Below are positions 1 through 40,099 of a stretch of 40,099 nt of DNA, in pieces. The stretch's first letter is position 1. Each line of letters begins with the position of its first letter. The notes under the pieces were generated by a model. That model searched no databases. It had not been told where the DNA came from and saw nothing but the letters and a program-made list of their open reading frames with translations. Source of the DNA: Candidatus Omnitrophota bacterium (GTDB lineage Bacteria > Omnitrophota > Gorgyraeia > Zapsychrales > Fredricksoniimonadaceae); the NCBI GenBank assembly GCA_903901225.1, contig CAIUQE010000036.1:1-40099 (forward strand), given 5' to 3'. A program made the position numbers and the translations under genes.

Positions 1-261
1 GCCGCGGCGCTGGCACTCCTGACGAGAGTACTTTTCCTTGCCCAGAGAATAACTGATGTACTCCAGGCGGATCTGCCCGTCATAGCTCTCGAGCGGGAAA
101 ACCTCGCGGAACACTTCTTCCAGCCCCTGATCCTGGCGCTTGGAAGAATCAGCTTCTCTTTGCAGGAAGCTCTCGTAGGATTTGACCTGGATATCAAGGA
201 GCGACGGTAACTCGAACGTGTCCTGATATTTGATGAACTCTTTAATGTTCAGTTTAGCCAT
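1..261 (-). CDS. rpoB: RNA polymerase beta subunit, N-terminal part (runs off the window)
   Basis: The beta subunit forms one half of the RNA polymerase active-site cleft. Only the first 87 codons are present. They begin MAKLNIKEFIKYQDTFELP and continue through LLDIQVKSYESFL and IRLEYISYSLGKEKYS, the usual start of bacterial beta subunits with the DIQxxSY/F and LEYxxYxLG blocks. The ATG at 261 is preceded by AAGGAT, placed unusually close. The gene follows rplL, the standard rplKAJL-rpoBC order, with an 82-bp gap that contains a hairpin. Identity is firm despite the truncation, because both the sequence and the neighbours agree. Confidence 0.95.
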   Translation of the reverse strand, partial: MAKLNIKEFIKYQDTFELPSLLDIQVKSYESFLQREADSSKRQDQGLEEVFREVFPLESYDGQIRLEYISYSLGKEKYSRQECQRRG

Positions 262-291
262 ATCCTTACAGAATCTTCCGTTAAATGTTAA

Positions 292-313
292 TCCTGCCCC
301 TGTTGGGGCAGGA
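292..313 (-). promoter_or_regulatory. Hairpin between rplL and rpoB, possible attenuator or processing site
   Basis: Positions 292-300 and 305-313 form a perfect 9-bp, mostly G-C stem with a 4-base loop. In the minus-strand transcript no T-run follows it, so it is not a typical intrinsic terminator. In Escherichia coli a partial attenuator and an RNase III site lie in the same interval. A similar role here is inference from position. Confidence 0.5.
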
Positions 314-343
314 CGAAGAACCGCTTAGACTATGAAGAACACG

Positions 344-745
344 TTACTGGAGCTCAACCTTCGCGCCAGCAGCCTCGAGCTTTTTCTTCAGATCCTCGGC
401 CTCTTCCTTCGACGCGTCTTCCTTGACGGTCTTGGGAGCGCCCTCGACGAGATCCTTGGCTTCTTTCAGGCCCAGGTTCGTGATGGCACGGACTTCCTTA
501 ATAACATTGATCTTGTTCGCGCCCGCTTCCTTGAGGACGACCTTGAACGAGGTCTTTTCCTCAACAGGCGCGGCGGCAGCGGCACCCGCCGCAGGACCCG
601 CCATCATCATCGGCGCAGCGGCCGAGATGCCGAACTTGGTCTCAAGCGCTTTCACGAGATCAGACAGCTCAAGAGCTGTCAGCCCCTCGATAGACTTGAT
701 AAGCTCCGCGAGCTTGGGTGAAAGTGCAGTAGTATTCTCAGACAT
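344..745 (-). CDS. rplL: Large ribosomal subunit protein bL12 (L7/L12)
   Basis: This is the ribosome stalk protein that recruits translation GTPases. It has 133 residues, close to the family norm. An N-terminal dimerisation helix region ([20 protein letters not shown]) is followed by an Ala/Pro-rich hinge around residues 43-62 and the C-terminal domain with [31 protein letters not shown] and the ending AAGAKVEL, all family hallmarks. The ATG lies 2 bp past the rplJ stop, so L10 and L12 are tightly coupled in translation, as expected for partners in the stalk. Confidence 0.98.
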
Positions 746-747
746 GA

Positions 748-1278
748 TCAGTTACCTCCCCTTTTTTCACTTATTTGTTTCAAGATCGAAAGTAATTCGA
801 CTGTTTTTCCGTTTAACGTCCTCGCCAGGCGCGTTATGGGCGACTGCAGCGTGCCCAACAACTGCGCCAGGAGAACTTCCTTGGCCGGCAGGCTGGAGAG
901 CCGCTTGATATCGGCAGCACCCAGAAGCTGGCTGCTGACAACCCCGCCGCGAATGGCGATGTTCTCGTTCTTGTCCGCGAATTTGATCAACAGCTTGGCA
1001 ATATCGACAGCGTCGGTATTTGTCCAGATAAAAAGCGTCTGCCCGTCAAGCTTTTCCGTGATGGGTGCCAGGACGGTCCCTTTCAATCCCACGCGCGCCA
1101 GCGAATTGCGCGACATGTAGACCTTGGCCTTCTTCTGCTGAAGCGACTTGCGCAACGTGCAGATATCCCCGGAAGAAACATTGCGGAAATTGATCACGAA
1201 CGCGCTGGACTGATTTTCAATGCCATCACGAACTGTTTTTGTGATCTTTTCTCTGTAAACCTTGCCGATCTTCGTCAT
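748..1278 (-). CDS. rplJ: Large ribosomal subunit protein uL10
   Basis: L10 anchors the L12 dimers to 23S rRNA at the stalk base. The 176 residues are normal in length. The N-terminal half has the conserved core ([51 protein letters not shown]), followed by [11 protein letters not shown] and a C-terminal helix near [19 protein letters not shown] that would bind L12. The start codon overlaps the rplA stop as ATGA. No room is left for an L10 leader RNA between rplA and rplJ, so autoregulation at the usual place is not possible. Confidence 0.97.
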
Positions 1279-1958
1279 AGCGCCACCTTAACTCCCACAC
1301 CCATGGTTGTGGACAAATAAACACTCTTGATGAAAACGCCCTTCACCGAAGCCGGTTTCGCGTGCTCGACCGCTTCAATGAGGTTTTGGGCATTCACATA
1401 GAGCTTGTCTTCACTGAACGACCGCTTGCCGACACCCAGGTGGATGCCACCCTGTTTATCGTTCTTGAACTCCACGCGGCCGGCTTTAACTTCCCTGAGC
1501 GCGCGCTCGATATCCGCCGTGACCGTGCCAGCTTTTGGGCTGGGCATGAGGCCGCGAGGACCGAGGACTTTTCCGAGCTTGCTCAGGTCTCTCATCATGT
1601 CCGGGGTCGCGATGAGGCAATCGAAACCCAGGAATCCTTTGTCGATCTTTTCAATAAGGTCCTGGCTGCCGACAAAATCCGCGCCGGCATCCTTGGCCTT
1701 GTTCACATTCTCACCCTGGCATACCACGGCGACCTTGAGCGACTTTCCGGTCCCGTGCGGCAGGACAATGGTCCCGCGGATATTCTGATCCGAAGCCTTG
1801 AGATTGAGGTTCAAATTAAAATGGAGCTCGACAGTCTCGTCGAATTTCACCTTGGGGGCCCGCTGCAGGACCGTGATGGCTTCCTTTAACGGGTACGCCT
1901 TGACGACATCGAGATCTTTGTAAGCTGCTTTGACGCGCTTGCTGGTTTTTATTGCCAT
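1275..1958 (-). CDS. rplA: Large ribosomal subunit protein uL1
   Basis: L1 forms the mobile L1 stalk of the large subunit and in many bacteria represses its own operon. The 227 residues carry MAIKTSKRVKAA, VKFDETVELHFNLN, the RGTIVLPHGTGK loop, the central domain with FVGSQDLIEKI and DCLIATPDMM, then KLGKVLGPRGLMPSPKAGTV and GRVEFKNDKQGGIHLGVGK, which are the strongest family signatures. The gene follows rplK by 5 bp and overlaps rplJ by 4 bp. No L1-binding mimic was identified upstream. Confidence 0.98.
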   Translation of the reverse strand: MAIKTSKRVKAAYKDLDVVKAYPLKEAITVLQRAPKVKFDETVELHFNLNLNLKASDQNIRGTIVLPHGTGKSLKVAVVCQGENVNKAKDAGADFVGSQDLIEKIDKGFLGFDCLIATPDMMRDLSKLGKVLGPRGLMPSPKAGTVTADIERALREVKAGRVEFKNDKQGGIHLGVGKRSFSEDKLYVNAQNLIEAVEHAKPASVKGVFIKSVYLSTTMGVGVKVAL

Positions 1959-1963
1959 GTCAT

Positions 1964-2389
1964 TTAATCCTTTATCGCAATTCCCATGCTTCTCGCGGTC
2001 CCTGTGACCACGCGAACGGCCTGCTGAAGATCACCCGTGTTCAAGTCGTCCATCTTCAGCTTGGCGATCTCCTCGACCTGGGCGCGTGTCAGGGTGGCGA
2101 TGGTCTGTTTGCCGGCTTCGCCTGACGCTTTCGCGACCTTGGCCGCCTTCTTCAGAAGGGCCGAACTCGGCGGGGTCTTGATAGTGAAATCGAACGATTT
2201 GTCCTTGTAAATGTTGATGATGACCGGCAACGGCATCGGGTCACGGCCCTTGGTCTGCTCATTGAATTTTTTGCAGAATTCCATGATGTTGACGCCGTGC
2301 TGGCCGAGCGCCGGACCGACTGGCGGCGCGGGATTCGCCTGCCCTGCCGTGACGTAAAGATTTACCTTAGCAACCTGTTCTTTTGCCAT
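1964..2389 (-). CDS. rplK: Large ribosomal subunit protein uL11
   Basis: L11 is part of the GTPase-associated centre with 23S rRNA helices 43 and 44. The 141 residues match the family length. The N-terminal domain contains TAGQANPAPPVGPALGQHGVNI, split here by its known Pro-rich thiostrepton loop, and FCKKFNEQTK. The C-terminal RNA-binding domain has TPPSSALLKKAAK and ends with ARSMGIAI. It lies 21 bp after nusG in the standard secE-nusG-rplK-rplA order. Confidence 0.98.
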   Translation of the reverse strand: MAKEQVAKVNLYVTAGQANPAPPVGPALGQHGVNIMEFCKKFNEQTKGRDPMPLPVIINIYKDKSFDFTIKTPPSSALLKKAAKVAKASGEAGKQTIATLTRAQVEEIAKLKMDDLNTGDLQQAVRVVTGTARSMGIAIKD

Positions 2390-2410
2390 ATTGTTTCCTG
2401 ATCGTGATGG

Positions 2411-2935
2411 TTAGATTTTCTCGACCTGCCAGTACTCCAGCTCAACGAGGGTCGAACGGCCGAAGACAGGCACGCTGACCTTGAGCTTCCCGCGGTCGGG
2501 ATAGACTTCCGTCACGGAACCGTTAAAATTCGCGAACGGCCCCTGCGTGATGCGGATCGGTTCGTTGATATCGAAAACGATCTTGGGCGAGGGTTTGGAC
2601 TCGGTCTCGACCGTTCTCTTGAGAATGTTGTTAACTTCAATTTCGGAAAGTTTCTGGGGCTGACGACCGGGGCCGATAAAACTGGTAACGCCGGGAGTGG
2701 TCTTGATAAGGTACCAGCTCTCCTTGGTCATATTCATCTTGATCAGGATGTAGCCGGGAAAGAATTTCCTGGTGGTGATGCGCTTCTTGCCCCCGCGGAC
2801 CTCGGACACCTGTTCCGTCGGGACAACGATCTCTTCCACGTAATTCTTGAGCTCCGTGGTTGCGATACGGCGGTCAATGCCCGCCTTCGCGCGCTCCTCG
2901 GCCCCTGTCTGTGTGTGAATAACGTACCAGTCCAT
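2411..2935 (-). CDS. nusG: Transcription termination/antitermination factor NusG
   Basis: NusG binds the RNA polymerase clamp and suppresses pausing. It also links polymerase to Rho or to ribosomal protein S10. The 174 residues have the NGN domain (MDWYVIHTQTGAE, EEIVVPTEQVSEV, RKFFPGYILIKMNM, TPGVTSFIG) and a C-terminal KOW domain near residues 120-174 (IRITQGPFANFNGSVTEVY, GKLKVSVPVFGRSTLVELE). It is shorter than proteins with an extra inserted domain. The ATG is 6 bp downstream of the secE stop, so the two are co-translated. Confidence 0.97.
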   Translation of the reverse strand: MDWYVIHTQTGAEERAKAGIDRRIATTELKNYVEEIVVPTEQVSEVRGGKKRITTRKFFPGYILIKMNMTKESWYLIKTTPGVTSFIGPGRQPQKLSEIEVNNILKRTVETESKPSPKIVFDINEPIRITQGPFANFNGSVTEVYPDRGKLKVSVPVFGRSTLVELEYWQVEKI

Positions 2936-2941
2936 TGTTCC

Positions 2942-3127
2942 TTATCTGACGATAAAATGCATTCCACGGGAAAGCAGGAGATCGGTCGACGTGATGAACA
3001 GCCCGAGGCAAATGGCACTGATCAGGACGATCCACGTCGCGTTGATCAGGTCCTTGCGGGGCGTCCAGGACACCTTCTTCAGCTCCGCGAGAACTTCACC
3101 GATGAATGTTTTAACGTCCGCTATCAT
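2942..3127 (-). CDS. secE: Protein translocase subunit SecE
   Basis: SecE clamps the SecY channel in the inner membrane. The 61-residue form has an amphipathic stretch (FIGEVLAELKKVSWTPRKDL, with the conserved ELKKVSWP-like motif written here as KKVSWTP) followed by a single membrane span around residues 28-51. This is the usual short bacterial form. Only 9 nt separate the start codon from the 3' end of tRNA-Trp, and no Shine-Dalgarno (SD) sequence is visible there, so the mature message would have a very short leader once the tRNA is cut out. Confidence 0.93.
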   Translation of the reverse strand: MIADVKTFIGEVLAELKKVSWTPRKDLINATWIVLISAICLGLFITSTDLLLSRGMHFIVR

Positions 3128-3136
3128 AATAATTCA

Positions 3137-3210
3137 CAGGCCAGGCAGGATTCGAACCTGCAACCTGCGGTTTTGGAGACCGTCGCTCTACCAGTTAGAG
3201 CTACTGGCCT
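3137..3210 (-). tRNA. tRNA-Trp (CCA)
   Basis: The 74-nt cloverleaf has a perfect 7-bp acceptor stem (AGGCCAG with CTGGCCT), a D-arm containing TAGCTC...GAGC, and an anticodon loop reading CTCCAAA, which gives anticodon CCA. The T-arm has GGTTCGAATCC. The discriminator base is G, as expected for bacterial tRNA-Trp. The 3' CCA is not encoded. It sits 8 nt after rpmG and 9 nt before secE and must be released from a mixed tRNA-mRNA transcript. Confidence 0.97.
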
Positions 3211-3218
3211 AAGTTTTC

Positions 3219-3371
3219 TTATTTCTTCATTTCTTTGTGCGGCAAATGCTTCCTGCAAAAAGGACAATACTTCTTGAGCTCAAGGCGCTCAGGCTTCTTC
3301 TTCTTGTCCTTCATGCCGGAGTAATTGATCCGCTGACATTCGGTACACTGGAAATGTATGATCTCGCGCAT
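3219..3371 (-). CDS. rpmG: Large ribosomal subunit protein bL33
   Basis: This short gene encodes a 50-residue protein beginning [17 protein letters not shown] and ending [10 protein letters not shown]. Two CxxC pairs (CTEC and CPFC) form a zinc ribbon, the zinc-binding C+ form of L33. [17 protein letters not shown] is the typical second half. A CAGGAT sequence precedes the ATG. It lies between tRNA-Thr and tRNA-Trp, a frequent bacterial arrangement upstream of secE-nusG. The short length and the flanking tRNAs make the assignment firm. Confidence 0.95.
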
Positions 3372-3404
3372 AGATCCTGTCTTGTTTTAAACAATGCCGA
3401 TATC

Positions 3405-3481
<77 letters not shown>

Positions 3482-3534
3482 ACAAATGCAATCCCGTCCG
3501 CTCTCGCGAGCGGCCACGGAATAAATGAACGTGA

Positions 3535-3563
3535 AGTATAGCCAATGCCCTTGTTTTTGTCAA
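3535..3563 (-). promoter_or_regulatory. Strong sigma-70 type promoter for the tRNA-Thr / rpmG / secE-nusG-rpl operon
   Basis: On the minus strand a perfect -35 box TTGACA (3558-3563) is followed by a 17-bp spacer and TATACT (3535-3540), five of six matches to TATAAT. The predicted start is near 3528, about 47 nt upstream of tRNA-Thr. The leader contains a 6-bp hairpin with a GCGA loop at 3498-3513. The 58 bp between this site and the tyrS stop (3564-3621) show nothing else. Confidence 0.88.
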
Positions 3564-3621
3564 GCTAATTAAGGCGATAAATAAAACCCGGATGGATCCG
3601 AAGAGTGGCCCGACGGAGAAA

Positions 3622-4785
3622 CTACTCCAGCCTGAGAAAACGCCGTTTGCCGATCTTGAGGACACCCGCCGCCGGGACCCAACCTTCATCCGCGACCGGC
3701 TCCCCGTTGAAAGAAACGGCACTTTGTTTGATCAGGCGCCGCGCCTCGTTCCTGGATGTCGCCGCGCCCGCGTTCACAAGAATGTCAACCAGCCCCGCGC
3801 TTCCCGGCACCAGCCGGATAACCTGGATATCATCGGGGACCTGTTTTTGCGAAAAAACATTCTCGAAATGCGCGCGCGCATCCCTGGCGGCGTCGGCTCC
3901 GTGGAACTGCCCGACGATCGCGCCGGCCAGCTTCATCTTCGCCTCCTTCGGATGCATCGAACGGACAGCCGCAAGATCATCGTCCGTCAGAAGCTCGAAG
4001 TATCTTTCCATCAGCTTGTCGCTGATCGACATCACCTTGCCGAATATTTCCCGCGGCGGTTCGCTGATGCCGATGTAATTCCCGAGGGACTTGGACATCT
4101 TTTGCGCGCCGTCAAGCCCCTCGAGCAACGGGGTCATCACGACCGCCTGCGGCGGCTGGCCGTAGGCTTCCTGCATCTGGCGGCCCATCAAAAGATTGAA
4201 TTTCTGGTCAGACCCCCCGAGTTCCACGTCGGCCTTCAGGTGCACCGAATCATACCCCTGCAGCAGCGGATAGATGAACTCAAGGAGGCTGATCTCCCGC
4301 CCCTCGTCAAAACGCTTCTTGAAGTCCGCGCGCGCCAATGTCTGGGCCACGGTCGCGTGCGCCGTCAGCTCCATCAATTGCTGCGCGCTGAGCGGAGCGA
4401 ACCAGTGACTGTTAAAGACAACCCGGGTCTTATCCGGGTCAAGGACCTTAAAAACCTGGTCCCTGTAAGTCGCGGCGTTCCTCTCTATATCCTCACGGGT
4501 CATTTTCTTGCGCAATTCATTGCGCCCGGTAGGGTCACCCACCTGGGCGGTAAAATCGCCGATCAAAAAAAACACCGTGTGGCCAAGTTCCTGGAACTGG
4601 CGCATCTTTCTCAAAAGAACAACATGCCCCAGGTGGATGTCCGGCGCCGTGGGATCAAAGCCCGCCTTGACCACCAGAGGCTTGCCTTCCCGCGCGCTTT
4701 GCGCCAGCTTCTTCTCAAGCAGCTCGACGCTGATGATCTCCGTCGTGCCGCGTGAAATGAGCCGCAGGGCCTGGGGGGTATCCAT
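3622..4785 (-). CDS. tyrS: Tyrosyl-tRNA synthetase
   Basis: The enzyme charges tRNA-Tyr with tyrosine using ATP. The 387-residue protein is a class I synthetase. It has the HIGH-type motif as HLGH within AGFDPTAPDIHLGH, FFLIGDFTAQVGDPTGR, the GGSDQKFNLLMGRQ block that contacts tyrosine, and KMSKS in AQKMSKSLGN. The C-terminal part near residues 320-387 is an S4-type RNA-binding domain (AATSRNEARRLIKQSAVSFNG). I place the start at the ATG at 4785 because GGAAGG lies just upstream. A TTG 21 nt earlier has no support. The stop of rpsA lies 22 bp before. Confidence 0.96.
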   Translation of the reverse strand: MDTPQALRLISRGTTEIISVELLEKKLAQSAREGKPLVVKAGFDPTAPDIHLGHVVLLRKMRQFQELGHTVFFLIGDFTAQVGDPTGRNELRKKMTREDIERNAATYRDQVFKVLDPDKTRVVFNSHWFAPLSAQQLMELTAHATVAQTLARADFKKRFDEGREISLLEFIYPLLQGYDSVHLKADVELGGSDQKFNLLMGRQMQEAYGQPPQAVVMTPLLEGLDGAQKMSKSLGNYIGISEPPREIFGKVMSISDKLMERYFELLTDDDLAAVRSMHPKEAKMKLAGAIVGQFHGADAARDARAHFENVFSQKQVPDDIQVIRLVPGSAGLVDILVNAGAATSRNEARRLIKQSAVSFNGEPVADEGWVPAAGVLKIGKRRFLRLE

Positions 4786-4806
4786 AAACGCCTTCCGCGC
4801 GGGCAA

Positions 4807-6354
4807 CTAGACCCGGGCGCTGACGCCGATCTTCATCTGTTCGACGTCAACCTTGATGACCTTGACCTTGATCTTGTCGCCGGCCTTAAGCTTGGCGGCC
4901 TCTTCCTTGTCGATCTCGGAAGAATAGATCAACGCCTCAACATCCTCTTCCAGCTTCACAAAAACGCCGAAATTGGAATTCATGATGACCGTGGCATCAA
5001 TGACCGTATCGATCGGGAATTTCTTGCCGATCTCGCTCCAGGGATTGGGCTGGAGCTGTTTCAGGCCCAGGGTGATCTTGCGGTTCTTCCCGTCGACGGC
5101 CAGGACGATCACTTCCACCTGCTGGCCCTTCTGCAGGACCTCCTGCGGATGGTTGACCTTCTTGGTCCACGACATGTCGGAAACGTGGATCATGCCTTCG
5201 AGGCCGTGTTCCAGCTCCACGAAAGCGCCGTAATCGGCGAAACCGCGCACCGTGCCCTTGACGCGGGCATTGACCGGGAATTTCTCCTCGGCCTTGAGCC
5301 ACGGGTTATCCTCGAGCTGCTTCATGCTGAGGGAAATGCGCTTGGAATCCTTGTCCACATTGATGATCTGCACCTCGACCTGCTGGCCGGTGGTGAACAT
5401 TTCCTGGGGATTGACCATCTTTTTCTGCCAGGTGATCTCGGAAGCGTGCAACAAACCTTCGATGCCCTTGTCGATCTCGACGAAAACGCCGTAAGGCATG
5501 ATGTTGACGACCTTGCCCTTGACGACCGTGCCGGTCGGGTATTTGTCATAAACGCCTTCCCAGGGGTTGGCCGTGATCTGCTTGAGGCCGAGGGAAACCT
5601 TGGAATTCTCCTTGTCGAAATCGAGGATCACGATCTCCAGGCGGTCGCCCAGGCGCACGATCTCGGAGGGATGGCTGATGCGCGACCAGCTCATATCCGT
5701 AATGTGCAACAGGCCGTCCACGCCGCCGAGGTCGATGAAAGCGCCAAAGTCCGTGATGCCCTTGACGATGCCCGTGCGGCGCTGGCCCTTTTCGAGCTTG
5801 GCCCAGAGGACCTCGCGGTTCTCCTCGCGCTCTTTCTGCACCACTTCGCGGCGGGACAGGATAAGGTTGCGGCGCTGCTTGTTCATCTTGGCGACCATGA
5901 ACTTGTAATCGCGCGACATGATGGCGTCGGTATGGAACCCCTTGAACGCGGACAGCGACATGGGCAGGAACGCTTCCACGCCCTGGATGTCGGCGATGTA
6001 ACCGCCCTTGACCACGCGGATGACGCGGCCGTCGACAAGATCGCCCTCGTTGATGACGTCGGCGATCTTCTGCCAGCCCTTCATCTTTTCAGCCTTGCCG
6101 TGCGAAAGGATCAGCTTGCCATCCTCGTCCTCGATGTTCTCGATGAGGACGTCGATCTGCTGGCCGACCTGCACCGCGGCGGGATTGCGGAACTCAACAA
6201 GGGGCACAAAGCCCTCGGACTTGAAACCGATATCGACGATGGCCTCGGTGTTGTTCTTGGCCACGATAGTCCCCTGCACGATCTGCCCTTCGGCGAACGT
6301 CTTGAGGGTCCTGTTGTACATTTCTTCCATTATTGACTTGGTGACTTCGCTCAT
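4807..6354 (-). CDS. rpsA: Small ribosomal subunit protein bS1
   Basis: S1 binds mRNA leaders on the 30S platform and helps structured messages load. The 515 residues hold six S1 repeats at roughly 20-87, 104-170, 188-258, 274-345, 361-432 and 448-515. Repeats 3 to 5 are the canonical RNA-binding type (GIVKGITDFGAFIDLGGVDG, GKVVNIMPYGVFVEIDKGIE). The first two are divergent, as in ribosome-docking repeats. The length resembles six-repeat S1 proteins of Gram-negative bacteria. It has its own promoter and a structured leader. Confidence 0.95.
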   Translation of the reverse strand: MSEVTKSIMEEMYNRTLKTFAEGQIVQGTIVAKNNTEAIVDIGFKSEGFVPLVEFRNPAAVQVGQQIDVLIENIEDEDGKLILSHGKAEKMKGWQKIADVINEGDLVDGRVIRVVKGGYIADIQGVEAFLPMSLSAFKGFHTDAIMSRDYKFMVAKMNKQRRNLILSRREVVQKEREENREVLWAKLEKGQRRTGIVKGITDFGAFIDLGGVDGLLHITDMSWSRISHPSEIVRLGDRLEIVILDFDKENSKVSLGLKQITANPWEGVYDKYPTGTVVKGKVVNIMPYGVFVEIDKGIEGLLHASEITWQKKMVNPQEMFTTGQQVEVQIINVDKDSKRISLSMKQLEDNPWLKAEEKFPVNARVKGTVRGFADYGAFVELEHGLEGMIHVSDMSWTKKVNHPQEVLQKGQQVEVIVLAVDGKNRKITLGLKQLQPNPWSEIGKKFPIDTVIDATVIMNSNFGVFVKLEEDVEALIYSSEIDKEEAAKLKAGDKIKVKVIKVDVEQMKIGVSARV

Positions 6355-6394
6355 GGGAATATTCCTTCACTGCGGGGTTAAGATGTTAACAGGT

Positions 6395-6429
6395 CTTGCC
6401 CGGCTGACAGCCTATCTGCCAGGGGCAAG
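6395..6429 (-). promoter_or_regulatory. Hairpin in the rpsA 5' leader
   Basis: The minus-strand transcript folds into a 14-bp stem. Seven pairs join 6395-6401 with 6423-6429, then after a 2-base bulge (6402-6403) seven more join 6404-6410 with 6416-6422 (one G-U). The loop has 5 bases. No T-run follows, so it is a leader structure rather than a terminator. It lies 40 nt upstream of the rpsA start. A role in S1 autoregulation is inference. Confidence 0.6.
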
Positions 6430-6436
6430 GTGATTA

Positions 6437-6464
6437 ATTATCGTGAAGCGGAGGGTTTTGTCAA
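6437..6464 (-). promoter_or_regulatory. Promoter of rpsA
   Basis: A perfect TTGACA (6459-6464) is followed after 16 bp by GATAAT (6437-6442), a five of six match. The predicted start near 6430 would make the leader hairpin the very first element of the transcript, and the 5' UTR about 76 nt long. The rest of the gap up to 6498 shows no clear terminator for the gene upstream. Confidence 0.75.
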
Positions 6465-6498
6465 CGGAAATTTCAGGAGAACAGCCCGCGAACAGGAA

Positions 6499-7371
6499 TT
6501 ACCTGTGACGCTTCCTGTATTTTTCAAAATCGACACGCAAATCATTCATTTCTTTACGAAGAGCGTCATTCTCTGCACGCAGGTCCTTGAGGCGGCCGGC
6601 TTCTTCTTCCTTCAGCGCTTTCAACGCGTCGACTTTGACTTCAGAAACCTCTTGCCGGAGCTCCTTCACAGCCACAACCAGATACAACGGCAAATTAGAA
6701 AGGTCCGTATCCAGATATTTCCCGCCATTGATGGTCGTCTCACCCACCATCTCGGGGAACAAGGGCTGAAGTTCCTGGGCAATGAAACCGGACACCCGGC
6801 GTGCGCGAGTTTTATCGTCGTAACCTGTCAGCGCGTTATAGTTAAAGGTCACCGGCCGCAGTTTCCCTATCTTATCCAGAACCCTCTGCCCCGGGGGAAT
6901 CATGTCGGCAATATTCTCCTTAAGTCGCGCGTCCGAATAATTGGTCCAGGCCGTGTACCCGTTCGCCGCAGGCTGACCGTTGACTTGAAGTACGTAGGTC
7001 GGCGCCGTTATCCCAATGCCAACTCTGCCCGTAAATATTCCTTTGTATGTCTGGAATATTCCGATGTCCTGACCATCCCAATTTAACAAGGTAACTGTAG
7101 TCCCAGAAGCGATAAACTTTAACGCAGAAGTCAGGGACATGATCGAGAAGGAACTGTCGTGCCTGTTTACCGCGGCATCACCAATAACTAAATCACAATC
7201 TGCGTAAGTCGTACAACCATTATTGCCAAACATTCTTATTTGCCCCGTCGCTGTCAGATTCACGTAATTCCCCGAAGGAGCCGGATAATACGTCGTCATG
7301 GTCAAGCTGTCCGCGAATACTGGTCCGGCGATCATCAGAAGAAAACATATAACCGGAAATAAAATACGCAT
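6499..7371 (-). CDS. Exported protein with C-terminal S74 self-cleaving chaperone domain
   Basis: The 290-residue protein starts with a signal peptide (MRILFPVICFLLMIAGPVFA, cleavage before DSLTMTTYYPAPSG). The middle has short beta-rich repeats ending VGIGITAPTYVLQVNG. From about residue 145 it carries the intramolecular chaperone auto-processing domain (peptidase S74): YSDARLKENI, VLDKIGKLRPVTFNY, RRVSGFIAQELQPLFPEMV and LPLYLVVAVKEL, followed by a C-terminal coiled coil. Ser146 and Lys151 match the family's catalytic pair, so cleavage before Ser146 is predicted. I choose the ATG at 7371, not 7392, because the promoter would start transcription near 7390 and GGCAGGGA precedes 7371. The partner and substrate are unknown. 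The family is best known from phage tailspikes and trimeric fibres. Confidence 0.85.
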   Translation of the reverse strand: MRILFPVICFLLMIAGPVFADSLTMTTYYPAPSGNYVNLTATGQIRMFGNNGCTTYADCDLVIGDAAVNRHDSSFSIMSLTSALKFIASGTTVTLLNWDGQDIGIFQTYKGIFTGRVGIGITAPTYVLQVNGQPAANGYTAWTNYSDARLKENIADMIPPGQRVLDKIGKLRPVTFNYNALTGYDDKTRARRVSGFIAQELQPLFPEMVGETTINGGKYLDTDLSNLPLYLVVAVKELRQEVSEVKVDALKALKEEEAGRLKDLRAENDALRKEMNDLRVDFEKYRKRHR

Positions 7372-7396
7372 ATGATCGTCCCTGCCTTTCATAGAG

Positions 7397-7424
7397 AATA
7401 TACCATGTTTATCAAATAATTCAA
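7397..7424 (-). promoter_or_regulatory. Promoter of the S74-domain gene
   Basis: TTGAAT (7419-7424) is followed after 16 bp by TATATT (7397-7402). The -35 box overlaps the last codons of plsC. The predicted start near 7390 lies just inside the upstream in-frame ATG at 7392, which favours the ATG at 7371 as the true start. Confidence 0.55.
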
Positions 7425-8029
7425 GACGGCAAACCAGCCCCCCCTAACGTCCGGATCGCAGCCATGACCTTTTCTGCCACGGCTTCGGGCTCTTCCTGCG
7501 CGCCAAAGAACAGCGGTTGGCCAAAGACCACCCTAACCGGATGCCGCCGTGGGAAAGATTGCCCCCTGGGAAGCGCCTCATCTGTGCCTTCAATATAGAC
7601 CGGCAGCACGGGCTTGCCGCTTTTCACCGCCAGAAAGCCAACGCCCGACTGAGGCTTTTCACCGCCACGGGTGCCTTGAGGAAAAATAAGGACGGGATAA
7701 CCGAGTTCAAGCTGGTGAAGGAATTCATTCAGAGCGCCCCGGTCCGCCTTGCCCCGCCGGATCGGAAAGCCGCCGCCGCAACGGATCAGAGCACCCAAAA
7801 CCGGATTGCTGAACAGTGAATCCTTGGCCATGAACCGCATCTGCCGCGGGCAGACGACTGGCAAAAGGACGGGGTCAATATTGCTGATATGGTTCGACGC
7901 GAGGATGAACCCGCCCGAACGGGGCACATTTCCCCGGCCCTCAACACGGCAGGGATAAAAAAGAAGGCTGGCGAGGGACGCAAGTCCCGTCACCAGCCAG
8001 TAATACAGCGATCTTAAAACTTCCGTCAT
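7421..8029 (-). CDS. plsC: 1-acyl-sn-glycerol-3-phosphate acyltransferase
   Basis: PlsC transfers an acyl group to lysophosphatidic acid to make phosphatidic acid at the inner membrane. The 202 residues have an N-terminal hydrophobic segment (LYYWLVTGLASLASLLFYP), the catalytic HxxxxD motif as NHISNIDPVLLP, the MAKDSLFSNPVLGALIRCGG block, and the substrate motif FPQGTRGG with a later LPVYIEGTDEALP. The length is normal to slightly short. It follows the phosphohexomutase gene by 37 bp. The exact acyl acceptor cannot be told from sequence. Confidence 0.88.
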   Translation of the reverse strand: MTEVLRSLYYWLVTGLASLASLLFYPCRVEGRGNVPRSGGFILASNHISNIDPVLLPVVCPRQMRFMAKDSLFSNPVLGALIRCGGGFPIRRGKADRGALNEFLHQLELGYPVLIFPQGTRGGEKPQSGVGFLAVKSGKPVLPVYIEGTDEALPRGQSFPRRHPVRVVFGQPLFFGAQEEPEAVAEKVMAAIRTLGGAGLPS

Positions 8030-8066
8030 ACAATACCAATGCTGCCACGCGCGCCGCGGCGGGCCA

Positions 8067-9494
8067 TCACAGGGTTTTAGCGAGATCCAGAGCGTAATTC
8101 AAAAGATCCTTGGTGCGCTTGGGCGACTTTGACTCCGCGTAGGCGCGCAGGATCGGTTCGGTGCCCGAGGCGCGGACCATGATCCAGCTGTCATCCGCCA
8201 GTTCCAGCTTCACGCCATCGTAATCCTTCACGGCCACGACCTTCTGGCCCAGGACCTTTTCGATCTTCTTGACCGGATCCAGCGTCTTGACCAAAGATTT
8301 CATGCTGATGCTGGTCTTGTCGTAATAATAACGGCCGTATTTTTTCTCGACTTCAGCGAGGATCTTGCCGATATTCTTTTTTTCGTAAACCATCATTTCC
8401 AAAAGGAGCAGCCCGGCCAGGATGCCGTCGCGCTCGGGAATATAATCCGGCAAGCCCATCCCGCCCGCCTCCTCGCCGCCCACGATGATCTTCTCATTGA
8501 TCATCAGGTCGGAAATGTACTTGAACCCCACCGGCGTTTCGTAAAGCTTGATGCCATAATCCTTGCACATGTTGTCGATCATGGCCGTGCCGCAAATGGT
8601 CTTGACCACGCCACCCTTGACGCCGCGGTTCTTGAAAAGATGGATCGCCAGAAGCGCGAGGATCTTCTGGGGCGAAAGAAATTCTCCACCGGGAAGCACC
8701 GCCGCGACGCGATCCGCGTCTCCGTCAAGCACAAGGCCGAGGTCGATCTTTTCTTTCTTCATCTTGGCGATCAGCCCACCCAGATATTGCGGCAAAGGCT
8801 CGGGCCGGCAATTGCCGAAGCCGGGATTCACATCCGAACGCAACAGTTCAAGCCTGATGGCCGTGCCCTTGAGGACGTCCGCCAGCAATGTGCCGCCGGA
8901 ACCATGCATCACATCCTGCACCACGCGGAATTTCGCGGGCTTGATCTTTTTCAGGTTCACATAGCCCTTGATGAACTTGAGGTAATTCTTTTTCAGGTCA
9001 ACGACGCTGATCTTGCCGTCGGCAACAGCCTTTTTGAACTCAACCTTCACTACCGGCTGGGAGCCGATATACCCCTCGACCGCGTCGGTGATGTTTTTGC
9101 CCGCGCCGCCGCCTTCGGCCGTCTTGATCTTGAAACCGTTGTACTCGGGAGGATTGTGGCTCGCGGTGATGACAACACCCGCCACGCATTTCAGGTCGCG
9201 CACGGCAAGGCTCAACGCGGGCGTGGGTAAAGACGCGTCCGCGAGGACCACCTCGATATCATTGGCCGCCAGGACCGTCGCGACCGTCTCGGAAAAATCT
9301 TTCGACAGAAAACGGTTGTCGTAGCCCACCGCCACGCGCACAACCTCGCCGGGGATCTTTTGGGCGTCATCCCTGACCCACACGGCGAACGCCTGCGCCA
9401 GGATGGCGACATTCTCGAACGTGAACGTATCCGCGATGACCGCTCTCCAGCCATCCGTACCGAACTTGATAACATCCTTCGCGTGCGCGCTCAT
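8067..9494 (-). CDS. Phosphoglucomutase/phosphomannomutase family protein
   Basis: The family moves a phosphate between C1 and C6 of hexoses through a phosphoserine. The 475 residues have the four expected blocks: FGTDGWRAVI at the N-terminus, the active serine in TASHNPPEYNGFK (Ser112), the metal loop DGDADRV, the sugar loop GGEEAGGMG, and the phosphate-binding RASGTEPILRAY near the C-terminus. AAAGGAG stands ahead of the ATG. Glucose, mannose or glucosamine specificity is not decidable here. The window has a second member of this superfamily at 36958-39975, which is not a close copy. Confidence 0.9.
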   Translation of the reverse strand: MSAHAKDVIKFGTDGWRAVIADTFTFENVAILAQAFAVWVRDDAQKIPGEVVRVAVGYDNRFLSKDFSETVATVLAANDIEVVLADASLPTPALSLAVRDLKCVAGVVITASHNPPEYNGFKIKTAEGGGAGKNITDAVEGYIGSQPVVKVEFKKAVADGKISVVDLKKNYLKFIKGYVNLKKIKPAKFRVVQDVMHGSGGTLLADVLKGTAIRLELLRSDVNPGFGNCRPEPLPQYLGGLIAKMKKEKIDLGLVLDGDADRVAAVLPGGEFLSPQKILALLAIHLFKNRGVKGGVVKTICGTAMIDNMCKDYGIKLYETPVGFKYISDLMINEKIIVGGEEAGGMGLPDYIPERDGILAGLLLLEMMVYEKKNIGKILAEVEKKYGRYYYDKTSISMKSLVKTLDPVKKIEKVLGQKVVAVKDYDGVKLELADDSWIMVRASGTEPILRAYAESKSPKRTKDLLNYALDLAKTL

Positions 9495-9505
9495 ACAAAC
9501 TCCTT

Positions 9506-10081
9506 TTATGTTTTGGCCAAACGATGTTCCCTAATATACCCCAGGACACTCTCCGGAACAAGGTACTGAATGGATTTTTCCTGCTCAAGGCGTTTGCGGA
9601 TCTCGGTTGATGACATGTCAATGCCATGCATGGTGACCGCGTGGTATTTGAGCTTCGCCAGCCCCCGCGGATACCCGGGGCGGTTGACGGAAACAAAGGT
9701 GCACATCTTCTTGATCTCGTCGACGTCTTTCCAGGTGTGGATCTGGTTGATCGCGTCCCCGCCAACAATAAAAAACAACTTGGCCGGCGCGGGATAAAGC
9801 TCACGAAAATGCCGCACGGTTTCAACAGAGTAGGAACGCCCGCCCTTCCTGACCTCAAAATCGGAAACATCGAACGCGGAATTATAGGCCACGGCCAGGC
9901 GCACCATGGCGATGCGGTCCTCGACGCTAAAGAACGTGGAGGTGCGCCGGTGCGGCGGCACGCAGCTGGGAATGAAAATGAGCTTGTCGAACCCCATCTC
10001 CTCCTGGGCCGTCCGCGCCATAAGAAGATGCCCGATATGAACGGGGTCAAACGTGCCGCCAAATAACGCGACCTTCATCAT
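9506..10081 (-). CDS. nadD: Nicotinate-nucleotide adenylyltransferase
   Basis: NadD makes deamido-NAD from nicotinate mononucleotide and ATP. The 191 residues have the nucleotidyltransferase signature FGGTFDPVHIGHL, FIPSCVPPHR, FIVGGDAINQIHTWKD and the C-terminal ISxTxIR-type motif as MSSTEIRKRL. The ATG overlaps the proA stop. The proB-proA-nadD order after obg is widespread in bacteria. The ribosome silencing factor gene rsfS that often follows nadD is absent, and a phosphohexomutase gene comes next. Confidence 0.93.
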   Translation of the reverse strand: MMKVALFGGTFDPVHIGHLLMARTAQEEMGFDKLIFIPSCVPPHRRTSTFFSVEDRIAMVRLAVAYNSAFDVSDFEVRKGGRSYSVETVRHFRELYPAPAKLFFIVGGDAINQIHTWKDVDEIKKMCTFVSVNRPGYPRGLAKLKYHAVTMHGIDMSSTEIRKRLEQEKSIQYLVPESVLGYIREHRLAKT

Positions 10082-11334
10082 GGCCTGACCTGTCCGCTGC
10101 CGTAGATCTGATATTTATAGGATGTGAGCCCTTCCAGCCCCATGGGCCCGCGCACATGCAATTTGTCCGTCGAGATGCCGATCTCGGCGCCCAGCCCGAA
10201 TTCGCCCCCATCGGTGAACCTTGTCGAGGCGTTCACGTAGACGCAGGCAGAATCAACGCCTTTGAGGAACGCGTCCGCTTCTTTCGTGTCGCGCGTCACA
10301 ATGGCGTCCGAATGGCGCGAACCGTACGTGTTGACATGATCGATCGCCGCCCGCACCCCCGCGACGACCTTGACCGTCAGGACAAGGCCAAGATATTCCT
10401 CAGACCAGTCCTGCGCAGTGGCTCTTTTGGCATCCGTGATGACGCGGCGCGTCGCCTCGTCGCCCCTGATCTCAACACCCGCCGCGCGCAGGCGCCCGAC
10501 CATGGAGGGCAGGAATTTTGTCGCCACCTTCGCGTGGACCAGCATTTTTTCCATGGCATTGCAGACTCCGGGGCGCTGGACTTTCGCGTTAAAGCAAATA
10601 TCCGACGCCATTTTCAGGTCCGCCTTGTCGCTCACATAAATGTGGCAAACACCCTTGTAATGTTTCACAACGGGGATGCGTGAATGTTCGGCCACGAAGC
10701 GTATAAGCCCCTCGCCGCCCCGGGGAATGACAAGGTCAACATACGGGTCGAGTTTCAAAAGCTCCGTTACGGCGGCCCTGTCGGTCGAGGCAATGAATTG
10801 CAGTGCCCCCGCGGGAACTTTGGTCCCGGCCAGAGCGCCTTTAAGGACCTTGTAAATGGCTGTGTTCGAATGGATGGCTTCTTTGCCGCCTTTAAGGATG
10901 GCCGCGTTGCCCGATTTCAGGCACAGCGCCGCGCAATCAGCGGTGACATTGGGACGCGCTTCGTAAATCACGGCAACGACGCCCATGGGAACACGGATCT
11001 TTTCAATGCGCAGGCCGTTGGGGCGCCGCGATGTTTGCAAAATCTCACCGACAGGATCTTTAAGTTTGGCCACACCCAGGATGCCGTCCACCATGGACCT
11101 GACGCGTTGTTCATCCAGCGTCAAACGGTCGATCATGGCGCCGGGCAGGCCCGCCTTGGCCGCCGCCGCGACATCCTTCGCGTTCTCCCGGATGATGAAA
11201 CTCCGCCGGGCCCATAACGCGCCCGCCATGGCCTTGAGAGCCTTGTCCTTCCGGGCTGTGGCAACAAGCGCCAGCTGAAGCGCGGCCGCCTTGGCCTCTT
11301 TGGCCTGCCTTAAAATAGCTTGTTCCATATTCAC
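10078..11334 (-). CDS. proA: Gamma-glutamyl phosphate reductase
   Basis: ProA reduces gamma-glutamyl phosphate to glutamate semialdehyde with NADPH, the second step of proline synthesis. The 418 residues belong to the aldehyde dehydrogenase superfamily. Visible blocks are MGVVAVIYEARPNVTADCAA, LKSGNAAILKGGKEA, LVIPRGGEGLI, the catalytic cysteine in NAKVQRPGVCNAMEK and FGLGAEIGISTDKLHVRGPMG. The chosen start is a GTG that overlaps the proB stop as GTGA and is spaced well from AGGA. An ATG two codons later is possible. Confidence 0.95.
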   Translation of the reverse strand: MNMEQAILRQAKEAKAAALQLALVATARKDKALKAMAGALWARRSFIIRENAKDVAAAAKAGLPGAMIDRLTLDEQRVRSMVDGILGVAKLKDPVGEILQTSRRPNGLRIEKIRVPMGVVAVIYEARPNVTADCAALCLKSGNAAILKGGKEAIHSNTAIYKVLKGALAGTKVPAGALQFIASTDRAAVTELLKLDPYVDLVIPRGGEGLIRFVAEHSRIPVVKHYKGVCHIYVSDKADLKMASDICFNAKVQRPGVCNAMEKMLVHAKVATKFLPSMVGRLRAAGVEIRGDEATRRVITDAKRATAQDWSEEYLGLVLTVKVVAGVRAAIDHVNTYGSRHSDAIVTRDTKEADAFLKGVDSACVYVNASTRFTDGGEFGLGAEIGISTDKLHVRGPMGLEGLTSYKYQIYGSGQVRP

Positions 11335-12431
11335 GCGCGTCCTGTCAGGACAAGATCGTCCAGATGGATGAATTCTTTTTTGGCTTTACGGTCGGTCATC
11401 GCGGGCACCTCGGTCACGGCATAATTCGTTATCCCGCGCCCCAATTCTTCACCCCTGGCGTCAACGATGAGGACAACATCACCGCTGCTGAAATTCCCCG
11501 CGCACGTCACCACACCGGGCAACAGGAGGCTTGCGTTGCCCTTCAAAAGGACTTTTCTGGCACCATCGTCCACCGCCACCGTGCCCCTGGGCTTGGCGAC
11601 GAACATGATCCAGTGCTTGCGCATCAAAAGCTTTTCTTCTTTCTCAAAAAAATAAGTTCCCAGCGCTTCCTTATCAACGACAATGCGCCGGATGACGTCT
11701 TTGGTATGGCCATTGGCAATGACGCAAGGAACATCCGCGGACGAGGCGATCTTGACCGCGTTCACTTTAGCGATCATCCCCCCCCGGGAAACATTCTTGT
11801 CCCTGGCCCCGCCGGCCGCGCCCTCGATCTCCTCGGTGATCTCACGGATCTCCTGGAATTTCTCGGTCAGCTTCCCGTCCTCTTTCTTGTAAAGCCCGTC
11901 CACATCGGAAAGCATGACCAAAAGATCCGCGTGCACCAGGCTGGCCACAAGGGCCGAAAGCTTGTCATTGTCGCCGAACTTGATCTCGTCGGTCGAAATG
12001 GCGTCGTTCTCATTGATGATGGGCGTGACACCCCTCTGCAGCAGCACGTCAAGGGTGTTGCGCGCGTTATTGAAACGATTGCGGTCGGCAAAATCATCCC
12101 ACGTCAAGAGGACCTGCCCGCACGTTCCTTTGCCGGCCTTGAAATAATCCCCGTAAAGGCGCATCAGGAGCGCCTGGCCGATGGATGCCGCCGCCTGCAA
12201 CGACGGCGTATCCGACGGACGAACCCTCTCGCCCATCGCGCCCAGGCCCAGTACCACGGCGCCGGAGCTGACCAGCACGACTTCGACACCCCTGTGCCTC
12301 AGATCACAGATCTGGCGCACCAGCGAACGGACCGAGGTCTCCCGGGGTTTCATCAGATGGTTGGCAATAAGGCTTGAACCAACCTTGATGACAACGCGCT
12401 TTAATTTGCGGGGAAATTGCCTGTGCGTCAT
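11331..12431 (-). CDS. proB: Glutamate 5-kinase
   Basis: ProB phosphorylates glutamate to start proline synthesis. The 366 residues have the amino acid kinase domain (VVIKVGSSLI, VVLVSSGAV, QVLLTWDDFADRNRFNNARNT, PIINENDAIS, FGDNDKLSALVA, LLVMLSDVDGLY) and, from about residue 280, a C-terminal PUA domain (GTVAVDDGARKVLL, GRGITNYA). This is the long bacterial form that is usually feedback-inhibited by proline. The stop overlaps proA by 4 bp, so the two proline enzymes are coupled. Confidence 0.96.
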   Translation of the reverse strand: MTHRQFPRKLKRVVIKVGSSLIANHLMKPRETSVRSLVRQICDLRHRGVEVVLVSSGAVVLGLGAMGERVRPSDTPSLQAAASIGQALLMRLYGDYFKAGKGTCGQVLLTWDDFADRNRFNNARNTLDVLLQRGVTPIINENDAISTDEIKFGDNDKLSALVASLVHADLLVMLSDVDGLYKKEDGKLTEKFQEIREITEEIEGAAGGARDKNVSRGGMIAKVNAVKIASSADVPCVIANGHTKDVIRRIVVDKEALGTYFFEKEEKLLMRKHWIMFVAKPRGTVAVDDGARKVLLKGNASLLLPGVVTCAGNFSSGDVVLIVDARGEELGRGITNYAVTEVPAMTDRKAKKEFIHLDDLVLTGRA

Positions 12432-12434
12432 GGG

Positions 12435-13412
12435 TCAAACAGCCTGCGGCATTGATTTAAGGATGCGCACCATTTCCGCGACCAGACCTTCAATGCCCTT
12501 GTGTTCCAGGGCCGAGACCTGGATGATATCCACGTCAAATTTCCTCTTGAACCGCTTCAAATGCTTTTTGGCTTCAGGCAGGTCCATCTTGTTGGCGACG
12601 ACGATCCTCTGCTTGTGCGCCAAAAGGTCGCTGTACTGCTCAAGCTCGAACACGATCGCCTCATAATCCTCCAGAGGGTCGCGGTCCTCGCTGCCGGCCA
12701 TGTCAATGACCTGGACGAGGATCTTGGTCCGTTCCGCGTGCTTGAGGAACCGGTGCCCCAACCCTTTGCCCAGGTGTGCCCCTTCGATGAGGCCGGGAAG
12801 GTCAGCCACGATGAAATTGAACTCATCGGTCTCCACGATCCCCAGCACGGGATACTTGGTCGTGAAAGGATAATTGGCGATCTTGGACTTGACCTTGGAA
12901 ATATTATTGATGATGGTGGATTTTCCGGCGTTAGGGAAACCAACAAGGCCGCAATCCGCGATCAGTTTCAGCTCAAGCCGTATGGTCTTTTCTTCCGGTT
13001 CCGTCGGAGGGACCGCCGTCTTGCGGCGCTGGTTGCCGATGCCGCCCCTGGCCCCTTTCGCCACCAGCACCTGCTCGCCCGGCGTCGACATGTCCCTGAT
13101 GAGAAGGCCCGTGGCGTCGTCGAACAGGACCGTGCCGACGGGGACGCGCAACAGGCAATCTTTGCCTGAACGGCCCGTCATGCCCTTGCTCGAGCCATGC
13201 CCGCCGCGCTCACCCTGGTAATGTTGCTTGAAGCGATAATCGAGGAGGGTCTGAATATGCGGATCCGCGATGAAAAGGATCGACGCGCCATTGCCGCCGT
13301 CGCCGCCATCCGCGCGGGGGTAGCGCATCCACAGGTCGCGGTAGTGGCTCTCGCAACCCTTGCCGCCGCCCCCTGCTTTGACATGGATCCGTGCGGTATC
13401 GACGAACGCCAT
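12435..13412 (-). CDS. obg: GTPase Obg, involved in ribosome assembly and stress control
   Basis: Obg binds the 50S subunit and helps its late assembly. The 325 residues have the glycine-rich Obg fold (FVDTARIHVKAGGGGKGC, PRADGGDGGNGASI, GERGGHGSSKGMTGRSGKD, VPVGTVLFDD) and a G domain with GFPNAGKST (G1), a switch region with YPFTT, DLPGLIEGAHLGKGLGHRFL (G3) and NKMDLPEA (G4). There is no OCT extension, so it is a short form. It begins 9 bp after rplU. The usual rpmA gene (L27) between them is missing. Confidence 0.95.
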   Translation of the reverse strand: MAFVDTARIHVKAGGGGKGCESHYRDLWMRYPRADGGDGGNGASILFIADPHIQTLLDYRFKQHYQGERGGHGSSKGMTGRSGKDCLLRVPVGTVLFDDATGLLIRDMSTPGEQVLVAKGARGGIGNQRRKTAVPPTEPEEKTIRLELKLIADCGLVGFPNAGKSTIINNISKVKSKIANYPFTTKYPVLGIVETDEFNFIVADLPGLIEGAHLGKGLGHRFLKHAERTKILVQVIDMAGSEDRDPLEDYEAIVFELEQYSDLLAHKQRIVVANKMDLPEAKKHLKRFKRKFDVDIIQVSALEHKGIEGLVAEMVRILKSMPQAV

Positions 13413-13421
13413 AGGCGAAGA

Positions 13422-13736
13422 CTACTTTGCTTCGATCTTGGTGATATTGATGGCCGTCAGCTGCTGGCGGTGGCCAATGGTCTTGCGCGCGTCCTTGCGC
13501 TTCTTGAACTTGAAGCTGATATCCTTGGTGTCCAACAGCTGCCTGACGACCGTGGCCGTCACCTTGACATCCTTGACAGCCGGGTTGCCCACGCGCAGGT
13601 CGTCGCCATTGGCGTAGAGCAGGACATCGTTCACGTCAAAAGACTTTCCCACGTCGCTATCGAGTTTGGGTGCGTCGATGATGTCGCCTTCCTGAACCTT
13701 GAACTGGAAGGAACCCAATTGAATGACTGCGTACAT
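13422..13736 (-). CDS. rplU: Large ribosomal subunit protein bL21
   Basis: L21 binds 23S rRNA near L20. The 104 residues match the family length: MYAVIQLGSFQFKVQEGDII at the start, VLLYANGDDLRVGNP in the centre, and the basic stretch SFKFKKRKDARKTIGHRQQL near the end. The Q-[FY]-KV and K[RK]R...G-HRQ patterns are diagnostic. CGGAGG precedes the ATG. The gene opens the rplU-obg-proB-proA-nadD run. Confidence 0.95.
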   Translation of the reverse strand: MYAVIQLGSFQFKVQEGDIIDAPKLDSDVGKSFDVNDVLLYANGDDLRVGNPAVKDVKVTATVVRQLLDTKDISFKFKKRKDARKTIGHRQQLTAINITKIEAK

Positions 13737-13788
13737 ACGTAAAACCTCCGGTACTTTGTTATCCTTGTTTTCGCCTTGAAGGCGCTAC

Positions 13789-13794
13789 ATTATA
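13789..13794 (-). promoter_or_regulatory. Probable -10 element upstream of rplU
   Basis: The minus strand reads GTATATAATG, a perfect TATAAT, about 53 nt upstream of the rplU start. No good -35 box lies 16-18 bp further up. The transcript would carry a small CGCC/GGCG hairpin at 13772-13784 in its leader. A further 7-bp stem (13832-13838 with 13849-13855) covers the end of the upstream gene but is not followed by T residues. Confidence 0.4.
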
Positions 13795-13836
13795 TACAAA
13801 AGCGCACCTTTTACCAGCAGATTCTTTCAATCCGGG

Positions 13837-15264
13837 TCAATCGATCTGGACCCGGCCGCGGCCGTGGCAATAAGGGCATTCCGCGAACTTGAGCGATTCG
13901 ATCGTCTTGCCCGCGCGCTCGCGCGTCATTTCAACAAGCCCGAGGCTCGATATCTTGTTCACTTCGGTCTTGGCCAGGTCTTTCGTAAGCTCAGCCCGGA
14001 GCACATCGAGGACCCGGCGCTTGTGTTCTTCACGGGACATGTCGATGAAATCAATGACAATGATGCCGCCGAGGTCCCTCAGGCGCAACTGGCGCGCGAT
14101 CTCGGGCGCGGCCTCGATATTGACATTGAACGCGGCCTCTTCGGGAGAGGCGGAGGTCTTGTAACGGCCGCTGTTGACGTCGATGACCGTGACACCCTCC
14201 GTCGGCTCGATGACAATATAGGCGCCCGTCCGAAGGACCACCTTCTGGTCATAGATGCGCTCCAGCTCCGCGGAGATCTTGTGCGCTTCAAAGATGGGCT
14301 GTTCGCCGCCGTAATAATGGACCTTCTTGAGCCCGTCCTTGCCGACGAGCGCGTCAACATACTTGCAAAGCTTTTCGTATTCTTCCCTCGAATCAATATG
14401 GACCGCGGTCAGCTCTTTGCGGAAAAAGTCGCGCACGACCTTCCAGATAATATCGCCTTCCTGGTAAACGATCGCCGGCGCTTTCTTTTCCTTGGCGAGC
14501 TTGACCACCTTCTGCCATTTGTCATATACGAAGCGCGCGTCATTCAGGAGCTCTTCCTTCTCCTGTCCCGCCGAAACGGTACGGACGATAAACCCGCCGT
14601 CCTTGACGAAATCGCACGCCCTGATGATATCGCGCAGGCGATGGCGTTCATCGGGAGATTCGATCTTCTGCGACACCCCGATGTGCTTGTCAAACGGCAT
14701 ATAGACGACAAAACGGCCCGGAATGGACAAATGGGTCGTAAGCCGCGCCCCCTTGGTGCCAAAAGGGTCTTTCTCGACCTGCACCAGGACTTCCTGGCTC
14801 GTTTTAAGAGGGATCGGGCGATCCTTTCGGCCTTGCTGACGGCCGTGACGCCCCCGGCCCCGCTGCTGGTCATCAGCGGGCTTGGGTTCTTCCGCGGCAA
14901 CCGCCGGTTGAGGCGCATCCGCCCCTTCAGGCAACGGCTCCGCAGACCTTGGCGGCGGCTTGCGATTAAGTATCTTGTCAAAAAAGCTCTGCGCCGCGGC
15001 GCCGGGCCCGTTGAGATTGTCAAAATCCTGGACATAAGGATGATCGGCGTCGGTCAGATATAAAAAACCGTTGCGGTCCTGCCCGACATTGACAAAAGCG
15101 CCGTTGATCGATGGCAAAATGGACTCAACCTTGCCTTTGTAAATATTCCCAAGGCTCGAACGATGGCGATCCAGCTCAATATAAAAATCATCTAGACGTT
15201 TGTTCTCAACGATCGCGACGCGTCTTTCACCGTCAGCAACGTGAATGAGTATCTCTCTGGACAC
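13837..15264 (-). CDS. rng: Ribonuclease G/E family endoribonuclease
   Basis: This family cuts AU-rich single-stranded RNA during rRNA maturation and mRNA decay. The 475 residues begin with MSREILIHVADGERRVAI and an S1-like domain (GNIYKGKVESILPSINGAFV). That domain is interrupted by a Pro/Ala/Gln/Arg-rich insert around residues 100-150. The catalytic region has the two metal aspartates in VTVIDVNSG and IVIDFIDM, with FNVNIEAAPEIARQLRLRDL between. The end has a CPYCHGRG knuckle in the style of RNase G. There is no long RNase E scaffold tail. The start is GTG with AGGAG upstream. It follows pilQ. Confidence 0.93.
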   Translation of the reverse strand: MSREILIHVADGERRVAIVENKRLDDFYIELDRHRSSLGNIYKGKVESILPSINGAFVNVGQDRNGFLYLTDADHPYVQDFDNLNGPGAAAQSFFDKILNRKPPPRSAEPLPEGADAPQPAVAAEEPKPADDQQRGRGRHGRQQGRKDRPIPLKTSQEVLVQVEKDPFGTKGARLTTHLSIPGRFVVYMPFDKHIGVSQKIESPDERHRLRDIIRACDFVKDGGFIVRTVSAGQEKEELLNDARFVYDKWQKVVKLAKEKKAPAIVYQEGDIIWKVVRDFFRKELTAVHIDSREEYEKLCKYVDALVGKDGLKKVHYYGGEQPIFEAHKISAELERIYDQKVVLRTGAYIVIEPTEGVTVIDVNSGRYKTSASPEEAAFNVNIEAAPEIARQLRLRDLGGIIVIDFIDMSREEHKRRVLDVLRAELTKDLAKTEVNKISSLGLVEMTRERAGKTIESLKFAECPYCHGRGRVQID

Positions 15265-15339
15265 GATAACTCCTTGAATTTTATAAAACTTTGTAAATCT
15301 ATAGCGCTGCCAACCTCTGCCCGCGGCAGGGAAGGCCCT

Positions 15340-16839
15340 TTATTTCACACCCGTCTTGTTCCCGACCACCGGCGTAATGATATGCGGCGTCAGGAATATC
15401 ATCAAGTCCTGCTTTTGGTGCACGTCCGCCGTATGCCGGAAAGGCCAGCCCAGGATAGGTATGTATCCCAGGATCGGGACCCTCTTCTCTTCCTTGGTCA
15501 CCGTATCCCTGATCAACCCCGCGATGACCAGCGTGTCACCATCCTTGATCATCACCTTGGTCGTAATGGATTCATTGGTCAGGACCGGCATGGTCGCGCT
15601 GCTGGCCGTGACACTCGTCGGAGGGGTTGCCGACGCGAAACCGATGATCTTGGGCGCGATATCCAGCGTCACCAGGTGCGCGCTGTTGATATGCGGCGTC
15701 ACGTCGAAAACAATCCCGATGTCCATGTACGTCCAGCCTGATATATGCAGGATGCCTGTTTGCGCGTCGGAGGTGTACTGCGGCATGGGATACTGCGATC
15801 CCACCTGGACCTTCGCCTGCTGGTTATCCATCGTCACGACCTGGGGGTTGGAGAGGATCTTCGTATTACCCCGGGTCTTGAGCATGTCGAGCGTGGCGGA
15901 CAATCCCGTCGCGTTGAGCGTGCCATATACCGGCGACGGGCTTGTCGAATCAACCTGTGATGTTTGTTCTGACGGCGTCTGGCTGGAGGTGGTTGAAACA
16001 TGGTACGGGAATATCTTGCTCCTTGAATCAACGCTCCAGGGCAGCGTCGTGGCGCGCGCGCCGCCGGAAACACCGACGGACAACCCCCAATCAATGCCCA
16101 GGGTATCCGACCTGTTCAGCGTCGTCTCGATGATCTTGGCTTCGATAAGGACCTGCGGGGTCACGGTATCAAGCTTTTTGACAACCTCGCGCATCCGCTC
16201 CAGATTGCTGGCCACATCCGTCACAATGACCGCGTTGGTCCGAACGTCAAAGGTGATGCCGCCCCGGGTCGATTTCATCTTGTCCATGGACTTCACGACA
16301 TCCTCAGCCTTGCTGAAATTCAACTCGAAAGCTTCCGTGGCCAGTGGCTCCTGGTCCGCGAGCGTCTTGGCGTCCTCCCGCCGTTTCTTCAGGTTATCGA
16401 CCGTCGTGACCAGGATCACAGTGCCCCTTTGTTCATAACTGTACCCATACGTCGAGAGGATCACCTCGAGCGCTTTCTGCCAGGGGACATCCTTCAGCTG
16501 GATATTGACCATCCCGACGACCTCGGGGCCCGCGATGATATTGACCTTGCTTTTGTAAGCCAGGACCTTGAGGACATTCTTGATATCCGCCTCGCGGAAA
16601 TCAAGGCTGACATTACCCGACGGATTGACATCAAATTCCATGACCGCGGGCTTGACCTCGGCCTCGGCGGCCTGCGCGGGCGGCTGGGTGGCCTCGGCGT
16701 TAACCACAGGCGCGACAGACGATGCCGCCGCAGGAGCCGCCTGGGCACTGGCAGACTGACCCTCCCCCGCACACGAAAGAGTGGAAAACCCGGCGACGGC
16801 CATGATCACACACGCCGCGCGTGCCAATTGCCTGAACAT
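15340..16839 (-). CDS. pilQ: Type IV pilus secretin PilQ
   Basis: The secretin forms the outer-membrane ring through which the pilus leaves the cell. The 499 residues have a signal peptide (about 1-24) and an Ala/Pro-rich linker. A secretin/TonB short N-terminal domain follows near 70-145 (VSLDFREADIKNVLKVLAY, MVNIQLKDVPWQKALEVIL). Next comes an N1-type domain near 165-230 (GGITFDVRTNAVIVTD), then the secretin core from about 235 (QVLIEAKIIETTLNRSDTLG, VGSQYPMPQYT, VMIKDGDTLVIAGLIRD, VPILGYIPILGWPFR, DLMIFLTPHII). AMIN domains found in many PilQ proteins are absent. It closes the pilMNOPQ run. Confidence 0.95.
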   Translation of the reverse strand: MFRQLARAACVIMAVAGFSTLSCAGEGQSASAQAAPAAASSVAPVVNAEATQPPAQAAEAEVKPAVMEFDVNPSGNVSLDFREADIKNVLKVLAYKSKVNIIAGPEVVGMVNIQLKDVPWQKALEVILSTYGYSYEQRGTVILVTTVDNLKKRREDAKTLADQEPLATEAFELNFSKAEDVVKSMDKMKSTRGGITFDVRTNAVIVTDVASNLERMREVVKKLDTVTPQVLIEAKIIETTLNRSDTLGIDWGLSVGVSGGARATTLPWSVDSRSKIFPYHVSTTSSQTPSEQTSQVDSTSPSPVYGTLNATGLSATLDMLKTRGNTKILSNPQVVTMDNQQAKVQVGSQYPMPQYTSDAQTGILHISGWTYMDIGIVFDVTPHINSAHLVTLDIAPKIIGFASATPPTSVTASSATMPVLTNESITTKVMIKDGDTLVIAGLIRDTVTKEEKRVPILGYIPILGWPFRHTADVHQKQDLMIFLTPHIITPVVGNKTGVK

Positions 16840-17184
16840 CTATTCCTCCTTTTTTAACTGAAGCACGGACGTGACGCCGTCCTTCTGAAGTACCACGCGG
16901 TCCGTTTCGATCCGCTCAACTTTGTAGGGCCCGACCATTTTTCCCTGCTCAACAATGGCGCCATTGATGATGGCGATGCACCCGCTCCCGTCCGATATAA
17001 TGCCTTCGAGCGCCATTTCCGAAACCGTAAAATCCGCCGTATACGCAACCATGGCCCCGCCGGCGGTCACCAGCGGCTGGAAAGGATCACGCGCCCCGTG
17101 CGGATCATACATGAAAGGCAGCCCATCCGCCATCGCCGTAGCGCACGCCATGATCCCCGCAAGAACGCCGAACAGTATCCTCAT
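16840..17184 (-). CDS. pilP: PilP-like pilot protein of the type IV pilus
   Basis: The 114-residue protein has a signal peptide (RILFGVLAGIMACATAMA) but no lipobox cysteine. It then has the PilP hallmark RDPFQPL and a small beta domain (EMALEGIISDGSGCIAIING, VGPYKVERIETDRVVLQKDG). PilP links the PilN-PilO inner-membrane complex to the periplasmic part of PilQ. The stop abuts the pilQ start and the ATG overlaps the pilO stop by 4 bp. The assignment rests on the RDPFxP motif, the size and the position. Confidence 0.8.
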   Translation of the reverse strand: MRILFGVLAGIMACATAMADGLPFMYDPHGARDPFQPLVTAGGAMVAYTADFTVSEMALEGIISDGSGCIAIINGAIVEQGKMVGPYKVERIETDRVVLQKDGVTSVLQLKKEE

Positions 17185-17765
17185 CGGGCCCCCAGGATCA
17201 ATATTTTTACCTGCATCTTGACCGCGTGCCGGGCGGGATCATGCTCATCCGCCGTGATATCCAGACTTTCGATCTGCCAGAAAACTTTTTCCTGCTCCAG
17301 GCGGTTCAGGAACCGCCCCAGGTCGTGATATCCCGAACGGGCCTTCACCAGGATGGAAAGGCCGGTATATTTCCCGTCCTCATTCGTGACGGCCACAACA
17401 CCATCACTTTTCTGCGGGACCAGCTGGTCGATCTTGACGCCATACTGATTGGCCAGCGTGGAGATCGTCTTAAGGACGGCGGGGATCGCGTCCACCTTGT
17501 GGACCATGGCCTTGAAATCCATGGCTTCACGGCGGGCACCTTCCAGGCGTTCGCGCATCTGGCCCATGCGCTGCTTGTTCACCAGCAGCATATCGATATC
17601 CGACCTCAGCTGGGCTGTTTTAGCACACAACGCCGTGATGACGCCGACCTGCGGCCGGGCGATCAGGAAAATATCGGCCGCCAGCACGGCAACGACCGCG
17701 ACAGCCAGCAAGGCAAAGAACTGTTTCGCATCGAGCTTTCTTAATTTTATCAGCAGCTGCCGCAT
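17181..17765 (-). CDS. pilO: PilO-like inner-membrane alignment protein
   Basis: The 194 residues have a short cytoplasmic N-terminus, one membrane span (FFALLAVAVVAVLAADIFLIA, about 15-36), a periplasmic coiled coil (LRSDIDMLLVNKQRMGQMRERLEGARREAM), and a ferredoxin-like C-terminal domain (YTGLSILVKARSGYHDLGRFLNRLEQEKVFWQIESLDIT), which is the PilO pattern. PilO pairs with PilN to align the motor with the secretin. It lies 10 bp after pilN. Confidence 0.82.
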   Translation of the reverse strand: MRQLLIKLRKLDAKQFFALLAVAVVAVLAADIFLIARPQVGVITALCAKTAQLRSDIDMLLVNKQRMGQMRERLEGARREAMDFKAMVHKVDAIPAVLKTISTLANQYGVKIDQLVPQKSDGVVAVTNEDGKYTGLSILVKARSGYHDLGRFLNRLEQEKVFWQIESLDITADEHDPARHAVKMQVKILILGAR

Positions 17766-17775
17766 ATCCCCACCA

Positions 17776-18360
17776 TCACTTGCGCTTGGCCTTCAACGAA
17801 AAATCCGCGATCGGAACAGCGATATTATCACGCCGCTGGATGGAGTCCACGTCAACACTGGTAAACGAATCCCTGACGCTATCCTTCATCTTGAGCGCGG
17901 CAACAAAATCACCGGCCTCCACCATCTCATTCTTCATCTTGGATACGGAACTTCCGTAGATCGTAAGGTCTTTTTTCTCGAACAAAAGCTCGCGTAGCCA
18001 GACACCTTTGGGGATGCTGTCAGAAAGGTCGTTGAGGAACTGCGCCCAGTGAAGGCTTTGGGCCGACGTGATCGGGCGCACGCCTCCCAACTTGGCCTGG
18101 ATGGCTTTGATCTCATTCGAGACGCCATCGTAAGCTTTCTGGTCAACGGACATGCCATGCCAGCGCGCTTCAAGGATCTTGTAGGAGGCCATGCGGTAAA
18201 CGGCGACCCCGGCCAGCACCATGTGGACCGCCACCAGGAAACCGGCCAGCGCCACAAGGCCGCCCACGATGATCTCGGCGGGGACCCCCCCGATATCCTC
18301 GGTGAAAAGCCCGCTCCCCTCCCGCCCCCGCTGTTCTGGAATAAAATTGAGTTTAATCAT
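17776..18360 (-). CDS. pilN: PilN-like inner-membrane alignment protein
   Basis: The 194-residue protein starts MIKLNFIPEQRG, close to the INLLPWR-type N-terminus by which PilN binds PilM. It has one membrane span near residues 30-52 (VGGLVALAGFLVAVHMVLAGV) and a C-terminal periplasmic domain (LNDLSDSIPKGVWLRELLFE, LTIYGSSVSKMKNEM, FTSVDVDSIQRR) typical of PilN. The start at 18360 overlaps the pilM stop by 8 bp. A longer reading frame from 18513 lies inside pilM and is not credible. It forms heterodimers with PilO. Confidence 0.85.
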   Translation of the reverse strand: MIKLNFIPEQRGREGSGLFTEDIGGVPAEIIVGGLVALAGFLVAVHMVLAGVAVYRMASYKILEARWHGMSVDQKAYDGVSNEIKAIQAKLGGVRPITSAQSLHWAQFLNDLSDSIPKGVWLRELLFEKKDLTIYGSSVSKMKNEMVEAGDFVAALKMKDSVRDSFTSVDVDSIQRRDNIAVPIADFSLKAKRK

Positions 18361-19432
18361 ATTCACCCAGAGCCAATCCCAATGCCGTGGCCATGCGCCG
18401 CCCCTCGGCCGCAAGCCCCTCTCGGTTGCCGACCTGCGCGCCGACATGAAGCCTCTCCACCGGATTCCAAGCGACCAGTGGCATGTCAAAATGCCCCGCG
18501 ACCCCTGCCTCAAGACCCGGGATCTGGGCCGCTTCGCCGGTCAGGCAGATGCGGGCAATGGCAAGGTTCTTTTCTGTGCTGAAATAATCGAAGGACAAGC
18601 GCACCTCGGCGATGATATTGGCCAGGACCGTTTCAATGCTCCTGGCAACCTCGGGCCCTCCCCCCGCAACAGGGCCGGCCGCCAGCAACGCGCGTGCCTG
18701 CGCCACAGGGACCCCCGCGATATTCGACAGGTTTTTCGCCATATCGGCGGCACCGATAAAGATATCGCGCGTGAACTTTGGCATCCCGTCGGCCATGATG
18801 ATGAGCGTGGTAAATGTTTCCCCTATGTCCACGATCGCGACGGCCTTCCCGGCAGTATCCGCCGGCGCGCACGTCGCCGGAGGAAACCTTTTGAAAACAT
18901 TACCGACCGCGACGGACGCGATCGTGATCGCCGCGGGCTCGATCCCGCATTCTTTCAGGAGCTTCAGGCGCGCCTCAACAATGTCCTTTTTCACGGCGGC
19001 CGCGAGGACCGTCATCCTTTTGTCCTTGCCTTTCGGGTCAAGGATGCAGCAATCGATATGGACCGTCTCCCTGGGGAACGGGAAATACTTGTCGGCCTCC
19101 ATGGCGAACGCCTTGCGAAGGTCGGAAGCGGACATGCGCGGCATATCAATATACCGGATAAGAGTTCCCTTGCCGCTGACCGAGGCCAGGACCGCGCATG
19201 AACGGGGTACAACCCCCAATTTTTCAAAGACCCTGACGAGGGCCGCCTTCTCGTCCGTGCCATTGACCGGTTCAACCGCCCAGCGCACAACCTCAAATCC
19301 ATCCTGCCGGCGCCGAAGCTCAATGGCACGGCAAGCCGAAGCCCCGATGTCAAGGCCAATGGCCTCGGTCTCTTTTGGGGATAAAAAGACCTTTTTAATG
19401 AGCTGGAGATATGTCTCAAATATTCTGTGCAT
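18353..19432 (-). CDS. pilM: Type IV pilus assembly ATPase-like protein PilM
   Basis: PilM is an actin/FtsA-like cytoplasmic protein that binds the PilN tail. The 359 residues show the fold: IGLDIGASACRAIEL (phosphate 1), SGKGTLIRYIDMPRMSASDL, the PilM-typical ADKYFPFPRETVHIDC, VAIVDIGETFTTLIIMADG (phosphate 2), and ARICLTGEAAQIPGLEAGV (adenosine). No clear SD is visible ahead of the ATG. An AT-rich stretch at 19433-19531 separates it from the pilin terminator and could hold a promoter, but no box pair is convincing. Confidence 0.92.
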   Translation of the reverse strand: MHRIFETYLQLIKKVFLSPKETEAIGLDIGASACRAIELRRRQDGFEVVRWAVEPVNGTDEKAALVRVFEKLGVVPRSCAVLASVSGKGTLIRYIDMPRMSASDLRKAFAMEADKYFPFPRETVHIDCCILDPKGKDKRMTVLAAAVKKDIVEARLKLLKECGIEPAAITIASVAVGNVFKRFPPATCAPADTAGKAVAIVDIGETFTTLIIMADGMPKFTRDIFIGAADMAKNLSNIAGVPVAQARALLAAGPVAGGGPEVARSIETVLANIIAEVRLSFDYFSTEKNLAIARICLTGEAAQIPGLEAGVAGHFDMPLVAWNPVERLHVGAQVGNREGLAAEGRRMATALGLALGEYD

Positions 19433-19531
19433 AAAGGAAAACTTTTAATTGCTCTTAATATAACAAATAATGGAATATATAAGATAATTTTTTGATTTAT
19501 TAATCCGTTCTCCGGATGACTCTCAACGCGG

Positions 19532-19564
19532 AAAAAAACAAGGGGGCCAAAAAGGCCCCCCTTG
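19532..19564 (-). terminator. Intrinsic terminator downstream of the pilin gene
   Basis: In the minus-strand transcript an AAGGGGGGCC / GGCCCCCTTG stem with a TTTTT loop (one bulged C) is followed by a run of seven T. It would end the pilin message and separate the highly expressed pilin from pilM. Confidence 0.88.
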
Positions 19565-19592
19565 CGTACATCACAGGTGATTCATCCAGGTA

Positions 19593-19985
19593 TTACTGGA
19601 GGACGCCGCCTGTGCTTATGGTCAATGTCTGCGTTCCCGACACGTTCGGGGTCACAGGTGTGGCCGTGATGGTATACCCGCCCGCGGCAAACGCGCAATT
19701 GTACGTAAAACCGGACAAAACGGGAGACCCGGTACACGGATCATTGTTCATGAACGGCGGTGTTGCGCCGGTGAGAGATGCCATATTGCCGGGATAATTA
19801 CCCGACTGGGTCGTGGCATACGTTTCAGAGGCGGTGGAGATCGTGCGTAACGTTCCCCTGGCCAACGCGTCATTGGCGGAGATCTTCGCCCTCAACAGGT
19901 TGGGAATGGCAATAGCCGCCAGCAACGCGATGATAGCGACAACGATCATGATCTCAACGAGAGTAAAACCTTTCTTCCTACCCAT
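19593..19985 (-). CDS. pilA: Type IV pilin (major pilin candidate)
   Basis: The 130-residue prepilin has a short basic leader MGRKKG, cleaved before Phe of FTLVEIMIVVAIIALLAA. Glu5 of the mature protein is present. The hydrophobic helix ends AIPNLLRAKISANDA. The globular part is small and rich in Thr, Ser, Gly and Pro, with two cysteines (NDPCTG and YNCAFAAGG) that could close a D-region loop. GGAGGAG precedes the ATG. It has its own promoter, a long leader and a terminator, which fits the main structural subunit. Being one of several pseudopilins is the alternative. Confidence 0.9.
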   Translation of the reverse strand: MGRKKGFTLVEIMIVVAIIALLAAIAIPNLLRAKISANDALARGTLRTISTASETYATTQSGNYPGNMASLTGATPPFMNNDPCTGSPVLSGFTYNCAFAAGGYTITATPVTPNVSGTQTLTISTGGVLQ

Positions 19986-20223
19986 AACTCCTCCTTTAGT
20001 TTGAGGATGATCCGCCCTGGAGAAAGTTAAAGTTTGAGATATAATAACGATTTTCTCGAGCTTTTCTCCATTTTGTGACCATCCATAGCCCTGTGCAAAC
20101 TTTATTCCCTCCTTTCCTTAAAGGGTTAACGAAGCTAAAAGTAACGTAAACCTTTGGAAAATATAAAATTATGGTTTAACGTACCTGCTTCTTTCCCTAT
20201 CAAAGAACCCGTGCACCATCTAA
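19986..20223 (-). promoter_or_regulatory. Long structured 5' leader of the pilin gene
   Basis: About 230 nt separate the promoter from the pilin ATG. The leader contains an 8-bp inverted repeat (20018-20025 with 20063-20070) close to the start codon and a GGAGG at 20108-20112. A TTG-initiated 23-codon reading frame (20098 down to 20027) follows that GGAGG at suitable spacing. Whether the small frame is translated, or the leader binds a ligand, cannot be told. No complete cyclic-di-GMP riboswitch pattern was found. Confidence 0.45.
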
Positions 20224-20253
20224 ACTATAGCACCCGGCAGACCCAATTGTCAA
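20224..20253 (-). promoter_or_regulatory. Promoter of the pilin gene
   Basis: A perfect TTGACA (20248-20253) and TATAGT (20224-20229) are separated by 18 bp on the minus strand. The -35 box overlaps the stop codon of the upstream coiled-coil gene. This gives pilA expression independent of the upstream motor genes. Confidence 0.8.
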
Positions 20254-21296
20254 TCCTTGGGATAAACCCCGGCCTCAAGGGCCGATTTCTTCTTATCGAG
20301 GTCTACCATTTGCCTGCGCAAAGCGTCAAGTTGCTGACGCAAGTCTTTGTTGCGTTTAAGGAATTCTTCATGTTTCGCCTCATATTCCTTGCGCAGCGTC
20401 TCCTGACGCACCTGCTGACGGGCCTGACCCTCTCCACGGGACTTCTCGATCGTGGCTATTTCAGCCACCAGCTTCTGATCGCGCTCCCCCATATCCTTCA
20501 CATCACTCTCCAGGCGCTGTGCGCGCGTTTCGCTATAATCTTCCTGCAGGATCTTATCAAGCTCGGCCTGGGCCTGCGGCAAACGGGCATTATCCCTGGC
20601 CAGATCCGCTTCGACCTGCGTCAAAGCCTTCTGCAGCTTTTCCTGGTCGCTCTTGAGACCAACCACCTGCTGAGGGCCGGTCGTTACCAAAGCGTTAAGA
20701 TCCTGCCATTCCCTGGTCGCCGCCTGCAGATCCCGCACCGCTTCCTGCAACCGGGCTTGGAGCGATTCCTTGTCCTTGCGCGCCACCAGGATGTCCTGCC
20801 GCACGGGCATGGCCTCTGACGCGCCCCCTCTGATCGCCGCAATATCTTCATTTAGGGAATTGATCTTCTCTTGAGCCAGACGTTCCTCATCCTGCAGCGA
20901 CGTCAACGACGCGTCCTGAGCCGCCTTGTTTTTCCTGGCTTCCTGCAGATCGTACTCGGTCTTCGCCAGCTGTTCTTTCATCGCATCAGCGCCACCCGTG
21001 CGGCGCTCAGCCCTGGCCATCAGCCCGGACCTTCTCGCTTCCAGGCGCGCCGTATCCGCCTGCAGGGAGCGCAAGCGGTCATTCAACAACTTGATCCTGG
21101 CGCGCATCGCCTGGTTCCTGGCGTTGATCTCCTGATTCTCCCGCGCCACGCGCGCCACACTCTGGCGGAGCGTTTCAAGCGTGACATCAAACGTCGATCC
21201 CCGCGGCGTGTTCTGCGCGAAGGCCGGTGGCAGGAACAACAACCCGCTCCCTGCCAGGATCATTGCCGTCAAGAAATAAACCGCTTTTGTTTTCAT
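20250..21296 (-). CDS. Exported coiled-coil protein in the pilus locus
   Basis: The 348 residues start with a signal peptide (VYFLTAMILAGSGLLFLPPAFA, cleaved before QNTPRG). Almost everything after it is predicted coiled coil, with heptad-like runs such as ENQEINARNQAMRARI, LNDRLRSLQADTARLEARRS and FLKRNKDLRQQLDALRRQM. There is no membrane span, lipobox or enzyme motif. It lies between pilC and pilA, 8 bp after pilC, so a periplasmic spacer or scaffold role in pilus assembly is possible. I do not recognise a family. Coiled-coil content alone would also match unrelated proteins. Confidence 0.75.
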   Translation of the reverse strand: MKTKAVYFLTAMILAGSGLLFLPPAFAQNTPRGSTFDVTLETLRQSVARVARENQEINARNQAMRARIKLLNDRLRSLQADTARLEARRSGLMARAERRTGGADAMKEQLAKTEYDLQEARKNKAAQDASLTSLQDEERLAQEKINSLNEDIAAIRGGASEAMPVRQDILVARKDKESLQARLQEAVRDLQAATREWQDLNALVTTGPQQVVGLKSDQEKLQKALTQVEADLARDNARLPQAQAELDKILQEDYSETRAQRLESDVKDMGERDQKLVAEIATIEKSRGEGQARQQVRQETLRKEYEAKHEEFLKRNKDLRQQLDALRRQMVDLDKKKSALEAGVYPKD

Positions 21297-21304
21297 TCCC
21301 TCTC

Positions 21305-22519
21305 CTATTTCAGGGCCTGTGTCATGTTAAGGATCGGAAGAAAAAGCGCCGTCACGATAAAACCGATGACGATCCCGAGGAACCCGATGATAAGGGGCTC
21401 GATCATGCTCGTCAGGCCTTCAACGGCGGCATCCACCTGTTCATCAAAAAATTCCGCGACCTTCAAGAGCATTTTATCCAGGCGCCCCGACTGCTCGCCG
21501 ATCGCGATCATCTTTGTGACCATCGTCGGAAAAACAGGGCTGCGGGCCAGCGGCACGGCGATGCTCTCCCCCTCGCGCACGCCCTGCATGACATTCTGGA
21601 CAACCTCCTCAAGGACGCGGTTGCCGATGGTCTTGCGGACAATATCCAACCCGTCGAGGATCGGGACACCGCTCTGGACAAGCACGGAAAGCGTGCGGCA
21701 GAAACGGCTGACCGCCACCTTGCAGATCAGGCCGCCGAACAAAGGCATCTTCAGGATCGCGCCGTCGATCTGGTAAGCCCCTTTGGGTGTCTTGCGGTAA
21801 GAAATGAACGCGAACACAAGCCCGACGATCCCGATGACAATAAAAATGAACTGCTTTTGCATGATGTCGCTGAAATCCAGAAGCGACTGTGTTATCGGTG
21901 GAAGGTCTTTCCCCAGGCTGCTGTAAATGTTCTTGAAAGTCGGCACGACCTTGATGATCAGGAACGTCGTCACCGCGCCCGCCATGCCGACGATAACGGT
22001 CGGATAGACCATGGCTGACGACACCTTGCGCCGGAGTTTCTCCGATTTCTCCATGTAACCGGACAGGCGGTCAAGGACCGTGGAAAGGACGCCCCCGCTC
22101 TCCCCGACCCTGATCATGTTGACGAACAAATTGTCAAAAACCTTCGGATATTTCGCGAAGGCGGCGGAAAGGCCCGCGCCCAGGCGGATATCATCGCGGA
22201 TCTGGACCAGTATTTTTTTCAAAGAAACATTCGAGGCCTGGTCCTCCAGCGCTTCCAGCGTCTGCAGGATCGGGATACCCGCGTCGATCATGGTCGCCAT
22301 CTGCCGGGCAAAAAGGATGATGTCCTCGGAGGTGATCTTCCGGGAGGAACCGCTCCGGGCCGCTTTCATGAAAGACGACTTTTTTTCCTCCTCGATGGAA
22401 ATGATGGTCAAGTGCCTTTTGCGCAACTCCTCGATGACCATCGTGACATCGTTGGCTTCAACCTTGCCATTGACGGCGCGCGCCTCCTGGTCTCTGGCGG
22501 CATAACGGAACATGGGCAT
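21305..22519 (-). CDS. pilC: Type IV pilus inner-membrane platform protein PilC
   Basis: PilC is the polytopic platform on which the motor ATPases act. The 404 residues have two GspF-type cytoplasmic domains, each followed by membrane spans. Visible blocks are FARQMATMIDAGIPILQTLEAL, LFVNMIRVGESGGVLSTVLDRL, AMVYPTVIVGMAG, then the repeat FCRTLSVLVQSGVPILDGLDI, MVTKMIAIGEQSGRLDKMLLKV and a final span IGFLGIVIGFIVTALFLPIL. The length is typical. AGGAG precedes the start. A C/G-rich small hairpin at 22538-22556 lies in the gap to the upstream gene. Confidence 0.95.
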   Translation of the reverse strand: MPMFRYAARDQEARAVNGKVEANDVTMVIEELRKRHLTIISIEEEKKSSFMKAARSGSSRKITSEDIILFARQMATMIDAGIPILQTLEALEDQASNVSLKKILVQIRDDIRLGAGLSAAFAKYPKVFDNLFVNMIRVGESGGVLSTVLDRLSGYMEKSEKLRRKVSSAMVYPTVIVGMAGAVTTFLIIKVVPTFKNIYSSLGKDLPPITQSLLDFSDIMQKQFIFIVIGIVGLVFAFISYRKTPKGAYQIDGAILKMPLFGGLICKVAVSRFCRTLSVLVQSGVPILDGLDIVRKTIGNRVLEEVVQNVMQGVREGESIAVPLARSPVFPTMVTKMIAIGEQSGRLDKMLLKVAEFFDEQVDAAVEGLTSMIEPLIIGFLGIVIGFIVTALFLPILNMTQALK

Positions 22520-22567
22520 TACGGTCTCTCCTTGTATACCCCCCGTCCCGGGGGTGGAACACGCCCT

Positions 22568-23023
22568 CTAGACAACCGCGGGATAAGCGCGCGCGAGGGC
22601 CTGGTCGATCTGCGAAGCCGTGGAAATGAACATCGCGATGTGACACCCCGTCAGCCCCTCGAGCTCACGGCGCACCTTGGCATCAAGGGGATTGAGCGCG
22701 ACAATGCTGAGGATGTTGCCGATCCGGTCCAGCGGCACAAGACGGTTGCCGCAGGCCACATCCGCCGGGATAAGGCGCGCGATCTGCGGGTCGATAAGAT
22801 GCTTGCTCACCGCGATATACGGCAAATTACATTGCAGCACCACGGCGGTCACGATATCGATCTCGGTGACATACCCCAGGCCGATCAACACCCCGCCCAA
22901 ATAAACACAACCGCCCTGGTCCTTCTGGGCCGCGAGCGCTTTCTCCAATTGGGCTTGCGTGATGAATCCTCTTTCGATAAGGATCTCACCGATCAAACGA
23001 TGGCCATCACAGGGATTTTTCAT
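22568..23023 (-). CDS. Stand-alone MshEN / PilB N-terminal domain protein
   Basis: The 151 residues match only the N-terminal part of PilB/GspE ATPases: a tandem MshEN pattern (RLIGEILIERGFITQAQLEKA, then LGGVLIGLGYVTEIDIVTAV followed by NLPYIAVSK) and the following small domain (LIPADVACGNRLVPLDRIGN, ILSIVALNPLDAK). No Walker motif is present. MshEN domains of MshE and PilB bind cyclic-di-GMP, so this protein could sense it, compete with the ATPases, or bind PilM/PilC. It lies 48 bp upstream of pilC. A paralogue is encoded at 26693-27142. Function is inference, homology is clear. Confidence 0.85.
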   Translation of the reverse strand: MKNPCDGHRLIGEILIERGFITQAQLEKALAAQKDQGGCVYLGGVLIGLGYVTEIDIVTAVVLQCNLPYIAVSKHLIDPQIARLIPADVACGNRLVPLDRIGNILSIVALNPLDAKVRRELEGLTGCHIAMFISTASQIDQALARAYPAVV

Positions 23024-23054
23024 AATATGCTCCTCACCACGCCGAGATATCTTC

Positions 23055-23159
23055 GGGTTTACAGCATATCTTGCTACTCAAACAGCAGAAACAGCTTTTT
23101 CTAAAAGATACTATGGAAAGCTTGGTTTCTGAACTCGTATCAAGATATGCTGTAAACCC
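23055..23159. repeat. 105-bp near-palindromic element with 19-bp perfect inverted ends
   Basis: Positions 23055-23073 and 23141-23159 are perfect 19-bp inverted copies. Inside them, 23086-23098 pairs with 23117-23131 (13 bp with a 2-base bulge). The whole unit could fold as one long hairpin or cruciform. It occupies most of the 230-bp gap between a PilB gene and the next MshEN gene (23024-23253). No target duplication, promoter or T-run was clear. The remaining 23160-23253 is AT-rich and otherwise featureless. Confidence 0.8.
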
Positions 23160-23253
23160 TTGTTCATAGTTCAAGAATACCACTGCAAATTGGACTCTAT
23201 ATCTTTTTTATTATATAGAAACCATGCTGCAGAAGAAAACAAAAAAATATTAT

Positions 23254-24957
23254 TCATTCTTCAGATGTCGCCACGCGCAGCACTTCGGCGATCGTGGTCT
23301 GCCCCTGGGCCAGGCGTTCGATCGCGTCATCCCAGAGCGTCCGCATCCCCTGTTTCTCGCGCGCGTACTTCTTGATGTCATCCGACATCTTTCCTTCCAG
23401 GAGCATGTTGCGGATGGGGTCATCAACGATCAATAATTCCGTCAACCCGAAACGCCCGAAATATCCCGTCTGGCGGCAGCGCTCGCAACCGCGGCCCTCA
23501 TAAAATTTTGTCTTCAGGTCAATATGCCCCTGCAGGCGCTCGATGGCTTCCGGCGGGATCTCGACCTCCTCCTTGCAATGCGGGCAGATCTTGCGCGCCA
23601 GGCGCTGGGCGCAGACCATCAAAAGGCTCGACGCCACCAGGAACGGCTCAACGTTCATGTCGACCAGGCGCGTCAGCGCGCCGGCGGCATCATTGGTGTG
23701 AAGCGTGGAAAGGACCAGCTGGCCGGTCAATGACGCCTTGATGGCGATATCGGCGGTCTCGTTATCGCGGATCTCACCGACCATCACGATATCGGGACTC
23801 TGGCGAAGGATGGAGCGCAGGCCCGCGGCAAAGGTAAGCCCGATATCCGCCTTGACCTCGATCTGCGTCAAGCCTTCGAGAAGGTATTCGACAGGATCCT
23901 CGACCGTGATGATGTTCTTTTCAGGCGTGTTCAGGCGGCTGATCATCGAATAAAGCGTGGTGGATTTGCCGCTGCCCGTCGGGCCCGTCACAAGGATCAT
24001 GCCATAAGGCTTGAGCATGTACTCATTGACCACGGACACGGACTGGGGGGAAAACCCGAGATGTTCCAACCCGACGGAAAGGCCGCTCTTGTCCAGGATG
24101 CGCATGACGATCTTGGGGCCATGGCAGGTGGGAAGGATCGAGACCCGGAAATCCACCTCCTTGCCCGTGACGCGCATCTTGAACCGCCCGTCCTGGGGGA
24201 CCTGGTTCACCGTGATATCCATCCGCGCCATGATCTTGATGCGCACCACGACGGCGCTGCGGCTTTCACGAGGGACATCAAGGATCTCCTGCAGGACACC
24301 GTCAATACGGTAACGGACCCGCATGTCGCCCTCCGTCGGTTCCATGTGGATGTCCGACGCCCGCTGGCGCAAAGCCTCCTTGATGACCAGGTTGACCATG
24401 CGGATGATCGGCGCCTGGCCGCTGCTGTCCACATCGGCGTTAGGCTCATCCTCGGCATCACCGACGATCTCCAGGCCTCCGACGTCAAAATCCTTGCTGA
24501 TCTCGGCCACCGTGGTTCGGGCCGAGACATTGTATAACTTGTCGATCGCTTCGCGGACCTGGGAATGCGCCCCCATCACAATGTCGATGCGCTTGCCGGT
24601 CAGGCTCCTGAGATCGTCAACGGCGAACACGTTGAAAGGGTCCGACAGCGCGACCGTCACGCCACTGCCCAACGCGGCAATGGGCACAAGTTGATACTGC
24701 CGCGCCACGCGTTCCGGGATCAAGTCCCGCAGTTTCTCATCGACCTTGAAATGCCGCAGGTCAAGGGACGGGATATGCAGCTCCCTGACAAGCAACAGCA
24801 AGAGCTCCTTCTCCGGGATAAGCCCCTTGCGCACCAGCGCTTCACCGAGAGGCACTCCCTCCTTGCGGTGGACATCCATGGCGGCATCCACATCGGCCCT
24901 GGTCACGCCGGGCCGCTGCAACAACGCCTCCACTATCTTTGCACGGATCGCCTGCAT
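23254..24957 (-). CDS. pilB: PilB-type pilus extension ATPase (copy 1)
   Basis: The 567 residues have an MshEN-like N-terminus whose first half is degenerate (VPLGEALVRKGLIPEKELLLL, IPSLDLRHF). The GspE core follows: APIIRMVNLVIKEALRQRASDIHME, Walker A GPTGSGKSTTLYSM near residue 330, the Asp box TVEDPVEYLLEGLTQ, Walker B DIVMVGEIRDNETADIA and the His box QLVLSTLHTNDAAGAL. Two cysteine pairs form the zinc site (CPHC, CERC). These traits mark an assembly ATPase rather than the retraction ATPase PilT. The start overlaps the stop of the other PilB gene by 1 nt. Confidence 0.93.
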   Translation of the reverse strand: MQAIRAKIVEALLQRPGVTRADVDAAMDVHRKEGVPLGEALVRKGLIPEKELLLLLVRELHIPSLDLRHFKVDEKLRDLIPERVARQYQLVPIAALGSGVTVALSDPFNVFAVDDLRSLTGKRIDIVMGAHSQVREAIDKLYNVSARTTVAEISKDFDVGGLEIVGDAEDEPNADVDSSGQAPIIRMVNLVIKEALRQRASDIHMEPTEGDMRVRYRIDGVLQEILDVPRESRSAVVVRIKIMARMDITVNQVPQDGRFKMRVTGKEVDFRVSILPTCHGPKIVMRILDKSGLSVGLEHLGFSPQSVSVVNEYMLKPYGMILVTGPTGSGKSTTLYSMISRLNTPEKNIITVEDPVEYLLEGLTQIEVKADIGLTFAAGLRSILRQSPDIVMVGEIRDNETADIAIKASLTGQLVLSTLHTNDAAGALTRLVDMNVEPFLVASSLLMVCAQRLARKICPHCKEEVEIPPEAIERLQGHIDLKTKFYEGRGCERCRQTGYFGRFGLTELLIVDDPIRNMLLEGKMSDDIKKYAREKQGMRTLWDDAIERLAQGQTTIAEVLRVATSEE

Positions 24958-26693
24958 CAGCCCGTCCTCCGAGTCTCGTCCGCAGCCGTGACACGCACCA
25001 CTTCCTCAAGGCTTGTCAGCCCGTTGGCGGCCTTGATCAAGGCGTCCTCGCGCAGGGTTAGCATGCCCTCACGCCGCGCCTGGGCCTTGATCGCGATCTC
25101 GCCGGCCCGCCCCAGGATAAGCTTCTTCACGGCATTGGTCAGTGGAAGGACCTCATTAATACCCACGCGCCCGCTGTAACCGCTCCCCAGGCAACGCGTG
25201 CACCCTTTGCCGCGGAAGAACGCAAGGTCCTTGCCAGGGATCGTCGTAGCGATATCCAGCTTGTCATACAGGACCTGCGGGATCTTGACCTCTTCCTTGC
25301 AGGCCAGGCACACCTTGCGCAAAAGGCGCTGGGACACGATGCAATTGACCGAAGAACTGATAAGGAACGGCTCAATACCCATATTGATCATGCGCACGAT
25401 CGATCCCGCCGCCGTGGTTGTGTGCAGCGAGCTCAGGACCAGATGGCCGGTCAACGCTGCCTTGACGGCGATATCCAGAGTTTCGGTATCACGGATCTCC
25501 CCGATCATGATCACGTCCGGATCCTGACGCAGGATGGAGCGCAGCGTTGCCGTAAAGGTCAAACCGACCTCGAAACGGATGTTGACCTGGTTCAATCCCT
25601 TCATCTGGTATTCCACCGGATCTTCCACCGTGACCATATTCTTGCCCGGCGAATCAATGAACCTGAGGACCGAATACAACGTCGTCGTCTTGCCGCTGCC
25701 CGTCGGCCCGCAGACCAGGACCATCCCGTGAGGGCGCCTGCACTCCTCCTTGAGCCGGAGCAAGGGGCCGGGTTCAAAACCTATTTTTTCGATATCGACA
25801 CGGTCCAGGTTCTTGTCGAGCACGCGCATGACGATCTTCTCGCCATGCGCCGTCGGAAGGACGCTGACGCGAAAATCGACCTCGCCGCCACCGTCGAGGA
25901 CGATCTTGAAGCGCCCGTCCTGGGGCAGGCGGTGTTCTGAAATATCCAGGTTGGAAATGACCTTGATCCTCGAAACGATGGGAAAATGCAGGGCTTTGGG
26001 CATCTGGTCGATCTTGCGCAGGACGCCATCGACACGGTAACGGATGCCGAGATATTTTTCCATGGGCTCGATGAAAACATCGCTCGCCTTGGACGCGACA
26101 GCCTGGCGGATGATCGTGGTCGTCAGGCGGATGATGGGCGCCTCCTGCGTCAGGTGCTCGATCTGCGCCGTGTCCATCTTCTCCACGCCTTCAGCGACAA
26201 GCTCGAGCTCCTCCGCGTCCTTGATGTCCTTCTTTATCTTTTCAAAAGAATCCTGGGACTTGGGGGCGCCGTACTGTTCAATGACGTCATGGATATCCTT
26301 GGGGCGGCTGATGACAGGGATAATGTTCAACCCCGTCATAGCCTTGATATTGTCGATGACAAAGATATTGAGAGGGTCCGTCATCGCGAGGACAAGATGG
26401 GTCCCGATGTTGGATATCGGGAATATCTGGTATTTTCTCAGGACATCTATGGCGACAATGCCCACAACGGCGGGATCGGGCTTAAAGCGGGTGATGTTGA
26501 TGATGGGGAGCTGCAGCCCCTCGCTCAAGAGCAAGGCCAGCTGGTCTTCATCAATGAGGCCCATGCGGACAAGGATCCTGGATAGGTCCCCGCCGGAAGC
26601 AGCCTGCTCCTGCAGGGCGCGTTCAAGATCCCCGGGCTTAAGGACCTTGTCACGCAACAGGATATCCTTGATGCGCTCTTTAAACGTTGCCAT
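24957..26693 (-). CDS. pilB: PilB-type pilus extension ATPase (copy 2)
   Basis: The 578 residues have an N-terminal MshEN-type domain (LERALQEQAASGG, LSRILVRMGLIDEDQLALLL, LPIINITRF) and the T2SSE core: Walker A GPTGSGKTTTLYSVL, Asp box TVEDPVEYQMKGLNQ, Walker B DVIMIGEIRDTETLDIA, His box HLVLSSLHTTTAAGS, and zinc pairs CLAC and CTRC. Both copies in the window look catalytically complete and are clearly diverged, so this is an old duplication. The ATG at 26693 shares 1 nt with the stop of the upstream MshEN gene. A longer frame from 26879 lies within that gene and was rejected. Confidence 0.93.
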   Translation of the reverse strand: MATFKERIKDILLRDKVLKPGDLERALQEQAASGGDLSRILVRMGLIDEDQLALLLSEGLQLPIINITRFKPDPAVVGIVAIDVLRKYQIFPISNIGTHLVLAMTDPLNIFVIDNIKAMTGLNIIPVISRPKDIHDVIEQYGAPKSQDSFEKIKKDIKDAEELELVAEGVEKMDTAQIEHLTQEAPIIRLTTTIIRQAVASKASDVFIEPMEKYLGIRYRVDGVLRKIDQMPKALHFPIVSRIKVISNLDISEHRLPQDGRFKIVLDGGGEVDFRVSVLPTAHGEKIVMRVLDKNLDRVDIEKIGFEPGPLLRLKEECRRPHGMVLVCGPTGSGKTTTLYSVLRFIDSPGKNMVTVEDPVEYQMKGLNQVNIRFEVGLTFTATLRSILRQDPDVIMIGEIRDTETLDIAVKAALTGHLVLSSLHTTTAAGSIVRMINMGIEPFLISSSVNCIVSQRLLRKVCLACKEEVKIPQVLYDKLDIATTIPGKDLAFFRGKGCTRCLGSGYSGRVGINEVLPLTNAVKKLILGRAGEIAIKAQARREGMLTLREDALIKAANGLTSLEEVVRVTAADETRRTG

Positions 26694-27142
26694 TAGGCAG
26701 GACCGTAATACCTCTTGATGGCGTTGCGGATGTCGCCCGCCGTGCTCACGAAAGTCTGGACGGAACATCCTGACAACAGCTCCACGCCCTCGACCGCCTT
26801 GACATTGAGCGGATTGGACATGGCCAGCGTGATGTTCTTGCCGATCTTGTCGATGGGAATAAGGCAGAACTGTTCGCAAATATTGCCCGGAACAGACGCC
26901 AGGACTTCCTTGTCAACCTCATAATTAGCGAGCGGAAGGTAAGGAAAACCGTACTGGCAGGTCAACGCCTGGGCGATATCTTCTTCCGTGGCAACCCCAA
27001 GCTCGACCAAAGCTTCGCCGACGAGGATCCCCTTGTGGGTCTTCTGGTGTTCAAGCGCGCCGTCAAGCTGAGCGCGCGTGATAACGCCCCGCTCTACCAG
27101 AAGTTCACCCAGCTGTTTGTTGGAAGCCCGTTCAAATCGCAT
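26693..27142 (-). CDS. Stand-alone MshEN / PilB N-terminal domain protein (paralogue)
   Basis: The 149 residues contain a tandem MshEN pattern (QLGELLVERGVITRAQLDGA, then VGEALVELGVATEEDIAQAL with GFPYLPLANY) and the adjoining small domain (CLIPIDKIGKNITLAMSNPL, CSVQTFVSTAGDIRNAI), with no nucleotide-binding motif. It is the first gene of the pilus locus and couples directly to the PilB copy 2 gene. It resembles the protein at 22568-23023 along its full length. A role as separate cyclic-di-GMP sensor or ATPase partner is inference. No clear SD precedes the ATG. Confidence 0.85.
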   Translation of the reverse strand: MRFERASNKQLGELLVERGVITRAQLDGALEHQKTHKGILVGEALVELGVATEEDIAQALTCQYGFPYLPLANYEVDKEVLASVPGNICEQFCLIPIDKIGKNITLAMSNPLNVKAVEGVELLSGCSVQTFVSTAGDIRNAIKRYYGPA

Positions 27143-27170
27143 AGTTAGAATAATTTATAATATTTGATTC

Positions 27171-27198
27171 ACTATAACATCTATAAGCTAAAAGTGAA
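27171..27198 (-). promoter_or_regulatory. Probable promoter of the pilus motor genes
   Basis: TTCACT (27193-27198) and TATAGT (27171-27176) are spaced 16 bp apart on the minus strand, in an AT-rich gap between rodA and the first pilus gene. The start would be near 27164, giving a leader of about 22 nt. The -35 box matches only four of six. The rest of the gap (27199-27247) has no obvious terminator for rodA. Confidence 0.5.
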
Positions 27199-27247
27199 CG
27201 TTTTTTGACGAATTATTGCTGAAAGATCCGGCTGAAAGCCCCTCTTG

Positions 27248-28363
27248 TCACAATGTGGAGCGCCGCTGGTAGCAAAGATTAAGGAGAAAACCTATCATGA
27301 CCGCGAATACGAGGAAAGACGTCCTGCCGTAACTGACCAGCGGCAGGGTGATGCCCACGACCGGGCTCAAACCCATGGTCATGCTCATATTGATCACGAC
27401 CTGCAGCGCAAGGATCGAAACTATTCCGACAGCGACAAGATAACCGAACTTGTCCTTGATGCGCCCCGCGATCAGTATCCCCGTGTAAATGAGCACGAAA
27501 TAACAGCCCAGGAGCAGGACAGCTCCGACGAATCCCCACTCTTCACCGATCACCGCGAAAATAAAATCCGTATGGCGCTCCGGAAGAAAATTAAGCTGAT
27601 TCTGGGTACCGGCTAGCCAGCCTTTGCCGAAAAGCTGCCCCGAACCAACGGCGATCCTCGACTGGATGATGGTATAACCCGCCCCCAATGGATCTATGTT
27701 AGGATTCAAAAAGACCAGCAGCCTGTCTTTCTGGTAAGACTTTAAAAGAAAATTCCAGGCCAGAGGCACCATGAGGGCGCTCACACCCAAAAGGCAGGCG
27801 AACGGTTTTCCGTCAAGCCCGCTGGCAAAAAGCATGACCAAAAAGATCCCGAACACCAGGATAGCCGTACCCAGGTCAGGCTGTTTAAAAATGAACACCA
27901 GGCTCAATAGGACTAAAAAAAACGGGTAAAGCAGATCCCTGCCCAGGGCATAAAATGAACTGCGGATATCAAAAGAAAGTTTCGGATTGCGCTTGCTGAA
28001 ATACCGGCCCAGCATGAGAATGACCGCGATCTTGGAAAGTTCAGACGGCTGAAAGGAAATGCCGGCCACATTGAACCAGCGGGTAGCCCCCAGCGCGGAA
28101 CGCCCGGCCACAAGGACAAAAACAAGCAACACAACACTAATGCCATACAAAGGATACGCGGCATCATAAAATGCCCTGTAATTGATGCGGCTGAGGACAA
28201 ACATAACGACAAGGCTAAGAACGGCGCATCCCAGCTGATCATAAAAAACCTGCCCCCTGACGCGCAGGTTATCATAGGAGGCGCTGTAAAGCGTGAATAA
28301 TCCCGCCGCCATGATCAGGAGCGAACATATCCAGATGGTGCGGGCTTCAACAGATGTTCTCAT
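27248..28363 (-). CDS. rodA: SEDS family peptidoglycan glycosyltransferase RodA
   Basis: RodA polymerises lipid II into peptidoglycan during cell elongation, with a class B PBP as partner. The 371 residues have about ten membrane spans and the family blocks GATRWFNVAGISFQPSELSK, FKQPDLGTAILVF, the DRLLVFLNPNIDPLGAGYTI loop, LPERHTDFIFAVIGEEWGF and the end motif GLSPVVGITLPLVSYG. That last motif continues RTSFLVF rather than the usual GSS/GSA, so a conserved glycine is replaced by arginine. RodA is preferred over FtsW because of SFQPSELSK and LPERHTDFIF. It overlaps the small membrane protein gene by 4 bp. Confidence 0.93.
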   Translation of the reverse strand: MRTSVEARTIWICSLLIMAAGLFTLYSASYDNLRVRGQVFYDQLGCAVLSLVVMFVLSRINYRAFYDAAYPLYGISVVLLVFVLVAGRSALGATRWFNVAGISFQPSELSKIAVILMLGRYFSKRNPKLSFDIRSSFYALGRDLLYPFFLVLLSLVFIFKQPDLGTAILVFGIFLVMLFASGLDGKPFACLLGVSALMVPLAWNFLLKSYQKDRLLVFLNPNIDPLGAGYTIIQSRIAVGSGQLFGKGWLAGTQNQLNFLPERHTDFIFAVIGEEWGFVGAVLLLGCYFVLIYTGILIAGRIKDKFGYLVAVGIVSILALQVVINMSMTMGLSPVVGITLPLVSYGRTSFLVFAVMIGFLLNLCYQRRSTL

Positions 28364-28614
28364 TCACTCTTCTGCCACGGCCAGGGACATTCATAGCGGC
28401 ACGCGATCTCCGGGTAGGGCGTCTTGACGCGCTTCATGCAGGCCGCCTTGCAACGCAGGATATCCGCCACCGGGACAGTTACTAATAGCAGGACCAGAAT
28501 GACCAAGAGGACCCTTTTCTGACGCTCGGACATGAGCGGTTTTTTCTTCCCATCCTTCTGCTGCGCTTCTTCTTTAAAAAGTTTCCTTTTTTCTCTTTTC
28601 GCCTTGCCCGTCAT
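28360..28614 (-). CDS. Small membrane protein, function unknown
   Basis: The 84-residue protein has a highly basic N-terminus (KAKREKRKLFKEEAQQKDGKKK), one membrane span (VLLVILVLLLVTVPVADIL, about residues 36-54) and a short tail with four cysteines (LRCKAACMK, ACRYECPW). The tail should face the periplasm. The start at 28614 has AAGGAG at good spacing and lies 1 bp after the stop of the Memo-AMMECR1 gene, and the stop overlaps rodA. A longer frame reaching 28782 lies within that upstream gene. The cysteine-rich tail next to a thiol-redox cluster is suggestive but unproven. Confidence 0.7.
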   Translation of the reverse strand: MTGKAKREKRKLFKEEAQQKDGKKKPLMSERQKRVLLVILVLLLVTVPVADILRCKAACMKRVKTPYPEIACRYECPWPWQKSE

Positions 28615-28615
28615 G

Positions 28616-30118
28616 CTATTTCTCCTTCTCTGAGAATATTTTAGCCGTAAAAACCTCCAACTTCGTCGCGGGGTCCTGCCAACAATCGGGTGGCAAGCCG
28701 GCTTTCTGGGAACAAAGTTCCGACAAGAAACGCTCCCGGCTCCAGCCCGTCTCCGTGGCCACCTGGGGCAGGAAAACGCCACCGCGCGACCCGCGGCGGA
28801 CGATCACGCCGTGCGTCCCCATCACGATCTCCGCGGCGCTTTTGACAGCCATCGGCCTGGAAAGGACCGACACCTCAATATCAATATCTTTCAACTCATC
28901 AGGCCTGACGGGCGCGAAACGCGGGTCCTCGCTCGCCGCGGCCACGGCCATATCACGCACCGTTGTGAACAAGGGCCCCTGCCCGATGATATTCCCGATA
29001 CAGCCGCGCAGGCTGCCCTGTTTTTTCAACGTCACGAACGCGCCCTCTTCCTCGGAAAGCCGCGCATCTTTCTCATCAAAAGCAGGCGTTTTTCCCGTCT
29101 TCACGAAAGCATCCACGCAGGCGCGCGCGATCTCAAGCAGCCGTTTTCCCTGCGCCGCGGTCAAGGGCGCGGTACCCCGTGGTTTTTCAGGTTTCTTGTA
29201 AAAAATAATGGACGCATACCCGACAACGCTTGAGGCATCCGCCGTCACATCCGCGGATGTCGCGTGCCGCAGGACTTTCGCGCCGGAATACCCCCTGGCC
29301 CTGGCGTACATCATGGCCGCGGCCACCACATGAAAACCATCCACCTCCATCCGCCCGGCGATATGTCCGTCCCAAAGACCCTGCATATCAAACTTTTCAA
29401 TGGCATCCAGGCCCGCCCGGTCAATGGCATTGGCCTGCGCCAGCGGATGGAAATGCGACTGATCAACGCTCACATCCACCAGGACATCATCCCGATCGCC
29501 GACCGCCTTGACGAGCGCGGCCGCCGTGGCCTCGATCATCCGGGGATCCGGCGGATACCCCATGATGATGGGCAGTATTTTCGCCTGGGGGAAAGTCTTC
29601 TGGATAAAAGGGATCTGGGTCTCGACCGAATTCTCGGGCTGGCCCGGTTTCCCCTCGAAAATATCCCCGCGAAAGCTGAAAAGTTTGTCGGCGGCAAGGA
29701 CTTTATCCGCGAGCTCCTTGTCCACAGCGACGGTACCCAGCGGCGTGGCAAACGCGCCCTGGGGCCAGATCGCCGCTCCCTGGAAAGCAAAATGATGCGT
29801 CGGCGCCAGGATTATAACGGTAGAAATTTTTTTGGTTCGGACGGCCTTGAACCCGTAAGCCGCGACGGGACCGGAAAAAGGATACCCCGCGTGAGGAGAG
29901 ACGATCACCCCGATATCCTCATCGGGGGCCATCCCCTGATCCCCGACAGCCGCGAAAAAAGCGTCGAGCATCCGGTCCAATTCCGGACGGGTCCCCGGAT
30001 ACCAGCTTCCGGCAAGTTTAGCTTCCTTGATGTTTTCCTGGGCGAATGCGAATGGATTTGTCATGGCAAGGGAAACCGCTAGGGCCACAACGCCTGAAAA
30101 AATGCGGACAGGGGTCAT
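28616..30118 (-). CDS. Exported Memo-AMMECR1 fusion (AmmeMemoRadiSam B and A parts)
   Basis: The 500 residues begin with a signal peptide (VALAVSLAMTNPFAFA, cleaved before QENI). Residues about 30-305 form a Memo domain: LAGSWYPG, SPHAGYPFSGPVAAYGF (His76), LAPTHHFAFQGA (His108/109), VSVDQSHFHP and ATSADVTADASSVVGYA. Residues about 318-495 form an AMMECR1 domain with LRGCIG. In the Memo family the third metal ligand is the Cys of a CG motif. Here that place reads VDGF with Asp260. Memo is related to extradiol dioxygenases and has been linked to copper or iron redox. The third partner of the AmmeMemoRadiSam set, a radical SAM enzyme, is not in this window. Confidence 0.88.
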   Translation of the reverse strand: MTPVRIFSGVVALAVSLAMTNPFAFAQENIKEAKLAGSWYPGTRPELDRMLDAFFAAVGDQGMAPDEDIGVIVSPHAGYPFSGPVAAYGFKAVRTKKISTVIILAPTHHFAFQGAAIWPQGAFATPLGTVAVDKELADKVLAADKLFSFRGDIFEGKPGQPENSVETQIPFIQKTFPQAKILPIIMGYPPDPRMIEATAAALVKAVGDRDDVLVDVSVDQSHFHPLAQANAIDRAGLDAIEKFDMQGLWDGHIAGRMEVDGFHVVAAAMMYARARGYSGAKVLRHATSADVTADASSVVGYASIIFYKKPEKPRGTAPLTAAQGKRLLEIARACVDAFVKTGKTPAFDEKDARLSEEEGAFVTLKKQGSLRGCIGNIIGQGPLFTTVRDMAVAAASEDPRFAPVRPDELKDIDIEVSVLSRPMAVKSAAEIVMGTHGVIVRRGSRGGVFLPQVATETGWSRERFLSELCSQKAGLPPDCWQDPATKLEVFTAKIFSEKEK

Positions 30119-30570
30119 GGCTGATGCTTATTGTAATGACCGTCAAGGCTGAACAAAGAGATCGTCGCGCCGTACTTCAGGCACAAAAGCACAAAGAGGA
30201 ACGTCGTCACATCAAGGAGGATCACGCCACGCAGGGGCAGATGGACAAGATCCCCGAAACAGCCGCAATTGTCAATGGGAAGCCCCCTGAGGATCGCCTG
30301 CCCGACCACCAGGACGAAGGACCCTGATATCCCGGCGAGAAGGATCAGGACAGGCCGCAACCACAACCCCAGCGCCAGAAAAACACCGGCACCGAATTCG
30401 AGCCACGGAAAAATAATGGACAGCAGGCGCGCCAGAGGATCCGGGAAAACGGCGTAAGCCTGAAGCACATAATAGAAATTCTCCGGCGACCCAAACAACT
30501 TCTCGGCGCCAGACACGATAAAAAGCGCCGCAACCAGAAAACGGCATCCTAATAACGCTTTGTTAGCCAT
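30115..30570 (-). CDS. MauE/DoxX family membrane protein
   Basis: The 151 residues have four membrane spans, the first with FLVAALFIVSGAEKLFGSPE, a hallmark of the MauE/DoxX group, followed by YAVFPDPLARLLSIIFPWLEFGAG. The motif NCGCFGD near residue 103, with two cysteines at the membrane surface, is typical of MauE-like proteins that serve thiol-disulfide chemistry. The stop overlaps the Memo-AMMECR1 gene by 4 bp and the DsbA-like gene ends 1 bp upstream, so the three are one transcription unit. An electron-transfer partner for the DsbA-like protein is the natural guess. Confidence 0.85.
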   Translation of the reverse strand: MANKALLGCRFLVAALFIVSGAEKLFGSPENFYYVLQAYAVFPDPLARLLSIIFPWLEFGAGVFLALGLWLRPVLILLAGISGSFVLVVGQAILRGLPIDNCGCFGDLVHLPLRGVILLDVTTFLFVLLCLKYGATISLFSLDGHYNKHQP

Positions 30571-30571
30571 A

Positions 30572-31183
30572 TTACGGCAAAGCCTCTTTCAGCACTTTTT
30601 CAAAATTTGCAGCACCCACCACCATTTTACCATTGACAAAGAATGTCGGCGTGGCGCCCACACCGAATTTCTTCCCTTCCACCTGGTCCTCCGTCACCGT
30701 TTTTTCAGCCGCAACGGAAGAGAAACAGCGCATCATTTTCTGATCGTCAATACCCACGGAGCGCGCCAAACTGAGAAAATTATCTTCGGGCGCGTCGAGG
30801 ATCGCCCATATTCCCTGATCGCGGAAAAGCAGGTCATGCATCGCCCAGAACCGTCCCTGTTCCCGGGCGCATTCAGCGGCGAGCGCGGCCTTCCGGGAAT
30901 TTTTGTGCATGGCCAAAGGAAAATACTTCAGCTCAAGGAATAATTTTGATCCATTCTCCTGCATGGCCTTGTGAACGACACGCGACGCGGCAGCGCAGGC
31001 CGGGCACTGGAAATCCGTGAATTCCACGATCTTAACCCTGGCCCCGGGCACGCCGAATGACCTGCCGGATACCACCGGCTTTTTTTCCGGTAAAGCCGCG
31101 GGTTTCCTCCATGCCCTGACACCCAGGACAACGACGATCATGCCCGCAACCACTACCAGGGTAATTTTCCACTTCGACAACAT
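30572..31183 (-). CDS. DsbA-like thiol-disulfide oxidoreductase, membrane-anchored
   Basis: The 203 residues have an uncleaved-type N-terminal anchor (ITLVVVAGMIVVVLGVRAW), a thioredoxin fold with active site FTDFQCPACAAA, an inserted helical region (HKNSRKAALAAECAREQGRF) and the cis-proline motif GVGATPTFFVNG. This is the DsbA/BdbD type seen in Gram-positive and many deep-branching bacteria. The ATG at 31183 follows GGGAG. A TTG one codon earlier is less likely. Together with the MauE protein it should oxidise or isomerise cysteines in exported proteins. Confidence 0.88.
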   Translation of the reverse strand: MLSKWKITLVVVAGMIVVVLGVRAWRKPAALPEKKPVVSGRSFGVPGARVKIVEFTDFQCPACAAASRVVHKAMQENGSKLFLELKYFPLAMHKNSRKAALAAECAREQGRFWAMHDLLFRDQGIWAILDAPEDNFLSLARSVGIDDQKMMRCFSSVAAEKTVTEDQVEGKKFGVGATPTFFVNGKMVVGAANFEKVLKEALP

Positions 31184-31198
31184 CAAAGCCGCTCCCGA

Positions 31199-31555
31199 TT
31201 AAATATATTTTCTTACCTTTTCAAGGAGCAATTGCGGCGCGCAAGGCTTGGCAAGGAATTCCTTGACCCCTTCGGCCTGGAACATGTCCCCCATATCGGC
31301 AAAAGAAGTCAAAATGATCACGGGAATGTCCCGGGCGCCCTCGATCTTGCGCAGTTCAAAAAGGAACGAATACCCGTGCAATTTTGGCATCTGGACATCC
31401 AGGATGATCAGGTCAGGGCGATGGGCCTCGACCTGTTCCAGCGCATCTATCCCGTCGGGAGACGTCAGCGCGCGGTAGCCTTCTTTCTCAAAGAACTGCC
31501 CCAGCGCGTGAACAAGCGTAGGGTCGTCATCAACGATCAGAATGGTGCCTGGCAT
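31199..31555 (-). CDS. Single-domain response regulator (CheY-like)
   Basis: The 118 residues form one receiver domain. The acidic pair is in LIVDDDP, the phosphorylated aspartate in LIILDVQMPKLHGY, the Thr/Ser in VIILTSFADM and the lysine in FLAKPCAPQ. No output domain follows, so it must act by binding a partner. GAGGAAA precedes the ATG. It lies 8 bp after the CheX-like gene. Confidence 0.93.
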   Translation of the reverse strand: MPGTILIVDDDPTLVHALGQFFEKEGYRALTSPDGIDALEQVEAHRPDLIILDVQMPKLHGYSFLFELRKIEGARDIPVIILTSFADMGDMFQAEGVKEFLAKPCAPQLLLEKVRKYI

Positions 31556-31563
31556 AACTTTCC

Positions 31564-32145
31564 TCAGTTGGCCGCCCTGGGAATACGGCTCATGGACAAT
31601 TCAGCGACCAGCCGCTTTTCGCCGCTGATCGAAAAATTGATCTCATACTTCCTTGTCTGATCGGGCGCGAACGCGACGCCGTCAAGGACCGTGTTGAAAT
31701 AACTGTCAAAATAGGACATTTGCAAATGCACGCACCCCAGGTCATTAAGGTCCTTGACAAAATACCCGGCAACAAGATTCGTCAAAGTGCCGCAACCGTC
31801 GAGGATCGCCGCGTCATCATCTTCATCAATGCGCGGGTATTCCAGGTGCCATAACAGTTTCGCGACGTATTCCGCCTCAATAAAGAAAATGAGCGCGCCC
31901 ACCGGTGTGTCGGCCTCCATGGCCGCGACGTCACTATAAAACTTGATGACCGAAAAGACCGCCCGCGCGTTGAACTTCTCGAGCGCGTCCACACGGATAT
32001 GCCGACGGAAAGAAACGATCTCCTTTTCGCGCATGACAGGCTCCCGCGAAAGCTCGATGCCTCCCTTGATCTTCAACATCTTGCGCACCGATGCCGCAAG
32101 AACACGGGCATAATCCGGAAGACCGTCAGGATAAGGATTGGGCAT
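31564..32145 (-). CDS. CheX/CheC-like protein, possible receiver phosphatase
   Basis: The 193 residues have a central segment AILDGCGTLTNLVAGYFVKDL preceded by ALIFFIEAEYVAKLLWHL and followed by a beta-rich end (KYEINFSISGEKRLVAEL). This resembles the CheX/CheC fold, where ExxN in the central helix dephosphorylates CheY. Here the asparagine is present but the glutamate three residues earlier is Thr (TLTN). It is placed between two receiver genes with gaps of 1 and 8 bp. I choose the start at 32145. An extension to 32217 would overlap the upstream gene. Assignment is moderate, and an unrelated receiver partner remains possible. Confidence 0.55.
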   Translation of the reverse strand: MPNPYPDGLPDYARVLAASVRKMLKIKGGIELSREPVMREKEIVSFRRHIRVDALEKFNARAVFSVIKFYSDVAAMEADTPVGALIFFIEAEYVAKLLWHLEYPRIDEDDDAAILDGCGTLTNLVAGYFVKDLNDLGCVHLQMSYFDSYFNTVLDGVAFAPDQTRKYEINFSISGEKRLVAELSMSRIPRAAN

Positions 32146-32146
32146 A

Positions 32147-32533
32147 TCAGGGCGTGAAGCTGGCGTAAGGCTTGATGGCCGCCATAAGCTGGTCAGGTTT
32201 GAACGGCTTGAGGACATACCCAGCCAGTTTAGGATTTACCTGGTAAGCCGCCTGCTTGCTTTCCTCGGACGCGGAGGCGGTGACCATGATGATGGGCAGG
32301 TCCGCGGTCATCGGCACCTTGACCAGGCCTTCCATCAGTTCCACCCCCGTGATATTAGGCATCTGGTAATCAAGGAACACCAGGGCGATATCCCCCAGGT
32401 TCTCGACGATAAGGCTCAAACCGGCATCCCCGTTATCCGCCTGCAATATCTCGTTCTTGACACCAAGATTGACCAGCGTCCTCGCCAGAAGCTTGCGGTC
32501 CAGAAGGGAATCGTCAACAATAATGATCTTCAT
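32147..32533 (-). CDS. Single-domain response regulator (CheY-like)
   Basis: The 128 residues are one receiver domain with acidic residues in IIIVDDSLLDRKLL, the phospho-acceptor Asp in LVFLDYQMPNITGVELM, Thr in IIMVTASASEES and Lys in YVLKPFKPDQL. AGGTG lies upstream of the ATG. No histidine kinase is found nearby, so the phosphate donor lies outside the window. Its paralogue two genes further on is only distantly similar. Confidence 0.93.
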   Translation of the reverse strand: MKIIIVDDSLLDRKLLARTLVNLGVKNEILQADNGDAGLSLIVENLGDIALVFLDYQMPNITGVELMEGLVKVPMTADLPIIMVTASASEESKQAAYQVNPKLAGYVLKPFKPDQLMAAIKPYASFTP

Positions 32534-32566
32534 TCACACCTGTAGCTCTGTATTGTATGTTACCGC

Positions 32567-33103
32567 TCACAGCGACGAACGGGGCCGCTTGACGATCTTC
32601 CTGACCTTTTTCCGGCCGGTCCAGACTTTTTCACCTTTAGCCTGGTCGACCAGCTCCATATCCGCCTGGAACATGAACGCCCGCTGCCCGCGGGTTTCTT
32701 CGACACCGGAATCAACAACCCCCTGCAACACATAATCCGCGCGAGCATCCTCCGCTTGCGGACGCCCGGCCGTGGCCGCCACGAATTTTACCCTGCCTGA
32801 ATTGATGAGGGCCATCTGCAGGCCTTGCGCAAAAACAAGCGCATCGGCATGCCCTTGGGTCCGGCCGTCAACCGTCCCGACGCTCACAACAGGATCACGT
32901 CCCCTGGCTTTATTGAACCGCCCGACCCATGTCCCGGACGCGCAACCATCGACCATGGTCTCAGCGACAAAACGGGTATCCGCGTCACTCCACGGGCCCG
33001 AAGGATCCGCCATGTTTTTCCGGTCCTTGCGGATCATCCCGGTAGCACATCCTGATGCCGCGAGCATTGAAAGAAACAGGACAAAGGCCAATACTTTATT
33101 CAC
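32567..33103 (-). CDS. LpoB-like outer-membrane lipoprotein (PBP activator family)
   Basis: The 178 residues start with a lipoprotein signal (KVLAFVLFLSMLAASGC, lipobox AASGC, lipid-bearing Cys at about 18). The folded part has the LpoB pattern: SDADTRFVAETMVDGC, VVSVGTVDGRTQGHAD, ALINSGRVKFVAA, RADYVLQGVVDSG, and MELVDQAKGEKVWTGRKKV near the end. LpoB of Escherichia coli stimulates PBP1B from the outer membrane. The start is a GTG at 33103 with AAGGG upstream. A longer frame is not credible because it would bury the signal peptide. Confidence 0.8.
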   Translation of the reverse strand: MNKVLAFVLFLSMLAASGCATGMIRKDRKNMADPSGPWSDADTRFVAETMVDGCASGTWVGRFNKARGRDPVVSVGTVDGRTQGHADALVFAQGLQMALINSGRVKFVAATAGRPQAEDARADYVLQGVVDSGVEETRGQRAFMFQADMELVDQAKGEKVWTGRKKVRKIVKRPRSSL

Positions 33104-33131
33104 GGTCAACCCTTGGCTTATTTTACCTGTT

Positions 33132-33596
33132 TCACTCGGAAACAATAATGCCGCTCTTGAAATCCTTATTGATGGTCTCAAGGTTCTTCTTGGCCTCAGC
33201 CTCGGTGGCGAATGACCCGACGCGGACACGGTAAAAAACACCCCGCGGGCCAAGATCGCTCATCATGATATAAGCCGCGTATCCCTTGTCCTTGAGCTGT
33301 TTAAGCGACGCGTCCGCGCGACCTTTTTCCTTGAAAGAAAAAACCTGGACCGCGAAAGCGTCCCGGGAAACGACCGTCTTGGGCATTTCGACAATAGCGG
33401 GAACAGGTTTGGCTGCCGATATCTTCTGCATGTCGGCTGTCGAATGGTCCGGCTTGATATTCTTCACATCGGCGACGGCCGCCACGGGGGCGAGCGCCTG
33501 TTTTTCAGGTTTATTTCTCGTAAAAGAAAGGGCGATGAGGACCCCGGCAATGATGACAATAAGAGCGATCAGCCATGTTTCATTCTTGGCAGCCAT
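33132..33596 (-). CDS. SPOR-domain membrane protein
   Basis: The 154 residues have a short cytoplasmic start (MAAKNETW), one membrane span (LIALIVIIAGVLIALSF), a linker and a C-terminal SPOR domain from about residue 78 (AFAVQVFSFKEKGRADASL, LKDKGYAAYIM, FYRVRVGSFATEAEAKKNL). SPOR domains bind glycan strands lacking stem peptides at division sites. AGGAGGAG directly precedes the ATG at 33596, so the longer frame from 33629 is less likely. It lies next to an LpoB-like gene, another envelope gene. Confidence 0.9.
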   Translation of the reverse strand: MAAKNETWLIALIVIIAGVLIALSFTRNKPEKQALAPVAAVADVKNIKPDHSTADMQKISAAKPVPAIVEMPKTVVSRDAFAVQVFSFKEKGRADASLKQLKDKGYAAYIMMSDLGPRGVFYRVRVGSFATEAEAKKNLETINKDFKSGIIVSE

Positions 33597-33664
33597 GAAC
33601 TCCTCCTGTTTGGACCTTGCGGATAACACTCCTGAATATAACTTATGAAAAGCGACTGGAAAGT

Positions 33665-33694
33665 ATTGTATATCTTTCCCATACTGTTGTTCAA
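33665..33694 (-). promoter_or_regulatory. Possible promoter of the SPOR gene
   Basis: TTGAAC (33689-33694) and TACAAT (33665-33670) are spaced 18 bp apart on the minus strand, in the 114-bp gap after the exonuclease gene. A small palindrome CTGTTGAACAACAG covers the -35 region. The leader would be about 60 nt. Confidence 0.4.
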
Positions 33695-33710
33695 CAGAAA
33701 AATTGAGCAG

Positions 33711-34502
33711 TTACGCGGGGGCTTTTTCCGGTTCCTGTTTCGGGAATTTCCCTTTCAACGCGTCACTCACCAGCGCCTTCACGTCCTCGCTGAAATCCTT
33801 GCCCTGCATCCACGCGAGATAACCGGGGTCCTTCTTGGCGATCTCGCGCAGGCTCTCCTTGCGCGCGTACTTGCCAAACATCATGTAAAGCTCGCCGTTC
33901 CACCAGCGGAAGCGCCTGTCCGCGTCAAAAAATTCCGGCTGTTCCCGGTACTGGAACTGGTCCAGGCTCTCGATACCGACGGAACCCTGACTGTAACGCT
34001 CCACCTGGGACGCCAGTATCTCCAGGGTCGCCTCGGTGTCGGCCAGCGCGGAATGCGCCCCCACCAGCGGCTTGCCGCAATAGAACGCGTAGGCGGCCGT
34101 GAGGTCCCTTTTTTCGTTCAAATGAAAAACTTTCTGCGCGTCATAGACCTTGCGCCCGGCCGGTGAAAAAGCAACCCCCGCGTCATTCATTTCGCGTTCC
34201 AGCAGCGGAATGTCGAACTTGTCCACATTGAACCCGGCCAGATCGGCGCCGTCGAGAAAAGCAGCCACGTCTTTGGCGATATCCTTAAAAACGGGAGCCT
34301 CCTTAACGTCGGCATCCGAAATGCCCGTCAACTGTTGCACCACCAGGGGGATCGGGATGAGCGGATTGACCCTGCTGTGGAACGTATCCCTTTCTCCTGA
34401 AGGCAGCAATTTTATCATGGCGATCTCGATGATGCGGTCCTTCTCGACCCACACGCCGGTGGTCTCAAGGTCAAGGACAACAAGCCTGTGCGTGATCTTC
34501 AT
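33711..34502 (-). CDS. DEDDh 3'-5' exonuclease (DNA polymerase III epsilon-like)
   Basis: The 263 residues have the exonuclease motifs in order: Exo I LVVLDLETTGVW (Asp and Glu), Exo II in ADLAGFNVDKFDIPLLERE, and Exo III GAHSALADTEATLEIL with His and Asp, the DEDDh set. TGISDADVKEAPVF is typical. The region after residue 190 (QFQYREQPEFFDADRRFRWW, PGYLAWMQGKDFSEDVKALV) is a C-terminal extension seen in some stand-alone exonucleases of this group. It is either a proofreading subunit or a separate repair nuclease. The gene follows the hypothetical gene by 1 bp. Confidence 0.87.
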   Translation of the reverse strand: MKITHRLVVLDLETTGVWVEKDRIIEIAMIKLLPSGERDTFHSRVNPLIPIPLVVQQLTGISDADVKEAPVFKDIAKDVAAFLDGADLAGFNVDKFDIPLLEREMNDAGVAFSPAGRKVYDAQKVFHLNEKRDLTAAYAFYCGKPLVGAHSALADTEATLEILASQVERYSQGSVGIESLDQFQYREQPEFFDADRRFRWWNGELYMMFGKYARKESLREIAKKDPGYLAWMQGKDFSEDVKALVSDALKGKFPKQEPEKAPA

Positions 34503-34503
34503 C

Positions 34504-35169
34504 TCAAGCCTCCTCTTCGTCGATCTGGGATTCTAGGTCGGCGAGCAATTCCGCCGCCTTGGTGACAATGCGCGCGGGGAGAAGTTTCAACGCCGAGGCG
34601 TCCTTGTGGAAAGCGCGCACGGCACTGACGAACCGCTTGAGGGCCGCGGCATTGCGCTTGTCACGCTCCTCGTCGGGATCGACCTGTTTGCGCTCCTTGA
34701 TAAGCGCGGTCAGGTCCTTGCGGACCAGAATGGCGCTCTTGCCCTTCTCCATCACGTCCTTGCGGATGCCCTGGTAATCCTGCTTCGTCAGGTCCTTGTT
34801 CTCGCGCGCCATGCGCAACACATTGACAGCCTCGAATTCGGGGACGCTGCCCGCGTCGCGGTCGTCGCCGAAATTGGCGTGCAGACACTGCGGTTCCTGC
34901 TGTTCGACGAAGGCGTAGGTCTTGACAAGCCTGTTGCCCATCGCCTTGCGGATCCCCACCTCGCCCTCAACGTAACGGTCGAAATTTTCGTAGCCCCAGT
35001 ACTCGTAAAGCTTGTCGCGCTTCACCGTGAACAGCGCCTGGGAAAGCTTGAGCCACGCGGTCTTGAACTCCTTCGTGCTTTCCTGGACCAGCGCGCGGAT
35101 CTCCTGGCTGTTGAGGTTGTCGAACTTCTTCAGGTTGATAACGCGTTCTTCATGTTCCAGCGCCGTCAT
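34504..35169 (-). CDS. Conserved-looking protein of unknown function
   Basis: The 221 residues are soluble, charged and mostly helical. The N-terminal half has LNSQEIRALVQESTKEFKTAW and the aromatic block KLYEYWGYENFDRYVEGEVGI, followed by RKAMGNRLVKTYAFVEQQEP. This WGYxxFxxYxxxxxGI pattern recalls plasmid or phage-type DNA-binding proteins, but I cannot name the family. The C-terminal part is lysine-rich and ends DLESQIDEEEA. AAAGGAG precedes the ATG at 35169, which overlaps the kinase stop by 4 bp. Coupling to the exonuclease gene (1 bp) suggests a shared nucleic-acid role. Confidence 0.7.
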   Translation of the reverse strand: MTALEHEERVINLKKFDNLNSQEIRALVQESTKEFKTAWLKLSQALFTVKRDKLYEYWGYENFDRYVEGEVGIRKAMGNRLVKTYAFVEQQEPQCLHANFGDDRDAGSVPEFEAVNVLRMARENKDLTKQDYQGIRKDVMEKGKSAILVRKDLTALIKERKQVDPDEERDKRNAAALKRFVSAVRAFHKDASALKLLPARIVTKAAELLADLESQIDEEEA

Positions 35170-36041
35170 GATGTTCTCCTTTTGATCCCGCCGGGCTTGT
35201 CCGCGGCCATCGCGGCCCTGCCGCACACGGCCGCCTGCCGCACGCTCGCCCGGAAATTTTTTCCTTTCAGCTGCGCGGCAAGAAAACCTGCCAGCGCCGC
35301 GTCACCGCAACCCACCCCGTGCCCCCCGCGCACCACGGGTAGCTTGACCCACGCTTCTTCCCGCCCGTCGTACGCGGCCATGCCGTCCCTGCCCAGGGAG
35401 ATCAGGGCCTTCTTTATACCGCATCCCTGAAAACTCCGCAATGCCTTCCTGATATGGGCCCTGGAAGAAAGCCTGAAGCCCAGGGCCTCACCAGCCTCTT
35501 CTCTGTTCGGCTTGATCACGTCAGGCGCCTCTTTGAGGGCGGCAGCAAGGGCCGCGCCGCTTGTATCCACGACGACCAGAGCCCCGCTACGGCGCGCGGC
35601 GCGGATCAATGCCGTGAATGAGGCGACCGGAAAACCCGGAGGAAGGCTTCCGGAAAAAACAACGGCCGCGCGGCCTTTAAGCTGGCCTGAAAAGAATTTC
35701 GCAAAAGCCTTTCGCTCCGGCTCACGCAGCAGCGGCCCCGGCTGAAAATCCCGGGTGACCGTGCCGCTTTTGGCGATCCTCGTCGTGTTGACCCGCGTCG
35801 CACCGTCAACAACAAAGAACCGATGCGGCAGGCCCTCCTGCTGAAGAAGCTCCTCTAACATCCATCCCGTAACGCCGCCTTCAACACCAATAGCGCTCAC
35901 GTCCATACCCAGCGCGCGCGCCGCGCGGGCCACATTGATGCCCTTGCCACCGGCATAAAAACGCCCGATATCTCCCTTGCCAACGGACACGATACGGTCA
36001 ACGGCAGGATTCAATGTGACTGTGAGGATCTTTTTTGTCAT
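35166..36041 (-). CDS. PfkB family sugar-phosphate kinase (1-phosphofructokinase-like)
   Basis: The 291 residues have the hexose-phosphate subgroup signature: VTLNPAVDRIVSV at the start, FYAGGKGINVARAARALGM, FSGSLPPGFPVASF, VVVDTSGAALAAAL, VIKPNREEAGEALGF, LISLGRDGM, and the catalytic anion-hole GGHGVGCGDAALAGFLAA with Asp in GCGD. These match FruK/LacC-type enzymes rather than ribokinase. No PTS genes lie nearby, so fructose-1-phosphate or tagatose-6-phosphate as substrate is undecided. Two in-frame ATGs precede the chosen start at 36041, and none has a strong SD. Confidence 0.88.
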   Translation of the reverse strand: MTKKILTVTLNPAVDRIVSVGKGDIGRFYAGGKGINVARAARALGMDVSAIGVEGGVTGWMLEELLQQEGLPHRFFVVDGATRVNTTRIAKSGTVTRDFQPGPLLREPERKAFAKFFSGQLKGRAAVVFSGSLPPGFPVASFTALIRAARRSGALVVVDTSGAALAAALKEAPDVIKPNREEAGEALGFRLSSRAHIRKALRSFQGCGIKKALISLGRDGMAAYDGREEAWVKLPVVRGGHGVGCGDAALAGFLAAQLKGKNFRASVRQAAVCGRAAMAADKPGGIKRRTS

Positions 36042-36060
36042 GATCATCTCTGATAAAATA

Positions 36061-36097
36061 ATAAAGGCCGGGATGTTCGCCACATCACGGCCTTTAT
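36061..36097 (-). terminator. Terminator downstream of the peptidoglycan-binding lipoprotein gene
   Basis: A perfect 10-bp stem (36061-36070 with 36088-36097) continues as 5 further pairs (36072-36076 with 36082-36086) after a G-A mismatch, with a 5-base loop. The minus-strand transcript then reads TTATTATTTTATC. It lies between this gene and the kinase start. Confidence 0.75.
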
Positions 36098-36117
36098 CCT
36101 AATACGCGATATGCGGA

Positions 36118-36630
36118 TTATTTCTTTGCTTCAGGCTCTGACGGAGGATTAAGATACGACTTCAGTTCACTCCATGTTTTCTGGCCGACAACACCGTCGG
36201 ATTTCAGGCTGTGCGCTTTCTGGAATTCGACCACCGCGGCCCTGGTCTTCGACCCGACCTTGCCGTCAACTTTGCCTTCGTAAACTCCGGCAGCCTTGAG
36301 GGCCTTCTGAAGCTCACGGCCGCTGACGCCGGCGACATGGATGATGTCAAGGCTCCTGCTTTCCTGGGCCTTGACCGGACTCGACGCGACCGCCACAGGA
36401 GCGCTTGTTGTAGACGAGGATTCCTGATCATTTTCCTTGCCCGCGTTCTTGCCCGCCAGCTCCTTGACCTCGGACTTGAGATCAACGATCTCTTTTCCCT
36501 GATCATCGATCCGCTGCTGCATTTCCGTCACCTGCACCTGCACCTGGCTGACGGGAGAAGTTTTTGACGTTGTGGCACACCCTGAAAGGACCAATGCGAA
36601 TGCTGAGACCATCAATAACCGGATAAACAC
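36118..36630 (-). CDS. Lipoprotein with C-terminal peptidoglycan-binding domain
   Basis: The 170 residues begin with a lipoprotein signal (FIRLLMVSAFALVLSGC, lipobox VLSGC). A coiled coil follows at about 28-65 (QVTEMQQRIDDQGKEIVDLK), then a Ser/Thr/Ala linker. The end is a PG_binding_1 domain from about residue 103 (GRELQKALKAAGVYEGKVDG, VGSKTRAAVVEFQKAH, DGVVGQKTWSELKSYL). It would tether a membrane to the cell wall. The start is a GTG with a full AAGGAGGT upstream. The ATG at 36675 lacks this support. Confidence 0.88.
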   Translation of the reverse strand: MFIRLLMVSAFALVLSGCATTSKTSPVSQVQVQVTEMQQRIDDQGKEIVDLKSEVKELAGKNAGKENDQESSSTTSAPVAVASSPVKAQESRSLDIIHVAGVSGRELQKALKAAGVYEGKVDGKVGSKTRAAVVEFQKAHSLKSDGVVGQKTWSELKSYLNPPSEPEAKK

Positions 36631-36740
36631 CTTGCTACCTCCTTGATGTAATGGAAACCCGAAGCCGATAGACACCGGGTGTTGCTGAAAAATTCAAAGG
36701 TAGTCTAGCAAAAAGTCAGGCAGGGTGGGAATAAATCTTT

Positions 36741-36774
36741 AAAAAATAAGCCGGGGGATTTTTACCCCCGGCTT
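36741..36774 (-). terminator. Terminator downstream of the phosphohexomutase gene
   Basis: A perfect 10-bp stem AAGCCGGGGG / CCCCCGGCTT (36748-36757 with 36765-36774) with a 7-base loop is followed in the minus-strand transcript by ATTTTTT. The other strand also has TTTT after the stem, so it may act both ways. Confidence 0.88.
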
Positions 36775-36828
36775 TTAAAAGCCGGAACACTTTTTTTGTA
36801 AGTCGTCACGAAAAAATGTTTGGCTGAT

Positions 36829-36921
36829 GCGTAGGGGAGGACCTTGTGTCCTCCCTTCGAAAAGTACGTTTTTATAATATACGGCACATTTATCGGGCCG
36901 ACACAAGGTCGGCCCCTACGC
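36829..36921. repeat. Pair of REP-like palindromes in inverted orientation
   Basis: Two 27-nt units lie head to head, at 36829-36855 and, reversed, at 36895-36921. Both read GCGTAGGGG, three variable bases, ACCTTGTGT, three variable bases, CCC. The variable triplets are AGG/CCT in one unit and CCG/CGG in the other, so each unit keeps its own hairpin. A 39-bp spacer separates them. The form resembles REP doublets (BIMEs) spread by REP-associated tyrosine transposases. Confidence 0.8.
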
Positions 36922-36957
36922 TCGATGGATTTCTCTGACCATCAACAATTTATTTTT

Positions 36958-39900
36958 TTAAACCAAAGAGACCTGTTCCACTTCAAGCTTCAGCGGGTCC
37001 ATCTGACTCACCTGCAGGTTCTCATTGCCGCTGTTGGGGTCAAGGCCCAGCAGGGGCCGGACATTGACCGGCACAGGCACACCCACCGGCACGGGGATGA
37101 TCCCGCGCAGGTCCTTCTGCAGCTGTTTCAGCTGGACCGGGTCGAATTGCGGAATGCCCGCCGCGCCCGTCGCGATGACCTTGAGGTAATTGCCCTGGCC
37201 GAGGTCGATACCGCCAAGATCCTGCGACTTATCAACAGTGCTATCTTTTTGCGCATAAAAACTTTCAAGCTGCGCTCTGACCGGAGCAAGATGTTTCTCA
37301 AGTTGGACATCCTCAAGTATCTGTTGCTGTGCCGAAAGCGCGATGCGTTCAGCCTCGGCATAATTCCAGGCTTTTTGCTTCGGGCTAACATCTTTGGAAA
37401 ATATCTGTGTGTAAAACCTCAATGCCTGTGACGTGCCGGAGGCGCGGATCGTAATATAATTTAAACTGTTGGTAAAAGGATCCCCTGGCTTGAGCCGCGC
37501 GTCTTCAAAAAAGAAACGAACACCTTCATCGGGAACGCCAACGTAATGGGTCTTGTCGATACGGCCGGAAGCGAATTCGACCGAACCAAGGACTTTCTTT
37601 CCCGCGATCATGAACGGATGATCCGTAAGTGCATCCTCATTGGCCTTCCTCCCCCATTCCTGAGATTTTTCAATGATCTTGATCTTCTCCGCGAGGCCAG
37701 CCGCTTTCTCGAACGACCCAACCCTTGGCAAAGGCTTGTTGGCCGTGGCATAATGACCAATCAGCGCATAAACATCATCCAAAAGCTCGAACAATGTTTT
37801 ATGCTGAGATATTGCATACGCCGCGACCTCGGCCAAAAGAATCGCCGCAAGAGTCCCATCCTTTTCTTTTGTATGCCCCTGAAGGCTCACACCATTCGAC
37901 TCCTCAGCCAGTATTTCAACATACTTACCCATCTGCTCGACATCTTCCAGCATATCCGCAAGGTAAGTGAACCCGACCCAGGTTCTGCGGCCGGCAAGGT
38001 AATCACCTTTTTCAAGAACACCGGTTACATCAAGCATTTTTCCGACTGCGTCCACACCATACATATTGGCAACAGCCCCGATGGCATCCGTTGTCACATG
38101 ACTGAATTCAACCACATGATCCGATGGATTCTCCAAAAGCCCCATCTGTTTTTTCATGCTCAAACGGTACCAGATCAACAAAGCCCATGCATCATTAGCT
38201 GAAAACAAGCGGTACTTTCCAAAATATTTCTGCTGAGCTTCCGGAACTTTGACAAGCAAGCCCATTCGATCACAGTCGGGGTCAGTCCCAACCAAAACAT
38301 CCAACTCATCAAACACCGATTGGCCATATTCTGCGATAAATTCTCTGACAGCAATGTCCGCTGAAATAGGATCCCCTGGATCAGGTTGTTCACCGAAAGC
38401 CCATGCGGGAAAATTTCCATCTAATTCCTGAAGTTTTGAAATAACCTTAAAATTAGTAAACCCGGTTTCTTTTAACAAACGTGGTACTGCTTTAAACCCT
38501 GCTCCATTGAAGGCTGCGTAACCGATCTTCAGATTATTGGCATAGGCACCTACAGCTTGTTCATTCAAAATGAATTTTTTCACTTGTTCGGCATACAACG
38601 AATGCATATCAATGCGCTCAAACCCGAAATAATCTTTACCCTCCAGCGCTTCACTGCCCCCAAGCCACACAAGCTGACCAGGTTTTGCGTCAGTCAGCGA
38701 CGTAGCCATAACAATGTCAGCATTCCTGACCTGATCAATGGCCGCCGTAACCTTATTTTTGCTCACCTGATTCAGCTGGGCTCCATTGCCTAGCGTAATC
38801 TTGTAGCCGTTATAATCCGCGGGATTATGACTTGCAGAAATGAGAAGACCGATATCGCCTTTCACAGCTTCCGTCGTTATACCATAAGAGAGCTCGGGGA
38901 ATGGACTTACTTCATCAAAAAGGAATATCTTAAACTCATGCTCCGGCGTGGACTGGGCGATAAAAAGACGGGCAATCATGTCCGCGAACGCCGCCCCGCC
39001 AATTCGGCTATCATACCCTATGACAACCCGTTTTAAACCCTGCTCCCGGGCCATCTTGATAACGCCCTGCGTGGTTTTCAAAAGTTTGAACATATTGATC
39101 GTATTGGGCCCTTTCAGGAAACTTCCTAATGGACCCTTTGCCTTGAATATCTGTAATTCTTTTTCAGTAAGAACAGCTTTGCCTCGAATACCGGCTGTTC
39201 CAAACTGAACATCCTGGCGATACGCTTCAATGATGTCATCCCACCGGCCTTCACGAATCGCGGCAAGGTTCGTCGCGCGGATACCGGGATCAATGCGATA
39301 AATATCAGGATCCTGCGTCCATTCAACAAGGTTCTTATACGTATTCGCGAGCGCATTCTTATAAACAGTATCCGGAATATCGCCGCGCTGGTATGCTTCC
39401 GTCAACATACCCTCAATGATCATTTTAGCTCCATCCAGGAGCTGCTGATCTTCGAATCTCAGCGCCTGAGCGCGATCCCTGCCAGTGTCCGTTTTCATCA
39501 TGTAGCTGCTCTTTGTCGTTGAGCCTGTTAAGCTGACAACTCGAGGATCAGTCTCTTCCTTAGGGGGCTGACTAAAATCGACCATGCCACCCGAGAAATA
39601 CTTATGCGGCGCGGTCTCATTCGTATTGCGGTCAAACTCTTCCTTGACATAGTTGTAAACACCCTTCTGGTACGCCTCCATATACTGCGCGTACACTTTT
39701 TCCCGCGCATCCTTCTCGGGGATCTCGATGCCGCTCACCTTGTTCGTGTTGGCATAGACCCGGGTGAGCAGACTCTCCTTGAGGGCGTTCTTGTACCACC
39801 CGGCGAGGATCATGGAATGGAACACCTGGCGCAAGGGGGCGAAATTCCTGCCTTCATTCACTTCTTTTTCAAGAACAGGGATAATGACTTCACGAAGAAT

Positions 39901-39975
39901 ATTTTTTGCGACATCTTCCCCCCTCCCCGTCCCTCCCCACAAGGGGGAGGGCGACAATGTGTGCAACTGATACAT
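36958..39975 (-). CDS. Phosphohexomutase at the end of a truncated large multidomain protein
   Basis: The 1005-codon frame has an alpha-phosphohexomutase core at about 257-860: FGTAGIRG, active serine in SASHNPADYNGYK (Ser381), metal loop GTDPDCDR (565-569), sugar loop EESNGVSLQGH and phosphate loop TIRASGTSQALRFY. Residues 26-135 (VIIPVLEKEVNEGRNFAPLR, FHSMILAGWYKNALKESLL, YQKGVYNYVKEEF, YFSGGM) resemble a module I recall from giant Omnitrophota proteins. The C-terminal 140 residues are Pro/Val/Leu-rich. The first residues (MYQLHT, then LSPSPLWGGTGRGED) come from the IS end and a REP palindrome, so the frame's start is not original. The true upstream part is probably lost or displaced. Enzyme function looks intact, expression is uncertain. 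Confidence 0.8.
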   Translation of the reverse strand: MYQLHTLSPSPLWGGTGRGEDVAKNILREVIIPVLEKEVNEGRNFAPLRQVFHSMILAGWYKNALKESLLTRVYANTNKVSGIEIPEKDAREKVYAQYMEAYQKGVYNYVKEEFDRNTNETAPHKYFSGGMVDFSQPPKEETDPRVVSLTGSTTKSSYMMKTDTGRDRAQALRFEDQQLLDGAKMIIEGMLTEAYQRGDIPDTVYKNALANTYKNLVEWTQDPDIYRIDPGIRATNLAAIREGRWDDIIEAYRQDVQFGTAGIRGKAVLTEKELQIFKAKGPLGSFLKGPNTINMFKLLKTTQGVIKMAREQGLKRVVIGYDSRIGGAAFADMIARLFIAQSTPEHEFKIFLFDEVSPFPELSYGITTEAVKGDIGLLISASHNPADYNGYKITLGNGAQLNQVSKNKVTAAIDQVRNADIVMATSLTDAKPGQLVWLGGSEALEGKDYFGFERIDMHSLYAEQVKKFILNEQAVGAYANNLKIGYAAFNGAGFKAVPRLLKETGFTNFKVISKLQELDGNFPAWAFGEQPDPGDPISADIAVREFIAEYGQSVFDELDVLVGTDPDCDRMGLLVKVPEAQQKYFGKYRLFSANDAWALLIWYRLSMKKQMGLLENPSDHVVEFSHVTTDAIGAVANMYGVDAVGKMLDVTGVLEKGDYLAGRRTWVGFTYLADMLEDVEQMGKYVEILAEESNGVSLQGHTKEKDGTLAAILLAEVAAYAISQHKTLFELLDDVYALIGHYATANKPLPRVGSFEKAAGLAEKIKIIEKSQEWGRKANEDALTDHPFMIAGKKVLGSVEFASGRIDKTHYVGVPDEGVRFFFEDARLKPGDPFTNSLNYITIRASGTSQALRFYTQIFSKDVSPKQKAWNYAEAERIALSAQQQILEDVQLEKHLAPVRAQLESFYAQKDSTVDKSQDLGGIDLGQGNYLKVIATGAAGIPQFDPVQLKQLQKDLRGIIPVPVGVPVPVNVRPLLGLDPNSGNENLQVSQMDPLKLEVEQVSLV
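39931..39951. repeat. REP-like palindrome inside the coding frame
   Basis: CCCTCCCC (39931-39938) and GGGGAGGG (39944-39951) form an 8-bp stem around a 5-base loop that contains the reverse of CTTGT. A further C-rich run follows at 39918-39928. Read as protein on the minus strand it gives LSPSPLWGGTGRG. This G/C palindrome type is common as a dispersed repeat in bacterial genomes. Confidence 0.7.
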
Positions 39976-40099
39976 CCTTTACGTTTTAGACTGGGTACAT
40001 CCTTTACACTTTTTTAGTTGCGAATAATCTTGTTCTTTCTCAGATCTACGGAACCAAGGATATAAAAACTGAACTTCATTTGCCAAAGACCGTCGGCAA
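39960..40099 (-). mobile_element. End of an insertion sequence (IS481/IS21-like), cut by the window edge
   Basis: The end carries a C-terminal transposase fragment followed by two direct copies of a 12-bp terminal repeat, minus-strand GTAAAGGATGTA, at 39971-39982 and 39996-40007, 25 bp apart. Multiple short end repeats of this kind are known from IS21-like and some IS481-like elements. The outer edge is probably a TGT near 39958-39962. The exact boundary and the target duplication cannot be settled because the other end is outside the window. Confidence 0.6.
40014..40099 (-). CDS. C-terminal end of an integrase-core transposase (partial)
   Basis: Only 27 codons plus TAA are visible. The fragment reads ADGLWQMKFSFYILGSVDL then RKNKIIRN. 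The pattern of DGxW, a short beta strand, Y-x-LG and xDL is that of the last beta hairpin of IS481-type DDE transposases. The terminal repeats just downstream support this. Everything upstream lies outside the window, so the family assignment is moderate. Confidence 0.55.
   Translation of the reverse strand, partial: ADGLWQMKFSFYILGSVDLRKNKIIRN

What the first reader, a model, noticed from the sequence alone, without database searches (positions are those of the whole stretch)
36958..39975. Phosphohexomutase fused to a module of giant proteins, truncated by an IS
A complete phosphohexomutase is flanked by an N-terminal module (FAPLRQVFHSMILAGWYKN) I recall from very large Omnitrophota proteins, and by a Pro/Val-rich tail. 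The upstream part ends abruptly at an IS end. This may be the final segment of a giant polyprotein now separated from its body, raising the question of why a sugar mutase is built into such proteins.
Basis: partly seen in the sequence, partly recalled or inferred. Interest (0 to 1): 0.7.

Follow-up and report, generated by a model that had tools for sequence, protein, structure and literature searches.

The report
Exported-type sugar enzyme, IS-split gene
This is the larger piece of a gene, cut in two by a mobile element, that joins a working-looking sugar-phosphate enzyme to a secretion-type start and end shared by about 40 otherwise different proteins of this uncultured bacterium, which hints that these bacteria send ordinary metabolic enzymes out of the cell.

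Summary
Window ORF 36958-39975(-), 1005 aa, has the recalled module (B), a phosphohexomutase (PGM) with all four catalytic motifs, and a conserved tail. An IS end starts at 39960, so the ORF's start codon lies inside the IS.

The missing front exists: contig C27 (213-845, minus) carries signal peptide plus domain A, 88% identical to the start of an intact 1207-aa orthologue in a congener, behind a homologous upstream gene. So here it is an IS-split gene of about 1200 aa, not the end of a giant. In one relative the same PGM does end a protein of at least 6,390 aa.

The real find is the family. About 40 proteins here (6% of the assembly) share signal peptide + A + linker + B in front and a GGIDL tail behind, around varied cargo: PGM, UDPGP, PLP enzyme, HD/methyltransferase/deaminase; in relatives PGI, PFK and PGI-PGM pairs, with apparently unrelated PGMs recruited separately. 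Four of five PGI-carrying genomes also have a housekeeping PGI. No Pfam, NCBIfam or PDB match was found for the shared parts.

Best reading: exported enzymes acting outside the cytoplasm. Export and destination are inferred, not shown.

The parts
39960..40099 (-). Terminal 140 bases of an insertion sequence (IS481-like by its ends, family not formally tested); in gene direction it holds the end of a transposase-like frame and the ORF's start codon (39973-39975)
   Evidence: Same 140 bases at contig ends C42 and C39, first 114 at C44; flanks diverge at 39960; translation
36958..39975 (-). ORF of 1005 aa: rear five sixths of the split chassis-PGM gene
39910..39959 (-). Repeat-derived linker between domains A and B, translated as TLSPSPLWGGTGRGEDV
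   Evidence: Sequence; similar C/G-rich repeat beside the IS copy on C42; linker survey
39571..39909 (-).
   Evidence: 40 full-length places in the genome
37261..39360 (-). Phosphohexomutase (PGM) cargo domain
   Evidence: Pfam, alignment, motifs, fold match, dN/dS 0.07
37042..37215 (-). Conserved family tail (GGIDLGQG...PLLGLDP)
   Evidence: Tail profile hit E 1e-17
36830..36855 (+). Palindromic extragenic repeat; the same DNA is translated in frame in the A-B linkers of about ten paralogues

Best explanation
The window ORF is the rear five sixths of an IS-split gene of a large Omnitrophota protein family with a fixed 'chassis': Sec signal peptide, domain A, repeat-rich linker, domain B, exchangeable cargo, conserved GGIDL tail. 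Here the cargo is a phosphoglucomutase-like enzyme with intact catalytic motifs. Most likely the chassis takes its cargo across the inner membrane by Sec (signal peptide seen; export inferred), and A/B plus the tail pass it on or hold it outside the cytoplasm (inferred). There the enzyme would interconvert glucose-1-P and glucose-6-P, in relatives often beside a PGI in the same protein, on sugar phosphates met outside the cell's own cytoplasm, such as those of prey, host or lysing neighbours (inferred). In this strain the IS has cut off signal peptide and domain A, so this copy is probably no longer exported and may be decaying.
For: Split gene: front half on C27, 88% to the congener's orthologue, next best paralogue 70%; IS ends of matching orientation on C27 and C36; homologous gene upstream in both; intact 1207-aa orthologue. 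Chassis: A and B in ~40 proteins, signal-peptide-like starts in nearly all front-complete copies, tail in 37 of 41 versus 49 of 1964 control windows, tail profile hits almost all on the same proteins. Enzymatic cargo kept: motifs, PGM dN/dS 0.07, PGI cargo above the NCBIfam equivalog cut-off. Functional pairing: PGI+PGM in one protein in G016, G062, G079, and UDPGP-PFK-PGI followed by PGM in G043, with PGMs not detectably related to the window's type in the first three. Extra copies: G016, G043, G062 and G067 also have a housekeeping PGI; the window has a second PGM. Precedent: a secreted phosphoglucomutase in Chlamydia (PMC9251005).
Against: No experiment or proteome shows export. Signal peptides were judged by a crude rule plus eye. 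PGM, UDPGP and PFK substrates are intracellular metabolites, so a target outside is assumed. ATP/ADP translocase, a host-dependence marker, is absent in this order. The A+B fold is unknown. C27 and C36 are joined by inference, not by sequence through the IS; their terminal repeats are similar, not identical.
Confidence: 0.58

Rival explanations
1. Surface display or adhesion: the proteins are exported but stay on the surface or in the periplasm, and metabolic enzyme folds serve as binding or structural modules (moonlighting).
For: Signal peptides and shared ends fit display; giant Omnitrophota ORFs have been linked to adhesion (PMC10066038); PGI and other glycolytic enzymes are known moonlighting surface proteins (own knowledge).
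Against: Catalytic motifs are kept in all six window-type PGMs as far as sequence is held, and consecutive pathway enzymes are paired repeatedly; binding alone would not require either.
Confidence: 0.17
2. Cytoplasmic or membrane-anchored metabolic scaffold: the signal-like start is an uncleaved anchor or is not used, and the cargo enzymes work in the cell's own metabolism.
For: Cargo substrates are intracellular; PGI, PFK, PGM and UDPGP are neighbouring steps, as in a scaffold.
Against: Typical signal peptides with AxA sites in nearly all copies point the chain outward; housekeeping PGI and PFK exist separately in most genomes.
Confidence: 0.15
3. Last segment of a giant polyprotein separated from its body.
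For: In G050 the homologous PGM lies near the end of a >=5839-aa frame with the same N-terminal region.
Against: The congener's orthologue is 1207 aa with domain A directly before B, and the front half in this genome matches that orthologue.
Confidence: 0.03
4. Assembly or binning artefact: the family or the split is produced by misassembly or foreign contigs.
For: MAG in 49 contigs; contig breaks fall at repeats and IS ends.
Against: The same architecture is in 56 of 193 genomes of the phylum, in long open frames, and in the independently named records L145 and L146.
Confidence: 0.02

Closest known systems
CT295, phosphoglucomutase and type III secretion substrate of Chlamydia trachomatis (PMC9251005)
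   Same: A bacterial phosphoglucomutase of the same broad superfamily with a secretion signal, in the related PVC superphylum; acts on Glc1P/Glc6P outside the bacterial cytoplasm.
   Different: CT295 has a short type III signal on an otherwise ordinary enzyme; here a Sec-type signal, a ~350-aa front region and a conserved tail shared by tens of proteins. Export here is unproven.
Giant ORFs of Omnitrophota (Seymour et al. 2023, PMC10066038)
   Same: Same phylum; long proteins with few annotated domains; some chassis proteins reach 5,000-6,000 aa.
   Different: Most chassis proteins are 700-2500 aa. The passages read do not describe the shared front and tail or the metabolic cargo.
Free-standing phosphohexomutases (PgcA/PGM2-like bacterial enzymes)
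   Same: Same fold and motifs.
   Different: Only ~27-31% identical, no chassis; the nearest free-standing relative found is the 696-aa protein in L147, ~39% identical.
Type IX secretion cargo with a C-terminal domain
   Same: Sec signal peptide in front and a conserved sorting-like element at the end of unrelated proteins.
   Different: The tail is ~60 aa with a GGIDL motif and matched no Pfam or NCBIfam model here; no T9SS component was searched for.
Polymorphic effector or toxin systems (own knowledge)
   Same: A constant front region for trafficking and exchangeable C-terminal activities in many paralogues.
   Different: Cargo with a clear identity is mostly metabolic rather than toxic, a constant tail follows it, and no immunity genes were looked for.

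Membership tests
Alpha-D-phosphohexomutase superfamily | Four-domain PGM fold | tested here: met
   Pfam domains I-III over cut-off, IV weak; model matches 1wqa and others
Alpha-D-phosphohexomutase superfamily | Catalytic Ser loop, metal loop, sugar loop, phosphate loop | tested here: met
   SASHNP, GTDPDCDR, EESNG, RASGTS
Alpha-D-phosphohexomutase superfamily | Mutase activity and substrate preference | not testable with these tools
   Needs an assay; no NCBIfam equivalog cut-off reached
Omnitrophota chassis family (described here) | Sec-type signal peptide and domain A | tested here: met
   Absent from the window ORF but present on C27 as the other half
Omnitrophota chassis family (described here) | Domain B | tested here: met
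Omnitrophota chassis family (described here) | GGIDL tail | tested here: met
   E 1e-17
Giant ORF of Omnitrophota (>20 kb) | Length above 20 kb | tested here: not met
   Intact orthologue 1207 aa
Type III secreted PGM as in Chlamydia | Type III secretion signal and machinery | not tested
   Front is a Sec-type signal; type III genes not searched
Type IX secretion cargo | Match to known C-terminal sorting domain models | tested here: not met
   No Pfam or NCBIfam model matched the tail
Type IX secretion cargo | T9SS machinery in the genome | not tested

The most novel reading that the evidence does not exclude
Omnitrophota use a two-ended export chassis, up to tens of copies per genome, to move stretches of central sugar metabolism (PFK, PGI, PGM, UDPGP) out of their own cytoplasm to act on sugar phosphates of prey, host or neighbours, with the same enzyme activities recruited more than once independently.
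Probability: 0.33. Interest if true: 0.9.

Novelty: new variant of a known kind. Interest (0 to 1): 0.7.

Why it matters
About 6% of this genome's sequence (47,854 aa over 41 frames) belongs to a family for which I found no Pfam or NCBIfam model, no structural match and no description in the papers searched; its front region is in 56 of 193 sampled genomes of the phylum. If it exports metabolic enzymes, that would explain what many large uncharacterised Omnitrophota proteins are for, and would make their proposed host- or prey-dependent life testable with single enzymes of known assay. The recurrent PGI-PGM pairing gives a concrete biochemical hypothesis.

Tried and rejected
Giant-polyprotein remnant in this species: rejected. 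Replacement of housekeeping enzymes: rejected for PGM and PGI; a second PGM is in the window, and ordinary PGIs are in G000 and most relatives, including four of the five with chassis PGI. Energy-parasite marker: ATP/ADP translocase (PF03219) was found in 1 of 92 relatives, outside this order, so no support for an intracellular life. Fold of A+B: low-confidence model from five sequences, no PDB match; led nowhere. A nearly single-copy ancestor with telling neighbours: distant copies in other families are mostly also large fused proteins, so no hint. Target-site duplication of the IS: not resolved. Whether the IS end gives the fragment a usable start: not testable here. One search of IMG/VR gave three contigs with chassis genes, used only as extra sequences.

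Full report
WHAT IS THERE. The window is the whole contig C36 of a 2.38-Mb, 49-contig assembly. ORF 36958-39975 on the minus strand reads 1005 aa. Pfam finds PGM domains I-III above cut-off. All four catalytic motifs are intact. The predicted structure, of moderate confidence (mean pLDDT 58), matches solved phosphoglucomutases with TM up to 0.73 on the target.

THE IS AND THE MISSING FRONT. Window 39960-40099 recurs at three other contig ends, and flanks diverge exactly at 39960. The start codon at 39975 therefore lies in the IS. A congener (G003) has an intact 1207-aa orthologue, 84% identical, with signal peptide, domain A, domain B, PGM and tail. Searching this genome with that orthologue's first 223 residues gives a best hit of 88% on C27:213-845(-), well above any paralogue (next 70%). 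C27 then runs into an IS end with the start of a transposase-like frame (MPWKVINKMDLKSELIQNW); the window end carries the end of such a frame in the same orientation. I read the element as IS481-like from its ends; this was not tested against a model. The gene before the C27 half is a homologue of the gene before the G003 orthologue: 77% in the B region, 70% in the tail, diverged in the cargo. C9 and C27 overlap by an exact 124 bases. So the order C9-C27-[IS]-C36 is well supported but not sequenced through; the two terminal repeats are similar, not identical, so more than one IS copy between the halves is possible.

THE FAMILY. With domain B, 40 full-length places and one fragment are found in this genome; with domain A, a matching set. 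Frames are mostly 700-2000 aa, up to 3961, and sum to 47,854 aa, about 6% of the assembly. Nearly every front-complete copy begins with a signal-peptide-like stretch, typically ending AYA|Q: 31 of 37 by a crude rule, most of the rest by eye. The tail (GGIDL...DPAM...PVI) is in the last 110 residues of 37 of 41 proteins, against 49 of 1964 other windows of that size. A tail profile finds 38 places, nearly all on the same proteins. The N-terminal region is in 56 of 193 sampled genomes of the phylum: several to many copies in the window's order and in G240, one to a few distant ones in most other families. The five distant ones read also keep the signal-like start, A and B, and most show a GGIDL/GIDF-like motif near the C-terminus.

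THE CARGO. In this genome, Pfam hits over cut-off between the shared ends are PGM (the window gene), UDPGP, a Cys/Met PLP enzyme, HATPase, methyltransferase + HD + deaminase in one protein, another methyltransferase, a 2'-5' RNA ligase and TPR repeats. RelA/SpoT and HAD matches are below cut-off. Most cargo has no Pfam match (36 paralogues scanned). In relatives the window's PGM type sits in frames of 1207, 2889, >=1874 and >=5839 aa, the last apparently continuing for 555 aa on another contig. In G043 a signal peptide-A-B protein carries UDPGP, PFK and PGI and is followed, after one in-frame TGA, by the PGM. A PGI search in 92 genomes finds seven near-full-length canonical PGIs; five are in frames of 1901-2844 aa. 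Four of these frames have the N-terminal region; the fifth (G079) is on a contig cut at both ends. Those in G016, G062 and G079 share the protein with a PGM that BLAST does not relate to the window's PGM at E 1e-3; G016 and G079 are 43% identical to each other, and G062's is unlike both. The two PGI cargo proteins tested exceed NCBIfam's equivalog cut-off. G016, G043, G062 and G067 also have an ordinary ~430-aa PGI; G079 shows only the chassis one and is 79% complete.

SELECTION. Between the window and G003, dN/dS is 0.12 for B, 0.30 for the linker, 0.07 for PGM and 0.15 for the tail; the C27 half gives 0.075. dS is 0.6-1.4, so these are rough. They mostly describe the time before the IS inserted and do not show that the cut fragment still works.

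HOW IT PROBABLY WORKS. Shown: signal-peptide form, shared ends, intact catalytic motifs, repeated pairing of consecutive enzyme activities, extra copies beside housekeeping enzymes. Inferred: Sec export; a second step using A/B or the tail; action on sugar phosphates outside the cytoplasm. A secretin, T2SSE, T2SSF and PilM/N/O genes lie on the same contig, so an outer-membrane exit is conceivable, but no link is shown. The nearest precedent is the type III secreted phosphoglucomutase CT295 of Chlamydia trachomatis (PMC9251005). Against a host-cell life: the ATP/ADP translocase is absent in this order. Prey, lysing neighbours or an extracellular matrix remain open.

THE LINKER AS A LANDING SITE. 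A palindromic extragenic repeat, an exact copy of which lies just downstream of this gene (window 36830-36855), is translated in frame as GEDLVSS in the A-B linkers of about ten paralogues; other repeats fill further linkers. Two genes are split at this linker by different IS elements: this one, and the C37 paralogue by an element with a transposase frame that I read as IS110-type. Palindromic repeats are known IS targets (PMC1525189, title and abstract), a plain explanation of why the gene was cut there.

NOVELTY. I found no Pfam or NCBIfam model for A, B or the tail, no PDB fold match (low-confidence model) and no description in the papers searched. The library lacks most subscription papers and all preprints, so an existing description cannot be excluded. 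It looks like a polymorphic exported protein family; membership in a known secretion class was not established.

Noticed in passing
window 36830-36925; A-B linkers of about ten paralogues in G000: A palindromic extragenic repeat is translated in frame inside protein linkers; several repeat types do this, so the linker seems to be a landing site for repeats and IS elements.
   Followed up: partly
L061 9400-11000 (G000:C37): A second paralogue is split at the same A-B linker by a different IS with a ~347-aa transposase frame (IS110-type by eye).
   Followed up: partly
L106 3436-3438 (G043:C83): One in-frame TGA separates a UDPGP-PFK-PGI chassis protein from the following PGM; sequencing error, real nonsense or readthrough not distinguished.
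   Followed up: no
L246, L247, L249 (G016, G062, G079): PGI and PGM occur together in one protein, with PGMs not detectably related by BLAST to the window's, in different domain orders; looks like repeated recruitment of the same pair of activities.
   Followed up: partly
window 15346-24957: Type IV pilus/T2SS-like genes: secretin, PilO, PilN, PilM, T2SSF, T2SSE.
   Followed up: partly
window 8073-9494: A second, ordinary-length phosphohexomutase, probably the housekeeping one.
   Followed up: partly
L147: Nearest free-standing relative of the cargo PGM (696 aa, ~39%) is in a MAG contig labelled Nitrososphaerota archaeon; possibly a binning error.
   Followed up: no
L243, L244, L245: Chassis genes occur on three IMG/VR 'viral' contigs, probably host sequence misfiled as viral or a provirus flank.
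   Followed up: no
L050 and L051 (G000:C49 17738-35042): Five chassis genes in a row on one strand, suggesting growth of the family by tandem duplication and cargo exchange.
   Followed up: no
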